Origin: Gillisia mitskevichiae
GTDB lineage: Bacteria; Bacteroidota; Bacteroidia; Flavobacteriales; Flavobacteriaceae
NCBI RefSeq assembly: GCF_003634585.1
Contig: NZ_RBLG01000003.1
Coordinates: 248,001 to 312,000 of the forward strand
Direction: 5' to 3'
Length of the DNA: 64,000 bases
A program made the translations under genes and the position numbers. Shown here one piece after another: positions 1 to 64,000 of the stretch. The notes below the pieces were generated by a model. It was given only the letters and a program-made list of their open reading frames with translations, was not told where the DNA came from and made no database searches. Numbering within the stretch: position 1 is the stretch's first letter; every line of letters begins with the position of its first letter.

Positions 1-558
<558 letters not shown>

Positions 559-1992
559 ATGCGAAAGATAGAATGTATTAGTGTTTTTGATATGTTAAAG
601 GTTGGAGTTGGTCCATCAAGTTCTCACACTTTAGGTCCATGGCGTGCAGCCCAAAGATGGATCCAGGAACTTAAGGACAAGAATTGCTTCGACGAAGTAG
701 ATGCAGTTCATATAGATCTTTACGGTTCTCTTTCGCTTACCGGTAAAGGTCATGCTACAGATTTGGCAGTTATGCTTGGTTTAGCAGGATTCGATCCGGT
801 TAAAATGGAAATAGATCAAATAGACCCTGAGATCTTTAATATTAAAACCACAAAATCTATTATTTTAAATGGAGAGAATGCTATTCATTTCGATCCGGAA
901 ACTCAAATTAAATTCAATAGAAAATTTCTTCCTTTTCATCCAAATGGTCTTACATTTCGAGCTACTTTAACAAGTGGAAAGAAAATATCCTCTTCCTATT
1001 ATTCTATCGGTGGCGGGTTCGTGGTAAAAGAAGAACGAAAGAATGCTTCAAAAAAAATGAAGAGCTTTCAGGAATTTCCATTTCCCATAGAAAAAGCAAC
1101 AGAACTTCTTGCGTACTGTAATGCAGAAAATAAATGCATTTCAGAAATTGTAATGGAAAATGAAAAATCTTTACGCTCCCCCGAAGAAATTCATCAAGGA
1201 TTAAAAGAGGTGTGGGATGTAATGTTAGAATCTATGTACATAGGTTGTCATACAGAAGGCTCCCTTCCCGGCGGACTTAATGTACATCGTCGTGCATTCG
1301 ATATGAACAAACGCTTAATTGGGGAAGCAACATATAATTCTCCTCAGGAATGGCTGGAAACCATTAGAAAGACCGAAGTGAAATTTAGACAGATCCTTAA
1401 ATGGGTGAGTTGTTTTGCCATAAGTGTGAATGAGGTAAATGCATCTTTAGGAAGAGTGGTGACAGCTCCTACCAATGGAAGTGCAGGAACAGTTCCTGCT
1501 GTACTTATGTATTATATGGTAATAGAAAACCATAATGCAACTTTTGAAGATGTAAAAAGATTTATGTTGGTAGCAGGAGAAATTGGCAGTTTATTTAAAA
1601 AAGGCGCAACTATCTCTGCCGCTATGGGTGGTTGTCAAGCAGAAATTGGGGTTTCTTCTGCAATGGCAGCAGGAGCTTTAACAGAAGCTATGGGTGGCAC
1701 ACCAGCCCAAGTGCTAATGGCTAGTGAAATAGCAATGGAACATCACCTAGGTTTAACCTGTGATCCTATTGCAGGATTGGTACAGATACCTTGTATAGAA
1801 CGAAATGCAATGGGAGCTATTAAAGCCATCAATGCCGCAGAAATTGCGATGGATAGCGATGCTACCAAAGCAAAAGTACCTCTAGACAAAGTGATAGAAA
1901 CTATGTGGGATACCGCAAAAGATATGAATTCTAAGTATAAAGAAACATCAGAAGGCGGATTGGCAGTACGAGTGAGTTTGAGTGACTGTTAA
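559..1992 (+). CDS. sdaA: L-serine ammonia-lyase (iron-sulfur dependent, single chain)
   Basis: The enzyme deaminates L-serine to pyruvate and ammonia using a [4Fe-4S] cluster. At 477 residues it is the fused single-chain type. The beta domain comes first (about residues 3-160, opening [17 protein letters not shown], the family signature). The alpha domain follows (about 195-470, with [31 protein letters not shown] and [18 protein letters not shown], which carry probable cluster cysteines). Length matches E. coli SdaA (about 455 residues). It stands alone, divergent from dnaK. The ATG at 559 is the only sensible start because the signature begins at residue 7. Confidence 0.96.
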
Positions 1993-2049
1993 TTTAAAAG
2001 CAACTCTTGGTAAATTATCCTAACTTTAAATTCTACTAGCACAACCATA

Positions 2050-2733
2050 TTGTTTAAAACAAGCCATATTACATTATACAAGATTAAAAATCTATTCCGA
2101 AATTATGGCTGGATGCTGGGTTCCTACTTTGTATTCTTCGCTATTCTAGGGATACTTCAAATAGTTTTTCCAAATTTAGATTTCCTAAAATATCAGCAAG
2201 CCGACATGAATGCCTTAATGTCTGAAAATCCATGGAAATTTATTTTACTGGCAGTTGTGATAGCTCCAATTTTGGAGGAGGGAATGTTCCGAACTCTTAT
2301 TAAACCCTCTCCAAATGAATTTATATTTTTTCTTTGCAGCTGGATTTTGGTGATTGCGGCAATATTTATCCCCGTAGATGTACATTGGGCATTAAAATTT
2401 GGGTTTCTTCTTCTCTTTATTACTTTGGTCTATTTTTTTCTGAAGGAATTAATCCCAAGATCATTTCAATATAAAGCATGTAGTTTTTTAAACAGAAATT
2501 ATATATCCATCTGGATGATCACCGCAGTTATTTTTGGCTTGGTCCACATCTCCAATTATGTAGATGGCTTTAGATTGGATTTTCTATTATTTTTAATGAT
2601 CGTACCAAGGATTATAGCCGGATTTTACTTCGGAAAAGTAAAGATCGAAAACAGAAGTATGGTTTGGCCTATCGCGATGCATGCCATGAACAATGCAACC
2701 GTGCTTATATTTCTAATCCCTAAAATTTTATAA
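2050..2733 (+). CDS. CPBP family intramembrane metalloprotease
   Basis: A 227-residue membrane protein of the CPBP (CAAX prenyl protease 2, Abi) family. Family members are intramembrane glutamate-type proteases or protease-like bacteriocin-immunity and scaffold proteins. The first motif EExxxR is visible as LEEGMFR (E76, E77, R81). The second motif appears as FGLVHISNY, and a third histidine lies in MHAMNNATV near the C terminus. About six hydrophobic segments surround these. The start codon is TTG at 2050, because no ATG occurs in frame before the first membrane segment. The substrate cannot be told. It follows the serine dehydratase by 57 bases and may be co-transcribed with it. Confidence 0.85.
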   Translation: MFKTSHITLYKIKNLFRNYGWMLGSYFVFFAILGILQIVFPNLDFLKYQQADMNALMSENPWKFILLAVVIAPILEEGMFRTLIKPSPNEFIFFLCSWILVIAAIFIPVDVHWALKFGFLLLFITLVYFFLKELIPRSFQYKACSFLNRNYISIWMITAVIFGLVHISNYVDGFRLDFLLFLMIVPRIIAGFYFGKVKIENRSMVWPIAMHAMNNATVLIFLIPKIL

Positions 2734-2802
2734 ATTCTATTCTTTAAGGGCAGAAAATAACTACATAGTTTTTGTGTATGATTAGTTGCGTGGTTAATTA
2801 CG

Positions 2803-2896
2803 AGTGTTAGCAAATAAAAACCGAATAGAAAATTCGCGAGGATTTTCGTAAGTCGGCAGTAACCTAGTAGTTCATTTTACACGGTATTGGCAAATC
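2803..2896. repeat. Cassette-boundary-like element (GTTAGCAA ... ATTGGCAA)
   Basis: TGTTAGCAAA (2804-2813) and TATTGGCAAA (2885-2894) bracket an 80-base segment. Inside, GAAAAT (2828-2833) pairs with ATTTTC (2842-2847) around TCGCGAGG, followed by CGTAAGTCGGCAGTAACC. From memory, near-identical text (GAAAATTCGCGAGGATTTTC, then GTAAGTCGGCAG, then GGTNTTGGCAAA) recurs between single-gene inserts in other marine Flavobacteriaceae. A third boundary, GGTTGGCAAC, lies at 3571-3580 beyond the neighbouring CPBP gene. This suggests a recombination site or a dispersed repeat, but no recombinase is present in the window. Confidence 0.45.
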
Positions 2897-2910
2897 GTTT
2901 TTTTCCTCTT

Positions 2911-3507
2911 TTACCAATTTCCTTTTTCATATAAATCCAAAAATGAAGATGCAGATAGATTAAAAAAGTCAACTAAAAAGTGGGCAAATATAATCCACCT
3001 CAAACTATTTGTTTTCTTAAATACAAGTCCCCAAATTATTCCCATAATGAATGTTGAAATTATTACTGTTAAACCACTATTCAATTCCGAATTCACTCCG
3101 AAAACAGCGTGACTTAATGCAAATACTAAACTCGTAAAAAATATTGCAGTCCAATTTGTCCAGTTCTTGGTGTATTCCAAAAGTAGTCCACGCCAGTAAA
3201 ACTCTTCAATCCAAGGATTGATTAGAGCTAATAAAATCCATGGTAACCAAACTTGCCAAATTCCTAATGTTTCATAATGCATTAAAAATAATGGTAGTGG
3301 AAGTATCCCAATAAATAATGCTAAAATGTTCCAACCGAAGGAACTTCTTGATTTTTGTAGCCATTTTTTTCTGGTTTCCTTTTCAGTATATCTAAAAGTG
3401 AAGAGTAGAAAAAGACACCATTGAATCAGAATAATTGGAATAAAAGCCCATTTTCCAATAACATTACCGAATAGAAAGGCTATTCCGAAGCTGATTGCGA
3501 TAATCAA
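2911..3507 (-). CDS. CPBP family intramembrane metalloprotease (cassette-borne)
   Basis: A 198-residue CPBP-family membrane protein. The motifs are clear: IEEFYWRG (E101, E102, R106), FALSHAVFG (second-motif histidine) and FAHFLVDFFN (third motif). It is distinct from the CPBP protein at 2050. The only standard start is a TTG at 3507, which cuts into what looks like a first membrane segment: the frame stays open upstream and would encode VLASPFLIIAISFG, with no ATG or GTG. The true start may therefore be a rare codon, or the 5' end may have been altered. The gene fills the interval between the repeats at 2885 and 3571, so it looks like a one-gene mobile cassette. Confidence 0.8.
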   Translation of the reverse strand: MIIAISFGIAFLFGNVIGKWAFIPIILIQWCLFLLFTFRYTEKETRKKWLQKSRSSFGWNILALFIGILPLPLFLMHYETLGIWQVWLPWILLALINPWIEEFYWRGLLLEYTKNWTNWTAIFFTSLVFALSHAVFGVNSELNSGLTVIISTFIMGIIWGLVFKKTNSLRWIIFAHFLVDFFNLSASSFLDLYEKGNW

Positions 3508-3570
3508 AAATGGTGAAGCAAGAACTATTCTCTTTTTTGTTAATGTTATTCTGAATAGGTTTCGTCAAAT

Positions 3571-3580
3571 GGTTGGCAAC
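3571..3580. repeat. Right boundary motif of the CPBP cassette (GGTTGGCAAC)
   Basis: GGTTGGCAAC repeats the TTGGCAA core seen at 2887-2893 in the same orientation, 677 bases further on. The only gene between the two is the minus-strand CPBP gene. Such a short match proves nothing alone; its value is its position at the far side of the gene. Confidence 0.4.
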
Positions 3581-3692
3581 TAGTTTTATGATTTATTAAA
3601 TACAAGAGGAACATCTTGTTTTGTCCGTTCGTGCCCTTAGTCTAAGTTCAGGATAAACTAAATTCGAGCACTTCCTAATTTAAATAAAAAGG

Positions 3693-3740
3693 TTTCGACT
3701 TTAGCCTGAATTGAGCGTAGTCGAAATGTTCAGCCTGACA
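3693..3740. repeat. Flavobacterial REP-like palindrome
   Basis: TTTCGACT (3693-3700) is complementary to AGTCGAAA (3719-3726), with TTAGCCTGAATTGAGCG in the loop, followed by ATGTTCAGCCTGACA. It belongs to the intergenic repeat type rich in TTTCGACT..CGCTCA and CTGAAC..TCAG that recurs at 15437-15518, 19766-19848, 24111-24180 and 51105-51412. It lies in the 289-base gap between the CPBP cassette and the NTF2-like gene. Confidence 0.6.
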
Positions 3741-3796
3741 CACCTTAAACATTTAAATTTTGAGATGAACTTAACTACTGTTTATTCTATTTTTTT

Positions 3797-4261
3797 TTAT
3801 TCTGAACCACAGCCTTTTTTAGTTCGGGTATCTATTATATAAACAATCTTCCAGCTTCCTTTTTCCTTGAACAACTGAAAAGTATTCACCCCACAATGAC
3901 TTAGCTCCCCGTTTACAAAAAAAGAGTAAGGGGTAGAGACATTTGCCATTGGCCCATCTACCTGAATTTTATAAGAATGTATTTTCTCTTCGAATTTTGT
4001 GGTTTTCGGAATTGCATAAATAGCTTTTAAAAAATTTCCGTATTCCTCTGTGATCAATTTAGGTTCGGTATCTTCTTTTATACTTATAGATTGCATTTGT
4101 ATAGTTGGATGAACCATAAATCGAAGAGCTGTAGTGTCTTGCTTATGAAAGGCTATAAAAAAGTCTTCTATGGAGGTCTTAACAGAAACTTCGTCTATTG
4201 TTTGCTGTGAATAGCTTACAATTCCAATAAAAAATAGCAGAACACTTAAATAAATCTTCAT
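3797..4261 (-). CDS. Secreted NTF2-like protein (SnoaL/DUF4440 type)
   Basis: A 154-residue protein with an N-terminal signal peptide (MKIYLSVLLFFIGIVSYSQQ, cut near residue 19). The remainder is a small alpha-beta cone of the NTF2-like superfamily. Typical features are the initial helix VKTSIEDFFIAFHKQDTTALRFMV, the middle strand MANVSTPYSFFVNGELSHCG and the terminal NTFQLFKEKGSWKIVYIIDTR. Such proteins bind small ligands or act as accessory domains; no catalytic residues can be assigned. It is divergent from panB. Lack of a lipobox suggests a periplasmic location. Confidence 0.75.
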   Translation of the reverse strand: MKIYLSVLLFFIGIVSYSQQTIDEVSVKTSIEDFFIAFHKQDTTALRFMVHPTIQMQSISIKEDTEPKLITEEYGNFLKAIYAIPKTTKFEEKIHSYKIQVDGPMANVSTPYSFFVNGELSHCGVNTFQLFKEKGSWKIVYIIDTRTKKGCGSE

Positions 4262-4272
4262 GATTCTAAGTT

Positions 4273-4303
4273 TTGAATGTGGTCTACTAATTTACTACTT
4301 TTA
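4273..4303 (+). promoter_or_regulatory. Predicted panB promoter
   Basis: TTG at 4273-4275 is followed by 20 bases and then TACTTTTA (4296-4303), one mismatch from the Bacteroidota -7 box TAnnTTTG at the preferred spacing. Transcription would begin near 4309, about 16 bases before the panB start codon. CTCAT (4304-4308) could pair with ATGAG (4317-4321) in the very short leader. Confidence 0.55.
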
Positions 4304-4324
4304 CTCATCTAAAAAAATGAGCTA

Positions 4325-5143
4325 ATGTCAGTTGCGAAGAAACAATACAAAAGGGTTACAGTAAAATCGTTGGTAGAAATGAAAGCCAATGGAGAAAAGA
4401 TCGCTATGCTCACTGCATACGATTATACCATGGCTCAAATTGTGGATGGTGCAGGAATAGACGTGATATTAGTTGGGGATTCTGCAAGTAATGTAATGGC
4501 AGGACATGAAACTACACTTCCTATCACCTTAGACCAAATGATTTACCACGCAGCAAGTGTGGTAAGAGGTATAGAGCGTTCCCTAGTGGTTGTAGATCTT
4601 CCATTTGGAAGTTACCAAAGTGATCCCAAAGAAGCGCTTAGATCTGCAATTAGAATTATGAAAGAAAGCGGAGGGCATGCAGTAAAAATGGAAGGCGGAA
4701 AGGAAATTAAAGAATCTATAAAAAAGATCTTAAATGCAGGAATCCCTGTAATGGGCCATTTAGGACTTACCCCGCAATCCATATATAAATTTGGAACTTA
4801 TACAGTTCGCGCAAAGGAAGATCAAGAAGCAGAAAAATTAAAAGAAGATGCTCTTTTACTGGAAAAATTAGGCTGTTTTGCAATGGTGTTGGAAAAAGTA
4901 CCTGCGAAACTCGCCAAAGAAGTGGCAGAAAGCGTGAGCATTCCAATTATTGGTATTGGTGCAGGAAATGGTGTAGATGGTCAGGTGTTGGTAACCCACG
5001 ATATGTTGGGAATGAATCATGAATTCAATCCTAGATTTTTACGTCGTTATGCAGATCTTCATGGAGAAATGACCAAAGCTTTCGAGGGTTATAAGGATGA
5101 TGTAAAAAGCAAAAATTTTCCAACAGACGAGGAGCAATATTAA
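4325..5143 (+). CDS. panB: 3-methyl-2-oxobutanoate hydroxymethyltransferase
   Basis: PanB transfers a hydroxymethyl group from 5,10-methylenetetrahydrofolate to 2-oxoisovalerate, giving ketopantoate, the first committed step to pantothenate and coenzyme A. The 272-residue length is normal. Diagnostic blocks are [36 protein letters not shown] (metal-binding Asp), VKMEGG and [13 protein letters not shown], then [15 protein letters not shown]. The ATG at 4325 sits a few bases after a probable promoter. It uses the valine-pathway intermediate made by the ilv genes at 26-32 kb. It may be transcribed with the pseudouridine synthase gene downstream. Confidence 0.97.
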
Positions 5144-5235
5144 TTATTTCTTCGTCAAATTTTATTGATGGCAATTCATCACTTCGATATACTAATCATT
5201 ACATACATTCAATAGTAAACCCTAATTAACAGAAT

Positions 5236-5946
5236 TTGAATTCAGAAAAAATTCTTTCCAACAAGCACAACTTACAGGTTTTATATGAGGATAATCATCT
5301 TATTGTCATTAATAAAAGACCAGGAGATATTGTTCAAGGAGACAAAACGGGGGACACACCTCTTAGCGAGGTTGTAAAAGAATATATTAAAGTTAAATAC
5401 GATAAACCGGGAAAAGTATATTTAGGAGTTGTTCATCGCTTGGATAGACCAACCAGCGGACTTGTTATTTTTGCCAGAACTTCTAAAGCACTGCCTAGAT
5501 TAAATCAGCTGTTTAAAGATCGGGAGGCCAAGAAAACCTATTGGGCAATCGTAAAAAATATGCCCCCAAAAGAAGAAGATACACTTATACATTACTTAAA
5601 GAGGAATCCAAAACAGAATAAATCTTACGCTCATATTAAAGAAGTACCTGAGAGTAAGAAAGCCATCTTGGACTATAAGATCATCCAAAAGTTGGACAAT
5701 TATTTTCTTTTAGAAATTGCACTGCATACTGGAAGACACCATCAAATAAGAAGTCAATTATCTGCTATAGGATGCCCTATTAAAGGAGATTTAAAATATG
5801 GCTTTGACCGTAGTAATAAAGACGCCAGTATTTCCCTTCATGCTCGTAAATTATCCTTCTCTCATCCAGTAAAAGATTTAGAATTAAACTTAGTTGCCCC
5901 AGTACCAAACGATCCGATTTGGAACGCGGTGAATATTTATACATAG
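5236..5946 (+). CDS. RluA-family RNA pseudouridine synthase
   Basis: This enzyme isomerises specific uridines in rRNA or tRNA to pseudouridine. The catalytic-aspartate motif is VVHRLDRPTSG (about residues 69-79), followed by ARTSKALPRLNQLFKDR and, near the end, ALHTGRHHQIRSQLSAIGCPI, all typical of the RluA/RluC/RluD branch. At 236 residues it has only the catalytic domain and lacks the N-terminal S4 domain of RluC or RluD. The start is TTG at 5236; no in-frame ATG lies before the conserved YEDNHLIVINKRPGD strand. The target nucleotide cannot be predicted. Confidence 0.92.
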   Translation: MNSEKILSNKHNLQVLYEDNHLIVINKRPGDIVQGDKTGDTPLSEVVKEYIKVKYDKPGKVYLGVVHRLDRPTSGLVIFARTSKALPRLNQLFKDREAKKTYWAIVKNMPPKEEDTLIHYLKRNPKQNKSYAHIKEVPESKKAILDYKIIQKLDNYFLLEIALHTGRHHQIRSQLSAIGCPIKGDLKYGFDRSNKDASISLHARKLSFSHPVKDLELNLVAPVPNDPIWNAVNIYT

Positions 5947-5983
5947 CTTAACATAAAAATTATTATTTTTAAAACAAAAAAGT

Positions 5984-6832
5984 ATGAAATGGCAAGGTAG
6001 ACGTCAGAGTGGCAATTTAGAGGATCGTAGAGGCTCCTCCACAGGAGGGAAAGTAGCTGTTGGTGGAGGAATAATAGGATTAATTTTTCTTGCAATCCAG
6101 CTCTTTTCTGGTGGGGATATTTCTGAAACACTTCAACAATTAGAATCTCAAACACAAACATCTTCTGGAGAAAGTAGAGAGTTAACTGCTGAGGAAATAG
6201 AATCTAGAAAATTTATTAATGCGGTTCTAGTTGATACTGAAGATATTTGGAATGAAATATTTTCTGAAAACAATATGAACTATCAAGAACCAGGTTTAGT
6301 CCTCTTTACAGATGGCGTAAGAACTGCATGCGGTGGAGCTTCAGCAGCATCTGGACCATTCTATTGTCCTGCGGATCAAAAGGTTTATATGGACTTATCT
6401 TTTTTCGATGAATTAAAAACACGTTTTGGAGCTCAAGGAGGAGATTTCGCCATTGCCTATGTAATTGCTCATGAAGTTGGACATCATGTTCAGACAGTAT
6501 TAGGAACTTCTGGAAAAGTAAGGCAGTTGCAACAAGGTAGAAGTCAAGCTGCAGCTAATGAATTGTCTGTTGCATTGGAATTACAAGCCGATTTTTATGC
6601 AGGTGTTTGGGCTAATCGTAATAAGAAATACTTAGAACAAGGTGATATTCAAGAAGCTATGAGTGCTGCAAGTGCTGTAGGAGACGATGCTATTCAAAAA
6701 AGAACTCAAGGAAGAGTTGTGCCAGATGCATTTACACATGGAACTTCTAAACAACGTATGGATTGGTTTATGAGAGGCTATAATACCGGAGATATTAGAC
6801 AGGGTGACACTTTTCAAGGAAGACTAAACTAA
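5984..6832 (+). CDS. YpfJ-type neutral zinc metallopeptidase
   Basis: A 282-residue protein of the bacterial neutral zinc metallopeptidase family (YpfJ). It has a short basic, glycine-rich N terminus (MKWQGRRQSGNLEDRRG), one membrane-spanning segment (about residues 25-43) and a periplasmic catalytic domain. The zinc signature HEVGHH is visible near residue 165, with the downstream ELQADFYAGVWA glutamate typical of the family. The CGGASAASGPFYCPAD segment is also strongly conserved in it. The substrate is unknown. The ATG at 5984 preserves the arginine-rich start found across the family. Confidence 0.9.
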   Translation: MKWQGRRQSGNLEDRRGSSTGGKVAVGGGIIGLIFLAIQLFSGGDISETLQQLESQTQTSSGESRELTAEEIESRKFINAVLVDTEDIWNEIFSENNMNYQEPGLVLFTDGVRTACGGASAASGPFYCPADQKVYMDLSFFDELKTRFGAQGGDFAIAYVIAHEVGHHVQTVLGTSGKVRQLQQGRSQAAANELSVALELQADFYAGVWANRNKKYLEQGDIQEAMSAASAVGDDAIQKRTQGRVVPDAFTHGTSKQRMDWFMRGYNTGDIRQGDTFQGRLN

Positions 6833-6841
6833 TATTTGAAA

Positions 6842-7729
6842 TTAATCGATCCCTTCTACTGCTGTATTTTTCCGAAGGGATCTTATACTTTCTATAATTA
6901 CTGCACTTATTATAAGCGCGCCTCCAATAATGGTTTTTAAGCTAGGATATTCAGAAAGAAATAGTATCCCTAAAATTATTGCGTATAAAGGCTGAGCACT
7001 ACTCATGATACTTGCAGCAGTAGTTGAAAAATTTCTTAAACTAAGCAAGAAAAGTGTATGCCCTATACAAGTAGTAACAATTGCCAAGGTTAAAAGAGGT
7101 GCCCATTGTAAAATCACTTCATTAAAATCACTGAAAAACAATACAGGCGAAAGAACTACCGCTACCACGACAATTTGATACATCATTAGTACCGAACCAT
7201 TATATTTTTCAATTTCCTGTTTCATTAAAATATTTCTGAGCGCATAGAATAACCCAGATAATATTCCCAGCAAAACTGCTATAGTATAATTGTTTTGAAA
7301 GCTGATCTCGGGCACTAGAAAATAAATCCCGAACAACACCAAAACTCCTAATGCTAAATGAATCTTACTAAATTTAGTTTTTAAGAGAAGTGGCTCCAGA
7401 AATACTGTGATTACCGGATATGTAAAAAGGGAAAGTATCCCTATTGCGACATTAGAATATTGAAGTGCGAAGAAATAAGCTACCCAATGGCCAGCCATTA
7501 ACAACCCAGAGAGCACTGTTTTTAATACATCTCTTTTACCATTTATTTTTAGATCAAATTTTTTTAATCTACAGAATATATAAAAGAGTATTGCCGCTAA
7601 TAATGTTCTGTAAAATATAGTTACAAAAGGGTTTAAGGTAATATATCTTCCCAATACTCCCGAGGTACTAATAAAAAGCACGGCGAGGTTAAGTTCCAGT
7701 ATTTTCGAAAATTGTAAGTTTTTAGCCAA
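6842..7729 (-). CDS. EamA/DMT-family transporter
   Basis: A 295-residue inner-membrane protein with about ten hydrophobic helices in two EamA repeats (about residues 8-140 and 150-285). It is a drug/metabolite transporter superfamily exporter, often for amino acids or metabolites; the substrate cannot be told. The start is TTG at 7729 (MAKNLQFSKILELNL), since a stop lies two codons upstream and no ATG occurs before the first helix. It converges with the peptidase gene (9-base gap) and diverges from the aldehyde dehydrogenase gene. Confidence 0.85.
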   Translation of the reverse strand: MAKNLQFSKILELNLAVLFISTSGVLGRYITLNPFVTIFYRTLLAAILFYIFCRLKKFDLKINGKRDVLKTVLSGLLMAGHWVAYFFALQYSNVAIGILSLFTYPVITVFLEPLLLKTKFSKIHLALGVLVLFGIYFLVPEISFQNNYTIAVLLGILSGLFYALRNILMKQEIEKYNGSVLMMYQIVVVAVVLSPVLFFSDFNEVILQWAPLLTLAIVTTCIGHTLFLLSLRNFSTTAASIMSSAQPLYAIILGILFLSEYPSLKTIIGGALIISAVIIESIRSLRKNTAVEGID

Positions 7730-7876
7730 AATTTAAATATGTCGCAAATTGCAATTTTTAGAGGAACTTTCTTTAATTGAAAGGATTTAATCTTAAAGAA
7801 CCAACTAAAAATTTGAAGGGAATTCCTATATTCCATTGTATTGTCCTTTTTGGCCATTTCCATAATTAATATTAAA

Positions 7877-9256
7877 ATGCATAACAAAATCAGTGATCTA
7901 TTAGCTTCCCAAAGATCTTATTTTAAAGAAGGGAACACCAAAGACTTATCTTTAAGACTAGAAAAATTAAAATTACTTAAATCGGTTATCGAAGAGCACG
8001 AAACTGAAATATGCGATGCCCTCTTTCGGGATTTCAAAAAACCTAAGTTTGAAAGTGTTTTAAGCGAGACGGCTTTTATAATAAGTGAGCTCGATCATAT
8101 TATTAAAAATTTAAAAAGCTGGTCAAGGCCTAAAAAGATTTCTAGCTCACTTATCAATTTTCCGTCTTCAGATTATATTTATTCTGAAGCTTACGGAACC
8201 TGTTTAATTATTGCTCCGTGGAATTACCCTTTTCAGTTAGCTATCTCTCCTTTGATGGGAGCCATTGCTGCGGGAAACACAGTGGTTTTAAAGCCGAGTG
8301 AATTAGCACCAAATACCTCACAGATTTTAGCTGATATTTTAGGAAAAGTATTTCCAAAAGAAATGCTTGCTGTAGTGCAGGGAGGAGTTTCGGTTTCTGA
8401 ATCCTTATTAGCAGAAAAATGGGATTATGTTTTCTTTACAGGAAGTGTTCCTGTTGGAAAAATAGTCGCAAAAGCAATCGCGCCTCACCTTACCCCTTCC
8501 ACCTTAGAATTAGGTGGCAAAAATCCGTGTATCATTCATAAATCTGCAAAAGTGCAACTGGCAGCAAAGCGAATTGTTTGGGGCAAATTTTTAAACGGAG
8601 GCCAGACTTGTATTGCACCAGATTATATTCTTATTGATTCTTCCATCAAAAAGGAATTTATAGATGCAGTACAAAAAGAGATCACAGCTGCCTACGGGGC
8701 TAATCCTAAAAATTCACCAGACTATGCAAGAATAATCAACGAAAAGAACTTTGACAGACTCGCTGGAATGTTGGATGGTGAAAAGTGCCCGATTGGAGGA
8801 GAATTCGAGAAAGGACAATTATATATTGCTCCAACTTTAATTGATGAACCTTCACTCACTAGCAAGGTGATGGAAGATGAGATTTTTGGTCCTATCCTTC
8901 CTGTATTAAGTTTTGATACCGAAGAAAAATTGGCAGATATTATTAATAAATATTCCAAGCCTCTTGCCTTATATGTGTTTTCTGAAGACAAGAAATTTTC
9001 AGAAAAAATATTAAACACTTACAGTTTTGGTGGCGGTGCTATTAACGATGTAGTGATCCAAGTGGTTAATAAAAAGCTGCCATTTGGTGGTGTTGGAAAT
9101 AGTGGAAATGGAGCCTACCATGGCAAATATTCTTTCGATACTTTTTCGCATAAAAAAAGCATATCAAAAAGAGGAACTTGGTTAGATGTTCCACTTAGAT
9201 ATGCTCCTTATGCTGATAAAGTGAGTCTAATAAGTAAACTCATGAAGAAATTTTAA
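7877..9256 (+). CDS. Aldehyde dehydrogenase (class 3 / fatty-aldehyde type)
   Basis: An NAD(P)-dependent aldehyde dehydrogenase oxidising aldehydes to acids. Visible motifs are APWNYPFQL, FTGSVPVGKIV (dinucleotide binding), LELGGKNP (general-base glutamate) and FLNGGQTCIAPDY (catalytic cysteine). The C-terminal NKKLPFGGVGNSG and FDTFSHKKS blocks and the short length place it with class 3 and fatty-aldehyde dehydrogenases. I use the ATG at 7877 (MHNKISDLLASQRSYF, 459 residues), because the earlier TTG at 7841 adds only a non-conserved hydrophobic dozen. It is not linked to an obvious pathway here. Confidence 0.92.
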   Translation: MHNKISDLLASQRSYFKEGNTKDLSLRLEKLKLLKSVIEEHETEICDALFRDFKKPKFESVLSETAFIISELDHIIKNLKSWSRPKKISSSLINFPSSDYIYSEAYGTCLIIAPWNYPFQLAISPLMGAIAAGNTVVLKPSELAPNTSQILADILGKVFPKEMLAVVQGGVSVSESLLAEKWDYVFFTGSVPVGKIVAKAIAPHLTPSTLELGGKNPCIIHKSAKVQLAAKRIVWGKFLNGGQTCIAPDYILIDSSIKKEFIDAVQKEITAAYGANPKNSPDYARIINEKNFDRLAGMLDGEKCPIGGEFEKGQLYIAPTLIDEPSLTSKVMEDEIFGPILPVLSFDTEEKLADIINKYSKPLALYVFSEDKKFSEKILNTYSFGGGAINDVVIQVVNKKLPFGGVGNSGNGAYHGKYSFDTFSHKKSISKRGTWLDVPLRYAPYADKVSLISKLMKKF

Positions 9257-9302
9257 TTTTTTCCTTATTCATATAACATACTTACCCAACTGTATGATTT
9301 CA

Positions 9303-10853
9303 TTAAATTTTACGGGGCCTCAAGGAGGTTTTTTCTTTTATAATATCTGCTACAGCCCTGTTTTCAATCTTACTTTCCAGCCAGGACAGGATGTCTAAGT
9401 ATAAAAAGGCCCTTCTTTCGTATGGATGATTTTCATATTGTTTTAATGTAGTATGTAGATTTCTGAATTCCACTTTAATATTCAAAGGTGAAACGTCGGG
9501 CAATTTTCTTAAAAATTTAATCATCTCTTTCTGCACTTCATGCATATCATTCATTCGAATTAAAAACTTGTACGTAGAGCGAATTAATCTTTCTAAATGA
9601 TAATCCAATCCAGCTTCATAATGGGCTACAAGGTTTAATATTCGTGAAAAACACATTAAATCTTCCCGCATTTCGAGAGAGGTATTATTTATTATTTTCT
9701 TCAGAAATTCAATGCATTTTTTATTTTCTCCATTCCCAAAATGCAAACTTGCTATTTTGTAATAAAACACCATGATATGATGGCCATCCAACCTATCCTC
9801 ATATTTCTTTATTTTTTTCTGAATTTTCTCTACCAATAATTCTCCTCCTCCAAAATCGCCCTTCATAAATTTTAAATTCAATTTATTAGAGTAGATATAT
9901 AAAAAGGAAAGAGCAGCAATATTATCATCATCCGGAATCTTAGGGTCTTTTATTGTAGCCTCCAAGTCTAAAAGAACCTTTTCGAAAATCTCCACATGAT
10001 TCAAGAAAAACAAGGATTCCAATAAATAGTGATTCCCTTTTAAATAAGATACCGGATGTAAGGAAACCATATGCGGGTTTTCATTGAATAAGTCTATCCA
10101 TTTTAGGGAGTAACGATAACTGGATAAAAAATTCTGAGTTAAAAAACTATACCATAAATAGGCTTTATAAAGCAAGAGTTTTTCTCGAAACCCCATTTCA
10201 TCAAAGTTATATTGAGGCATGTTTTTTTGAAAATTCTCACTGATAGCAGTGGTTTCTTCTTCAGTACGGGCATAACCCATTTTCAATAAAATACCATATA
10301 ATTGTAGGGATAGATTGGACAGTCTACTTGCCAAAACATTTAACCTACTAAGTTGTTCGGTTTGTTTTATTAAACTCTCCGCCCGGTTTTGAATACTCCG
10401 GGTGATATATTGAGATTCAATTATTTTTTCCCATTCTAGGATTTCATAGGCGACATTTTTTTCTTCATTATAAAGAGCTATCGTCTTTACCTTATCAAGC
10501 AATTTTAAACTTTGATTATATAAGCCTTTTCTATATAAAATCAGGGCAAAATCCAGTTGCTCTCTAATCTGTACTGGGATACTTTGATGAGCAGGATTCA
10601 ATCGAAGACTTACAAGAATTTGCTTATAAAGATGTGCTTTAACATTGGATAATTGCTGCTTACTAATATTGGTTTGCTCAAGAATTAGCTTCTCGTTATA
10701 CTGAGATTGCTTGGCCATAACCTTAAATAAATTCAAAAATTTACTGTCCGTATTCACTCCAATTCTGCCAACATATAAAGAGAATTGTCTTTTTTCAGAA
10801 GAGGACAGGGACTTTATTAAGGTAAAAAGATTGTCGGTTAAGTCGTTGGTCAT
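9303..10853 (-). CDS. Uncharacterised helical-repeat protein, 516 residues
   Basis: I do not recognise a named family. The protein is soluble, with no signal peptide, and is almost entirely helical. Segments such as DFALILYRKGLYNQSLKLLD and YKIASLHFGNGENKKCIEFL look like degenerate TPR helices. The N terminus (LTDNLFTLIKSLSSSEKRQFS) resembles a start seen, from memory, in conserved hypothetical proteins of Flavobacteriia. A TPR-like scaffold role is possible, but no catalytic motif is visible. It converges with the aldehyde dehydrogenase gene and diverges from leuA. Confidence 0.75.
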   Translation of the reverse strand: MTNDLTDNLFTLIKSLSSSEKRQFSLYVGRIGVNTDSKFLNLFKVMAKQSQYNEKLILEQTNISKQQLSNVKAHLYKQILVSLRLNPAHQSIPVQIREQLDFALILYRKGLYNQSLKLLDKVKTIALYNEEKNVAYEILEWEKIIESQYITRSIQNRAESLIKQTEQLSRLNVLASRLSNLSLQLYGILLKMGYARTEEETTAISENFQKNMPQYNFDEMGFREKLLLYKAYLWYSFLTQNFLSSYRYSLKWIDLFNENPHMVSLHPVSYLKGNHYLLESLFFLNHVEIFEKVLLDLEATIKDPKIPDDDNIAALSFLYIYSNKLNLKFMKGDFGGGELLVEKIQKKIKKYEDRLDGHHIMVFYYKIASLHFGNGENKKCIEFLKKIINNTSLEMREDLMCFSRILNLVAHYEAGLDYHLERLIRSTYKFLIRMNDMHEVQKEMIKFLRKLPDVSPLNIKVEFRNLHTTLKQYENHPYERRAFLYLDILSWLESKIENRAVADIIKEKTSLRPRKI

Positions 10854-11000
10854 TGTAACGATTATGTTTTCAATGTGTTGATTTACAGTAACATTAACTC
10901 CTTAATTTTAAATCAATGGTCGTAATTACTCAGTGGTTTAAACTTTAGTGTGAAGATGAATCTGCTACTTTAGTTAAAGATAAAGTAAAATAAATCTGTT

Positions 11001-12173
11001 ATGAGCACAGAAAAGGTAGAAATTTTTGACACGACATTGCGAGATGGGGAACAAGTACCTGGTTGTAAACTAAATACAGCCCAAAAATTAAAAATCGCCG
11101 CACGCCTCGATGAACTTGGTGTGGATGTGATTGAAGCAGGTTTTCCTGTTTCCAGTCCGGGAGATTTTAAATCGGTTTCCGAAATATCTAAACTAATTAA
11201 AAACGCTGCCGTTTGTGGACTCACCCGTGCTGTAAAAAATGATATCGAAGTTGCTGCTGAGGCATTAAAATATGCCAAATACCCTAGAATTCATACCGGG
11301 ATTGGCACTTCAGATTCTCATATAAAATACAAGTTCAACTCTACTCGAGAGGAAATCATTGAACGAGCTATTATGGCTGTTTCATATTCTAAAACTTTTG
11401 TAGAGGATGTCGAATTCTATGCTGAGGATGCCGGGAGAACAGATAATGAATTTCTTGCAAAGGTTTGTACTGCCGCAATTAAAGCCGGAGCTACAGTTTT
11501 AAATATTCCAGACACTACAGGATATTGTCTTCCTGAAGAGTATGGGCAAAAAATTAAATATTTAAAAGAAAATGTAGCAGGGATTCATAAGGTAAGACTT
11601 TCGTGTCACTGCCATAACGACTTGGGAATGGCTACTGCAAATGCTATCGCGGGCGTTGTTAACGGAGCGAGACAAATTGAATGTACCATTAATGGAATTG
11701 GAGAACGTGCAGGAAATACAGCTTTAGAGGAAGTGGTGATGATCTTAAAACAACATCCTAGCTTAAATCTTACTACCAATATTAATTCAAAATTATTATA
11801 TGGTACCAGTAAAATGGTTTCTCAGGAAATGGGAATGTATGTACAACCAAACAAGGCAATTGTGGGAGCAAATGCATTTGCGCATAGTTCAGGAATCCAT
11901 CAGGACGGGATGATAAAGAATAAAGAAACCTACGAAATTATAGATCCATCAGATGTGGGTGTAACAAAATCGGCTATAATACTAACAGCAAGAAGCGGAA
12001 GGGCTGCATTGGCGTATAGAGCAAAGAAAATGGGTTATGAATTAACCAAACTTGAATTGGACACCGTGTATGTTGAGTTTTTAAACTTTGCCGATCATAG
12101 AAAAGAAGTAATCGATAATGACATTCATATTATAATGGACTTATCCAGAAAAAGAAATAGAGCTATTGCCTAA
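11001..12173 (+). CDS. leuA: 2-isopropylmalate synthase, short form
   Basis: LeuA condenses acetyl-CoA with 2-oxoisovalerate, the first leucine-specific step. The TIM-barrel signatures are [14 protein letters not shown] (metal and substrate binding), [40 protein letters not shown] (the HxH metal ligands) and the glycine-rich [15 protein letters not shown]. At 390 residues it ends soon after the catalytic and linker parts and lacks the C-terminal LeuA dimer domain (about 130 residues) where leucine binds in the E. coli enzyme. Homocitrate or citramalate synthase is less likely given the leuCDB context. Its stop codon overlaps the leuC ATG by one base. Confidence 0.93.
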
Positions 12174-13555
12174 TGAAAAAAACACTTTTTGATAAAATCT
12201 GGGATGCACACGTGGTAGAATCTATACCCGCTGGTCCGGATATTTTATACATAGATAAACATCTTATCCATGAGGTAACCAGCCCTCAGGCATTTAACGA
12301 ATTAAAAGAAAGAGGTATCTCTATTTTAAGGCCTAAGCAAATCGTTGCCACAGCCGATCATAATACTCCAACAATAAATCAGCATTTACCAATTAAAGAT
12401 CTTCTGTCAAGAAATCAACTTAAACAACTTACTAAAAACTGTGAGGATAATAATATTACACTTTACGGCTTAGGTCATCCTTATAACGGGATAGTACATG
12501 TAATGACACCAGAATTGGGAATTACCCAACCCGGAATGACACTTGTTTGTGGAGATAGCCATACCTCTACTCATGGAGCATTTGGAACCATCGCCTTTGG
12601 TATTGGTACCAGCCAAGTCGCACAAGTTTTTGCCAGTCAATGTCTATTAGTGGATAAGCCCAAGAAACTAAGAGTAAACGTTAATGGGAAATTACAGCAA
12701 GGCGTGCTTCCAAAAGATGTTATATTATACATTATCAGCAAATTAGGAACCAACTCGGGAACAGGGTATTTCTGTGAGTATGCAGGAAATGTATTTGAAG
12801 ATATGTCTATGGAAGGTAGGATGACAGTTTGTAATATGAGTATTGAAATGGGCGCCCGAGGTGGACTTATTGCTCCAGACGAAGTTACCTTCGACTATTT
12901 GGAAGGAAAGGAATTTGCTCCTAAAGGAGAAGATTTTGAAATGATGAAAGTCTATTGGAAAACTTTAAAAACCGAGGAAGGTGCTGAATTTGACCAAGAA
13001 TATTCTTTTGATGCCTCAGATATAGAACCAATGATCACTTATGGAACAAATCCCGGAATGGGAATTAAACTAAGTGATTCCATACCTATGAATACTGGAA
13101 AAAGTGATGAAAAAGCATTGGAATATATGGGTTTTAAAGAAGGAGAATTTTTAATTGACAAACCTATTAATTATATCTTTATTGGCAGTTGCACCAATTC
13201 CAGAATTGAAGATTTTCGTACTGCAGCAAATTATATTAAAGGAAAGCAAAAAGCAGCCAATGTAAACGCTCTTATAGTTCCCGGTTCCAGGCAAGTAGCT
13301 GAACAGATAAAGGCGGAAGGATTACAACTCATTTTTGAAGAAGCCGGTTTTTCCCTACGCCAACCGGGTTGCTCTGCATGCCTTGCAATGAACGACGATA
13401 AGATCCCTGCCGGGGAATATTGTGTTTCCACAAGTAATCGAAATTTTGAAGGCCGACAAGGCCAAGGTTCCAGAACGCTATTAGCCAGCCCTCTTACGGC
13501 TGCTGCTACTGCGATTGCAGGAAAGATTACCAATTTCACTCAAAACTTAAACTAG
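12173..13555 (+). CDS. leuC: 3-isopropylmalate dehydratase large subunit
   Basis: LeuC with LeuD isomerises 2-isopropylmalate to 3-isopropylmalate. This aconitase-family subunit of 460 residues carries a [4Fe-4S] cluster. Its ligands are visible as IGSCTNSR and as the CxxC pair in [12 protein letters not shown]. Other family blocks are [12 protein letters not shown] at the start, [13 protein letters not shown] and [12 protein letters not shown]. Translation is probably coupled to leuA (TAATG overlap), and its stop is immediately followed by the leuD ATG. Confidence 0.98.
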
Positions 13556-14158
13556 ATGGAAAAATTTATAAGTCTTACAGACACTGCGGTTCCATTAGAG
13601 ATAGAAAATATAGATACTGACCAGATCATTCCTGCTAGATTTTTAAAAGCTACAGATAAAGAGGGATTTGGAGAAAATTTATTTCAAGACTGGAGATTTG
13701 ATAAAGCCGGAACTCCTGATCCTAAATTTAATTTAAACAACAAAAAATATAAGGGTTCCATTTTGGTTACAGGAAATAATTTTGGTTGTGGTTCTAGTAG
13801 GGAGCACGCCGCTTGGGCTTTAAAAGCCTATGGATTTAAGGTAATTGTTTCCAGTTATTTCGCAGATATTTTTAAAGGAAATTCATTGAATAATGGCTTG
13901 CTCCCATTACAGGTAAGTCCGGATTTTCTTAAAAAAATATTTACAGCTATTAACACAGATCCTTCAGAAAAACTTCATGTAGATCTGGAAGATCAGCTTA
14001 TAAAAATAACAAGCTCTGGAGAAGCCGAGAAATTTGAAATAGATCCATATAAGAAAAATTGCCTGATAAATGGCTTTGATGATATTGACTTTTTAGTGAG
14101 CCGAAAAGATGCCATTCAAAAGTTTGAGGAAAATAATTTCCAGTTCCAAAAGAATTAG
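13556..14158 (+). CDS. leuD: 3-isopropylmalate dehydratase small subunit
   Basis: The 200-residue swivelling subunit of isopropylmalate isomerase. Diagnostic blocks are [32 protein letters not shown] (substrate-recognition loop) and [21 protein letters not shown]. It begins directly after the leuC stop codon, so the two subunits are translated in step. A 63-base gap separates it from leuB. Confidence 0.98.
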
Positions 14159-14221
14159 CGAGTCACAAGAATAAAGTTAAAAAAGAGCAGAAAAAGTATA
14201 CCCCTAAAAAATTCGATTAAG

Positions 14222-15337
14222 ATGAAACTAAAAATAGCAGTATTACCCGGAGATGGAATAGGCCCTGAAATAACAGTGCAAGCGGTAAAAATATTAAAAT
14301 CTATTGCAGATAGATTTGATCATGATTTTCACTTTGAAGAAGCCGCTGTTGGAGCAACAGCCATAGATCAATTTAACAATCCGCTACCGGAAGCTACTTT
14401 AGATCTATGCAAGGAATCTGATGCTATATTATTTGGAGCAATTGGGCATCCCAAATATGATAACGATCCAAGCGCCAAAATTAGACCGGAACAAGGTTTA
14501 CTTAGGTTGAGAAAGGAACTTGGACTATTTGCAAATATCCGTCCTGTAACCACCTATTCAAAATTAATTGAGATGTCCCCTTTACGTCCCGAGCGGATTG
14601 AGGGAGTAGATATGGTGATCTACCGGGAGTTAACAGGTGGTATCTATTTTGGTGAGAAAAGCTTAAATGATGAAGGTACCAGTGCCACAGATGTTTGTAC
14701 CTACTCTGTTATGGAAATAGAAAGAATTGCTCATCTGGCATTTAAAGCTGCTCAAAAGCGACGTAAAAAACTTACATTAGTAGATAAAGCCAATGTGTTA
14801 GAAACTTCCAGACTTTGGAGAAAAACGGTAACGGCTATTGCTAAACAATATCCGGATATTCAACTTGAATTTCTGTTTGTAGACAATGCCGCCATGCAAA
14901 TGATTCTCAATCCAAAACAATTTGACGTAATTCTTACCGAGAATTTATTCGGTGATATTTTATCTGATGAAGCCAGTGTGATTTCAGGAAGTATTGGATT
15001 ATTAGCTTCTGCCTCTGTTGGTAATAAAAATACCTTATTCGAACCTATTCACGGATCTTATCCCGAAGCTGCCGGTAAAGGGATTGCGAATCCATTAGCC
15101 GCCATTCTCTCGGCAGCTATGTTACTGGATCATTTCCACTTAACCGAAGAAGCCAAAGCTATAAGAGATGCAGTAGAAATTAGTATAAAGCTTAATATTT
15201 GTACCCAGGATATCAATAATGAATACCACTACTCTACTGAAAAAGTAGGAGATTTTTTAGATGGCCTTATAAGCGAAGTAGACAATTATCATATCAATAA
15301 CGAAAATCTAAATTTAGGCCAGATGACCATTATATAA
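14222..15337 (+). CDS. leuB: 3-isopropylmalate dehydrogenase
   Basis: LeuB oxidises and decarboxylates 3-isopropylmalate to 2-oxoisocaproate with NAD+. The 371-residue protein shows LPGDGIGPE at the start, [21 protein letters not shown] (substrate arginines), [30 protein letters not shown] (metal-binding aspartates) and [18 protein letters not shown] near the end. It closes the leuACDB operon; a strong terminator follows within 25 bases. Confidence 0.98.
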
Positions 15338-15361
15338 TAATTTGTTTTAGTTTGAATGAAG

Positions 15362-15398
15362 AAAACCTCATGAGACTTGGTTAGTCACATGAGGTTTT
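15362..15398 (+). terminator. Rho-independent terminator after leuB
   Basis: AAAACCTCATG (15362-15372) pairs perfectly with CATGAGGTTTT (15388-15398), and inside it GACT (15373-15376) can pair with AGTC (15383-15386). The T-run TTTTTATTTTTTT follows. The A-run on the left lets it also work in reverse. Confidence 0.9.
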
Positions 15399-15436
15399 TA
15401 TTTTTTTATTGATTAATCATAAACGGAAAAAGGACG

Positions 15437-15518
15437 TCATTCTGAACTTGTATCAGAATCGCATAACAAATTGAGACCCTGAAATAATCCAGAAAGCTTT
15501 CGGGACAGGGTGACGAGA
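15437..15518. repeat. REP-like intergenic repeat
   Basis: Three nested palindromes lie together: TTCTGA/TCAGAA (15440-15445, 15453-15458), ACCCTG/CAGGGT (15476-15481, 15506-15511) and GAAAGCTTTC (15492-15501). The wording (CATTCTGAACTTG, then CAGGGTGACG) matches the dispersed intergenic repeats elsewhere in the window. It lies between the leu terminator and the end of argH. Confidence 0.6.
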
Positions 15519-15565
15519 TAACTATTATGACAAAAAACGGTTAACATAACTTTTTACTAGAAATA

Positions 15566-16840
15566 CTACAAATCCTTCTTTTTTGCAATAAGATCAAGCG
15601 CCAGATTATCCTTACTTCCAATATGTGTATGTTTTTTAATGTGTGCAGGAATATAAGTCCCATTTTCAACCTGCCCTCCAATATCTTTATATGCTTCTCT
15701 AAACGACTTTCCCTGTATCACCAGATCATTAATACTATCTACCGTAAAGAGGTATTTATACTTCTCATCCTGCATATTTATATCTTTTACCTTGATAAGC
15801 GCAATTGAGTGAATAAATACATCTAAAATTTCCTTGATATTTTCAACCGCATAAATGCTATTCTCTTTTATTAACTGAAAATCTCTATGATAACCACTGG
15901 GAAGATTATTGGTGATCAAGATCATTTCATTAGCAATAGCTTGAAGCTTGTTACATTTTCCTCTAATCAATTCGAAAACATCCGGATTCTTTTTATGAGG
16001 CATAATGCTGGATCCTGTAGTGAGTTCATCCGGAAAGCTGATAAAATCGAAATTCTGACTCATATACAAACAGATGTCCATAGAAAATCTTGAAAGCGTA
16101 TTTGCAAGGGAAGCTATATTGGAAGTTACCGTTCTCTCACATTTTCCTCTGCTCATTTGAGCTGCGACCACATTATATTTTAATGTTTTAAACCCTAATT
16201 CCTTGGTGGTGAATTCTCGGTCTATAGGAAATGATGAACCATATCCTGCAGCAGAACCCAAAGGGTTTTGATCTACAATTTTTAATCCTGCTTGCAACAA
16301 GTACAAATCATCTATCATTATTTCGGCATAGGCAGAAAACCATAATCCAAAAGATGAAGGCATTGCCACTTGTAAATGTGTATAACCAGGAAGTAATTTA
16401 TTCTGATGCTTATTAGCAAGGTCTAAAAGAACATCAATAAGATTTTCGGTTTTCGAATAAATCTCTGATAAATTCGCTTTAAAATAAAGCTGCATTGCCA
16501 CTAATACTTGATCATTCCGGGATCGGGCAGTGTGAATTTTCTTTCCTGTATCTCCCAGAGTTTTTGTGAGCTCAAATTCAATCTTAGAATGGACATCTTC
16601 AAAATCCTCCTCGATCACAAAACTGCCATCGTCTACCTGAGTTTGAAGTTTGTTGAGTTCTACTAAAATTAATTCCACCTCATCAGAGGTTAAAATTTCA
16701 ATTTTTCCAAGCATTTTAGCATGTGCTTTGGAGGCTGTAATATCATATTCGGTTAGAAAAAGATCCAATTCCCGATCGTTTCCAACGGTGAATTTTTCAA
16801 TCTTCTTATCTATAGAAATGCCTTTATCCCAGAGTTTCAT
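15566..16840 (-). CDS. argH: Argininosuccinate lyase
   Basis: ArgH splits argininosuccinate into arginine and fumarate, the last step of arginine synthesis. The fumarase/aspartase-superfamily signature GSSIMPHKKNPDVFELIRGK is intact. Other blocks are VHSKIEFELTKTLGD, HTARSRNDQV and LPGYTHLQVAMPSSFGLW. I use the ATG at 16840 (MKLWDKGISIDKK, 424 residues), which matches the conserved LW.kG start; a TTG nine bases earlier is the alternative. It is the last gene of the arginine operon, 54 bases after the deacylase gene. Confidence 0.96.
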   Translation of the reverse strand: MKLWDKGISIDKKIEKFTVGNDRELDLFLTEYDITASKAHAKMLGKIEILTSDEVELILVELNKLQTQVDDGSFVIEEDFEDVHSKIEFELTKTLGDTGKKIHTARSRNDQVLVAMQLYFKANLSEIYSKTENLIDVLLDLANKHQNKLLPGYTHLQVAMPSSFGLWFSAYAEIMIDDLYLLQAGLKIVDQNPLGSAAGYGSSFPIDREFTTKELGFKTLKYNVVAAQMSRGKCERTVTSNIASLANTLSRFSMDICLYMSQNFDFISFPDELTTGSSIMPHKKNPDVFELIRGKCNKLQAIANEMILITNNLPSGYHRDFQLIKENSIYAVENIKEILDVFIHSIALIKVKDINMQDEKYKYLFTVDSINDLVIQGKSFREAYKDIGGQVENGTYIPAHIKKHTHIGSKDNLALDLIAKKKDL

Positions 16841-16893
16841 AATTTTCAACTTTTATTTTGTCTAACTGAACTTATTTCAGGATGACTTTATAC

Positions 16894-17964
16894 TTATTTC
16901 TTTAATGCCCGCTGTAGCAAACTTATATACTTTTCTATTCCTTCCTCAATCTCTTTCACGTAAATGAATTCATCTGCAGAATGTGATCTGGTAGAATCAC
17001 CAGGTCCAAGTTTCAAGGAAGGGCAAGATAACATTGCCTGATCAGACAAGGTTGGCGAGCCGTAAGTTGACATTCCCAATCCGGCTCCGGCAACGACCAA
17101 TGGATGTTCTAAAGAGATCGAAGAAGAATTCAACCTCAGAGAACGAGGTGTGATTTCATCTACTGGTGCATTTTTTTCTAAAATTTCGGCAACCTCTGCA
17201 TTGCTGTATCGGTCGTTCACCCGTACATCTATCACAAGATCTACAGATGCCGGCACTACATTATGCTGGCTCCCTGCATTTATTTGTGATACCGTAAGTT
17301 TTACTTCCCCCAAAGATTCTGAAACTTTTTCAAATTTAAAATTCTTAAACCAATCCAGTACAGAGATACATTTATAAATAGCACTATCATTATTAGGGTG
17401 CGCTGCATGAGAGGCTGTTCCTTTCACTTTGGCATCAAAAACCACCAATCCTTTTTCTGCAACAGCCATCTGCATTAGCGTTGGCTCTCCAACAATTGCA
17501 ACATCGATTTTTGGGATTAATGGCAATAAACTGGCTATCCCATTTTTGCCATTTATTTCCTCTTCGGCAGTTCCTGCAAAAAGCAAATTAAAATTTAGAT
17601 CTTTCGCTTCAAAAAAATAAGAGAAGGTCGCCAGTAAAGACACCAAACATCCTCCGGCATCGTTGCTGCCTAATCCGTATAATTTTCCGTCTTCAATAGT
17701 TGCTGCGAAAGGATCACGAGTATAGGCAGAATTAGGTTTAACGGTATCGTGATGAGAATTTAATAACAATGTTGGTTTATCTTTATCAAAATGTTTGTTC
17801 ACAGCCCACACATTATTGCCACTACGCTGAAATGGAATTTCAAATTCCTGAAGCCAGTTTTCCAACAATGCTGCTGTACCCTCTTCCTCCTTAGAAAATG
17901 ATCGTGTCTCAATAAGATCCTGCAATAACTTTATAGCTTTTTTTTGAAGCTTTGAAATTTTCAT
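16894..17964 (-). CDS. argE: M20-family N-acyl-amino-acid deacylase (ArgE-like)
   Basis: A zinc-dependent M20 amidohydrolase of 356 residues. Metal-site blocks are LLNSHHDTVKPN, GLGSNDAGGCL and GTAEEEINGKNG (general-base EE), with a late histidine in GDSTRSHSADEFI. In this operon it should remove the acyl group from the arginine-pathway intermediate. If the neighbouring transferase is a succinylornithine enzyme, the physiological substrate would be N-succinylcitrulline rather than N-acetylornithine; that is inference. Its ATG overlaps the argB stop by one base. Confidence 0.88.
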   Translation of the reverse strand: MKISKLQKKAIKLLQDLIETRSFSKEEEGTAALLENWLQEFEIPFQRSGNNVWAVNKHFDKDKPTLLLNSHHDTVKPNSAYTRDPFAATIEDGKLYGLGSNDAGGCLVSLLATFSYFFEAKDLNFNLLFAGTAEEEINGKNGIASLLPLIPKIDVAIVGEPTLMQMAVAEKGLVVFDAKVKGTASHAAHPNNDSAIYKCISVLDWFKNFKFEKVSESLGEVKLTVSQINAGSQHNVVPASVDLVIDVRVNDRYSNAEVAEILEKNAPVDEITPRSLRLNSSSISLEHPLVVAGAGLGMSTYGSPTLSDQAMLSCPSLKLGPGDSTRSHSADEFIYVKEIEEGIEKYISLLQRALKK

Positions 17965-18743
17965 TATTTTATAATTTTTGTATGTTGAGCCCCTTTTTGA
18001 AGCAAGTTTGGCCCTCCTAAATAAACTTCAGAAACTGCATGCTCCAAGGCATGAAAACAATTGTGCAATTTTGGAAGCATCCCTTCACTAATTATTTTCT
18101 TATTCAATAAATTCTGATAAGTCCGGGTATCTAATAAGTCGATCACCGATGCATCATCCAAAGGATCTTTCAAAACCCCATTTTTTTCAAAACAAAAAAA
18201 CAATTCAGTTTGATAGTTTTCAGAAAAAGCAATAGCGATCTCCGCAGCTACCGAGTCGGCATTCGTATTAAAAAGCTCCCCTTCATTACTACATGAAATA
18301 GCTGAAAATACCGGGATAATATCATTTTCCAGAAGTGAAGAAATAAACTTGGTATTAATTACTTCTACATCCCCAACAAATCCAAAATCGATCTCTTTAA
18401 TAACACGTTTCTTGGAGATAATACTTTTTCCATCTGCGCCACAAAGCCCTACCGCATTACTTTTTATGCCCTGCAATTTGGCTACAATTTTCTTGTTAAT
18501 TAGTCCTGCGTACACCATGGTGATCACATCCATTGCATCGGCATCTGTTATTCTTCTCCCATCAACCATATTAGTCTTGAAACCTAATCTATCGGACAAT
18601 TCGGTTGCCATCTTACCCCCACCGTGAACTAATATTTTAGGACCTTCCAATTGAGAAAAGTCGTGAAGAAAAGCACTTAGACTCTCCTCATTTTCAATGA
18701 GCTTCCCTCCTATTTTAACGATTTTTAAAATCTGTTTTTTCAT
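17964..18743 (-). CDS. argB: N-acylglutamate kinase
   Basis: ArgB phosphorylates the side-chain carboxylate of N-acetyl- or N-succinylglutamate. The 259-residue amino-acid-kinase fold shows IVKIGGKLIE, ILVHGGGKMATELSDRLG and VDGRRITDADAMDVITMV, then the NTNADSVAAEIA segment. Length equals that of E. coli ArgB (258), the form without the N-terminal helix linked to arginine-inhibited hexamers. The acyl specificity cannot be read directly. It lies between the carbamoyltransferase gene (11-base gap) and the deacylase gene (1-base overlap). Confidence 0.94.
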   Translation of the reverse strand: MKKQILKIVKIGGKLIENEESLSAFLHDFSQLEGPKILVHGGGKMATELSDRLGFKTNMVDGRRITDADAMDVITMVYAGLINKKIVAKLQGIKSNAVGLCGADGKSIISKKRVIKEIDFGFVGDVEVINTKFISSLLENDIIPVFSAISCSNEGELFNTNADSVAAEIAIAFSENYQTELFFCFEKNGVLKDPLDDASVIDLLDTRTYQNLLNKKIISEGMLPKLHNCFHALEHAVSEVYLGGPNLLQKGAQHTKIIK

Positions 18744-18754
18744 TCTGATAATTC

Positions 18755-19696
18755 TTAGCCCTTCAATAATTTTCTCAATACTGCCTGGGCAGCAAAAGTT
18801 CGGTTATTTGCCTGATGGATCACAACAGAATTTTCACTGTCCAGCACGTCATCTGCTATTACTACATTTCTTCTTACCGGTAAACAGTGCATCACTTTTG
18901 CATTGTTTGTACCTCGTAATTTCTCTTGATTAAAAGTCCAGTCTTCATCCGTTTTAAGCACTTCCCCATAATTTTCATAACTACTCCAGTTCTTCACATA
19001 CACAAAATCTGCATTCTTTAATGCTTCATCCTGATCATGAAAAACCTTAGTATTATTAGTGATCTCAGAATTCAAATCATTGCCTTCAGGATTCGCAATG
19101 CATAGCTCAACATCCATTTTTTGCATCATCTGCACAAAAGAATTAGGTACAGCATGTGGCAATGCTTTAGGGTGCGGAGCCCATGTTAGAACTACCTTAG
19201 GACGTTTCACAGTCTTAAGCTCTATGATAGTGAGGGCATCTGTAAGCGCCTGTAACGGATGACCCGTAGCACTTTCCAGATTTAAAATAGGCACTGAGGC
19301 ATACTTCTTAAAACCATTCATCACCAATTCTGCATTATCTCTTTCTTTATCCTTTAATTCCGGGAATGCACGTACCGCAATGATATCGCAATATTGAGAA
19401 AGCACTGCGGCAGCTTCTTTAATATGTTCAGCCTTATTAGAATCCATTACCTGCCCATCTTCAAATTCCAAAGCCCAGCCGTCACTATTAATATTCATAA
19501 CCATGACTTCCATTCCCAACAATTTAGCAGCCTTTTCTGTACTAAGTCGGGTTCTCAAACTCGGGTTAAAAAATAGCATGCCCAAGGTCTTTCCTTTTCC
19601 CAGTTCGGGATTGGAATTATTATTTTTAAGTTTTAATGCGTCCTCCAGCAAAGCTGGTAGATCCTCTATATCTGATAAATCGATGTAATTCTTCAT
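18755..19696 (-). CDS. argF': N-succinylornithine carbamoyltransferase (probable)
   Basis: A 313-residue member of the acylornithine branch of the transcarbamylases. The carbamoyl-phosphate motif is FFNPSLRTRLST, with SLRTR instead of the STRTR of ordinary ornithine transcarbamylase, and the end HCLPVRRNVVIADDV is intact. TWAPHPKALPHAVPNSF is shared with the Bacteroides fragilis enzyme recalled from the literature. The residue that decides acetyl versus succinyl specificity (Glu92 in Xanthomonas AOTCase, Pro90 in B. fragilis SOTCase) aligns with Ala89 here (NKAEH). A small residue at that place favours N-succinylornithine. The class is well supported; the acyl group is inferred. Confidence 0.9.
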   Translation of the reverse strand: MKNYIDLSDIEDLPALLEDALKLKNNNSNPELGKGKTLGMLFFNPSLRTRLSTEKAAKLLGMEVMVMNINSDGWALEFEDGQVMDSNKAEHIKEAAAVLSQYCDIIAVRAFPELKDKERDNAELVMNGFKKYASVPILNLESATGHPLQALTDALTIIELKTVKRPKVVLTWAPHPKALPHAVPNSFVQMMQKMDVELCIANPEGNDLNSEITNNTKVFHDQDEALKNADFVYVKNWSSYENYGEVLKTDEDWTFNQEKLRGTNNAKVMHCLPVRRNVVIADDVLDSENSVVIHQANNRTFAAQAVLRKLLKG

Positions 19697-19765
19697 TCTT
19701 ATATGTTTCTTATGTCAGCTTTCCTAAATACTAAGGAGCTAAGATTCAATTGTTCTAAAAGTGAT

Positions 19766-19848
19766 ATCGAGCATTTCGACTTCGCTCAATACAGGCTGAA
19801 GTCGTGATACTGTTTTAATTACCTTTCGACTCCGCTCAGGGAGACAAA
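19766..19848. repeat. REP-like intergenic repeat
   Basis: Two copies of the TTTCGACTYCGCTCA word (19774-19788 and 19824-19838) flank AGGCTGAAGTCGTGA, which is partly complementary to them. The element fills much of the 209-base gap between argD and the carbamoyltransferase gene. It does not look like a terminator, so the operon may read through. Confidence 0.6.
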
Positions 19849-19905
19849 AATTGAAACATTTAAACTCCTAAGCTACCGGAACAAAAACAGACAATCAGTT
19901 TCAAT

Positions 19906-21039
19906 TTAATAATTTTTCAATTCAATTTTTAGAGCTTCAAAGAAGCTTTCAAAATGTTTTTGCTCTATATTTAATGGTGGTAAAATTCTAAGCAATTTTT
20001 TGTTGGACGCAGCACCGGTAAATATGTGTTGGTTAAAAAGAAGCGATTTTCTAAGAGCAGCGATCTCAAAATCGAACTCCAAGCCCAACATTAACCCTCT
20101 TCCTTTCAGCTTTTTTACCTGAGGGATCTTTGCCACTTCTTGCTGAACAAATTCAAACATCTTTTTTGCGTTGTCCATGAGCTGCTCTTTTTCAATCACC
20201 TCCAATACTGCAATTCCGGCAGCACAAGCCAAATGATTCCCTCCAAAAGTGGTTCCTAACATTCCATGTTTCGCAGGAATAGAACTATCTATCAAGATCC
20301 CACCAATTGGAAAGCCATTTCCCATGCCTTTGGCTATAGAAATAATACCTGGCCGAATCTTATGTTTTTGATAGGCGAAGAAATCACCTGTTCTACCGTA
20401 TCCCGCTTGAACCTCATCTGCAATTAATACCGCATTATATTGTTCACATAAAGCTGCTGTTTTCTGATAAAACTTGGTACTGGCTTCATCCAATCCTCCG
20501 ACTCCCTGAATAAATTCAATGATCACTGCAGCAGTTTCTCCCTTTTTCAATTCCTCTTCCAGCACAGAAACATCTTCGAAAGCAAGTTTACATACGCTCT
20601 GTGCTTTATTTAAAGGTGCTTTGATCCCTTCATTATCTGTTACTGCAACCGCAGCAGAGGTTCTTCCGTGGAAAGCATTTTCAAAATAGATCACATTGCT
20701 TTTTCCTGTGTGGAAGGATGCAAGTTTTAAAGCATTTTCGTTCGCTTCTGCCCCCGAATTGCACAAAAACAGACTATAATCTGTAATATTCGCCGCTTTT
20801 TTCAACTTTTTGGCCAATTCTTCCTGTAAAGGATTTTTTATTGAATTCGAGTAAAACCCCAATTGCTTTAATTGTGCTGCCAGCTTTTCTACATAATGAG
20901 GATGAGAATGACCTATAGAGATCACGGCATGTCCTCCATATAGATCTAAATACTTTGTCCCCTTTTCATCATATACAAAACAGCCTTCTCCTTTTACCGG
21001 AGTAATATCATATAAAGGGTAAACATCAAATAACTCCAT
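19906..21039 (-). CDS. argD: Acylornithine aminotransferase
   Basis: ArgD is a class III pyridoxal-phosphate aminotransferase that makes N-acylornithine from N-acylglutamate semialdehyde and glutamate. The 377-residue protein shows LDLYGGHAVISIGHSHP, FLCNSGAEANENALKLA (phosphate binding), VLIADEVQAGYGRTGDFFA (cofactor Asp) and ISIAKGMGNGFPIGG, with the Schiff-base lysine in IAKG. Length is slightly below E. coli ArgD (about 400). It follows proC by 2 bases, so the two are probably co-translated. Confidence 0.95.
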   Translation of the reverse strand: MELFDVYPLYDITPVKGEGCFVYDEKGTKYLDLYGGHAVISIGHSHPHYVEKLAAQLKQLGFYSNSIKNPLQEELAKKLKKAANITDYSLFLCNSGAEANENALKLASFHTGKSNVIYFENAFHGRTSAAVAVTDNEGIKAPLNKAQSVCKLAFEDVSVLEEELKKGETAAVIIEFIQGVGGLDEASTKFYQKTAALCEQYNAVLIADEVQAGYGRTGDFFAYQKHKIRPGIISIAKGMGNGFPIGGILIDSSIPAKHGMLGTTFGGNHLACAAGIAVLEVIEKEQLMDNAKKMFEFVQQEVAKIPQVKKLKGRGLMLGLEFDFEIAALRKSLLFNQHIFTGAASNKKLLRILPPLNIEQKHFESFFEALKIELKNY

Positions 21040-21041
21040 AT

Positions 21042-21836
21042 TTATGTTTTTGAAATTGAATTAATTTTTTTAAATGATGCCTGAATTCCTTTGATGAGCG
21101 AAGAACTTAAGCCTCCGTGCTCCATTTCATTCAAACCTTCAATAGTGCAACCCCGGGGCGTAGTAACCTTATCTATTTCTTCTTCAGGATGATTCCCTGA
21201 TTCTATCAAGAGACTTGCAGCACCTAAACAGGTTTGCATAGAAAGCTCTTGTGCCTCTTTAGCATCGAAACCTAGTTGTACAGCACCTTGGGTGGTTGCT
21301 CGTATCAAACGCATCCAAAATGCAATTCCACTGGCACAAATCACAGTTGCAGCCTGCATATTGGATTCCGGAATAATTACACTTGTTCCAAGTCTGTTAA
21401 AAATAGCTTCTGCAATTGCAATTCGTTTTTCCCCTTTTACATTGCTGCAAAGGCAGGTCATCGATTTCCCAACTGCGATCGCAGTGTTAGGCATTGCCCG
21501 AATTATGAATTGATCTTCCCCTACTATTTCTTCGATCCTTGGAATTTTAAAACCCGTAGCCGTAGATATCAAAATGTGCTTTTCTGTCAACGAATCTTTT
21601 ACTTCATGCAGAATGGCTTCTAGTTGTAAAGGCTGTACTGCAAAAATGATCACATCTGAATTTTGAACTGCTTCCTTATTATCTGAGGTCAATTTCACTC
21701 CTGAATATTCCTCGAGATCCCTAATGCTTTCAAGCTTTCTTCTTGAAAGGTACAGCGTGGTAATCGCATTTTTTACGATCAGCCCTTTTGCTATAGATTT
21801 CCCAAGATTACCCGTTCCAATAATTGCTACTTTCAT
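21042..21836 (-). CDS. proC: Pyrroline-5-carboxylate reductase
   Basis: ProC reduces 1-pyrroline-5-carboxylate to proline with NAD(P)H. The 264-residue protein starts with the Rossmann motif VAIIGTGNLGKSIAKGL. It ends with the ProC signature region LIESGNHPEEEIDKVTTPRGCTIEGLNEME, in which VTTPRGCT is the TSPGGTT-like substrate loop. It sits inside the arginine operon between argC and argD, 43 bases from argC. Proline and arginine share glutamate-semialdehyde chemistry, so joint control is plausible. Confidence 0.94.
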   Translation of the reverse strand: MKVAIIGTGNLGKSIAKGLIVKNAITTLYLSRRKLESIRDLEEYSGVKLTSDNKEAVQNSDVIIFAVQPLQLEAILHEVKDSLTEKHILISTATGFKIPRIEEIVGEDQFIIRAMPNTAIAVGKSMTCLCSNVKGEKRIAIAEAIFNRLGTSVIIPESNMQAATVICASGIAFWMRLIRATTQGAVQLGFDAKEAQELSMQTCLGAASLLIESGNHPEEEIDKVTTPRGCTIEGLNEMEHGGLSSSLIKGIQASFKKINSISKT

Positions 21837-21879
21837 ATTATTTGTTTTTATCGCAATACACTTTGCGTACGCTTAAATT

Positions 21880-22845
21880 CTAGAAATAACTGGCTTTTAA
21901 CCGGAGTCCCTGGTCTTCAGGAAATCCGAACATTAAATTCATGTTTTGCACTGCCTGGCCGGAAGCTCCTTTTAATAAATTATCTATAGCACTCGTTATC
22001 AATAATTTACTCTTATACTTCTGAAGATTTATCAAGCACTTATTGGTGTTCACCACTTGTTTCAGATGAACCTCTTCCTCTATCACAAATGTGAATGCAG
22101 CATCTTTATAATAGGTGTCATATAAAGCTTTTGCATCTTCCAGGTTTCCATCAAAATTGGTGTAAGTAGTTGCAAATATCCCTCTGGAAAAATTCCCCCT
22201 GTTCGGAATAAAATTTACCTCAGAATCAAAGTTTGGCTGAAGCATTTGGATGCTCTGACCTATCTCATTTAAATGCTGATGTTCAAATTCCTTATATGCC
22301 GAAAAGTTATTGTCCCGCCAAGTAAAATGTGAGGTGGCAGAAAGTGAGGTCCCTGCACCGGTTGCTCCGGTTACTGCATTTATGTGCAACTCATCTTTAA
22401 GCAACTTTTCCCCTGCCAATGGAAGAACTGCTAAACTAATGGCGGTAGCAAAACACCCTGGGTTGGCTATGAATTGTGCCTTTTTGATCTCTTCTTTCTT
22501 AAATTCCGGCAAGCCATAAACAAAGGAATGATCCTGGGAATGCATTCTATAATCTGTACTAAGATCTATGATCTTTGTATGTTTTGAAAATGGGTTGTTT
22601 TTTAAAAATTCAATCGAATTTCCATGTCCTAAACACAAGAACACAACATCTACATCAGGATTGATGCTACCGCTAAATTTAAGCGCTGTTTCTCCTAATA
22701 GGTCTTGATGTATAGCTGAAACCTTTGAACCCGCTTGAGAAGTGCTGTAAACAAAATCTAAGCTAACATCCGGATGTCTTAATAGGATCCTGAGTAATTC
22801 CCCGGCCGTGTATCCGGCACCTCCAATTATTCCTGCTTTTATCAT
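21880..22845 (-). CDS. argC: N-acyl-gamma-glutamyl-phosphate reductase
   Basis: ArgC reduces the acyl phosphate made by ArgB to the semialdehyde with NADPH. The 321-residue protein has AGIIGGAGYTAGELLRIL at the N terminus and the catalytic-cysteine motif FIANPGCFATAISLAV. The later block INAVTGATGAGTSLSATSHF is also characteristic. Its start overlaps the argG stop in an ATGA tetramer (22842-22845), implying translational coupling. Confidence 0.96.
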   Translation of the reverse strand: MIKAGIIGGAGYTAGELLRILLRHPDVSLDFVYSTSQAGSKVSAIHQDLLGETALKFSGSINPDVDVVFLCLGHGNSIEFLKNNPFSKHTKIIDLSTDYRMHSQDHSFVYGLPEFKKEEIKKAQFIANPGCFATAISLAVLPLAGEKLLKDELHINAVTGATGAGTSLSATSHFTWRDNNFSAYKEFEHQHLNEIGQSIQMLQPNFDSEVNFIPNRGNFSRGIFATTYTNFDGNLEDAKALYDTYYKDAAFTFVIEEEVHLKQVVNTNKCLINLQKYKSKLLITSAIDNLLKGASGQAVQNMNLMFGFPEDQGLRLKASYF

Positions 22846-24029
22846 GCTTGATTTTTTACGTGTTGATGGATCTTTCCTGAATTAGACAGGATCTTTATAA
22901 AGCCTTTTGCATCGTTTGCAGTCCAAGCTGTATTCTCCTCCCCATATTTCCCAAATCCATTATTCATAAGATCAAACTTAGATTCTATGCCATTAAGGGT
23001 AAATCTATAGGGATGTAAACTTATAGATACGGTCCCGGTAACTTGTTCCTGAGAACTTTGTAAAAAAGCTTCAAAATCTCGCATTACAGGATCCAGATAT
23101 TGGCCTTCGTGCAAATGTGTTCCATACCAATTGGCTATATAATCTTTATGTTGTAATTGCCATTTACTTAAGTTGTGTTTCTCTAATAAATGGTGTGCTT
23201 TTAAAATGATCGTAGCCGATGCTGCCTCAAAACCCACTCTTCCTTTTATTCCAATAATGGTATCGCCCACGTGAATATCTCTTCCAATAGCATATTTAGA
23301 TGCCAGCTCTTCTAAGGTCTCTATGATGTTTTCCGGAGAATCTTCTTTGCCATTCATCGCACTTAATTCTCCTTTCTTAAAGCTAAGACTAATTTGTTTA
23401 TGCTCCGTTTCCGTAAGTTGAGATGGAAAAGCAGCTTCTGGTAATGATTTGTTTGAAGTAAGCGTTTCGGCACCTCCAACACTTGTTCCCCAAAGCCCTT
23501 TATTTACTGAGTATTTTGCTTTTTCCCAGTTCATATCTACCCCATGGGATTTAAGATATTCTATTTCCTCTTGCCTGGTTAATTGCTTATCTCTAATAGG
23601 AGTAATAATTTCTATCTCTGGAGCTAATATTTGAAAGATCATATCAAATCTTACCTGGTCATTACCCGCACCAGTACTTCCGTGTGCAATGGCATTGGCT
23701 CCAATTTTCTTCGCGTAATTCACGATCTCAATGGCTTGTATAATACGTTCAGCACTTACAGATAAAGGGTAGGTATTGTTTTTAAGAACATTCCCGAAAA
23801 TTAGATACTTTACTACTTTATTATAAAATGTTGAAATCGCATTGATATTCTTATAGGATTTTGCTCCCATCTTTACTGCTTTCTCACCTATCTCTTTAAT
23901 TTCCTCTTCAGAAAATCCGCCGGTATTCACACTTACCGCGTGTATCTCTGTATTTTCTTCCTGAGATAAATACTTCGCACAATAGGAAGTATCTAAACCT
24001 CCGCTATATGCTATTACTATTTTTTTCAT
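22842..24029 (-). CDS. argG: Argininosuccinate synthase
   Basis: ArgG joins citrulline and aspartate using ATP. The 395-residue protein begins with the PP-loop VIAYSGGLDTSYCAKYLS and contains AIAHGSTGAGNDQVRFD, both diagnostic. GRVGFEAASA is the third family block. It is the second gene of the operon, 185 bases after the GNAT gene; that gap holds a dispersed repeat. The next gene, argC, overlaps its stop. Confidence 0.97.
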   Translation of the reverse strand: MKKIVIAYSGGLDTSYCAKYLSQEENTEIHAVSVNTGGFSEEEIKEIGEKAVKMGAKSYKNINAISTFYNKVVKYLIFGNVLKNNTYPLSVSAERIIQAIEIVNYAKKIGANAIAHGSTGAGNDQVRFDMIFQILAPEIEIITPIRDKQLTRQEEIEYLKSHGVDMNWEKAKYSVNKGLWGTSVGGAETLTSNKSLPEAAFPSQLTETEHKQISLSFKKGELSAMNGKEDSPENIIETLEELASKYAIGRDIHVGDTIIGIKGRVGFEAASATIILKAHHLLEKHNLSKWQLQHKDYIANWYGTHLHEGQYLDPVMRDFEAFLQSSQEQVTGTVSISLHPYRFTLNGIESKFDLMNNGFGKYGEENTAWTANDAKGFIKILSNSGKIHQHVKNQA

Positions 24030-24110
24030 ATTTTAATTTTTAATCTTCTTAGTCAATCCATTCCGATTGCGTTCAAATTTATTCTAGCTTTTAATACTAA
24101 GATTCTTCGA

Positions 24111-24180
24111 CAATTCCGATAGCTATCGGAACAGGATGACCTATATTTTTTGATTTGTCAAACTGAGCCTGTCGAAGTTT
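24111..24180. repeat. REP-like repeat with perfect 18-base palindrome
   Basis: TTCCGATAGCTATCGGAA (24114-24131) is a perfect palindrome followed by CAGGATGACC. About 25 bases later comes GTCAAACTGAGCCTGTCGAAG (part of 24157-24178). Both are standard words of the flavobacterial intergenic repeats in this window; a related CCGAAAGCTATAGG copy lies near 51263. It separates argG from the GNAT gene. Confidence 0.65.
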
Positions 24181-24214
24181 GGTATATACTTAGGATGATC
24201 CTGAACTATAATTT

Positions 24215-24847
24215 TTATTCCTTTTTAGCTTTATCCTTTTTATAGAAAAGCGTTTGCTTAATATTCTTTAACCTCCTATAGGTTTTTTCATTGAAGGTTT
24301 CATGTCTTGGCTTTTCATTTTTCTTCTTATTAGGATCGTACATCATGCCGGTACAAAGGCACATTTTACGCTCTGTACGAGTAAGAATATCGTAATTTTT
24401 ACATGTCTGGCAGCCTTTCCAAAAACTTTCATCATCGGTAAGCTCAGAAAAGGGAACAGGTTGATATCCCAATTCGTAATTGATCTTCATTACCGCAAGA
24501 CCTGTAGTTATTCCAAAGATCTTAGCTCCCGGGAATTTATTTTTTGAATGCTCGAAAATGGCTTTCTTAATATCTTTTGCCAATCCCCGATTTCTATAAT
24601 CAGGATTCACAATAAGACCGGAATTGGCGACAAACTTATCGTGTCCCCATACCTCGATGTAACAGAATCCTGCAAATTTGTCTCCATCTAATGCAATAAT
24701 AGCGTTGCCATTCTCCATTTTGGTGATAACATATTCCGGAGTTCTTCGGGCTATGCCCGTGCCTCTTACTTTAGCTGATTCTGCTATAGTTTCACAAATG
24801 ATCTCCGCATATTTTGCATGAGATTTATTAGCAATGAGTATTTTCAT
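24215..24847 (-). CDS. GNAT acyltransferase heading the arginine operon (candidate N-acylglutamate synthase)
   Basis: A 210-residue GNAT-fold acyltransferase. The acyl-CoA pyrophosphate loop is visible as R85-N-R-G-L-A90 after the strand VANSGLIVNPDY. A cysteine pattern follows, C146-Q-T-C149 and C163-L-C165, which could bind a metal, then a lysine-rich tail. No argJ or classical argA is present in the cluster, yet argC, B, D, F', E-like, G and H are. First-gene position makes it the obvious candidate to acylate glutamate. The acyl donor (acetyl- or succinyl-CoA) is not deducible, and other GNAT roles remain possible. Confidence 0.82.
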   Translation of the reverse strand: MKILIANKSHAKYAEIICETIAESAKVRGTGIARRTPEYVITKMENGNAIIALDGDKFAGFCYIEVWGHDKFVANSGLIVNPDYRNRGLAKDIKKAIFEHSKNKFPGAKIFGITTGLAVMKINYELGYQPVPFSELTDDESFWKGCQTCKNYDILTRTERKMCLCTGMMYDPNKKKNEKPRHETFNEKTYRRLKNIKQTLFYKKDKAKKE

Positions 24848-25174
24848 CTGCTAAAAGTTTAAAGTTTGAATAAATAAAGTTTTGATATTTTTGAAGGAAG
24901 AACCGGACTCACCTAAGTTCCATAAAATTATATACGCACAAGGCGGCGGGGAAAACTGCGCACGGGAGAATTTTCAGAATTGTTTCTGAAAATATTTAAA
25001 GTATATATGGAGAATGTGGTTTTCAAAATTGTAAAAGGTAAAAAATAATATTAATAAAAGGGAATGCGCAGCCTACCGACTGAAGCGGGGCCTATAGCGC
25101 AAATTGAATATTATTATTTCTGTAGTTGAAATCACGTGGTAAAAATAGACAAAATTTTATAGGCACCTATTTAA
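24848..25174. other. 327-bp intergenic region upstream of the arginine operon
   Basis: No coding frame is supported. The region separates the end of ilvA from the start of the GNAT-arg operon, both on the minus strand, and must contain the arginine operon promoter and leader. It holds the structured element at 24929-25115 listed next. No clear ARG box was found. Confidence 0.6.
24929..25115. ncRNA. Candidate structured element with GC-rich cores
   Basis: Two GC-rich blocks stand out from AT-rich surroundings. In the left half TATATAC (24929-24935) can pair with GTATATA (25001-25007), enclosing GCACAAGGCGGCGGGG and a perfect hairpin ATTTTCAG/CTGAAAAT (24970-24977, 24986-24993). In the right half AATAATATT (25044-25052) pairs with AATATTATT (25107-25115). 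That stem encloses TGCGC/GCGCA (25065-25069, 25097-25101) around AGCCTACCGACTGAAGCGG. AT-rich outer stems closing GC-rich loops are typical of a structured RNA or a single-stranded recombination site. Strand and function are unknown; on the minus strand it would form the leader of the arginine operon. Confidence 0.45.
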
Positions 25175-26449
25175 TTATATTAAAAATTGAAATAAATCTG
25201 GATTATCATTTAAATATTGTCCGTAAAATTTATACTCCTTCATACGTTCTACCAATGGGGCAAAGTCTTTGGGATCTTTAAGTTCTATTCCCACAACCGC
25301 AGGTGCATTCTCCCTGTGGTGTTTTTTAGAATATTCAAAATGTGTAATATCGTCGTCTGGTCCAAGAACTTTTGCTACGAATTGCTTTAATGCTCCCGCG
25401 CGTTGTGGGAAAGGCACTATAAAATAATGTTTAAGGCCAGCATATAATAAGGCTTTTTCTTTTATTTCAGCAGTTCGGGTAATGTCGTTATTACTTCCAC
25501 TTACTACACAAACCACATTTTTCCCTTTAATCTCTTCAGCAAAAGTATCTAATGCGGTAATAGACATCGCTCCTGCAGGCTCCACAACAATAGCATCCTG
25601 ATTATAAAGATCAAGGATAGTTTGGCATATTTTACCTTCCGGCACAGTGATCATATCATCCAGAAAATTCTTGCATAATTCGAAATTTCTAACTCCAACT
25701 TTTTGCACAGCAGCTCCATCTACAAACCTATCTATCTCCTTAAGCTCTATAAGCTCACCCATTTTTAGGGAAGCGCTCATTGAAGGTGCTCCTTTTGGTT
25801 CTACTCCTATAATTTTCGTATTAGGTGATAGTTGCTTAAAGACCGAAGATAAGCCGGCAAGTAAACCTCCTCCTCCAAGAGGAGCGAAAACATAATCTAT
25901 CGGGCCCTCGGCCTGATTTAAGATTTCCAAGCCTATTGTAGCTTGTCCTTCTATTACTTTTTCATCATCAAAAGGATGTATAAACACATTTTTATTCTTC
26001 TCCCCGTATTTTATAGCACTTTTATAAGAATCATCAAAAGTGTCACCATTCAAGACTACCTCAACCCATACTCCGCCAAACATTCTTGTTTGCTCCACCT
26101 TTTGTTTGGGTGTGGTTATAGGCATAAAAATAACCCCTTTCACCTCTAGCTTATTACAAGCAAATGCCACGCCCTGCGCATGATTACCTGCACTTGCACA
26201 AATCACTCCTTTGCATAATTGATCCTTAGTTAAGCTCGAGATCTTATTATAAGCCCCACGAATTTTATAGGATCTAACCTGTTGCAAATCTTCTCTTTTA
26301 AACATAACATTGGCTTCATACCTTTTACTATACGTAAAAGATGGAGCTAATGGAGTCTTGATCGCGACTTTTGAGATGCGTTCTGCAGCTTGCTTCACGG
26401 CCTCCATTTTTGGAATATATATCTCTTTTTTAACTAAGGAACTGCTCAT
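25175..26449 (-). CDS. ilvA: Threonine ammonia-lyase (biosynthetic threonine dehydratase)
   Basis: IlvA converts threonine to 2-oxobutyrate, the entry to isoleucine. The 424-residue protein has the PLP lysine motif VRSYKIRGAYNKIS, CASAGNHAQGVAFAC and the phosphate-binding FAPLGGGGLLAGLS. A short C-terminal ACT-like regulatory region (about residues 335-424) includes HYFIVPFPQRAGALKQFV. That is one regulatory repeat, unlike the 514-residue E. coli enzyme with two. Its start overlaps the ilvC stop by one base, so it is the last gene of the ilv operon. Confidence 0.95.
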   Translation of the reverse strand: MSSSLVKKEIYIPKMEAVKQAAERISKVAIKTPLAPSFTYSKRYEANVMFKREDLQQVRSYKIRGAYNKISSLTKDQLCKGVICASAGNHAQGVAFACNKLEVKGVIFMPITTPKQKVEQTRMFGGVWVEVVLNGDTFDDSYKSAIKYGEKNKNVFIHPFDDEKVIEGQATIGLEILNQAEGPIDYVFAPLGGGGLLAGLSSVFKQLSPNTKIIGVEPKGAPSMSASLKMGELIELKEIDRFVDGAAVQKVGVRNFELCKNFLDDMITVPEGKICQTILDLYNQDAIVVEPAGAMSITALDTFAEEIKGKNVVCVVSGSNNDITRTAEIKEKALLYAGLKHYFIVPFPQRAGALKQFVAKVLGPDDDITHFEYSKKHHRENAPAVVGIELKDPKDFAPLVERMKEYKFYGQYLNDNPDLFQFLI

Positions 26450-27924
26450 TACACGTGTATTTTTTTCATTTCGGTCATGGCCTCTCTCAACTCTTCACCT
26501 ATAATTTCCACCGGATGCTTTCTTATTGAAGCATTCACTTTGATCAATTTTTTATTATCTACTCCAGAATCCTTTGTCCCATAGGCTTTTCCTATTAATC
26601 CAGATTCCAGATTGTTGATGTAATCTTTGATCAATGGCTTACAGGAATGATCGAAAAGATAACACCCATATTCAGCAGTATCAGATATAATTCTGTTCAT
26701 CTCGTAAAGTTTTTTACGGGCTATGGTATTCGCAATTAGTGGAGTTTCGTGCAAAGATTCATAATATGCAGATTCCGCAATTATTCCGGCTTCTACCATA
26801 GTTTCAAAAGCTAACTCTACACCAGACTTCACAAATGCAACCAATAAGAGTCCTTTGTCAAAATATTCCTGCTCAGAGATTTCTTCCGCAGTTGCATCTG
26901 TTTTTTCGAAAGCGGTGTTTTCAGTAGCTGCTCGCCATTCTAATAATTCCTTATCGTCGTTGTCCCAATCTTTCATCATTCTGGTACTAAATGCCCCGGA
27001 AATAATATCGTCCATATGTTTTTGAAAAAGAGGACGCATGATCGTTTTTAGTTCTTCAGATATTTCCGCTGCTTTGATTTTCGCCGGATTGGAAAGTCTA
27101 TCCATCATATTGGTGATCCCTCCATGCTTCAAGGCTTCTGTAATGGTTTCCCAACCATACTGAATTAATTTTGCTGCATATGCAGGTTCCACTCCTTCAG
27201 CTACCATTTTATCAAAACTTAAGATAGATCCGGTTTGGAGCACACCACATAAAATAGTTTGTTCCCCCATTAGATCCGATTTTACTTCAGCAACAAAAGA
27301 GGAGTCCAACACTCCTGCCCTATGACCTCCTGTTGCAAAGGCATATGCTTTTGCCCAATCGTATCCTTTTCCTTCAGGATCGTTCTCCGGATGAACGGCT
27401 ATTAGGGTAGGAACTCCAAAGCCTCTTTTATATTCTTCTCTCACTTCAGAGCCTGGACATTTAGGTGCCACCATTATTACGGTAATATCTTCACGAATCT
27501 TCATTCCTTCTTCCACAATATTGAAACCATGAGAATAGGACAAAGCAGCTCCTTTTTTAATAAGCGGCACTATTTTCTTTATAACAGAAGTATGTTGCTT
27601 ATCTGGAGTTAAATTTATTACTAGGTCTGCAGATGGAATAAATTCTTCGTAGGTGCCCACCTTAAAATTGTTTGAAGAAGCGTTCTTAAAAGATTGTCTT
27701 TCATCCTTTATAGCATCTTCTCTTAAAGCATAGGTGATATCTAGCCCGCTGTCGCGCATGTTCAAACCTTGGTTTAAACCTTGAGCCCCACAACCAACTA
27801 TTACTATTTTTTTATTTTTTAAAACATTAATTCCTTCGCTAAATTCCTCACTTTGCATAAATCTGCAAGTCCCCAATTGGGCTAATTGATCTCTTAAGGA
27901 AAGGCTATTAAAATAATTTGTCAT
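26449..27924 (-). CDS. ilvC: Ketol-acid reductoisomerase (class II)
   Basis: IlvC rearranges and reduces acetolactate or acetohydroxybutyrate with NADPH and Mg2+. At 491 residues it is the long class II form with a duplicated C-terminal knotted domain, as in E. coli (491). The Rossmann start is [21 protein letters not shown], followed by [21 protein letters not shown] and [13 protein letters not shown] (metal-binding Asp and Glu). It overlaps both neighbours: ATGA with ilvN, TAATG with ilvA. Confidence 0.97.
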
Positions 27925-28460
27925 GAGTTTATATTTATGGTATTAAAATCTTCAAGAATACTAGAGATTGGCATTTCATTTTTAGATACTGCAATTTTTC
28001 CGGAGCGAACAAACTGCATCAATCCATAGGGTTTTAATTTATCGTATAAATTATCTATTTCGTGGCGTTTGCCTGTTTTCTCAATAACAAAGAATTTTGG
28101 CGTCACCGTAACTATCCGTGCATTGGTCTCTTTTATGAAATCCTGAATAGTTAGGTCTTCAACAAATTCGGCTGAATTCACCTTATAAAGTGCTGTTTCC
28201 TGAAAGATCAGCTCTTCATCTGTATGATAATAAGCGCGAATAACTTCAATTTGTTTCTCTATCTGTCCGGCAATTTTTTTCACTTGTTCCTCTGTAACCT
28301 CTACTACGATAATAAATCGCATCACCTCATTCACTTCACTTTTAGAAGCTGTGATGCTTTCTATATTGATATGTCTTTTCAAGAAGATAGCTGCGATCCT
28401 GCTCAATAATCCTATGTTGTTTTCCGTATAGATGGAAACTGTATAATTTTTCTTTTCCAT
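27921..28460 (-). CDS. ilvN: Acetolactate synthase small (regulatory) subunit
   Basis: The 179-residue subunit activates the catalytic subunit and carries valine feedback inhibition. The N-terminal ACT domain is clear: [31 protein letters not shown]. The second half, ending [23 protein letters not shown], matches the ALS C-terminal domain. It overlaps ilvB by one base and ilvC by four, as expected for a tightly coupled operon. Confidence 0.95.
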
Positions 28461-30193
28461 TATTCTAATCTTATGTCTGAAACTGAAGCTCCTGTTGGGA
28501 TCATAGGAAATACATTTTCTTCTTGTTCTACTTTTACCTCTAAGAAATATGCTTCCGGAGAATCCATCATTTCTTTAATTGCCGCTTGTAACTCGCTACG
28601 TTCAGTAACTTTTTTAGCTTTTATAAAATAACCTTTAGCTATTGCCACAAAATCTGGATTTATTAACTCTGTGCTGGCATAGCGCTTATCAAAAAACATT
28701 TGTTGCCATTGCCTAACCATCCCTAGAAAACCGTTGTTAAGCACTACAATTTTCACGGGAACTTTTGTTTGAAAGATGGTTCCCAATTCCTGGATGGTCA
28801 TTTGATATCCACCATCACCAATAATTGCCACAACTTGTCTCTCCGGCATTCCCATTTTTGCACCAATAGCTGCTGGTAAGGCAAAACCCATAGTGCCTAA
28901 GCCCCCTGAAGTAACATTACTTCTAGTCTTGTTGAATTTTGCATATCTGCAAGCTACCATTTGGTGTTGGCCAACATCTGAAACTATAATAGCATCTCCC
29001 TTAGAGGATGTGTTTATTTCATCTATAACCTCAGCCATTCCCAGTTTCCCTTCTTTCCCGTTCAATTCATTATTAATGATCTTATCATATTCAATTTTGT
29101 ATAGATCTTTGAATTTCTGATGCCAGGTATCATGATTCTTCGACTTTAAAAATCCTAGTAACAATTGCAAGGTTTCTTTTACATCTCCCAATACGGCAAC
29201 CTCTGCTTTTACATTTTTATCGATCTCGGCCGGATCTATTTCAAAATGGATCACCTTTGCTTGTTTGGCATAATGCTCAAGATTTCCGGTAACCCTATCG
29301 TCAAAACGCATCCCAATAGCTATCAGGACATCGCATTCATTAGTTAGAACATTTGGTCCATAATTCCCGTGCATGCCAACCATTCCCACATTTAAAGGAT
29401 GATCTGTAGCCATCGCGGAAAGACCAAGAATAGTCCATGCCGAAGGAACTCCAGCTTTTTCCACCACATGTTGTAATAAAGCTTCTGCCCCTCCTAAAAT
29501 AACTCCCTGACCAAAAACGATCATCGGTTTTTTTGCTGAATTAATTAACTCGGCCGCTCGTTCTATTTCCGAAAGATTTACTTTTGGAAAAGGTTTGTAA
29601 CTTCTAATTCCAGTACATTTTTTATAATTAAACTCCAAGCTTGCAAACTGAGCATCTTTGGTGATATCAATCAATACAGGTCCTGGTCGTCCAGATCTGG
29701 CAATGTAAAATGCCTTTGCCAATACTTCCGGAATCTCTTCTGCTTTTGTTACTTGATAATTCCATTTAGTCACCGGGGTGGAGATCCCTACGATATCTGT
29801 CTCCTGAAATGCATCACTCCCCAGTAAATGAGAACCTACCTGTCCTGTAATACATACTATAGGCGTAGAATCTATCTGCGCATCGGCAATTCCCGTCACC
29901 AAATTAGTTGCGCCTGGACCCGAAGTGGCGATACATACACCTACCTTTCCAGATACTCTTGCATAGCCCTGAGCTGCATGGGTTGCCCCTTGCTCATGTC
30001 TTGTAAGGACATGATGAATTTTATCCTGATACTTATACAACTCGTCATAGACCGGCATGATCGCTCCACCGGGATAACCATATATAGTATCTATTCCCTC
30101 TTCCAACAAACATTTTATCACAGCTTCTGCTCCAGAAACCGTTGTGGGAGCTTGTTTGATTATCTTCTCCTTTTTGGCTGTTTTAACTTCCAT
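28460..30193 (-). CDS. ilvB: Acetolactate synthase large (catalytic) subunit
   Basis: A thiamine-diphosphate enzyme condensing two pyruvates, or pyruvate with 2-oxobutyrate. The 577-residue protein shows GYPGGAIMPVYDEL, LTRHEQGATHAAQGYARVSG (cofactor-activating Glu) and the FAD-related central domain. The ThDP motif reads IIGDGGYQMTIQELGTI followed by VLNNGFLGMVRQWQ. Start MEVKTAKKEKIIKQAPT is slightly longer than in E. coli. It lies 11 bases after ilvD and overlaps ilvN by one base. Confidence 0.97.
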   Translation of the reverse strand: MEVKTAKKEKIIKQAPTTVSGAEAVIKCLLEEGIDTIYGYPGGAIMPVYDELYKYQDKIHHVLTRHEQGATHAAQGYARVSGKVGVCIATSGPGATNLVTGIADAQIDSTPIVCITGQVGSHLLGSDAFQETDIVGISTPVTKWNYQVTKAEEIPEVLAKAFYIARSGRPGPVLIDITKDAQFASLEFNYKKCTGIRSYKPFPKVNLSEIERAAELINSAKKPMIVFGQGVILGGAEALLQHVVEKAGVPSAWTILGLSAMATDHPLNVGMVGMHGNYGPNVLTNECDVLIAIGMRFDDRVTGNLEHYAKQAKVIHFEIDPAEIDKNVKAEVAVLGDVKETLQLLLGFLKSKNHDTWHQKFKDLYKIEYDKIINNELNGKEGKLGMAEVIDEINTSSKGDAIIVSDVGQHQMVACRYAKFNKTRSNVTSGGLGTMGFALPAAIGAKMGMPERQVVAIIGDGGYQMTIQELGTIFQTKVPVKIVVLNNGFLGMVRQWQQMFFDKRYASTELINPDFVAIAKGYFIKAKKVTERSELQAAIKEMMDSPEAYFLEVKVEQEENVFPMIPTGASVSDIRLE

Positions 30194-30204
30194 AATTCAA
30201 CTAA

Positions 30205-31878
30205 TTAAAATTCGTCTGTAACACATCCATGTGAGGCAGAGGAAACTGTTTTTGCATATTTATAAAGCACTCCTTTATTGAATTTAAGTGGCGGTGCCTC
30301 CCAATTTTTTCTCCTGTTTTCTATTTCTGAATCACTTAAGGCCACGCTAATAGTATTATTTTCGGCATTTATAGTGATCTCATCTCCATCCTTAAGGAAT
30401 GCGATTAATCCACCTTCCTGAGCTTCAGGAGTAATGTGGCCTACCACAAACCCATGAGTCCCTCCGGAAAATCTACCATCTGTTATAAGGGCAACGTCTT
30501 TTCCTAATTTCGCTCCCATTATTGCTGCGGTAGGTTTAAGCATTTCTGGCATCCCAGGTCCACCTTTTGGGCCCTCAAAACGAATCACTATTACATCTCC
30601 TTTGCTTACTTTTCCTTCTGAAATTCCATCGTTGGCTTCATATTCAGAATTATAAACCTTTGCTTTGCCTTTAAATTTTAAACCTTCTTTTCCTGTGATC
30701 TTGGCTACAGAACCTTCTGTTGCTAAATTGCCGTACAGAATGCGGATGTGTCCGGATTTCTTAATAGGATTGTTAAGTGGGTGAATTACATCTTGTCCCC
30801 CCTCTAAATCTGGAACATTCTCCAGATTTTCAGCCAATGTTTTTCCTGTTACTGTTAAGCAATCCCCATGAAGCATTCCTTCTTTCAGCATATATTTAAG
30901 AACGGCAGGGATCCCTCCAACCCTGTGTACATCTTCCATAAGATATTTTCCACTAGGTTTTAGATCTGCTAAAAAAGGAGTGGAATCACATATTTTCTCA
31001 AAATCGTCCATTCCAAAATCTACTTCTGCTGCTTTCGCTATTGCTAAATAATGCAGCACCGCATTGGTAGAACCTCCAAGTACAGTAAGTAATCTTATGG
31101 CATTTTCCATAGATTTCCTTGTAACTATATCCTTTGGTTTTATATCCTTTTCTATTAATAAACGTATTGCCTTACCGGCTTCTACACTTTCACTTTTCTT
31201 TTCATTGCCAATAGCAGGATTAGATGAGTTGTAAGGCAGCGCCATTCCCAAAGCTTCAATAGTAGAAGCCATCGTATTTGCAGTATACATTCCGCCACAA
31301 GCTCCAGCTCCCGGACATGCTTTCTCGATTACACTATCATAATCCTCATCGCTAATATCTCCAGCAACCTTTGCTCCCCAGGCTTCAAATGCTGAAACTA
31401 CATCCAGTTTTTCACCATTATGACATCCGGAAGCTATAGTGCCACCATATACCAAAATTGCCGGGCGGTTAACTCGCAACATCGCCATCAAGGCTCCGGG
31501 CATATTCTTATCGCAGCCTACCACCGTGATCATTGCATCGTACGACATTGCCTGCACTACGGTTTCCATAGAGTCGGCAATAAGGTCTCGTGAAGGCAAG
31601 GAATATCTCATTCCTGGGGTACCCATAGAAATTCCATCACTTACTCCAATGGTATTGAAGATAAGACCTACCATTTTATTGGAATTACAACCTTCTTTAA
31701 CCAATTTGGCTAGGTCGTTAAGATGCATATTACAAGGATTTCCTTCATAACCTGTACTAGCAATCCCTACAAAAGGCTTTTTAAAGTCTTCTTTGGTTAA
31801 CCCGATGGCATGTAACATGGCCTGAGCTGCAGGATTAGAATCGTTTTGGGTTAAAATTTGACTATACTTATTATCCAT
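30205..31878 (-). CDS. ilvD: Dihydroxy-acid dehydratase
   Basis: IlvD dehydrates dihydroxyisovalerate and dihydroxymethylvalerate to the keto acids. The 557-residue iron-sulfur enzyme has cysteines in [15 protein letters not shown] and [18 protein letters not shown], with a catalytic-region block [15 protein letters not shown]. It is the first gene of the operon ilvD-B-N-C-A. Together these make all keto-acid precursors of isoleucine and valine, plus the oxoisovalerate used by LeuA and PanB. Confidence 0.97.
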
Positions 31879-32173
31879 CGTTATGTATCAATCTAAATAT
31901 TTCTTAAAAGTAGTTTCTTAAGGAAAGAAGAATATATATTGCCCTAGACGAAAATTAATTTCAAAAGAAGAATTGAAATTTCAACTTATTGATTATCAGT
32001 CATATAATACAATCTATTTTACGATAGCTGATGAAATCAAGTTTTATGTCACCAACCGTCTGTAAGAGACCAAAATTTAAGGTTTCAATTATATATAGAG
32101 GAATCGTAAGAAGTTACAAATCTTATTACTGCAGAATCATTATTGATATTTTCTCTGAATTAAGAGAACAAAA
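31879..32173 (-). promoter_or_regulatory. Long 5' region of the ilv operon (part of a 353-bp gap)
   Basis: The gap of 353 bases between ilvD and the GNAT-nitrilase gene has no supported coding frame. The part nearest ilvD should hold the operon promoter and leader. One stable hairpin is seen, AATTTCAA (31957-31964) with TTGAAATT (31973-31980), loop AAGAAGAA. No leader peptide rich in Ile, Leu or Val was found on the minus strand, so classical attenuation is not supported. Confidence 0.4.
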
Positions 32174-32203
32174 AAAAGGGAGCATCTAACGATGCTCCCT
32201 TTT
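32174..32203 (-). terminator. Rho-independent terminator after the GNAT-nitrilase gene
   Basis: AAAAGGGAGCATC (32174-32186) and GATGCTCCCTTTT (32191-32203) form a perfect 13-bp stem with a TAAC loop. On the minus strand a run of T (complement of the A-run from about 32170) follows, 28 bases past the stop codon of the upstream gene. Confidence 0.92.
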
Positions 32204-32231
32204 GGGATATAGTGTAACTAAATTAGTTTGA

Positions 32232-33770
32232 CTATTTAGAGATACTAATGTTTTTTCTTTTTAAAGAATAAAGATCTAATCGTCTATCCTTCATGTTTCT
32301 TACACTTCCGAAACTGTGCAGTTCTTTTAGTAAGTCCAAATCTACATCTACAAGCAAGGTGCTTTCGGTATTCGGAGTAGCTTCAGCTTTAATCCCGTTA
32401 ACCGGAAATGCAAAGTCTGAAGGGGTAAATACAGCCGATTGTGAATACTGAATATCCATGTTATTAACCTTCGGCAAGTTTCCTACAGATCCAGCAACAG
32501 CAACATAACATTCATTTTCTACAGCTCTGGCCTGAGCACATATTCTTACTCTGGAATATCCATTCTGGGTATCAGTCATAAACGGAACAAACAGGATCTT
32601 CATTCCATCTTCTGCCAATAATCTAGGCAATTCCGGGAATTCTACATCATAACAAATAAGAACTCCGATCTTACCACAATCAGTATCAAATGTTTTTAGT
32701 TGAGTACCTCCTTTTATTCCCCAAGCAGATTCTTCAGCAGGAGTAATATGCAGTTTCTCGTATCGTTCTACACTACCATCTCTTCGGCATAGAAAACCAA
32801 CATTATGCATGTGTTCTCCCACCACTTGTGGCATGCTTCCGGTAATAATATTGATATTATAATTTATTGCAAAACTCCTAAAAGTTTCAAGTAATCTATC
32901 TGTATAGCTGGAAAGTCCACGAATGGCCTCGGCTTCATTTAAATGATTGAACTGCGCCATTAAAGGGGCATTAAATAACTCTGGAAACAAAATAAAATCG
33001 GATTGATAATCACTTACAGCATCTACGAAAAATTCGATTTGTTCTACTAAGGAGTCATAATCCTTGAACAATCGCATTTGCCATTGCACTAAACCTAGTC
33101 GTACAACCTTTTTCTGGGTGTTAATTAACTTTTGCGGCTTTGTATAGTAAATGTTATGCCACTCCATTAAAGTCGCAAATTCCATACTTTCATGATCTCC
33201 TGGTAAATATCCTTTGATCACTTTTTTAACGTGGAAATCATTAGATAACTGAAATGAAAGCACAGGATCATGAATCTCCTTAAGTTTCACTTTATCTATA
33301 TATTTTTTTGGGGTCAGCGTTTCAGCATATTCTCCATAATTTGGAATTCTTCCGCCAAAGATGATGGATTTTAGATTGAGTTGCTCACAGAGTTCTTTCC
33401 GCGCTTCGTACAATCTACGTCCCAGCCTCATTCCGCGATAATCAGGAAGAATAAATACATCTATCCCATAAAGCACATCTCCATCTTCAGTATGATTTGC
33501 AAATTCATGACCTCCAATAATATCATTGTATTTATGATCGTCGTCATACTTATCGTAATCTACTATCATAGATAAAGCACATCCTGCAATTTTCCCATCA
33601 ATCACAATACAGAACTGCCCATCGGGAAACTTCTTTACCAGGGTAGAAATATCTGCTTTGCTCCAATAGGAATTGGACATTGCACTATATACCTGCACCA
33701 TGGATTTTTTAAACTCAACGTAATCTTTAACTCTTAAATTTCTTAATTCTATAGTGGCTGAATCTAACAC
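32232..33770 (-). CDS. GNAT N-acetyltransferase fused to a carbon-nitrogen hydrolase (nitrilase family)
   Basis: A 512-residue two-domain protein. Residues about 5-190 form a GNAT domain with the acyl-CoA loop Y111-RGMRLG-R118 after DVFILPD. Residues about 223-500 form a nitrilase-superfamily amidase. The catalytic triad is complete: E264 (FPELFNAP), K339 (YEKLHITP) and C373 (LICYDVEFPE). The pair may acylate and hydrolyse related amide substrates, but the substrate is unknown. The start is GTG at 33770 (MLDSATIELRNLRVKD); no ATG precedes the domain. It stands alone before a strong terminator. Confidence 0.9.
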   Translation of the reverse strand: MLDSATIELRNLRVKDYVEFKKSMVQVYSAMSNSYWSKADISTLVKKFPDGQFCIVIDGKIAGCALSMIVDYDKYDDDHKYNDIIGGHEFANHTEDGDVLYGIDVFILPDYRGMRLGRRLYEARKELCEQLNLKSIIFGGRIPNYGEYAETLTPKKYIDKVKLKEIHDPVLSFQLSNDFHVKKVIKGYLPGDHESMEFATLMEWHNIYYTKPQKLINTQKKVVRLGLVQWQMRLFKDYDSLVEQIEFFVDAVSDYQSDFILFPELFNAPLMAQFNHLNEAEAIRGLSSYTDRLLETFRSFAINYNINIITGSMPQVVGEHMHNVGFLCRRDGSVERYEKLHITPAEESAWGIKGGTQLKTFDTDCGKIGVLICYDVEFPELPRLLAEDGMKILFVPFMTDTQNGYSRVRICAQARAVENECYVAVAGSVGNLPKVNNMDIQYSQSAVFTPSDFAFPVNGIKAEATPNTESTLLVDVDLDLLKELHSFGSVRNMKDRRLDLYSLKRKNISISK

Positions 33771-33991
33771 TGCTTATATATTTAATTTTAAGCGAATATA
33801 CTGCGGAAATCATTCAATGTGAAATGAATAACATGAATTTAGTATTGAGTAAATGAAGCAGAATTTAATATTATGCTAAGTAGTGCGAAGAATCTTAATG
33901 GAATAATAAAAACCATAGAACTCATAAATTAAAGTCCATTGAAAATAAAGTCAAGAATCTTTGACCTTTAAGAGGTTAGCAATTAAAAAAT

Positions 33992-34621
33992 TTAAATCTT
34001 AACAATATTATTCTTTACAGCAAAAAGTACCATTCCTACTCTACTTTTTACTTGAAGTTTAGAAAATAGGCTTTCACGATAGCCATCAATCGTTTTTGGG
34101 CTTAGATTCATTTCTTCTGCAACCTCTTTATATGTTTTTTCTGAACAAGCATAGTTTAAAAATTCCATTTCTCGATTACTGAGATTCCCATAATTTTTAG
34201 TGCCGGGATGATCTAGAACATCTTCTATCTCCTGACTAAAATAATAGCCGCTAGTAGAAACAGATTCTAAAGCATATAAAAATTCTTCTGGCTCTATATC
34301 TTTAAGTAAATATCCCCTACATCCTGCTCGAACCATTTTAATAATGATCTCCTCATCGTGCTCCATGGTTAGTGCCAAGGTCTTTTGTTCTGGAAATTGA
34401 TCCTTTAACCAAGACATGGTTGCAACCCCATCCATAATTGGCATACGAATATCTAATAAGATGATATCAGGTCGTTTATTATTTGAGTTAAAATAATCTA
34501 CAAGTTCTTGCCCATTCTTTAAAACTTTAATTACCTCATATTCTTGAAAAGAATTTACAAGACCCTGTAAAGATTGCGCAAATAAAGTGTGATCATCAAC
34601 TATTAATATCGTCTTTTTCAT
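33992..34621 (-). CDS. NarL/LuxR-type response regulator
   Basis: A 209-residue two-component regulator. The receiver domain (1-120) has acidic residues D9 and D10, the phospho-acceptor D57 (ILLDIRMP) and the conserved lysine near LLKDIEPEEF. The C-terminal LuxR helix-turn-helix spans about 145-205 (LSNREMEFLNYACSEKTYKEVAEEM). The gene overlaps the end of the kinase gene by 26 bases, so the two form a matched pair. The target genes are not visible. Confidence 0.95.
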   Translation of the reverse strand: MKKTILIVDDHTLFAQSLQGLVNSFQEYEVIKVLKNGQELVDYFNSNNKRPDIILLDIRMPIMDGVATMSWLKDQFPEQKTLALTMEHDEEIIIKMVRAGCRGYLLKDIEPEEFLYALESVSTSGYYFSQEIEDVLDHPGTKNYGNLSNREMEFLNYACSEKTYKEVAEEMNLSPKTIDGYRESLFSKLQVKSRVGMVLFAVKNNIVKI

Positions 34622-35402
34622 AGGGAGAGACTTTTATTGGATATTTTAATGACAGGGATGTTCCCTTGTCTGGAATTGAGTGAATTAATATACTTGTATT
34701 AATTAGGGAAGCACGGCTCTCCATATTAATTAAACCTGAACTTTTGGTTACTTCATCCACATTAAAACCTTTCCCATTATCCTTTATATCAATGTGTATT
34801 TCTTCTGGGAGATAATTGATAAGTACTTCTATCTTAGAAGCATTTGCATGCTTTATAATATTAGAGAAAAACTCCTGAATGATCCTAAATAGAATGATAG
34901 AATCTTTATTTATAATTTCTATACTTTCTCCTGTACTTATTAGGTCTGTCTCTATATTATTTAGACGCTGAAATCTTAATAATTCATTTTTAATGGATGC
35001 TTCTATTCCAGCATATCCTACAACTTCATTATTTAAAGATTTAGAAAGTGATCTTACTTCCTGTAATGAATTTGCTACAACTTCCTTAACATCTTTTACA
35101 GATTGCTTTGCATCCTCGTGCACAGTTCCAGTAAGAATATTGAGTTGCATGTTAGCAACTGAAAGCAATTGCCCAATATTATCATGTAACTCCCAACTTA
35201 CATTCTTTAAAGTTTGTTCTTGTATTTCAATTTTAGACTGTGCCAATTCATTTTCGAAACGTTTTTCAGCTTCAAATTTCTCATAAAGTAAGGTGTTCTT
35301 TCGTTTTTGGAAAGTAATAAAGAAGATTATAGCAAAACTGGTCAACAATAAAATAACCACTATAAAATAAACAATTAATAACAGTTCCTCCTTAGCTAAC
35401 AT
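34596..35402 (-). CDS. HisKA_3-type sensor histidine kinase
   Basis: A 268-residue kinase with one N-terminal membrane segment (about 7-30), a short coiled coil (about 35-68) and the dimerisation/phospho-acceptor region with H73 in SWELHDNIGQLLS. The ATPase domain follows, with IKHANAS (N-box-like) and DNGKGFNVDEV (G1). There is no extracytoplasmic sensing domain, so the signal must come from the membrane segment, the coiled coil or a partner protein. It is transcribed with the regulator downstream. Confidence 0.93.
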   Translation of the reverse strand: MLAKEELLLIVYFIVVILLLTSFAIIFFITFQKRKNTLLYEKFEAEKRFENELAQSKIEIQEQTLKNVSWELHDNIGQLLSVANMQLNILTGTVHEDAKQSVKDVKEVVANSLQEVRSLSKSLNNEVVGYAGIEASIKNELLRFQRLNNIETDLISTGESIEIINKDSIILFRIIQEFFSNIIKHANASKIEVLINYLPEEIHIDIKDNGKGFNVDEVTKSSGLINMESRASLINTSILIHSIPDKGTSLSLKYPIKVSPYEKDDINS

Positions 35403-35481
35403 GTAATCCAGTTAATTTAACACAAGTTTACGAGAAATTTATTGAAATTAAGAATTTAGCAAAGGGAGAATATAATGGTTT

Positions 35482-35745
35482 TTAGATTTTCCGATAAGAA
35501 ATACTTTTCATATTTAAACTGGAGTTTCTTTTTGCACAATAAATAAAACCAATGGTGAACATGCTATACATAAAAGCATTACAATACCTTAAAATAACAG
35601 CTTGAGTTTTGATAAAATCTAAATTCTCAATAGAAAAATAAGCACTATAAATATGAATAGGTGGTACGCATAGATGCCAAAAAATTAGACCAATCAATAG
35701 AAATATAAAAGAAAATATTCTTCTTAAATTCTAAAATCAAGCATT
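35482..35745 (-). pseudogene. Frameshifted partial copy of the neighbouring seven-helix membrane protein
   Basis: The open part (35482-35697) encodes FWHLCVPPIHIYSAYFSIEN and RYCNAFMYSMFTIGFIYCAK. These are clearly homologous to IWHLCVSPIDIYSTYFSIEN and RYCNIFMYGIFSFGFIYCAG at the C terminus of the intact gene at 35896-36639. Just upstream, in another frame, the sequence encodes ILEFKKNIFFYISI, matching ILDIKRNLLFYISV. So one frameshift lies near 35697, and homology fades above about 35745. Only the last third of the gene remains. It is a decayed duplicate in the same orientation as the intact copy. Confidence 0.8.
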
Positions 35746-35895
35746 TATTAAAAATAATCTTTAATTTCTTGAAGTAGCAAAGAACCAGAATTATCCTTAA
35801 AATCTGCTATACATTACTAGCAGTGTTAAGGTATCTCAACTTATTTTTTAATTGATTATTTATGTTTAAACACTCAAAACTTCTAACGCTCTTGC

Positions 35896-36639
35896 TTATA
35901 AATCACTCTTCTCTAATCTAGATATGGCAAGACGAGTTTTACCTGCGCAATAGATAAATCCAAAGGAAAATATGCCATACATAAAAATATTACAATACCT
36001 AAGAATAGCTGCATGCATAAAAATAAAGTCACGATTTTCTATAGAAAAATAAGTGCTGTAAATATCAATTGGAGATACACACAAATGCCAAATAAAAACA
36101 CCTACAGAGATATAAAAAAGTAAATTCCTTTTTATATCCAAAATTTGATCACTCATAAGCAATTCATAATAATAAATACCAATAGCAATTATTAGTAACA
36201 ATACTCCCACTAATCGAACAGACATATCATACTTGTAAAATAATTGATCTGAACTTGTGAGTTTGAAAATCCCTAAAATTATAAAACCAAACAGAGTATA
36301 TTTTAAAATTCTCTTGATCTTTAATTTTTTAATCTGCTTGATAAAAAGAAAGCTATAAAATATACTACTTATAAGATTAAGCCAATTATACAACCATACA
36401 TTTCGAGTAAATAATGAATTTTCCAAAAAAGGAAAGGTCCTATAATCATCAAAATAGGCCCATAAAGCGTATAAACCACTGAGATCTACTAGAAGTACAA
36501 ACCATAAAAACCATGAGAAATATATAATTTCCTTTCTAACTCTTGGAGTTTTAATTAAATAGTAACTGCCACTAACAGCTGCAATAAATTCAAAAATATA
36601 AGTAACATAAATTTTATTATCTATTATAAAATCCAGCAT
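35896..36639 (-). CDS. Uncharacterised seven-helix membrane protein
   Basis: A 247-residue protein I cannot place in a named family. About seven hydrophobic segments are visible (roughly residues 9-27, 38-60, 86-104, 112-130, 141-160, 172-190, 214-232), with short basic loops such as KQIKKLKIKRIL. The WHLCVSPIDIYSTYFSIEN loop near the end is the best-kept part when compared with the broken copy downstream. Position next to the two-component genes suggests, weakly, a membrane partner of that kinase. It starts 16 bases after the 124-residue gene ends, so they may be co-transcribed. Confidence 0.7.
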   Translation of the reverse strand: MLDFIIDNKIYVTYIFEFIAAVSGSYYLIKTPRVRKEIIYFSWFLWFVLLVDLSGLYALWAYFDDYRTFPFLENSLFTRNVWLYNWLNLISSIFYSFLFIKQIKKLKIKRILKYTLFGFIILGIFKLTSSDQLFYKYDMSVRLVGVLLLIIAIGIYYYELLMSDQILDIKRNLLFYISVGVFIWHLCVSPIDIYSTYFSIENRDFIFMHAAILRYCNIFMYGIFSFGFIYCAGKTRLAISRLEKSDL

Positions 36640-36655
36640 ATGTAATTTGTCACTA

Positions 36656-37030
36656 TTAGTATCCTAATGGAGGCCATAAACCAGCGCCATTATTAAATGG
36701 TTCTATCTCGTCATTCGCAACATCGTCGAATTCCAACTCAGAATTTTCGGACTTTATTCTTTTGGTCGCTGCTAAAAACACAGTAGCTAAACTTGGTTTA
36801 TCTGCTGTTTCATCATAAGCACCAAACCAAATGTTTATTCCTGGACTATCCACACCTTGTTCTAAGGATTTTGTTTTTACTTCATCCAGATAATTTTGAA
36901 GCTCTTCCACTGTGAAATGGAATTGGCAAGTATCTTCGTGTGTTTCTCCATTTGTAGTAACATTTAATCTAGTATCCCACCATTTCTTCTGAAGCTTCTT
37001 AGCTTTTGCAACTGTAACTTTTCTACCCAT
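36656..37030 (-). CDS. Uncharacterised 124-residue protein
   Basis: A small soluble protein with no recognised domain. It has a lysine-rich start (MGRKVTVAKAKKLQKKWWDTR), a central helix VEELQNYLDEVKTK, a strand INIWFGAYDE and a Trp/Pro-rich end (NNGAGLWPPLGY). The WWDTR and IWFGAY blocks recall conserved hypotheticals of Bacteroidota, but no function is known to me. It is divergent from the array of three small-RNA genes that starts about 100 bases away. It may share an operon with the membrane protein downstream. Confidence 0.75.
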   Translation of the reverse strand: MGRKVTVAKAKKLQKKWWDTRLNVTTNGETHEDTCQFHFTVEELQNYLDEVKTKSLEQGVDSPGINIWFGAYDETADKPSLATVFLAATKRIKSENSELEFDDVANDEIEPFNNGAGLWPPLGY

Positions 37031-37112
37031 ACTATTAGTTTTAATATTATTAAGTTATAACCAAACATTTTGTTAAAAGTAGAATTTTTCTTTAACATAT
37101 TTTTTTAAATTC

Positions 37113-37133
37113 AAAAAAAGGGGAAAAATCCCC
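37113..37133. promoter_or_regulatory. GGGG/CCCC inverted repeat upstream of small RNA A
   Basis: A-run, then GGGG (37120-37123), AAAAAT, CCCC (37130-37133), joined directly to the -33 TTG. The same design precedes copies B and C. As a hairpin it would also resemble a terminator for the minus strand because the A-run becomes T on that strand. A regulator site or a transcription block are both possible. Confidence 0.6.
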
Positions 37134-37164
37134 TTGAGAACATTTAACCTATTATATAAATTTG
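37134..37164 (+). promoter_or_regulatory. Promoter of small RNA A
   Basis: TTG (37134-37136), 20 bases, TAAATTTG (37157-37164): a perfect Bacteroidota -7 box at the usual spacing. Copies B and C have the identical 20-base spacing. Expected start of transcription is near 37170. Confidence 0.8.
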
Positions 37165-37169
37165 ATTTA

Positions 37170-37281
37170 TTATTCTACTTGATGTAAAAGTTAGGATGAA
37201 ACAAAATAAAGTGTCGAAATGTGTGAATAATTATTAGGTAGGGCTTCTAATTATTCAGAAATGCATTCCCGGCACTTTTTC
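37170..37281 (+). ncRNA. Tandem small RNA, copy A
   Basis: About 112 nt from the predicted start to the end of the T-run. A roughly 40-nt leader is followed by the closing stem GTGTCG (37211-37216) with CGGCAC (37270-37275). An apical stem TGAATAATTA/TAATTATTCA (37224-37233, 37248-37257) carries the 14-nt loop TTAGGTAGGGCTTC. TTTTT follows directly and serves as terminator. No coding frame is conserved with the other copies, whereas the stem-loop is, so this is read as a non-coding RNA. Confidence 0.75.
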
Positions 37282-37334
37282 GTTTATAGTAATATCTCCG
37301 CTAAAAGAATTATCTCCTATAAGACAAATAAAAT

Positions 37335-37354
37335 AAAAAAAGGGAAAAACCCCC
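37335..37354. promoter_or_regulatory. GGG/CCC inverted repeat upstream of small RNA B
   Basis: A-run, GGG (37342-37344), AAAAA, CCCCC (37350-37354), directly abutting the -33 TTG, as in copies A and C. The conservation of this block while the adjacent spacer has diverged suggests a selected function. Confidence 0.6.
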
Positions 37355-37385
37355 TTGTGATGTTTGAAATGCAGAAGTATTTTTG
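37355..37385 (+). promoter_or_regulatory. Promoter of small RNA B
   Basis: TTG (37355-37357), 20 bases, TATTTTTG (37378-37385), a perfect TAnnTTTG box. The 20-base spacer is unlike those of A and C in sequence, so the boxes are kept by selection rather than by recent copying. Confidence 0.8.
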
Positions 37386-37390
37386 AGTAG

Positions 37391-37497
37391 AAATAATAAC
37401 TAAGTTGAGTTAAGAAAAAGAAGTGTCGTGGGATGTGTGATTTTTAATTAGGTGGGGCTAAAAAGAAATCGAAAACACAAACACGACACCTTTTTTG
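37391..37497 (+). ncRNA. Tandem small RNA, copy B
   Basis: About 107 nt. The closing stem is a perfect GTGTCGTG (37423-37430) with CACGACAC (37482-37489). Inside, TGTGT can pair with ACACA, and the apical stem TTTTTA/TAAAAA (37441-37446, 37459-37464) shows the loop ATTAGGTGGGGC. A run of six T follows one base after the stem. Relative to copy A the apical stem sequence is entirely different but still pairs, which supports an RNA structure. Confidence 0.75.
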
Positions 37498-37557
37498 TGC
37501 CAATTTTAAATGAAGGCTGAATTTTTAATTAGGATATTGAATTGAAAAGTATAACCT

Positions 37558-37579
37558 AAAAAAAAAGGGAAAAACCCCC
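37558..37579. promoter_or_regulatory. GGG/CCC inverted repeat upstream of small RNA C
   Basis: A-run, GGG (37567-37569), AAAAA, CCCCC (37575-37579), then the -33 TTG. It is nearly identical to the copy B block. Confidence 0.6.
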
Positions 37580-37610
37580 TTGTTTAAAATCTTAGCCCAA
37601 TATATTTTTG
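37580..37610 (+). promoter_or_regulatory. Promoter of small RNA C
   Basis: TTG (37580-37582), 20 bases, TATTTTTG (37603-37610). The -7 boxes of the three units are 221 and 225 bases apart, which defines the repeat period. Confidence 0.8.
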
Positions 37611-37615
37611 AGCAT

Positions 37616-37725
37616 ATAAAAATTCAACTTAGTTAGTTAAGGTTACAAAAAGTGTCGTTAAGAGTGAGATTAGATTTTTAGGTAGGGCTTTAAATCTGTG
37701 AACCACGATTAATTGACACTTTTTA
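37616..37725 (+). ncRNA. Tandem small RNA, copy C
   Basis: About 110 nt. Closing stem GTGTC (37652-37656) with GACAC (37715-37719), extended by TTAA/TTAA. The apical stem AGATTT/AAATCT (37672-37677, 37692-37697) carries the loop TTAGGTAGGGCTTT, 14 nt and nearly identical to copy A. TTTTT follows. The RNA ends about 40 bases before the stop codon of the convergent pxpC gene. Confidence 0.75.
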
Positions 37726-37763
37726 TCTTTTAACCTTGTAGTATTACTCTAACGTATAAAATT

Positions 37764-38624
37764 TCATTTTATTTCGAGTAATCTAAATCTCAGCATATCT
37801 CCTACAACTTTTTGGGAAATTGTATTTATTCCATCTTCACTTAGTTGCAAGATCCTTGGATAACCTCCAGTAGTTTGGCAATCTCGCATTAAAACGATCA
37901 TCTTTCCAGATGGAGTTAATTGTACCGTGCCTGGTAAAACTGGTCCAGTTATAATTGGATGTAATTTATTTATCAAGGCTTCCTTTAGCTGAATCGCCAT
38001 TCTATTATTATTGATATCCAAATGGAAGGAAGTTTCCAGAAGAAACTTTTTCTGGAAAGATGATAACAATTCATATTCGGGTCCTGGGTAAACTGGAACA
38101 ATTTTATTTGTTTGATAAATGTCATCCACTTTTATAGATGCATTTAATAAGTATGTTTTAGATTCTTGCGTGGAATATTTTAGCCTACTGCCTTTATCGA
38201 GTACTTCCATTTCGCTAATTCCATTATACCAGCTAAAGCTACCCAGAAATTTTTCTACAATAAAACCACCCGCAATAGCAATATATGCTCTACATCCATT
38301 TAGTCTTTTTCCAAAAGACAAAACATCTTCCTTTTCGATAGAAAGAACTTTGTTATTTAAAACTAAATCTCCATTGATCTTAGGCTCTAAATATGCACCA
38401 CAAATAGAAATCTGTATGGGTTCAGAAAATTTTAATTTAGGACCTAATTGGGTAATTTCTAAAACGGGAAAACTCTCTGCATTAGACAAAATTAGGTTTG
38501 ACATTTTTGCCGAATAAGAATCCATAGCCCCACTTTGAGGCACCCCATATTTTCGAAAATTAGTTCTGCCTAAATCCTGAATTGAAGAGTATAAACCTGG
38601 ATGTAAAACTTCGATCTCACCCAT
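37764..38624 (-). CDS. pxpC: 5-oxoprolinase subunit C (carboxyltransferase-like)
   Basis: PxpC (KipA, biotin-dependent carboxyltransferase domain 2) acts with PxpA and PxpB in ATP-dependent opening of 5-oxoproline to glutamate. The 286-residue protein begins with the family signature IEVLHPGLYSSIQDLGRTNFRKYGVPQSGAMD. It ends with GYPRILQLSEDGINTISQKVVGDMLRF. Its start overlaps pxpB by 8 bases. It is the last gene of the operon and runs towards the small-RNA array. Confidence 0.95.
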   Translation of the reverse strand: MGEIEVLHPGLYSSIQDLGRTNFRKYGVPQSGAMDSYSAKMSNLILSNAESFPVLEITQLGPKLKFSEPIQISICGAYLEPKINGDLVLNNKVLSIEKEDVLSFGKRLNGCRAYIAIAGGFIVEKFLGSFSWYNGISEMEVLDKGSRLKYSTQESKTYLLNASIKVDDIYQTNKIVPVYPGPEYELLSSFQKKFLLETSFHLDINNNRMAIQLKEALINKLHPIITGPVLPGTVQLTPSGKMIVLMRDCQTTGGYPRILQLSEDGINTISQKVVGDMLRFRLLEIK

Positions 38625-39351
38625 GATATTTTTCTGTTTTAAGTTGAAATTTACCTTCTTTAATTTGTCTCGAAATTTGAAAATATTCGGACTTAGAAAC
38701 AGAATGAAATTTCACTTTATCACCAGGTGAAAAAACACAAGGAGGAATGGTGTTTTTATCAAAAAATATCAGTGGTGAATTTCCTATTATTTGCCATCCT
38801 CCTGGACTTGATTTTGGATAAATCCCTGTCTGTTTTTCTCCAATCCCAACAGCTCCTTTTTCTACCTTCATTCTAGGGCTAGATCTTCTAGAAATTTCAA
38901 GCCTATTATCTAGGCCACCCAAGTATAGAAATCCAGGTAAAAAACCAATAAAATATATCGTATAGATGGGAGCAGTATGAAGCGTGATTATATCTGAAAT
39001 TTCTATCTTTTTATCCTTGGCTATAAGCTCAAGATCTAACCCAAATTCCTCATCATAACACACGGGAACATGATGAATTTGAGAGTTAAAATTTTTAGCT
39101 ATATTAGCCTCGGAAACAAGGCTTCTAAATGTTAAAATTTTATCATAGAGGTTTTCTATAGTTGAAGGGTAAATAATTAATAATGAGTGATATGTATTAA
39201 TTACCTCAATCTTCTCTTCAAACAACTCATTTTCAATAATTTCTTTAATCTTCAAGAGCTTTTCAAGAATAATTTCATTAATTTCTGGCTCAAAATCTAT
39301 CAAAATAGCCCTATCTCCCATCGGTTTTATTTGCGGATATTTGTGCTTCAT
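38617..39351 (-). CDS. pxpB: 5-oxoprolinase subunit B (KipI-like)
   Basis: A 244-residue protein of the carboxyltransferase domain 1 family (KipI in Bacillus subtilis). Signature blocks are PMGDRAILIDFEPEIN at the start, TIYFIGFLPGFLYLGGLD, and GAVGIGEKQTGIYPKSSPGGWQIIG near the end. With PxpC it forms the subunit pair that works with PxpA. It overlaps both pxpA (4 bases) and pxpC (8 bases). The family was once described only as a sporulation-kinase inhibitor, which does not apply here. Confidence 0.95.
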   Translation of the reverse strand: MKHKYPQIKPMGDRAILIDFEPEINEIILEKLLKIKEIIENELFEEKIEVINTYHSLLIIYPSTIENLYDKILTFRSLVSEANIAKNFNSQIHHVPVCYDEEFGLDLELIAKDKKIEISDIITLHTAPIYTIYFIGFLPGFLYLGGLDNRLEISRRSSPRMKVEKGAVGIGEKQTGIYPKSSPGGWQIIGNSPLIFFDKNTIPPCVFSPGDKVKFHSVSKSEYFQISRQIKEGKFQLKTEKYHG

Positions 39352-40085
39352 CCATTCGCTATTTGAATATTCAAATCATTAAATTTTTCAGCTAAAAATT
39401 GAAGAATCTCTACGGAATTTGGCGTGTCACTATGAAGACAAAATGTGACTGCATTAGACGGAATTTTAAGGTTGTTTACACAGACTATTTCACCCTTAGA
39501 AAACATAGAAAAAAGATGTAAAAAAACCGCTTCTTTTTGAGTGATCAAGGCATTGGTTTTTTCTCTAGAAACAAGACTAAAATCTAAGTTATAATTCCTG
39601 TCTGCAAAGCCTTCAAAAAGCATTGGAATTTTTCCATTTGCAAGCTTGGAAATCAGAGAATTTTCTGGTACATAAAGAGGCAGATTCAACTTAGATTCTA
39701 AGATAGAATTTATAAATATAAGGGCAATTTTTTCATCTCTAGCGGCATCATTATAAAGTGCTCCATGAGCTTTAATATGGGATAATTTTTTACCTTGTTT
39801 TTTCACGATTTCAAGAAGAGAAAAAACTTGTTCTTGGATAGATCTTTTAAGTTCGTAATCTGAGATATCTAAAGATTTTCTTCCGAAATTTTCTACATCT
39901 GGATAAGAAGGATGGGCTCCAATTTCTACATTATTTTGTATAGCTAAAGAGACTGTTTTCTGCATCGTTTCAACATCTCCTGCGTGTCCTCCACAGGCAA
40001 TATTACAAGCCGAAATATGAGGCATTAATTGCGCATCATATTTCCCGCCCTCACCAAGATCGCAGTTAATATGAATTGTTTTCAT
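39348..40085 (-). CDS. pxpA: 5-oxoprolinase subunit A (LamB/YcsF family)
   Basis: The 245-residue LamB/YcsF subunit of bacterial 5-oxoprolinase. Diagnostic blocks are HINCDLGEGGKYDAQLMPHISACNIACGGHAGD and VEIGAHPSYPD, then SHIKAHGALYNDAARDEKIA. A late FCLHSDTPN is also conserved. It follows the permease gene by 9 bases. The pathway clears 5-oxoproline, a damage product of glutamine and glutathione, returning glutamate. Confidence 0.96.
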   Translation of the reverse strand: MKTIHINCDLGEGGKYDAQLMPHISACNIACGGHAGDVETMQKTVSLAIQNNVEIGAHPSYPDVENFGRKSLDISDYELKRSIQEQVFSLLEIVKKQGKKLSHIKAHGALYNDAARDEKIALIFINSILESKLNLPLYVPENSLISKLANGKIPMLFEGFADRNYNLDFSLVSREKTNALITQKEAVFLHLFSMFSKGEIVCVNNLKIPSNAVTFCLHSDTPNSVEILQFLAEKFNDLNIQIANG

Positions 40086-40094
40086 AGATTATTT

Positions 40095-41321
40095 TTAGAA
40101 ATTCTGAAGTACTGAATAAATAGATTTAGCACCCAGAAATATAGAAATTACAATAATTACGGCACCTAAAATATTTTGAAATATAGAATTCTTATATACA
40201 CCCATTACCGAAGTTTTATTAACAATCCAAAAAAGGAAGATCGCAATGATAGGTAAGAGTAATCCATTGGCTATTTGAGCAAACCTAATAATCTCTATAG
40301 GCTTTAACTTCAAAGATGAGAAAAAGACACCCATAACAAGAATACTCATCCAAACAGCTTTAAATTTTCTTGATTTTAAACCTCCCTCCCATCCAAAACA
40401 TCCTTTTACAACATAAGCAGCGGCTAAAGGTGCTGTGATAGAAGAAGTAATCCCCGCAGCCAGTAAACCTAAGGCTATAAACCAAGTTGCATATTCTCCA
40501 AATAAAGGATTTAATCCTACTGCTAGATCTGCCGCAGAGGTGACATTTGTAAGGTTGGGAGCGGCAGCACATATTACTATCGCCATAGAAACGATACCTC
40601 CTAAGATAATGGCAGCAGTAAGTTCCTTTCTAGCGGTTTTAAGCTTGGAGGGATCTTTCCATTTCTCACTAACAAGTGAGGCATGTAAAAATAAATTATA
40701 AGGAACCACCGTGGTTCCCACTAAGGCTATAACCGTTAAAATTCCATCGGCACCAATTTTTGGAATCAAAAGTCCCTCTAAAATAGCTGAAAAATCTGGT
40801 TTAGTAAGAAAGGCGGTGATGATAAACGAGATACTCATTAAAGCAACTAGTGCAATAAATACACGTTCCAAAATTTTATAATTGCCAATAAAAAGCAAAA
40901 TAAAAGCGATTGCTCCTATTACAATACTCCAAATATTAAGACTGAATGTAGAACCAATTTGAAATTCTAAAGGAGGTGTAACTGCAGTAATACCTAATAC
41001 TGCACCTGTAATATTTCCGGCTTCGTAAGCAGCATTTCCAATTACAATAGCAGAAAGCACTAACATAATGGCTAAACCTCTTAAAATTGGATTCTGGATT
41101 TCTTTCCTTATACTTTCACTTAGGCCAAATTGTGAAACTAATCCCAATCTTGCGGCCATTTCCTGAAGAACTATACAAGATATTATGGATAATAACAAGG
41201 CCCATAATAAAGCAAATTGAAAGTTTACACCAGCAAGTGTACATACGGTCACGGTTCCTGGACCAATAAATGCAGCCGAAACCAATACTCCCGGACCTAC
41301 ATTTTTAAACCAATTTTTCAC
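40095..41321 (-). CDS. Nramp-related permease lacking the metal-binding motif (YcsG-like)
   Basis: A 408-residue membrane protein of the Nramp fold with about eleven helices. In metal-transporting Nramps helix 1 has DPGN and helix 6 has MPH. Here helix 1 reads G20-P-G-T23 (AAFIGPGTVTV) and helix 6 reads V206-P-Y-N209 (TTVVPYNLFLH), so the Asp, Asn and Met metal ligands are all missing. In B. subtilis the Nramp-like ycsG gene also lies next to ycsF-kipI-kipA. Gene order and motif loss suggest a 5-oxoproline or other organic-solute transporter. Its start overlaps the DUF2891 gene by 4 bases. Confidence 0.85.
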   Translation of the reverse strand: MKNWFKNVGPGVLVSAAFIGPGTVTVCTLAGVNFQFALLWALLLSIISCIVLQEMAARLGLVSQFGLSESIRKEIQNPILRGLAIMLVLSAIVIGNAAYEAGNITGAVLGITAVTPPLEFQIGSTFSLNIWSIVIGAIAFILLFIGNYKILERVFIALVALMSISFIITAFLTKPDFSAILEGLLIPKIGADGILTVIALVGTTVVPYNLFLHASLVSEKWKDPSKLKTARKELTAAIILGGIVSMAIVICAAAPNLTNVTSAADLAVGLNPLFGEYATWFIALGLLAAGITSSITAPLAAAYVVKGCFGWEGGLKSRKFKAVWMSILVMGVFFSSLKLKPIEIIRFAQIANGLLLPIIAIFLFWIVNKTSVMGVYKNSIFQNILGAVIIVISIFLGAKSIYSVLQNF

Positions 41322-42484
41322 TTTTGCACCTTAGATTCCTGCAGGGCATATAATGCAAAACTACCTAACCAATGACCTCCTTCGTAACTATCTCCCACCA
41401 AATTTGGGAACGATTTCGCTACATGTTGATCTGCTATTGCTCTTAAGTGGGAATATTTCTCTGGATATTTATTAGCAAGTCCGTAGAACACCCATGCTCT
41501 ACTAAAATTGAGTCCATCTAGATGCACCAACTTCCCATCGGTTCTATCAGATACTTTTCCAACAGCTATATCAAAATCTTTATTTCGTAGTTCTGGCATA
41601 AAATCATCCATCCATAATGGAAATGCAGCTTTAGGCAATACCTTTCGCATAATATCTATTTCTTGTAAACAAGGAGATAAAAAATCAAATCCGCTTGGTT
41701 CCCAGGTAATAGGGCAGTTATCATCTTTTAAATAAAATTCTTTTGCTCTGGTTTCAATTAATTCTTGAAATTCCGAATTCTTCACAGCTTCAGCATAATC
41801 ATAAGCGAAACTTAATGCGAAGGCAGTATTAGTATGTTCTCCAACGCGAATTGGATAAATTAGCTTCGGAAGAAATTCTGTAAAATTAGCAACCATAAGG
41901 TCGGTTAATGGTTTTAAGTTTCCAGATAACTCTTCACCTAGATCAGAATCCCAGGTTTGAAGCTCTTGAGATAATTTAAGTAACCAAGCCCAACCATAAG
42001 TACGTTCGTAATCCTTATTATTTTCAGTTTTAAAATAACTCACCTCTGCAGCAATATTTTCTTTAGATAGTGTCTCTTCTAATCTCGCCTTGATCTCCTC
42101 TGCTTTTTCAAGTTTAGGAAATTGCTTCAACAATTTTACTAGTGTCCATTGTGCATGAACAGAAGAATGCCAATCAAAACATCCATAAAAAGCAGGATGC
42201 AGCTCTTTTGGCGATTTAAGATCTTGTTTTCCTCCTAAAGTTTGCCCTAATTTGTTAGGATATTCTGTATTTATACAGGCTAGTGGTAAAGCAGCAAGTT
42301 TATTTGCCTGCTCGAGATTGAGCTCTATACTCTCTTCACCTAGAATGGAATCTAAAGAAATATTATTTTCAGAAATGCTATCAGATTCTACCTTCGCATC
42401 CATATCTGCTTTGTTTCGTTCCTCTCCTTTACAACCTATTAAAAAGATAAGGAAAAGGCCTAATAGTGTTATTTTTGTTTTCAA
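41318..42484 (-). CDS. DUF2891-family lipoprotein
   Basis: A 388-residue protein with a lipoprotein signal (LLGLFLIFLIGC, lipid cysteine C18). The remainder matches the DUF2891 family as I recall it, with PLACINTEYPNKLGQ, HPAFYGCFDWHSSVHAQW and YGWAWLLKLSQEL. It is helix-rich, like an alpha/alpha toroid. No function is established to my knowledge. It heads the five-gene operon with the permease and pxpABC, so a role in handling pyroglutamyl compounds in the envelope is possible. The start is TTG at 42484; a stop lies five codons upstream. Confidence 0.8.
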   Translation of the reverse strand: MKTKITLLGLFLIFLIGCKGEERNKADMDAKVESDSISENNISLDSILGEESIELNLEQANKLAALPLACINTEYPNKLGQTLGGKQDLKSPKELHPAFYGCFDWHSSVHAQWTLVKLLKQFPKLEKAEEIKARLEETLSKENIAAEVSYFKTENNKDYERTYGWAWLLKLSQELQTWDSDLGEELSGNLKPLTDLMVANFTEFLPKLIYPIRVGEHTNTAFALSFAYDYAEAVKNSEFQELIETRAKEFYLKDDNCPITWEPSGFDFLSPCLQEIDIMRKVLPKAAFPLWMDDFMPELRNKDFDIAVGKVSDRTDGKLVHLDGLNFSRAWVFYGLANKYPEKYSHLRAIADQHVAKSFPNLVGDSYEGGHWLGSFALYALQESKVQK

Positions 42485-42556
42485 GTAGGTGTCTCTTTAT
42501 GTATATTAAGTAAATGTATTAAAATCTTATGTAAGCGATGGTTATGTAGGAAAAAT

Positions 42557-44095
42557 TTAACCTAACCAGCCTTCTCTATCTAAACTTCTATATTGAATAG
42601 CTTCAGAAATATGACTCCCTTGTATATGTTCACTTTCAGATAGATCTGCAATAGTGCGAGAAACTTTTAAAATTCTGTCGTAAGCTCGTGCTGAAAGATT
42701 TAAACGTTCCATGGCAATTTTCAATAGTTCTTTCGATGAATCTTCTAGTTTACAGTGCTCGGAGATTTGCTTCACATTCATCTGGGCATTATAATGCACT
42801 TTATCGTTTTCTTTAAATCGTTCTGTTTGAAGCTGCCTCGCTTTAGTAACCCGTTTTCGTATATCTACACTTTTCTCTCCGTTACGTTCTTCGCTTAATT
42901 TTTCGAAAGGAACAGGCGTTACCTCAATATGTATGTCTATTCTATCTAATAATGGTCCACTTATTTTACTTAAATATCTCTGCATTTCTCCCGGAGAAGA
43001 AGACATTGGAGAACCCGGATCGTTAAAAAAACCACTCGGACTTGGATTCATACTTGCCACCAGCATAAAACTTGAAGGATAAGTAACGGTGAATTTCGCT
43101 CTGGAAATGGTTACTTCTCTATCTTCCAGTGGTTGCCGCATAACTTCCAAAACACCTCTCTTAAATTCAGGCAACTCATCTAGAAATAAAACTCCATTAT
43201 GAGAAAGAGAGATTTCTCCGGGCTGTGGATAAGCCCCGCCCCCAACAAGTGCTACATCGGAAATTGTATGATGAGGACTTCTAAAAGGTCTTTGAGACAT
43301 CAACCCCACATGATTATTGATCTTTCCCACAACACTATGAATCTTCGTGGTTTCCAAAGCTTCATGAAGGGTCATTGGCGGTAAAATACTGGGCAATCGC
43401 TTGGCAAGCATCGTTTTTCCTGCTCCCGGAGGACCAATAAGAATAATATTATGACCACCCGCAGCAGCGATCTCCATGCAGCGTTTTATACTTTCTTGAC
43501 CTTTTACATCTGCAAAATCGTGCTCCAGATGCTCCAAGTTGTTATAAAACTCTAGTCTAGTGTCTATAACTGTTCTTTCAAGCGGTATTCCTTTATCGAA
43601 ATAATTAATAACCTCTAGAATATTAGAAACTCCATAAACCTCCAGTCCGCTAACAATAGCAGCTTCCTTTACATTTTGAATTGGAAGAATAAAGCCTTTA
43701 TAACCTTCTTCTTTTGCTTTTATTGCTATTGGCAGAGCTCCCCTTATAGGTTGTAGACTTCCATCTAAAGAAAGCTCTCCCATAATAAGAAAGTCACCAA
43801 TATCTACTGCTTTAATTTGATTGGATGCTGCCAAAATCCCTAATGCTAAAGTAAGATCGTACGCAGAGCCTTCTTTACGAAGGTCGGCAGGAGCCATATT
43901 AATGGTGATCTTTTTTCCGGGAAATTTATAAGAATTATTCTGAAGTGCGGCGGCTATTCGAAAACTGCTTTCTTTAATAGCATTATCGGGAAGACCTACC
44001 AAATGGTAACCAATGCCACTTACTACATTTACTTCTACTGTAATGGTAGTGGCCTCAACACCAAAAACAGCACTACCATAAACTTTTACCAGCAT
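42557..44095 (-). CDS. comM: ComM/YifB-family AAA+ ATPase
   Basis: A 512-residue Mg-chelatase-like ATPase. In Vibrio cholerae ComM is a hexameric helicase that promotes branch migration during natural transformation. The N-terminal Lon-like fold (about 1-170) starts MLVKVYGSAVFGVEATTITVEV. The AAA core has the Walker A motif GPPGAGKTMLAKRLPSILPP, Walker B GVLFLDELPEF, and the downstream VASMNPSPSGFF. The C-terminal lid (LSARAYDRILKVSRTIADL) completes it. It is monocistronic, 48 bases from the kinase gene. Confidence 0.93.
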   Translation of the reverse strand: MLVKVYGSAVFGVEATTITVEVNVVSGIGYHLVGLPDNAIKESSFRIAAALQNNSYKFPGKKITINMAPADLRKEGSAYDLTLALGILAASNQIKAVDIGDFLIMGELSLDGSLQPIRGALPIAIKAKEEGYKGFILPIQNVKEAAIVSGLEVYGVSNILEVINYFDKGIPLERTVIDTRLEFYNNLEHLEHDFADVKGQESIKRCMEIAAAGGHNIILIGPPGAGKTMLAKRLPSILPPMTLHEALETTKIHSVVGKINNHVGLMSQRPFRSPHHTISDVALVGGGAYPQPGEISLSHNGVLFLDELPEFKRGVLEVMRQPLEDREVTISRAKFTVTYPSSFMLVASMNPSPSGFFNDPGSPMSSSPGEMQRYLSKISGPLLDRIDIHIEVTPVPFEKLSEERNGEKSVDIRKRVTKARQLQTERFKENDKVHYNAQMNVKQISEHCKLEDSSKELLKIAMERLNLSARAYDRILKVSRTIADLSESEHIQGSHISEAIQYRSLDREGWLG

Positions 44096-44143
44096 CTAAT
44101 TGATTTTAATTAAATGTAGTAAAAATTTATGGTAGATTGACTG

Positions 44144-45001
44144 TTAGTTATTTAACACGTTTTTTCTATAATGCTCTATAAGTGCATCAATAGGTCTACG
44201 TATAATATTCCCTATTTCCAGATTATAAGGTTGTGCAACCGCTCTAATTATATCTTGACTAAAATAAGCGATACTTCCTATAAAATGAATAGGTACTGTT
44301 TGAGCTTGTTTAAAGGAAAGAACCCGAGTGTGCATAAATTCTTTTATACCCTCATGAACAAGTTTATAAAAATATCCATTTCTCTCATTTGTAAAAATGA
44401 ATTCAGCAAAAGATGCTAAATAGGTATTTGGATTTTCTTTTTTATAAAGGTTCTTTTTGATCTCATCGCTATTTAAGTTGAAATCTACTTCAAATTTAGC
44501 TGCGATATCCGGGGGCATTCTTTTGTAATAATAATCTCTTAACAAGCGTTTTCCGAAGTAATTCCCACTGGCTTCATCCATTAGAATATATCCTAAGGAT
44601 TCTACAGCCATGTGAACATCTTTACCGTCGAAATAACAGCTATTAGAACCCGTTCCCAAAATACAAACGATCCCAGGCTCGGTAGTTGCGGCATATGCTG
44701 CTGCAACCATATCTTCCTTTACCATCACTTCTGAAGCATTAGTAAAGAAATTTGCTATAATATCTGTTAAAAGTTGGCGAGGAATTTCAGTTCCACAGCC
44801 TGCACCAAAAAAATGAACTCTTTCAATCTGATCTCTAACTTCAAAAAGCTCGGGATTTTCTTCAATTCGTTGTTCCAGCATCGCTTCAGGAAAAACAGCA
44901 GGATTAAGACCTTTTGTACGAGTTTGAAAAACTTGCTCCCCTTTCTTATTTAGAAGGATCCAGTCACACTTGGTGGAACCTCCATCGGCAATTAATATCA
45001 T
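44144..45001 (-). CDS. BadF/BadG-type ATPase, N-acetylglucosamine-kinase-like
   Basis: A 285-residue ASKHA-fold kinase. The phosphate-1 motif is ILIADGGSTKCDWILL, the phosphate-2 motif is IVCILGTGSNSCYFDG, and GYILMDEASGNYFGKRLLRDYY follows. It resembles eukaryotic N-acetylglucosamine kinase and bacterial homologues, but the sugar substrate is not certain; glucosamine or muramyl compounds are other options. It follows gapA on the same strand but behind a terminator-like hairpin. Confidence 0.82.
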   Translation of the reverse strand: MILIADGGSTKCDWILLNKKGEQVFQTRTKGLNPAVFPEAMLEQRIEENPELFEVRDQIERVHFFGAGCGTEIPRQLLTDIIANFFTNASEVMVKEDMVAAAYAATTEPGIVCILGTGSNSCYFDGKDVHMAVESLGYILMDEASGNYFGKRLLRDYYYKRMPPDIAAKFEVDFNLNSDEIKKNLYKKENPNTYLASFAEFIFTNERNGYFYKLVHEGIKEFMHTRVLSFKQAQTVPIHFIGSIAYFSQDIIRAVAQPYNLEIGNIIRRPIDALIEHYRKNVLNN

Positions 45002-45027
45002 TTAAATTTATTTATATGATAAAATAC

Positions 45028-45068
45028 GCCATTTATTTTCGATTTATAACGTAAATAAATGGCTTTTT
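45028..45068 (-). terminator. Terminator hairpin after gapA
   Basis: GCCATTTATTT (45028-45038) pairs perfectly with AAATAAATGGC (45053-45063). T-runs occur on both sides (TTTTT at 45064 on the plus strand, TATTTT on the minus strand), so it can work in both directions. It lies just past the gapA stop codon. Confidence 0.8.
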
Positions 45069-45073
45069 ATAAA

Positions 45074-46087
<1,014 letters not shown>

Positions 46088-46090
46088 TTA

Positions 46091-47077
46091 TTATACTGAA
46101 GTAATATCAGCTACTCTTCTTAAATTCTTATCGTATTTCGCACCATTTTTAATTGCTATGTCCAATGGTATAGAAACAACTTTTTGATGATGTATACCAA
46201 CCATAATGGTACGCTCTCCATTAATTAATGCATCTACGGCACCAATTCCTAGTTTACTAGCTAAAACCCTATCATAACAACTTGGAGAACCTCCCCTTTG
46301 AATATGACCCAGCACAGAAACTCTAATCTCATAATCTTCCAGATGTCCCTCTATATATTCAGCCAGCTCAAAGATGTTTTTTCCACTTTTATCTCCTTCA
46401 GCAACTACTATGATACTGGAAGTCTTACCAGATTTTCTACTTTTCTTAAGCGATTCTACTAAACGTTCTATTCCTCTATCTTCCTCTGGAATCAAAATTT
46501 CCTCGGCTCCTGCTCCAATTCCACTATTTAAAGCAATATCTCCAGCATCTCTACCCATTACTTCCACCAAGAATAATCTGTTATGGGAGCTTGCAGTATC
46601 ACGAATCTTATCTATTGCTTCTACTACTGTATTTAAAGCAGTATCATATCCTATCGTGAAATCTGTACCATTTATATCGTTATCTATGGTAGCGGGTATT
46701 CCTATTATTGGGAAATCATGTTCATCATTAAAGATAAGTGCACCAGTAAAAGTTCCATCTCCTCCAATAACTACTAAGGCATCGATATCAGCATTCTTCA
46801 AGTTCTGGTAGGCTTTTTTTCTACCTTCTATAGTTTGAAATTCCTTAGATCTTGCCGATTTTAAAAAAGTACCACCCCTACTTATAATATTTCGAACAGA
46901 TCTTGCATTTAGCTCTTCGAAATCATTTTCTATAAGTCCTTGATATCCTCTATAAATACCAACACATTCTATTTCCTGAAAGGCACAGCCTCTAACAACC
47001 GCGCGGATTGCGGCATTCATTCCGGGAGCATCACCCCCTGAAGTAAGCACTCCAATTTTATTAATTTTCACTTGCAT
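46091..47077 (-). CDS. pfkA: 6-phosphofructokinase
   Basis: The ATP-type phosphofructokinase of glycolysis, 328 residues. Blocks are VLTSGGDAPGMNAAIRAVVR, VIGGDGTFTGALIF (GGDGT favours ATP over pyrophosphate), PATIDNDINGTDFTIGYDTA (catalytic TIDND) and LGHIQRGGSPSCYDRVLASKLG. It is first in the pfkA-gapA pair. An operator-like AAAACGTTTT palindrome lies about 52 bases upstream and matches the site in front of susC, which suggests control by the same LacI-family regulator. Confidence 0.97.
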   Translation of the reverse strand: MQVKINKIGVLTSGGDAPGMNAAIRAVVRGCAFQEIECVGIYRGYQGLIENDFEELNARSVRNIISRGGTFLKSARSKEFQTIEGRKKAYQNLKNADIDALVVIGGDGTFTGALIFNDEHDFPIIGIPATIDNDINGTDFTIGYDTALNTVVEAIDKIRDTASSHNRLFLVEVMGRDAGDIALNSGIGAGAEEILIPEEDRGIERLVESLKKSRKSGKTSSIIVVAEGDKSGKNIFELAEYIEGHLEDYEIRVSVLGHIQRGGSPSCYDRVLASKLGIGAVDALINGERTIMVGIHHQKVVSIPLDIAIKNGAKYDKNLRRVADITSV

Positions 47078-47126
47078 TAATGTAAATCTATCTGATTTGT
47101 TCCTTAAATCCTAATCGTCTTTTTTA

Positions 47127-47140
47127 CTAAAACGTTTTCG
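47127..47140. promoter_or_regulatory. LacI-type operator candidate upstream of pfkA
   Basis: CTAAAACGTTTTCG contains the perfect 10-base palindrome AAAACGTTTT (47129-47138), identical to the core of the operator at 59016-59031. It lies between the terminator of the starch operon and the pfkA start codon, on the pfkA promoter side. Confidence 0.55.
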
Positions 47141-47155
47141 GTTGATAACTCATAA

Positions 47156-47181
47156 AAAAAGCCTCATAAATGAGGCTTTTT
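47156..47181 (-). terminator. Terminator of the starch operon
   Basis: AAAAAGCCTCAT (47156-47167) pairs perfectly with ATGAGGCTTTTT (47170-47181). On the minus strand it lies just after the stop codon of the lipoprotein amylase gene and ends in T. The hairpin is symmetric, so it also isolates pfkA from readthrough. Confidence 0.92.
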
Positions 47182-47201
47182 CAACAATTTGGTAAAAATA
47201 C

Positions 47202-48644
47202 TTAATTGTTAATCAATATTTTGTATTCCCAAGGCTTGAATTCCATTTCTAAATCCTTTTTAAGATCTAGTGTTTCAGAACTCATATAATCCTGAAATTT
47301 ACCATCTAATTCTATCTTGAATTTTACTGGTTCCTTTGTAAGATTCGCTACATAGATCAGCATATCATCTCCACTTCCTCTAGAAAAAGCCAAAACCTGA
47401 TCATCTTTTGTTGTTTTTAATCTTTTATATGCTGCTGCATTTTTACCACCTGCAAGTGCTTCATTAGAATTTTTCAGTTCTCCCAATTTCACTAATACAG
47501 GCCATACCTTTCCTTTAGTTTTTGGAATACTGTCTTTTTCAAAAAACAATAATCTGTGATCCAGGTCATATTCCTGCCCACTGTAAATTAAAGGCATTCC
47601 TGGCAACGTATAAGAAAGTGCCAACATAGCCTCTCCTGCATCTCCCATTCTTTCTTTTACAGTACCATTCCATGAGTTCTCATCGTGGTTAGTAACAAAG
47701 TTCATCAAGAAATCATCTTTTTGATACAGACTATCGATCTTAACCATGTAAGAATCCCAGTCTTTTGCTCCTTTTTTTCCTTGCGCGATCTCATTCATTA
47801 TATGATGACCTTCCCAGTTGTATCCCATATCAAATGAATTATGGAAAAGATCTTTCTTTTCAGACTCTGCCAACATAAATACCGGCTTCACTTCTTTTAT
47901 TGCTTTTACGGCTTGATCCCAGAATTCAGTTGGAACTTCTCCGGCAACATCTGCTCTAAAACCATCTACATCATGATTCTCTACCCAATACTTCATCTCA
48001 TTGGTCATTGCTGCCCAAAGCTCTTTATTATCGTAGTTAAGATCTGCAGTGTCCGTCCAGCCCCAAGATTCTCCTGTTTCAGGATTTAATGGATCTACGA
48101 TCTCTCCAGCTTCATTTTGAGTATAATATTCTGGATGTTCTGTGATCCATGAGTGATCCCAGCCTGTGTGGTTAGCAACCCAGTCCATGATCACGAACAT
48201 TCCGTTCTCATGAGCTACATCTACCATTTTCTGAAAATCATCTATAGTTCCAAGATCCGGATTTACTTTTGTGTAATCTGAAATCGCATAATAGCTACCT
48301 AAATATTTTTCACGCTCTTTTTCATCCTCAATATCTGTAACCATTTTACCACCAGTTGCTTTTCTATTCTTTACAGAAATAGGATATACCGGCATTACCC
48401 AGATCACTTTCACACCTAATTCTTTTAACTGTGGAATGTCTTGCGTAAAAGCATTAAAAGTTCCTTCAGGTGAATATTGACGGATATTCGCTTCATAGAT
48501 CACAGCGTTTTCAAGATCGCTGTCTTCAATACTTACTTTTTGTTCCTCTTTCGGGGATTCAGAATCTTTCTTCTCTTTATTTTCATCTTTACATGAGGCC
48601 AATACAGCTACCGTGCAAAATGCTAATGCTATTTTCTTAATCAT
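47202..48644 (-). CDS. GH13 alpha-amylase, lipoprotein
   Basis: A 480-residue glycoside hydrolase family 13 enzyme that cuts alpha-1,4-glucans. It has a lipoprotein signal ending at C18 (AVLASC), followed by KDENKEKKD, an acidic/lysine start like the surface-export signals of Bacteroidota. Catalytic regions are complete: DGFRADVAGE (nucleophile Asp), MLAESEKKD (acid/base Glu) and FVTNHDENSW (stabilising Asp). A C-terminal beta domain finishes it. It resembles SusG in role, placed at the cell surface. It is the last gene of the minus-strand operon. Confidence 0.92.
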   Translation of the reverse strand: MIKKIALAFCTVAVLASCKDENKEKKDSESPKEEQKVSIEDSDLENAVIYEANIRQYSPEGTFNAFTQDIPQLKELGVKVIWVMPVYPISVKNRKATGGKMVTDIEDEKEREKYLGSYYAISDYTKVNPDLGTIDDFQKMVDVAHENGMFVIMDWVANHTGWDHSWITEHPEYYTQNEAGEIVDPLNPETGESWGWTDTADLNYDNKELWAAMTNEMKYWVENHDVDGFRADVAGEVPTEFWDQAVKAIKEVKPVFMLAESEKKDLFHNSFDMGYNWEGHHIMNEIAQGKKGAKDWDSYMVKIDSLYQKDDFLMNFVTNHDENSWNGTVKERMGDAGEAMLALSYTLPGMPLIYSGQEYDLDHRLLFFEKDSIPKTKGKVWPVLVKLGELKNSNEALAGGKNAAAYKRLKTTKDDQVLAFSRGSGDDMLIYVANLTKEPVKFKIELDGKFQDYMSSETLDLKKDLEMEFKPWEYKILINN

Positions 48645-48657
48645 AGTTTATAAGTTG

Positions 48658-51066
48658 TTAATTATTGAATTCTATTTTTATAATCGTTTCGTTTTGATCG
48701 AATCTTACAGGAATGTTCAAATTTCCTTGGTGCATATAATTTTTACCCGTAAATTTTATACCATTCACCCATACAAATTCCACTTCCTTCTTAAGGTTCT
48801 CTATATGTAGATCTATACCTTTTATTTCTGAATTTGGATTTTCACCTTCTTCTTTCTGAATTTTTATAGTTACCTCTGAAGCATTTACCTCAGAATTAAA
48901 CTTTATAACTTCGAACATGCCTTTCTCGAAAGCATTTGGAGTTTTACCGTCGTCATTATATAAAACATCAGTGCTCTTTTTGGCTTGCTCGTCATAATAG
49001 AAATAAACATCCAAAGTGGAAGCATCATAATTGGCAGTTGTTTGCATAGGTCTGGCCATTGGAATAAAAGCACCACCCCTCACAAATACAGGAATATGAT
49101 CTTCTACTACTTTTACAGAAGCTGTAGTACCTTTTATATACTTTTTGCCGGTATAGAAATCGAACCAGTTGTTTGTTGAGGGAAATATTACCTCTTTAGT
49201 AGTAACTCCGGGTCTTAGAATTGGTGACACCAAGAAGCTATCTCCCCATAAATAGGTGTTAGAGATCGCATACATCTTATAATTTTCAGGTTCCTCAAAG
49301 AATAAAGGTCTCATTAATGGTTTTCCTGAAATATGATTTTCGAAAGCTAGACTATAATTATAAGGCAATAATTTATATCTTAATTCAATTGCTTTTTTAG
49401 CTAGTGCTTTGGTCTTATCATTTTTAAAAACAGGCTCTGAAGCTACATCCTCCTGCGCATGTGGGCGAAATATTGGCTGAAAAACTCCATATTGCAACCA
49501 TCTTGTATACAACTCATCATCTTCCAAATCTCCTGCAAATCCACCAAGATCAGAATGCATATAAGCCAAGCCTTGCAATCCCATTTGTAAACTGATCTCT
49601 GGTTGTGGTTTTAATCCATTCCAACCTCTATTAACATCTCCAGACCATGGAATTAACCCGAAACGTTGTGATCCGGCTGCTCCCGCTCTCATCAATATAA
49701 AAGGGCGCTCTTCTGGAAATTCAGTTTCATATCCCTCTTTTAGCATTTTTGCCCAATAATGTCCATATACATTATGAACCTCATCTGCAGAACCTACACT
49801 GTGTTGTAATTTTGTTGGGTGCACTTCCGGTTCTCCAAGATCTCCCCACCATCCGGCAACTCCAAATGATTTAAGGTCTTTATAAATATTCCAAAACCAC
49901 TCTTTTCCTTTAGCACTAAAAATATCTACCAGACCAGTGTTCCCAAAGTAAAAATCATATTTAAAAGGTTTTCCTACGGAATCTGTAGCCAATACATTCT
50001 GCTTTACAGCATCGTCCCATTTTTTAGAAGTGGTAAGTATAAATGGTTCTGTAACCAACACGGTTTTAATACCTTGATCTGCCAGTTTGGAGATCATTTG
50101 TTTTGGCTCTGGGAAAGAATCTTTCACGAATTCCAGATTTCCCATAGTGCCTTTAATATCATGACCAAACCAATAAAGATCAAGAATAACCGCATCTACC
50201 GGAATACTATCTTTTTTGAATTTAGCAATTGTATTTTCTACTTCCTTTTGAGAATGATATCCAAATCTACTAGAAAAGTTTCCAAAAATCCATCTTGGTG
50301 GTAAAGGCTGTCTCCCGGTTAAAAGGGTGAAGTTTTCAGTGATCTTTTCCCAAGTCTTCCCAACAACAAGTTGATAGGTCATTCTTCCGCTTATAGTCTC
50401 GTAACTTAAGGTATTGGAATGCTCACTATCAAGATCTAAAAATCCGATTGGGGCATTATCAAAATGCAATAAGTATTTTTCTGATGATAGTACTACAGGC
50501 AAAGTATAATTAAGCAGTGCCGATTTTGTCCCGTAACCATAATCTGCACGATTGTATAATTCTAATTTATTTCCTCGTCTGTTCATTCCCAATGCACGGG
50601 CTCCACCACCCATTAGCATTTCGTATTCTGAGATATTGAAATCTAATTTTTTATGAGTATCAGATTTTGAGTAACCTAATTTTTCTGAGATCACTTCTTC
50701 TCCTTCATAGAAATACTTTACCTGAAATGGCTTTTTGGTGATAAGCACCGTAATTCCGGAAGTGGCGATTTTTAAGGAATTTGCTTCTTCTGTAACTGTA
50801 GGTGATATTTTTGAAGGCTTTAGAACTACAGAATAAGATTCTGCATTAAAAACGCCATCGGAAGGAATAAAACTGGTCTCCATGATCTCTGGCGTGAATG
50901 CCTGAAATCTATAAGTCCCATCGTTGGTGCTCACATTTATAACGTCAGACTTCTGCTCAAAACTTTTATAAGTCCTATTTGCATTTTGCGCTGAAATGAA
51001 AAAGGAATTCATTCCGAAGAAGATCAAAAGTAACAGGCATTTTATATTGTTTGGGAAGATCCTCAT
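48658..51066 (-). CDS. GH31 alpha-glucosidase
   Basis: An 802-residue family 31 glycosidase releasing glucose from the non-reducing ends of oligosaccharides. It has a signal peptide (to about residue 26, FFISAQN) and a family 31 N-terminal beta-sandwich, then the barrel. Catalytic features are VILDLYWFGHD, the nucleophile region GWWGDLGEPEVHP and the acid/base region IPWSGDVNRGWNGL. FRPHAQED and a C-terminal beta domain follow. In this locus it takes the place held by the GH97 enzyme SusB in Bacteroides. It precedes the lipoprotein amylase by 13 bases. Confidence 0.93.
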   Translation of the reverse strand: MRIFPNNIKCLLLLIFFGMNSFFISAQNANRTYKSFEQKSDVINVSTNDGTYRFQAFTPEIMETSFIPSDGVFNAESYSVVLKPSKISPTVTEEANSLKIATSGITVLITKKPFQVKYFYEGEEVISEKLGYSKSDTHKKLDFNISEYEMLMGGGARALGMNRRGNKLELYNRADYGYGTKSALLNYTLPVVLSSEKYLLHFDNAPIGFLDLDSEHSNTLSYETISGRMTYQLVVGKTWEKITENFTLLTGRQPLPPRWIFGNFSSRFGYHSQKEVENTIAKFKKDSIPVDAVILDLYWFGHDIKGTMGNLEFVKDSFPEPKQMISKLADQGIKTVLVTEPFILTTSKKWDDAVKQNVLATDSVGKPFKYDFYFGNTGLVDIFSAKGKEWFWNIYKDLKSFGVAGWWGDLGEPEVHPTKLQHSVGSADEVHNVYGHYWAKMLKEGYETEFPEERPFILMRAGAAGSQRFGLIPWSGDVNRGWNGLKPQPEISLQMGLQGLAYMHSDLGGFAGDLEDDELYTRWLQYGVFQPIFRPHAQEDVASEPVFKNDKTKALAKKAIELRYKLLPYNYSLAFENHISGKPLMRPLFFEEPENYKMYAISNTYLWGDSFLVSPILRPGVTTKEVIFPSTNNWFDFYTGKKYIKGTTASVKVVEDHIPVFVRGGAFIPMARPMQTTANYDASTLDVYFYYDEQAKKSTDVLYNDDGKTPNAFEKGMFEVIKFNSEVNASEVTIKIQKEEGENPNSEIKGIDLHIENLKKEVEFVWVNGIKFTGKNYMHQGNLNIPVRFDQNETIIKIEFNN

Positions 51067-51412
51067 ATTCTCTATTTCAATATTAATTTATATTCATTAA
51101 TTGTCACGTCGAGCGCAGTCGAGACGTTTTTTTTGATCTTTCGACTCCGCTCAAGGTGACAAAAACTTATTTCAATTCAATCACTAAAAAGGATTTCTAC
51201 ATATTGTCACCCTGAACTCGTTTCAGGGTCTTCTCCACTCTTACCACGATGCTTAAACAATTCCGAAAGCTATAGGAACAGCATGACGAAAAACCCTTAT
51301 TTAACTAGTCAAAAATAATAATCCCCTTTTGAGCCTTTCGTCTACGCTCAAGTCAGGCTAAAGTCGAGACGTTTTTGTTTGACCTTTCGACTCCGCTCAA
51401 GGTGACAAAAAC
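51067..51412. repeat. 346-bp intergenic block of dispersed repeats
   Basis: No gene is supported. The gap inside the starch operon contains at least three REP-like units: about 51105-51165 (GTCGAGACG, CTTTCGACTCCGCTCAAGG), 51207-51290 (CACCCTGAACTCGTTTCAGGG, then ATTCCGAAAGCTATAGGAACAG) and 51330-51412 (again GTCGAGACG, CTTTCGACTCCGCTCAAGGT). The first and third are near-identical over about 80 bases and extend into gene sequence (see next entry). They could attenuate transcription from the GH13 gene into the GH31 gene. Confidence 0.7.
51167..51196 (-). pseudogene. Relic of the 3' end of a second GH13 gene
   Basis: On the minus strand this short stretch encodes KSFLVIELK and a stop. The intact GH13 gene 246 bases away ends KSSLIVELK and a stop. 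The bases after both stop codons also match for about 50 positions (AAGTTTTTGTCACCTTGAGC, as read on the minus strand). This looks like the last bases of a duplicated GH13 gene whose body has been deleted, or a small duplication of the 3' end. Confidence 0.6.
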
Positions 51413-53254
51413 TTATTTTAATTCAACAATTAAAGAGGATTTCCCTTTGATCTTTAGGCTATTTTTCAAATTAATTGGTGCTTCAGAAATTACATCTTTT
51501 CCGGAAATGTTTCCAGCTAAACCTTCAGCAAAACGAGAGAGATCTAATTCCTGCGCTTCAGGATTGTTGTTAATCACCACCATCACACGTTCGGTTTCGT
51601 TATACCTGAAATAAACATACACATTATTCTCTGGCAAATACTGAAGCAATTTTCCGAAGTGCAACACTTCTTTACCCTTTCTATAATTCAGCAATTTCTT
51701 AGTGAAAGAATGATAATTATTCTGAGTGGCAGTTCTTCCTGCTTCAGTAAATGCGTTATTATCATCTCCTTTCCAGCCACCCGGAAAATCTCTACGAATA
51801 TCGCCATCTCCTTTTTCAGCTTTATTGCCTTGCATTCCAATTTCATCTCCATAATACAACTGCGGAATTCCACGTGTAGTAAGCACCAAGGTCATTGCCA
51901 ACTTATACTTATCTACATCTCCTTTATAAGTATGGTTAATTCTATCTGTATCATGGTTTCCTGAAAATACCAGAATATTATCTATATCGGCATATAAAAA
52001 ATCGTTCACAAAATTCTCGTAAACCTTGATCATTCCCTTGTCCCAACTCGGATTCTCTTCATCAAAAACCGTCATTACAGCATCATGCAAAGTGAAATCC
52101 ATTACAGATGGTAAATTGGAATTATAACTTTGGATCGCACCAATTGGACTATCTTTTTGCCAATAAGAGATCTGCGACTGATCGTGCATCCATACTTCCC
52201 CAACGATATTGAAATTGGGATATTCATCCATAATAGATTTTGTCCATTTTGCGATACCTTCTTTGTCATTATAAGAATAAGTATCTACACGAAAACCATC
52301 TAAATCGGCATATTCTATCCACCAAATAGCATTTTGAGTTAGATAATTCAACACCAAAGGATTGCCCTGATTAAGATCTGGCATAGAACTAACAAACCAG
52401 CCATCTACACAGTATTTCCAGTCTATCTGAGATCTATTTGTATCGTACTGAGTGGTCATTCTGTAATTGGAATTGGCATAGCCAGGAAATTGGTGGATCC
52501 AATCGTAGGTTGGAAGATCCTTGATCATCCAATGCTCCGATCCCCAGTGATTGGTTACGTAATCCATAACCAATTTCATATCTCGCGAGTGCATTTCTGC
52601 AGCCAACCTTTTATAATCTTCGTTAGAACCATATCTAGGATCTATATTATAAACGTCACTTTGCGCGTAAGTATGATAAGAATAAGCTTTGTCGTTATCT
52701 TCTAATAGTGGTGTACTCCAAAGTGTAGTAACTCCAAGATCTTCTAAATAATCTAAATTATCTATCACTCCTTGTAGATCTCCACCATGGCGACCACCTA
52801 AATTATCACGATCTGCTTTTTCTTGCATTTTTTCTGAAGAATCATTATCCGGATCTCCATTTGCAAAACGATCCGGCATAATAAGATACATCGCATCGCT
52901 AGCATCAAAACCTTTTCTGAAGGCAGAAGCTTCTCTTCTTTCTTTCAATTCATAAGATCTTGAAAATCCTTTAGCTCCTTTTTTGCTGAAATTAAAAGCA
53001 TAAGAACCTGCAGGAAGATCTTTGGTATTAATAGTAACAAATACATAGTTAGCATTTTCTGTTCTAAGCACGTTTTCTACAACCACTTCTTTTGAAACAG
53101 ACACCTCGTATTGAGCAATCTCTTTTCCGTAGAACATGATCTGAAGACTTGATTCATGCATATCGCTCCACCAAAAAGGGGGCTCCACCCGATCTATCTG
53201 TGCAAATGTAGAAAGACTAAAAAATACCGAAATAAGAAAAAATAACTGCTTCAT
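51413..53254 (-). CDS. GH13 neopullulanase/cyclomaltodextrinase-like enzyme (SusA-like)
   Basis: A 613-residue GH13 enzyme with a signal peptide (MKQLFFLISVFFSLSTFAQ). An N-terminal beta-sandwich (about 20-115, IDRVEPPFWWSDMHESSLQIMFYG) is typical of the neopullulanase group. Catalytic regions are DGFRVDTYSYNDKEG (nucleophile), IVGEVWMHD (acid/base) and VFSGNHDTDRI (stabiliser). It should act in the periplasm on imported maltodextrins, like SusA of Bacteroides. It follows the GH65 gene by 39 bases. Confidence 0.93.
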   Translation of the reverse strand: MKQLFFLISVFFSLSTFAQIDRVEPPFWWSDMHESSLQIMFYGKEIAQYEVSVSKEVVVENVLRTENANYVFVTINTKDLPAGSYAFNFSKKGAKGFSRSYELKERREASAFRKGFDASDAMYLIMPDRFANGDPDNDSSEKMQEKADRDNLGGRHGGDLQGVIDNLDYLEDLGVTTLWSTPLLEDNDKAYSYHTYAQSDVYNIDPRYGSNEDYKRLAAEMHSRDMKLVMDYVTNHWGSEHWMIKDLPTYDWIHQFPGYANSNYRMTTQYDTNRSQIDWKYCVDGWFVSSMPDLNQGNPLVLNYLTQNAIWWIEYADLDGFRVDTYSYNDKEGIAKWTKSIMDEYPNFNIVGEVWMHDQSQISYWQKDSPIGAIQSYNSNLPSVMDFTLHDAVMTVFDEENPSWDKGMIKVYENFVNDFLYADIDNILVFSGNHDTDRINHTYKGDVDKYKLAMTLVLTTRGIPQLYYGDEIGMQGNKAEKGDGDIRRDFPGGWKGDDNNAFTEAGRTATQNNYHSFTKKLLNYRKGKEVLHFGKLLQYLPENNVYVYFRYNETERVMVVINNNPEAQELDLSRFAEGLAGNISGKDVISEAPINLKNSLKIKGKSSLIVELK

Positions 53255-53293
53255 TTTTATAATTTAAATTGCACCACAAATGTGAGGCTGAGA

Positions 53294-55600
53294 CTACACT
53301 TCTACTGCATCATTTGGATGCACTTCTATAGATTTCCCTTTAACTAAAATGCTAATTGGTTCTGTTCCTTCTAAATTAAAACTAGACTTCTCCTTAGTAA
53401 CATTCACTTTTAAGATCTGATTTCTGAAATTCACTTTAAATGAATATCCATCCCATTGATCTGGAATTCTTGGATCAAAAGATAATGTATCATTTACCAC
53501 GCGCATTCCTCCAAAACCTTCTACAATACTTATCCATGTACCAGCCATACTGGTAATGTGGCAACCTTCTTTTACCTCATGGTTATAATCATCCAAGTCC
53601 AATCTAGAAGTTCTTACGTAAAATTCATAAGCCTGTTCCATTCTTCCTAATTTCGCAGCCTGTATACTGTGTACACAAGGAGAAAGCGAAGATTCATGAA
53701 CTGTAAGTGGCTCATAAAAATCGAAATGTTTGGCAAGGTCTTCAACACTGAATCTATCTTCAAAAAAGTAGAATCCTTGTAAGACATCGGCTTGTTTAAT
53801 ATAGCAAGATCTTAAAATTCTATCCCAACTCCATTTCTGATTAATTGGTCTGCTAGTTTTATCTAAATCTTCTACAGGAATTATTTCCTTATCCAAAAAT
53901 CCATCTTGTTGTAAAAACACACCAAATTCTTCTGAATATGGGAAATACATGTTTTCTGCAACTTCTTGCCATTTCATCAATTCAGATTCAGAAAGATTGG
54001 TCACGCCATAAATTCTATCGAAATCTTCTGCATGTCCATCTTTTACCTTATTCAATGTTTCCAAACAATATTCGATACACCATTTAGCCAAATAATTGGT
54101 ATACCAGTTATTATTCACATTGTTCTCATATTCATTAGGACCTGTAACCCCTAGTATCATGAATTTATTCTTGTCCTTACTAAAAGTTGCTCTTTGCTGC
54201 CAAAAACGCGCAATGGCGATCATAACTTCCAAACCTTTTTCCGGGATATAATCGAAATCGCCTGTATATCGAACATAATTGTAAATAGCGAATACCATTG
54301 CACCATTTCGGTGAATTTCTTCGAAGGTGATCTCCCATTCATTATGACTTTCTTCCCCATTCATAGTAACCATTGGATACAAAGCAGCACCATTGGTAAA
54401 ACCTAATTTTTCGGCATTTTCAATAGCCTTATCTAAATGATTGTATCTATAGCTCAGTAAATTTCTAGCAACCTGCTGATCCTTGGTCGCCATATAAAAC
54501 GGAATACAATAAGCTTCGGTGTCCCAATAGGTGCTTCCACCATATTTTTCTCCGGTAAAACCTTTTGGTCCAATATTCAATCGCTCATCTTTCCCAGAAT
54601 AGGTTTGGTTTAGCTGAAAAATATTGAATCGGATGCCTTGTTGTGCTTTTACATCTCCAGAAATAGAGATATCTGCCATTTCCCAAGTTTTAGCCCAAGC
54701 ATCCTTTTGATCTTGAAGCAAACCTTTATATCCTGTGCTAACTGCAGTTGCTAATACCTTCTTAGCAGCATCCACAAGAGCAGTTCTATCATGATTCATA
54801 TCTGTAACATAACCTGCGAATTTTTGCAAGCTCACTACATCTCCTTTTTCTGCTGAAATCTCATAGCTAAAGACAATCTTATCTTGCTCTTTTTCTTCTT
54901 TATGGGCTACCTCTACTTTTTTACCATTCAGTAAAATTTCAGATTGCATGAAGGTACAGGCATGAAATTCTGTCTTCAAAGTTTTTGAAACAATAAAACC
55001 TTGATTTTCCGTAGAACTAACCTCTAGAGTTTCCCAGAATTTCTCTTCCCAGTTAGCATCGATATTGGAAACACCGCTGTCCAAGTAAGGCTGAAAAGTG
55101 ATCTTTGCAGCGCCAGAAATTAATTCCACTTGATAATCTATAGCTCCAACTTCATCCAATTCTAAGGACAAAAATCTGGTAGCACTAACTTTTATTGTAA
55201 TACTATTGGGTAAAGTAGCAACAAAACTACGTTGGTACCAACCTTCTTTCATATTAAGCTCTCTGCGGTAATCTGACACCTTAGTACAGGTGTTAAGATC
55301 TAAAGCTTCTCCATTCACAAAAACATTAATTCCAATCCAGTTGGGGGCGTTCAATACTTTTGCAAAATATTCTGGGTAGCCATTCTTCCACCACCCAACT
55401 TTGGTTTTATCTGGATAATATACACCTGCGATATAACTTCCTTGAAATGTCTCTCCTGAATATTGTTCTTCAAAATTGGCACGCTGCCCCATTTTCCCGT
55501 TTCCGATACTGAACAAACTTTCAGAAGATTCTACTCGGTCCTTCTCGAAGCCTTCTTCTATGATAGACCAATTATCTGGTTTTATATAATCTTGATTCAT
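53294..55600 (-). CDS. GH65 maltose phosphorylase
   Basis: A 768-residue cytoplasmic family 65 phosphorylase that converts maltose and phosphate to beta-glucose-1-phosphate and glucose. Blocks include MGQRANFEEQYSG, GEKYGGSTYWDTEAYCIPFY, the catalytic-acid region GVTGPNEYENNVNNNWYTN and HESSLSPCVHSIQAAKLG. Other GH65 enzymes use trehalose or kojibiose, but the adjacent beta-phosphoglucomutase and maltose-type permease favour maltose. The gap to that mutase gene is only 2 bases. Confidence 0.93.
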   Translation of the reverse strand: MNQDYIKPDNWSIIEEGFEKDRVESSESLFSIGNGKMGQRANFEEQYSGETFQGSYIAGVYYPDKTKVGWWKNGYPEYFAKVLNAPNWIGINVFVNGEALDLNTCTKVSDYRRELNMKEGWYQRSFVATLPNSITIKVSATRFLSLELDEVGAIDYQVELISGAAKITFQPYLDSGVSNIDANWEEKFWETLEVSSTENQGFIVSKTLKTEFHACTFMQSEILLNGKKVEVAHKEEKEQDKIVFSYEISAEKGDVVSLQKFAGYVTDMNHDRTALVDAAKKVLATAVSTGYKGLLQDQKDAWAKTWEMADISISGDVKAQQGIRFNIFQLNQTYSGKDERLNIGPKGFTGEKYGGSTYWDTEAYCIPFYMATKDQQVARNLLSYRYNHLDKAIENAEKLGFTNGAALYPMVTMNGEESHNEWEITFEEIHRNGAMVFAIYNYVRYTGDFDYIPEKGLEVMIAIARFWQQRATFSKDKNKFMILGVTGPNEYENNVNNNWYTNYLAKWCIEYCLETLNKVKDGHAEDFDRIYGVTNLSESELMKWQEVAENMYFPYSEEFGVFLQQDGFLDKEIIPVEDLDKTSRPINQKWSWDRILRSCYIKQADVLQGFYFFEDRFSVEDLAKHFDFYEPLTVHESSLSPCVHSIQAAKLGRMEQAYEFYVRTSRLDLDDYNHEVKEGCHITSMAGTWISIVEGFGGMRVVNDTLSFDPRIPDQWDGYSFKVNFRNQILKVNVTKEKSSFNLEGTEPISILVKGKSIEVHPNDAVEV

Positions 55601-55602
55601 AC

Positions 55603-56262
55603 TTAAGTAGTCAATAATTTTTTTATAAAGTCTATTTCAATTTCTTCAAAACTGCTGAAAACATGATCTGCTTCATGCAGTACATCTTTCTCACCAATTC
55701 CTATACTCATCATTCCTGCAATATTCGCAGCTTGTACTCCTGCAACCGAATCTTCAAAGACCAAGCAGTTTTCTTTGGCTACTCCAATCTTTTCAGCAGC
55801 AATAAGAAAAACCTCTGGATCTGGTTTGGCTTTACTTACATCGTTCCCATCTACAATTGCATGAAATTTTTCGATCAATCCTGTTTTCTTCAAGATTGGA
55901 CGTGCATTTTTACTTGCAGATCCCAATGAAATTGGAATGTTCTCTTCAGTAAGAAAATCTATAATTCTTGAAACTCCAGGCAAGATATCTTTACTTGTAA
56001 GGTTGGTGATATAAGAAAGATAATTGTCATTCTTAACCGCCATTTTTTTTATGAATTCATCTTCAGACAAACTCGTATTTCCCCACTCTAATATTTTCTC
56101 AAGAGATCGCACTCGGCTAACTCCTTTTAATTCTTCATTTTGAAGCTCTGTAAAATCGAAACCCAGATCGTTAGCCAGTTTTTTCCAGGCTAAGAAGTGG
56201 AATTTCGCAGTATCTACAATTACTCCATCCAAATCGAATATTACTCCTTTAATTTTGCTCAC
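55603..56262 (-). CDS. pgmB: Beta-phosphoglucomutase
   Basis: A 219-residue HAD-superfamily mutase converting beta-glucose-1-phosphate to glucose-6-phosphate. The nucleophile motif is VIFDLDGVIVDTAKFH, the cap residues include WKKLANDLG, and GSASKNA and KPDPEVFLIAAEKIG, VFEDSVAGVQAA complete the site. It completes the maltose phosphorylase route. The start is GTG at 56262, overlapping the end of the permease gene by 14 bases. Confidence 0.94.
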   Translation of the reverse strand: MSKIKGVIFDLDGVIVDTAKFHFLAWKKLANDLGFDFTELQNEELKGVSRVRSLEKILEWGNTSLSEDEFIKKMAVKNDNYLSYITNLTSKDILPGVSRIIDFLTEENIPISLGSASKNARPILKKTGLIEKFHAIVDGNDVSKAKPDPEVFLIAAEKIGVAKENCLVFEDSVAGVQAANIAGMMSIGIGEKDVLHEADHVFSSFEEIEIDFIKKLLTT

Positions 56263-57769
56263 TAATATTTATTTTTCGTTGTGTTTGAACTCTTAGGGTT
56301 AAGAACCCCGCTAAGATCATTGAGAAACCTCCTATTAACAAGGCGTAAATAGGTTCATTCCCAAAAAATTCTTTTACTAAAAATCCTAAAATTGTGGCAG
56401 CCACAATTTGAGGAATCACTATAAAGAAGTTAAAAACTCCCATATAGTATCCCATTTTATTAGATGGTAGAGACCCAGATAACATAGCGTAAGGGATAGA
56501 TAGGATACTCGCCCAAGCGATCCCTACTCCAACCATAGCCAACAATAATCCCACTTTATCTGAAAGGAAATAAATAGATATTAATCCTAAACCTCCCGCA
56601 CATAGTGCTAATAAATGGGTGAATTTATTACTTGTTCTTCTAGCCAATACTGGTAGTAGAAAGGCAACTGCAGCCGCCACTCCATTGTAAACGGTAAACA
56701 TTACTGTTACCCAATCTGCAGAATCATTATAAAGCTCGGAAGTGGTGTCTGATGTTCCAAACACATGGCCAGTTACCGCTTGAGTTGTATAGATCCACAT
56801 AGAAAATAATGCGAACCATGAGAAGAATTGCACCCATGCCAGTTGTTTCATAGCTTTTGGCATGTTAAGCATATCTGTTATTATAATGGTAAATCCATTA
56901 CGCACTTGATTCTTTCTTAATTGAGAAACTATTATAAATAGAACTCCTGCAAATAAAAGACCTATAAACAGAATGTATAACTCCTTAGTTAGATCTTTAT
57001 AAAAAATCACACCAGAAAATAATAAACCAATAATGGCCATTATTATCCCTGAAGTGAATTGTGTTTTAATGTTTTTTTGCTTGTCTATAACTTCATCATT
57101 TATAGACGAAATTGCTTTATCGGCTTTATCAAAAGCAGCTAATTCTGCAGGGGAATATTCTTTAGATTTAAAAACAGTCCAAAGAACTGCCAATAAAAAC
57201 ACCACACCCCCAACATAAAACGACCATTTCACAGAATCTGGAATTATACCCTCGGGCGCAGTATTGCTTACCCCAAACCAATTGGTAAACATATAGGGTA
57301 ATAAAGAACCAACAACGGCACCAATTCCAATAAAGAAACTTTGCATGGAAAAACCGAGTGTTCGCTGCCTTTCTGGAAGATTATCACCTACAAAGGCTCT
57401 AAATGGTTCCATAGAAATGTTAATTGAAGCATCCATGATCCATAAAGTTCCCGCTGCAACCCAAAGTGTTGGGGAGTTAGGCATGATAAATAAAGCCAAA
57501 GACGAAAGAATTGCTCCAATTAAGAAATAAGGACGTCTTCTTCCTAATTTAGTCCAGGTTCTATCACTAAAGTATCCGACTATGGGTTGAACTATAAGTC
57601 CTGTTACAGGAGCAGCTATCCAAAGAATTGGAATATCCTCTACTTGTGCTCCAAGAGTTTCAAAGATTCTCGAGGTGTTAGCATTTTGTAAAGCAAATCC
57701 AAATTGAATACCTAGGAATCCGAAACTCATGTTCCAAATCTCCCAAAAACTTAGGTTGCGTTTTTGCAT
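56249..57769 (-). CDS. MFS/GPH-type sugar transporter (probable maltose permease)
   Basis: A 506-residue inner-membrane transporter with twelve hydrophobic helices. The start (NLSFWEIWNMSFGFLGIQFGFALQNANTSRI) and GYFSDRTWTKLGRRRPYFL, the MFS loop 2-3 motif, match the GPH/sucrose-maltose permease group. A long cytoplasmic loop (about 205-235) splits the halves. It carries maltose or short maltodextrins across the inner membrane to the phosphorylase. It is the first gene of the minus-strand operon. Confidence 0.9.
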   Translation of the reverse strand: MQKRNLSFWEIWNMSFGFLGIQFGFALQNANTSRIFETLGAQVEDIPILWIAAPVTGLIVQPIVGYFSDRTWTKLGRRRPYFLIGAILSSLALFIMPNSPTLWVAAGTLWIMDASINISMEPFRAFVGDNLPERQRTLGFSMQSFFIGIGAVVGSLLPYMFTNWFGVSNTAPEGIIPDSVKWSFYVGGVVFLLAVLWTVFKSKEYSPAELAAFDKADKAISSINDEVIDKQKNIKTQFTSGIIMAIIGLLFSGVIFYKDLTKELYILFIGLLFAGVLFIIVSQLRKNQVRNGFTIIITDMLNMPKAMKQLAWVQFFSWFALFSMWIYTTQAVTGHVFGTSDTTSELYNDSADWVTVMFTVYNGVAAAVAFLLPVLARRTSNKFTHLLALCAGGLGLISIYFLSDKVGLLLAMVGVGIAWASILSIPYAMLSGSLPSNKMGYYMGVFNFFIVIPQIVAATILGFLVKEFFGNEPIYALLIGGFSMILAGFLTLRVQTQRKINISEQN

Positions 57770-57813
57770 ATCGTAAGATTAAATTTCTACTACGACAAGC
57801 ACTATGACTCGTC

Positions 57814-57823
57814 AAAACGTATT
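57814..57823. promoter_or_regulatory. Weak LacI-type operator candidate before the permease operon
   Basis: AAAACGTATT differs by one base from the AAAACGTTTT core found at 59019-59028. It lies 45 bases before the permease start codon, where an operator for the minus-strand operon would be expected. Confidence 0.4.
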
Positions 57824-57903
57824 AACAGGAAGTGAAAATATCAGTTTTGACTAAAATTATAAGGTGGTAAAGATATATAAAATTTTAAATGCTCAAAGAG
57901 AAA

Positions 57904-58926
57904 TTAGCGTTTTGTAGAATTACGCTCTACCAATCCAGTTTCTATTATTATAGTTTCAAAAGGCTCATCTTCTGCATCTTCATTCTCTAATTTCTTAATA
58001 AGCAAGCGTGCGGCCTGTGCCCCCATTTCCTCTCCATGCTGATTCACCGTGGTGAGACTAGGAATGAATCTTTTAGAAAGCTCCCCATCTGTAAATCCTA
58101 TTACCTGCACATCATCTGGCACTTTTAAACCTTGTTCTTGAAATGCCTTTATTGCATAAATAGCAAAATGTTCATTTACTGCAAATACAGCATCCATTTT
58201 CTTATCTTTTAGAAATGATTGAATTTCCATTTCACTTTTATCGAAATCTTCAACTTTCAAAATTAGATCTTCATCTGCGGGAATATTATTCTCTTTTAAA
58301 GCTTCTCTATAACCCTGAGTCCTTAATTTTCCAACACTTACATAATCTATAGTAGTTATAAGACCTATTTTTTTACATTTTTTATCTATAAGATGTTGAA
58401 TTGCTTTTTTAGCGCCCAAGAAGTCATCTATAATTATTTTATCGCAATTAATTTCATCTATCACCCTATCAAACATTACCAATGGCATTCCTTGCTCTAT
58501 GACTTCGGTAAGATGGTGATAATCCTTTTTTTGTTGAGTTTCTTTTGCAACAGATAAGATGAAACCATCTATGCTTCCATTGGCCAAGATCTCCATATTT
58601 ATTACCTCTTTATCAAAAGAATTATTGGAGGTGCATATAATTACGTGATAGCCTTTTTCATTAGCTGCTTGCTCTATACCACTTATCACAGTAGTAAAAA
58701 AGTGATGAACGATCTCAGGGATTATAACCCCTATTGTCTTCGTCTTTCTGTTTTTAAGACTTAAAGCAATTATGTTAGGCTTATAATTGTACAGTTTAGC
58801 AAATGCTTTAATCTTTTGGCGAGTATCTTCACTAATCTCTGCACTATCTCTTAATGCTTTAGAAACGGTAGAAACAGAAACGTCTAATTCTTTTGCAATC
58901 AATTTAAGTGTTAATCTCTTTTTCAT
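57904..58926 (-). CDS. LacI-family transcriptional regulator of the starch locus
   Basis: A 340-residue repressor. The N-terminal helix-turn-helix is TLKLIAKELDVSVSTVSKALRDSAEIS with the hinge helix NYKPNIIALSLKNRKTKTIGVIIPE. The periplasmic-binding-protein-like sensor follows (HHFFTTVISGIEQAANEKGY onward). It is flanked by the permease operon and divergent from susC. In some Bacteroidota a LacI protein of this kind controls maltose genes in place of the membrane regulator SusR. Its likely operator is in the susC-lacI gap, which also suggests autoregulation. Confidence 0.94.
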   Translation of the reverse strand: MKKRLTLKLIAKELDVSVSTVSKALRDSAEISEDTRQKIKAFAKLYNYKPNIIALSLKNRKTKTIGVIIPEIVHHFFTTVISGIEQAANEKGYHVIICTSNNSFDKEVINMEILANGSIDGFILSVAKETQQKKDYHHLTEVIEQGMPLVMFDRVIDEINCDKIIIDDFLGAKKAIQHLIDKKCKKIGLITTIDYVSVGKLRTQGYREALKENNIPADEDLILKVEDFDKSEMEIQSFLKDKKMDAVFAVNEHFAIYAIKAFQEQGLKVPDDVQVIGFTDGELSKRFIPSLTTVNQHGEEMGAQAARLLIKKLENEDAEDEPFETIIIETGLVERNSTKR

Positions 58927-59015
58927 AAGGCAATATCGGGGGCAAAAATTATTATTGGTGAGGTAAAATTATTACAAATTTTTTGTTAATGTGTTAATTT
59001 ACAAAAGTTTTCAAC

Positions 59016-59031
59016 ACGAAAACGTTTTCGT
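59016..59031. promoter_or_regulatory. LacI-type operator between lacI and susC
   Basis: ACGAAAACGTTTTCGT is a perfect 16-base palindrome with the central CG expected for LacI/CcpA-family operators. It lies 90 bases from the regulator start and 109 bases from the susC start, in the shared 213-base promoter region. Confidence 0.8.
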
Positions 59032-59139
59032 AAGACTAGCGCTGGATTTCTACGGAAAATTAACAATTAGTTTACATACATTTAGCCTCAGGAAGTGAAA
59101 ATACAGAGTTAAATTTTATTTAAATTAATCAAAATATTT

Positions 59140-62052
59140 ATGGAAAAATTACTGAAAAGTTCATTGTTTTTGCTGTTAATGCTACCGATGAGCTTTTTTG
59201 CCCAACAAACTGTAAGTGGTACTGTTACTGAAAGTGCTACAGGATTATCGGTGCCAGGGGTGAATATTATCGTAAAAGGAACATCTAATGGTACAACTAC
59301 CGATTTTGATGGTAATTACACCTTAACTAATGTAAGCAACGAAAACGTTTTAGTGTTTTCTTATGTAGGATTTATTCCAAAAGAAGTTGTTTACACAGGT
59401 CAGGGAACTATTAACATTCAATTAGAGGAGAGTCAAAATGCTCTAGAAGAAATTGTATTAATTGGATATGGTTCTATAAAAAAGAAAGATGCTACTGGAG
59501 CTGTAAACCAAGTATCTACAGAAGATTTTAATAAAGGTCAAATTAGTACTGCTGGAGAATTAATTACTGGTAAAATTGCAGGAGTTAGTGTTACCTCTGG
59601 TGGTGGTGCTCCTGGTGAAGGTCAAAATATTGTAATTCGAGGACAAGGATCACTATCGTTAACTAGTTCTCCATTAATAGTTGTTGATGGGGTTCCATTA
59701 AGCAATAATAATGTAGGTGGATCTAGAAATGCTCTTGATTTCATTAATCCAAATGATATTGAAAGCATGACCGTTTTAAAGGATGCATCTTCTACTGCTA
59801 TTTATGGGGCTAGAGCGGCAAACGGAGTTATCTTGATAACTACTAAAAGAGGAACTGGACAAGAATTCAAATTTAATTATTCTGGGTCTACAAGTGTTTT
59901 CAGACCTACAGATTATGTAGATGTAATGGATGCAGACCAGTTTAAATCTCTTATTAATGAGCTTGGTGATCAAGATGCTATTGCTAAATTGGGTAATTCC
60001 AAAACGAATTGGCAAGAAGAAATTTATGGAGAGGCAATAGGTTATAACCATAACTTAACGACTACCGGAAATATTGGAGGTTTCATGCCAACAAGAGCTA
60101 GTATTGGCTATACAAATCAAGATGGAATTCTTAAAAGAGATAATTTCTCTAGAACAACAGGTTCTGTAAGTTTACGTCCTTCATTTTTAGATGGACATAT
60201 AAAGGTAGAAGTGAATGGACGTGGAATGTATACAGAAAACACGTTTGCAAACAGAGATGCAATTGGAAGCTCGGTAGACTTTGATCCAACTCAGTCCATA
60301 AATGATGCTAACTCTCCATTTGGAGGTTATTTTACTTGGCTAAATTCTGAAGGAGTTCAAAACAGTTTAGCTCCAACCAATCCAGTAGCTTTAATCAACC
60401 TAAAGGATGATACCGCAGAAGTAAGAAGATTAATTGGAAATGCAAAAGTAGATTACAAATTCCATTTCTTTCCAGATCTAACCGCAACAGCAAATGTGGG
60501 GTATGATAAAACAAATAGTCATGGAAGAACTATCGTATCAGACCAAATGCCTTCATCGGCTTTAGACTGGAATGGTTCTTATTCAAATTATGTTAACAAT
60601 GCAACTAATAAATTGTTTGATGCTTACCTTACCTATAATAAAGATATAGATAAGCATTCCATTTCTGCTGTAGCAGGGTATTCCTATCAGAGCTTTGAAA
60701 ATGACAATTATAGCTTTGATAGTGAAGCTCAAGAGGATGGTAATGATTTCGAATTTATAGATAAATGGAAAAGCACGCTACTTTCTTATTTTGGAAGAGC
60801 TAATTATAATTTTGATGACAGATATTTATTAACTGCAACTCTTAGAGCAGATGCTTCTTCAAAATTAAATCCAGACGATCGTTGGGGTTATTTTCCTTCT
60901 TTCGCTGTAGCATGGAATATTATTAATGAAGATTTCTTTAATTCAAACACAATAGACCAGTTAAAATTAAGATTTGGTTATGGTGAAATTGGAAACGTTA
61001 ATGGTTTAGGAGATTATAATTTCTTAACTAGATATACGGGAAGTAGATCTAATGCTAACTACCAGTTTGGATCTGGGTATTACCAAACCTTCCGTCCAGA
61101 AGCTTATAATGAGAATCTAAAATGGGAAATTGGTAAAACTTTAAATGCAGGTATAGACTACTCTCTTTTTAATAGTAGAGTTTCAGGTTCTGTTAATGCT
61201 TATCTAAAGAAAACTGAAGACCTTATTAGTTACGTAACTATAGATCCATTTACCAATTTCTCTAACGGAATTGATAAAAATATTGGTGATATGGAGAATA
61301 GAGGAATCGAGTTTGAAATTAACGTAGCTCCTATTAAAACTGAAAACTTAAAATGGAACATTGGTTATAATATTTCTTATAATGAAAATGAAATAACAAA
61401 TCTTCCAGATCAAGTTGAAGTTGGTGGAATTAATGGTGGAACTGGAAATAACGTTCAATTGCACAAAGAAGGTTATGCACCGTTTAGCTACTGGGTTTAC
61501 AAACAAGTATATAATGAAGCTGGTAGACCAATTGAAGGTGCCTATGTAGATAGAAATGGGGATAACCAGATAAATGATGATGATAAGTACTTATACAAAG
61601 ATCCAAATGCAGATATTATCATGGGATTAAATACCAATGTTAATTATAAGAATTGGGATCTAGCAATAGTTTCTAGAGCAAATTTAGGTAACTACGCTTA
61701 TAATAACATGGCATCTAGTAAAGCACATGAAAATAGAGCAACTGCTAATAACATCCTAACTAACTTACATACAGATTATTTTAATGCAGGTTTCCAAACA
61801 ATTACGGAAACTAATCTTCAAAGTGACTACTACGTTCAGGATGCATCATTCTTTAAGTTAGACAATATTACTTTAGGACACACTTTTGCAAATATCTCTG
61901 AAGACTCAAATCTTAGAGTATATGGATCTGTACAAAATGTACTGACCATTACAGACTACGAAGGTCTTGACCCTGAAATAGGTGGAGGTATTGATAATAG
62001 TTTCTACCCTAGACCTAGAACTTTTACTGTTGGTGTAAATCTGAACTTCTAA
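59140..62052 (+). CDS. susC: SusC/RagA-family TonB-dependent outer-membrane transporter
   Basis: A 970-residue outer-membrane glucan importer. It has a signal peptide (to about residue 21, SFFAQQ), a carboxypeptidase-regulatory-like domain (about 23-105, VSGTVTESATGLSVPGVNIIVKG), and the SusC signature LEEIVLIGYGSIKKKDATGAV. The plug domain (about 115-225, VVDGVPLSNNN, DPSDIE-like NPNDIESMTVLKDASSTAIYGARAANGVI) and the beta-barrel follow, ending FTVGVNLNF with the terminal Phe needed for barrel insertion. It pairs with SusD, 10 bases downstream. An operator-like site lies inside its coding region at 59342. Confidence 0.96.
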   Translation: MEKLLKSSLFLLLMLPMSFFAQQTVSGTVTESATGLSVPGVNIIVKGTSNGTTTDFDGNYTLTNVSNENVLVFSYVGFIPKEVVYTGQGTINIQLEESQNALEEIVLIGYGSIKKKDATGAVNQVSTEDFNKGQISTAGELITGKIAGVSVTSGGGAPGEGQNIVIRGQGSLSLTSSPLIVVDGVPLSNNNVGGSRNALDFINPNDIESMTVLKDASSTAIYGARAANGVILITTKRGTGQEFKFNYSGSTSVFRPTDYVDVMDADQFKSLINELGDQDAIAKLGNSKTNWQEEIYGEAIGYNHNLTTTGNIGGFMPTRASIGYTNQDGILKRDNFSRTTGSVSLRPSFLDGHIKVEVNGRGMYTENTFANRDAIGSSVDFDPTQSINDANSPFGGYFTWLNSEGVQNSLAPTNPVALINLKDDTAEVRRLIGNAKVDYKFHFFPDLTATANVGYDKTNSHGRTIVSDQMPSSALDWNGSYSNYVNNATNKLFDAYLTYNKDIDKHSISAVAGYSYQSFENDNYSFDSEAQEDGNDFEFIDKWKSTLLSYFGRANYNFDDRYLLTATLRADASSKLNPDDRWGYFPSFAVAWNIINEDFFNSNTIDQLKLRFGYGEIGNVNGLGDYNFLTRYTGSRSNANYQFGSGYYQTFRPEAYNENLKWEIGKTLNAGIDYSLFNSRVSGSVNAYLKKTEDLISYVTIDPFTNFSNGIDKNIGDMENRGIEFEINVAPIKTENLKWNIGYNISYNENEITNLPDQVEVGGINGGTGNNVQLHKEGYAPFSYWVYKQVYNEAGRPIEGAYVDRNGDNQINDDDKYLYKDPNADIIMGLNTNVNYKNWDLAIVSRANLGNYAYNNMASSKAHENRATANNILTNLHTDYFNAGFQTITETNLQSDYYVQDASFFKLDNITLGHTFANISEDSNLRVYGSVQNVLTITDYEGLDPEIGGGIDNSFYPRPRTFTVGVNLNF
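59340..59353. promoter_or_regulatory. Possible intragenic operator inside susC
   Basis: CGAAAACGTTTTAG contains the AAAACGTTTT core and differs from the perfect palindrome at one pair. It lies about 320 bases downstream of the main operator, in codons for Asn-Glu-Asn-Val-Leu. Its location recalls the O2 site inside lacZ, but chance from codon use cannot be excluded. Confidence 0.3.
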
Positions 62053-62062
62053 TAATAGAAAT

Positions 62063-63688
62063 ATGAAAATGAATTATATAAAAAAATTAATATTAGTCGT
62101 TCCGACACTTTTAATAGTGTCGTGCCATGCCGACTTAGATCAAGCCCCTATAGATCCAGATAGTTTTACTGAAGCTGATGTGTTTGTGAATGCAGATGAA
62201 GCTAAAGGAGCTCTAGCTAAACTATACGCTAGTTTAGCACTTACAGGACAAGAAGGTCCTGCTGGCCAACCAGATATTTCTGGAATAGATGAGGGTACAT
62301 CCCAGTATTCAAGAATGTTATTTAGTTTAAACGAACTTACTACAGATAATGCTGTTGTAGGTTGGGGTGATCCAGGGCTTCCAAACCTTCACGCAATGAG
62401 TTGGGGCGCAAATAATGATTTTACTACAGCAATGTACTATCGTCTTGCTCAAGAAGTTTCTTTTTGTAACTCCTTTATCTCGAATGCAGAATCATTAAAT
62501 GATAATGATGAAGTTAAAGCTTACATCGCTGAAGCTAGATTTTTAAGAGCTTTTGCTTATTATAACTTAGTAGACTTATACGCGAATGTGCCTTTAGTAG
62601 ATAAAGTATCTACAGATCTACCAGAGCAATCTACCCGTAAAGAAGTTTTTAACTATGTAGAGTCTGAGCTTCTTGAAATTCAAGATCTATTAAAAGAAAG
62701 TGGCTCGAATGAATACGGGCGTGTAGATAAAGTAGCTGCATGGGCACTTTTATCTAAACTATATCTTAACGCAGAAGTTTATATTGGAGAGCAACGTAAT
62801 ACAGAAGCTGTTACCTTCGCGTCTAAAGCAATTAATTCCAGTTATGCTATAAATACAACAGATGCAAATGGAAATGGTTCTGCATATGATGAGTTGTTCC
62901 TTGCAGATAATAATTCGAACGGAGCTCAAAAAGAATTCATTTTTGCTTTAAATTTTGACGGAAATCAATCTAGAACCTACGGTGGTACTACATTCCTTAT
63001 TCATGCATCTATTGGGGGGTCTATGATACCTGCTAATTCTGGTGTAAATGGTGGCTGGGAAGGTCTAAGAACTACGGAAGCTTTGGTTAATAAATTTGAC
63101 TATTCTGTAACTTCTAAAGACGATGATGGAAACCCAATCACTTGGTCCGATGCGAGAGCTATGTTCCATACAGATGGGCAAAGTTTAGAGATCAATAAAA
63201 TTGCTAACACTTTTACAGATGGTTACGCAGTAAAAAAATTCTCCAATTTAAAGTCTGATGGAGAACAAGGTGTGGATGCAAGTGGAGAGTTCGTAGACAC
63301 TGACCTTCCGTTAATACGTTTAGGTGAAATTTATCTTACTTATGCAGAAGCTGTATTAAGAGGTGGTTCTGGTGGAGATCTACAAACTGCTGTAGGTTAT
63401 ATTAATGAACTAAGAGAAAGAGCGTTTGGAGATAATACTGGAAATATTAACAGCGGCGATCTTACATTAGATTTTATTATAGATGAACGAGCAAGAGAAC
63501 TATACTGGGAAGGTCAAAGAAGAACAGATCTAATTCGTTTTAACGATTTTACAACTGGTAATTACCTGTGGCCTTTTAAAGGTGGTTCTAAATCTGGAAC
63601 TGCAGTAGAATCATTTAGACAATTGTTCCCACTACCAAGCAACATAATTTTAATTAATACTAATCTTCAGCAAAATCCTGGCTACTAA
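62063..63688 (+). CDS. susD: SusD/RagB-family surface glycan-binding lipoprotein
   Basis: A 541-residue lipoprotein that forms the lid of the SusC transporter and binds glucan at the cell surface. The lipobox is TLLIVSC with lipid Cys21, followed by HADLDQAPIDPDSF. TPR-like helices (AYIAEARFLRAFAYYNLVDLYANVPL is a classic SusD segment) and the end block LIRFNDF, FPLPSNIILINTNLQQNPGY confirm the family. It follows susC by 10 bases and precedes susE by 16. Confidence 0.95.
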   Translation: MKMNYIKKLILVVPTLLIVSCHADLDQAPIDPDSFTEADVFVNADEAKGALAKLYASLALTGQEGPAGQPDISGIDEGTSQYSRMLFSLNELTTDNAVVGWGDPGLPNLHAMSWGANNDFTTAMYYRLAQEVSFCNSFISNAESLNDNDEVKAYIAEARFLRAFAYYNLVDLYANVPLVDKVSTDLPEQSTRKEVFNYVESELLEIQDLLKESGSNEYGRVDKVAAWALLSKLYLNAEVYIGEQRNTEAVTFASKAINSSYAINTTDANGNGSAYDELFLADNNSNGAQKEFIFALNFDGNQSRTYGGTTFLIHASIGGSMIPANSGVNGGWEGLRTTEALVNKFDYSVTSKDDDGNPITWSDARAMFHTDGQSLEINKIANTFTDGYAVKKFSNLKSDGEQGVDASGEFVDTDLPLIRLGEIYLTYAEAVLRGGSGGDLQTAVGYINELRERAFGDNTGNINSGDLTLDFIIDERARELYWEGQRRTDLIRFNDFTTGNYLWPFKGGSKSGTAVESFRQLFPLPSNIILINTNLQQNPGY

Positions 63689-63704
63689 TAAAATAACATA
63701 TACA

Positions 63705-64000
63705 ATGAAAAAAATAACAAACATATTCATAGCGTTTATCGCAATCCTTAGCTTAAATGCTTGTTCAGAAGATGACGATTTTACCTTCACTGCTAAACCA
63801 GATACAGAAGGTATTTCGTTCACAAATTCAACCTCAGAGGTATATACACTTAGAGCATCGAATGCAGATAATTTAGCTGAAAGATTTGTATGGAATGAAG
63901 TTGATTTTGATGTTCAAACACCTGTAAATTACGAGCTTCAAGGTTCTGCTACAGAATCTTTTGAAAGTTATTCAGTTTTAGGAGATGTAACTGTTACAAA
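63705..64000 (+). CDS. susE: SusE-like surface lipoprotein, N-terminal part
   Basis: A partial gene running off the window (98 codons seen). The signal ends in LSLNAC with lipid Cys20, followed by SEDDD, an acidic stretch like the lipoprotein export signal of Flavobacterium that directs proteins to the outside of the cell. The next region, FTAKPDTEGISFTNSTSEVYTL, resembles the first beta-domain of SusE-type starch-binding proteins. Position directly after susD supports this; other SusE/SusF-like or hypothetical binding proteins remain possible. Confidence 0.75.
   Translation, partial: MKKITNIFIAFIAILSLNACSEDDDFTFTAKPDTEGISFTNSTSEVYTLRASNADNLAERFVWNEVDFDVQTPVNYELQGSATESFESYSVLGDVTVT

Follow-up and report, generated by a model that had tools for sequence, protein, structure and literature searches.

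What is encoded in the gap between two open reading frames of Gillisia mitskevichiae, one ending at 37030 and the other starting at 37764 of a 64,000-nucleotide window (the whole stretch of DNA that was analysed), and what might switch it on? Three direct small RNA (sRNA) units fill this gap at 37120-37728 on the plus strand, 221 and 225 bases apart, without overlapping either flanking ORF (Table 1). In all three units the parts follow one order: a palindrome abuts TTG, exactly 20 bases separate TTG from TAnnTTTG, and behind these come the leader, a hairpin and a T-run. Each unit is predicted to yield an RNA of about 110 nt with two hairpins and a terminator. The first-pass annotation of this DNA had described three tandem small-RNA units, each with its own promoter and terminator, which repeat every 221-225 bases and carry TTG, exactly 20 nt and TAnnTTTG, and the sequence bears out this description in each unit. 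The same annotation called the units antisense to all nearby genes; they do lie on the strand opposite to both flanking ORFs, but they overlap no gene, and the term thus holds only in the sense of opposite orientation. Among 65 copies of the family, the TTK-N20-TA spacing was 20 in 64 and 21 in the remaining copy, and judged by sequence, the boxes TTK-N20-TAnnTTTG are of the Bacteroidota sigma-A kind.

Table 1. Features of the sRNA locus and the adjoining genes (window coordinates).
Feature	Coordinates	Strand	Basis
c4: NarL/GacA-like response regulator, Response_reg + GerE; proposed sRNA activator	33992..34621	-	Pfam; NCBIfam below cut-offs
c3: sensor histidine kinase, HisKA_3 + HATPase_c	34596..35402	-	Pfam
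Probable c0 remnant (second copy): 71-aa ORF similar by eye to the C-terminal part of c0	35482..35697	-	no Pfam match
c0: 247-aa multi-pass membrane protein, by eye (hydrophobic stretches)	35896..36639	-	no Pfam match over cut-off
c1: 124-aa protein, divergent from the sRNAs, conserved ...PPxxY C terminus	36656..37030	-	no Pfam match
Unit 1 operator-like palindrome GGGGAAAAATCCCC	37120..37133		sequence
Unit 1 promoter: TTG, 20 nt, TAAATTTG	37134..37164	+	sequence
sRNA copy 1; hexaloop GTAGGG 37238-37243; T-run 37276-37280	37171..37283	+	fold, R2 match; 5' end predicted from the -7 box
Unit 2 palindrome GGGAAAAACCCCC	37342..37354		sequence
Unit 2 promoter: TTG, 20 nt, TATTTTTG	37355..37385	+	sequence
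sRNA copy 2; hexaloop GTGGGG 37452-37457; T-run 37491-37496	37391..37497	+	fold, copy-2 clade; 5' end predicted
Unit 3 palindrome GGGAAAAACCCCC	37567..37579		sequence
Unit 3 promoter: TTG, 20 nt, TATTTTTG	37580..37610	+	sequence
sRNA copy 3; hexaloop GTAGGG 37682-37687; T-run 37720-37724	37617..37728	+	fold, copy-3 clade; 5' end predicted
Conserved flanking gene, carboxyltransferase A/B domain	37764..38624	-	PF02626, synteny

Covariation establishes the structure of these RNAs, in which a linker joins a 5' hairpin to a terminator hairpin with GURGGG displayed as its loop. The closing stem is GTGTC/GGCAC in copy 1 and GTGTC/GACAC in copies 2 and 3, and the closing stem of GTGTC...GACAC type, the apical stems and the T-runs are as the first-pass annotation described them, except that the copy 1 arm reads GGCAC. 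Against 200 dinucleotide shuffles each, copies 1, 2 and 3 folded with z-scores of -4.33, -5.14 and -2.73, and 0, 0 and 4 shuffles, respectively, folded as well as the native sequence. We tested 58 aligned copies against 500 shuffles over 25 pairs, which make up the 5' hairpin, the terminator and apical stems and the loop-closing pairs: 90.8% of the cells were paired versus 76.3 in shuffles, 189 cells were changed on both sides versus 64, and the covariation score was 0.403, which 0/500 shuffles reached, versus 0.171; sliding the partners gave at most 0.116. By another measure, how many pairs showed changes on both sides, the alignment was not unusual (14 versus 12.4; reached by 77/500 shuffles). 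RNAalifold, applied to an earlier 32-row alignment, recovered the outer stem only (5 pairs), we think because the middle part was poorly aligned.

The displayed loop of the hairpin is nearly invariant. It reads AG-GTAGGG-CT in copies 1 and 3 and AG-GTGGGG-CT in copy 2, and the flanking AG and CU are able to pair (columns 41-50 and 42-49 were paired in 32/32 rows); the exposed part is therefore the hexaloop GURGGG. An earlier proposal of a nearly constant, exposed G-rich loop thus stands as to its constancy, but exposure is confined to the hexaloop and does not extend to the whole 14 nt. In 79 distinct model hits the hexaloop was GUAGGG in 67, GUGGGG in 8 and a variant in 4, which makes GURGGG 75/79, although the counts are inflated, since the pattern by which most of the copies were chosen included both palindrome and loop, and the model was built on them. 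Three of the four variants look decayed, and one, AUAGGG, has intact stems. The pair closing the hexaloop was A-U in 25, G-C in 20 and U-A in 13 of the 58 rows while the loop stayed nearly fixed, and this covariation is independent of the loop-based choice of copies. The idea of a selected RNA whose stems vary around a G-rich loop that hardly changes is thus supported by real covariation in homologues, which was strong on the 58 rows. Apparently decaying copies that keep the palindrome and have an altered loop and stem were seen at L037:6706-6816, L047:2839-2946 and L009:1773-1879, and genome G002 holds one further decayed copy.

How widely is this family distributed? No family of Rfam 15 matched the three units at the gathering score, and at E up to 5 there were 8 sub-threshold matches of 14.5-21.3 bits, all far below the cut-offs. 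The suggestion that the units might be Flavo-1 fails: with the threshold relaxed to E 5, RF01705 still matched nothing in 37050-37800. The only Flavo-1 match of the window lies elsewhere (391-468, minus strand, 50.5 bits, above the cut-off) and is unrelated to the three units. By blastn, similar DNA was found in 16 of 60 genomes, our own included, and the loci found in this way had the same architecture, changed stems and the same loop. We built a hairpin-only model (R1) and a full-length covariance model (R2). R2 matched in 16/16 Gillisia genomes examined (weakest best E 2.5e-7), and in 397 Flavobacteriaceae genomes, searched with stricter filters that lose some weak matches, 18 reached E 0.05 and 8 were strong (E 4.2e-12 or better), the latter from four genera: Gillisia, g51 with Salegentibacter, g255 with Christiangramia, and g120. 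The other 10 matches (E 0.014-0.05) were taken as noise. Of 299 family genomes, 7 had an R1 match. The one in G147 was weak (E 0.0084), and since neither palindrome nor promoter stood in the stretch read, we rejected it, as we did for the same reason the R1 matches C2:908370 and C2:934736 of our own genome (E 0.24 and 0.26). A scan of named genomes for the whole architecture returned 42 stretches, of which 36 lay in Gillisia, Salegentibacter and Christiangramia/Gramella; the other 6, scattered over other phyla and classes, were taken as chance because they failed the hairpin check and had no R2 match. One off-locus R2 match, L166 (G009:C2:550715-550822, E 4.2e-4), forms a GUAGGG hairpin without such a palindrome in the stretch examined.

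From the R1 and R2 counts over the family genomes, the sRNA family looks clade-specific and not Flavobacteriaceae-wide. It is also not limited to this strain: the covariance-model search that had been suggested at the outset found homologues in all 16 Gillisia genomes and in Salegentibacter, Christiangramia/Gramella and g120, and none in Rfam. Literature searches on small RNAs of Gillisia, Gramella forsetii, Salegentibacter and Flavobacteria, together with broader ones, turned up no title or abstract that describes this family. In a tree of 65 copies, copy 2 of the window grouped with second copies of other Gillisia (8 rows, 7 genomes, support 100/100), copy 3 with third copies (8 rows, 8 genomes, 97/88) and copy 1 with copy 1 of Gillisia sp. 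CAL575 (100/99). The three copies are thus old paralogues, two of which have been kept as separate lines across Gillisia; the copy clades span species, so the triplication predates these species, which argues against recent amplification. The earlier notion of a multicopy family resembling Qrr or Omr fits such old paralogues with separate copy lines, and the marks of multicopy trans-acting sRNAs, that is, an own promoter, a terminator, a conserved structure and paralogues, are all present in sequence.

Two elements that the first-pass annotation did not name bear on the control of these genes. One is the palindrome, GGG(G)-A5-T0/1-CCCC(C), immediately 5' of TTG in every unit of the window. Family-wide, GGG-N5-8-CCC occurred within 60 nt upstream of 79/79 model hits, a count inflated by the same choice of copies; over 65 copies the palindrome measured 14 bp in 53, 13 in 9 and 15 in 3, and its centre was A-rich or T-rich depending on the copy while the G/C blocks and the length were steady. 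We infer that the palindrome, mostly GGGG-N6-CCCC and centred at about -41, occupies a class II activator position, and it has the look of a binding site for a dimeric DNA-binding protein. The palindrome-promoter pattern occurred in our own genome at the three sRNAs and 1 other site, and a looser pattern hit 2 sites besides the sRNAs; across 16 Gillisia genomes the looser pattern gave 67 matches, nested ones counted, versus 29 for the reversed pattern. In five Gillisia genomes read (L182, L178, L184, L191 and L180), a palindrome with a TAnnTTTG-like box lies behind a gene for a 145-aa aspartic-protease-like protein and before a possible small membrane peptide, and in three (L198, L183 and L201) a palindrome with a promoter-like box precedes a lipoprotein gene whose leader is C-rich. 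These aspartic-protease-like and lipoprotein sites may be further regulon members.

The other element is the adjoining two-component locus. From pxpC, the flanking gene at 37764..38624 that we take to be of the 5-oxoprolinase subunit C type, most loci of sufficient length run through the sRNA(s), c1, c0, the histidine kinase and the response regulator to a GNAT/nitrilase gene, although some lack or repeat c1 or c0. PDB and Pfam searches with c1 and c0 gave nothing useful. The probable c0 remnant between c0 and the kinase looks as if a c1/c0 cassette had decayed there. In several genomes the sRNAs and the c0/c1 genes have multiplied together: Christiangramia crocea (L037) has three sRNAs, five c0 and two c1 ORFs, and in G003 and G011 the sRNAs alternate with c0 genes. 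In G138, c1, c0 and the kinase were not found by tblastn in the 10 kb surrounding the locus, and the sRNA and the regulator remain; its genus mate G338 has the full gene set. A second, more distant set of c1-like, membrane protein, kinase and regulator genes was noticed by eye from the ORFs at L175:591-3180 (G235).

Relatives of c1 occur in 141/249 family genomes. In 27 loci fetched from other Flavobacteriaceae genera, c1, c0 and the kinase were present in 27/27 and the regulator in 26/27, and R1 found no sRNA match better than E 0.046. Palindromes were nevertheless present in the 330 bases upstream of c1 in 21/27 loci, versus a shuffle mean of 2.3 and maximum of 6 (the raw number of 66 palindromes includes nested matches, and the motif was framed after some of these loci had been read). 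In 7/27 loci the palindrome runs directly into TTG-N20-TAnnTT, read from the strand that does not encode c1; the shuffles gave a mean of 0.035 and at most 1. The sole locus without the regulator (L110/L230) also lacks the palindrome, and 5/26 loci with the regulator had none in the 330 bases examined. In L086, from a genome without a clear sRNA match, three such palindromes stand in a row upstream of c1, at about 2060-2150. The palindrome thus goes with the operon and not only with the sRNA; the regulator encoded in that operon is therefore its likely binder, and the sRNAs are probably switched on by the adjoining sensor-regulator pair. This link draws on neighbourhood and position, and another regulator could bind the palindrome. 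The divergent promoter in genera lacking the sRNA would serve protein genes. Pfam placed injection-system genes on the divergent side, with Pvc16 in L088 and with sheath, tube, base-V, PAAR, gp25, baseplate J and tape measure genes in L173 (G065); in L096 and L105, judged by resemblance to L088, the operon is divergent from contractile injection genes. A Pvc16_N search of our own genome gave no match, but the control genomes likewise had none, so this result does not establish absence.

Taken together, the three units are probably paralogous trans-acting sRNA genes that form the RNA output of the adjacent two-component system. In this proposal, c3, the kinase, would sense a signal, probably together with c0 in the membrane and the small protein c1; phosphorylated c4, of NarL type, would then bind the palindrome GGGG-N6-CCCC abutting the -33 box, with its centre at about -41, and recruit sigma-A polymerase to TTK-N20-TAnnTTTG, as position, conservation and linkage suggest. 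The RNAs of about 110 nt thus made would carry a 5' hairpin, the linker and the terminator hairpin displaying GURGGG, and the rigid G-rich loop may be the functional contact, perhaps most likely through kissing or seed pairing with C-rich mRNA sites. Several copies with their own operators could provide a higher dose or small differences in specificity.

Other readings of the same elements have to be weighed. It is very unlikely, in our estimation, that GGGG-N6-CCCC only acts as an intrinsic terminator (AAGGGGATTTTTCCCCTTTTTTT in unit 1) of transcripts from the minus strand and that the sRNAs are constitutive. Both flanking genes are on the minus strand, which reads G-loop-C-T-run here and folds at -7.2 to -11 kcal/mol (z -0.99 to -1.97); yet the palindrome lies directly beside the TTK box, at a fixed spacing to the -7 box, in 65/65 copies checked, similar palindromes stand upstream of c1 in genera lacking the sRNA, often several in a row, and in three Salegentibacter loci (L039, L051 and L061), where the sRNA is turned round and shares its strand with c1 and pxpC, the palindrome is kept, which argues against a mere minus-strand terminator. 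Also unlikely are RNAs that act within the locus, feeding back on the c1-c0-kinase transcript, which diverges from them, or on the 3' end of pxpC, which converges with them. Strong copies were at this locus, beside c1, c0 or the kinase, in all loci read, and the loop pairs with kinase codons 5-10 in 9/10 Christiangramia/Gramella rows (-11.3 to -18.6 kcal/mol); the pairing site lies in conserved codons, however, its position is fixed in Christiangramia only and not kept in Gillisia or Salegentibacter, and the kinase start, with a mean z of -1.08 versus the loop, was the one local gene start that deviated. Loop and leader pairing with the starts of c0, c1, c2 and c4 was near chance, and G138 keeps the sRNA without c1, c0 and the kinase at the locus.

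The partner of the loop is the point on which the main rival differs: the GURGGG loops, with a GGGG linker found mainly in genera other than Gillisia, would act as a sponge and titrate a protein that binds RNA, such as an RbpB-like RRM protein. The first-pass annotation had suggested looking for targets with sites of the type AGCCCTACCT in mRNA 5' regions, and such sites are not enriched in the genome: our own genome has 81 sites with at most one mismatch versus 156 for the reversed pattern. Exact AGCCCTACCT sites number 6 in the genome, and sRNA copies 1 and 3, read from the other strand, account for 2 of them; of the 4 examined, long open frames on the matched strand hold 3 and 1 lies outside such frames, and none is at a gene start. 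Duplexes between the sRNAs and the C-rich lipoprotein leader (16 comparisons, the L201 leader being shortened by an earlier ATG) showed no consistent pairing, with one z of -2.48 (full copy 1, window genome) and the rest between -1.3 and +2.1. This lack of target-site enrichment is no less compatible with a protein partner than with mRNA pairing. The sponge reading is also favoured by a single near-invariant loop that stays displayed while its stems change, and by the several gene copies next to a NarL/GacA-like regulator; rsmX is known to have undergone tandem duplication (PMC7911923). Against a sponge, CsrA was not found in 16/16 Gillisia genomes (the control was found in 3/14 genomes), and the loop lacks GGA and occurs once per RNA where a sponge would have many motifs. 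We regard the sponge as somewhat unlikely, and favour a trans-acting RNA that pairs with C-rich sites.

A broader speculation, which we consider unlikely as a whole, is that [sRNA - c1 - c0] might be the duplicable block of a modular sensory cassette whose RNA dosage is read via the invariant GURGGG, with the same regulator and palindrome driving protein genes in other Flavobacteriaceae (in some cases the first injection-system genes), the sRNA replacing or being added to that output in one clade. Were this true, every receptor-like unit would bring its own regulator-controlled sRNA copy. To our knowledge, little is known about post-transcriptional control in marine Flavobacteriaceae. The locus unites the promoter, candidate operator, structure and probable regulator of one sRNA family, and cultured strains carry the family; a complete route from signal through kinase, regulator and sRNA to target may therefore be accessible via one regulator gene or about 600 bases. 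For a widespread orphan two-component system, which in some genera adjoins contractile injection genes, it also supplies a candidate DNA motif.

In Vibrio, Qrr1-5 are several sRNA copies with their own promoters that form the output of a phosphorelay under LuxO, and the Qrr genes depend on sigma-54 and LuxO. The units of the window are by analogy comparable, with several copies, each with its own promoter, and a proposed phosphorelay output; unlike Qrr, their boxes, TTK-N20-TAnnTTTG, are of the sigma-A kind and not sigma-54, and they have no Rfam match. Paralogous sRNA families are also known in Bacteroidota: FopS of Bacteroides thetaiotaomicron has 14 members of about 65-70 nt at many loci, with a 5' seed and canonical sigma promoters (PMC11697453). 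Compared by description, the present family resembles FopS/GibS in being paralogous and differs in its tandem arrangement, its length of about 110 nt, its loop-displayed motif and its two-component locus. Rfp18 of Flavobacterium psychrophilum is reported to be conserved in the genus Flavobacterium and to pair by its third stem-loop (PMC9723704); it is likewise a conserved flavobacterial sRNA with a strong predicted structure, again compared by description and not by sequence. Flavo-1 (RF01705) is also a structured RNA motif of Flavobacteria, whose model does not match the three units, and the sRNA family is neither Flavo-1 nor CsrA-linked.

A close parallel is with RsmX, RsmY and RsmZ, which act under GacS/GacA in Pseudomonas and are multicopy sRNAs with tandem duplicates, a palindromic upstream element and an exposed G-rich motif (PMC7911923). 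The units of the window are likewise short, multicopy, tandem sRNAs with a candidate two-component regulator, an upstream palindrome and an exposed G-rich motif, and whereas Csr/Rsm RNAs are marked by a GacA-type regulator acting on a palindromic element, here a NarL/GacA-like gene adjoins and all copies have a palindrome on which its product may act. Unlike in the Rsm system, the loop is GURGGG and not GGA, CsrA was absent from the search results of the 16 Gillisia genomes, the palindrome abuts the -33 box, the sRNA genes adjoin the kinase and regulator pair, and there is no Rfam sequence match. Our best reading, by analogy, is that the regulator would activate the sRNAs as GacA does the Rsm RNAs or LuxO the Qrr RNAs; multicopy sRNAs under a two-component system are a known kind, of which this family, its operator and its linkage to the sensory locus appear to be new representatives.
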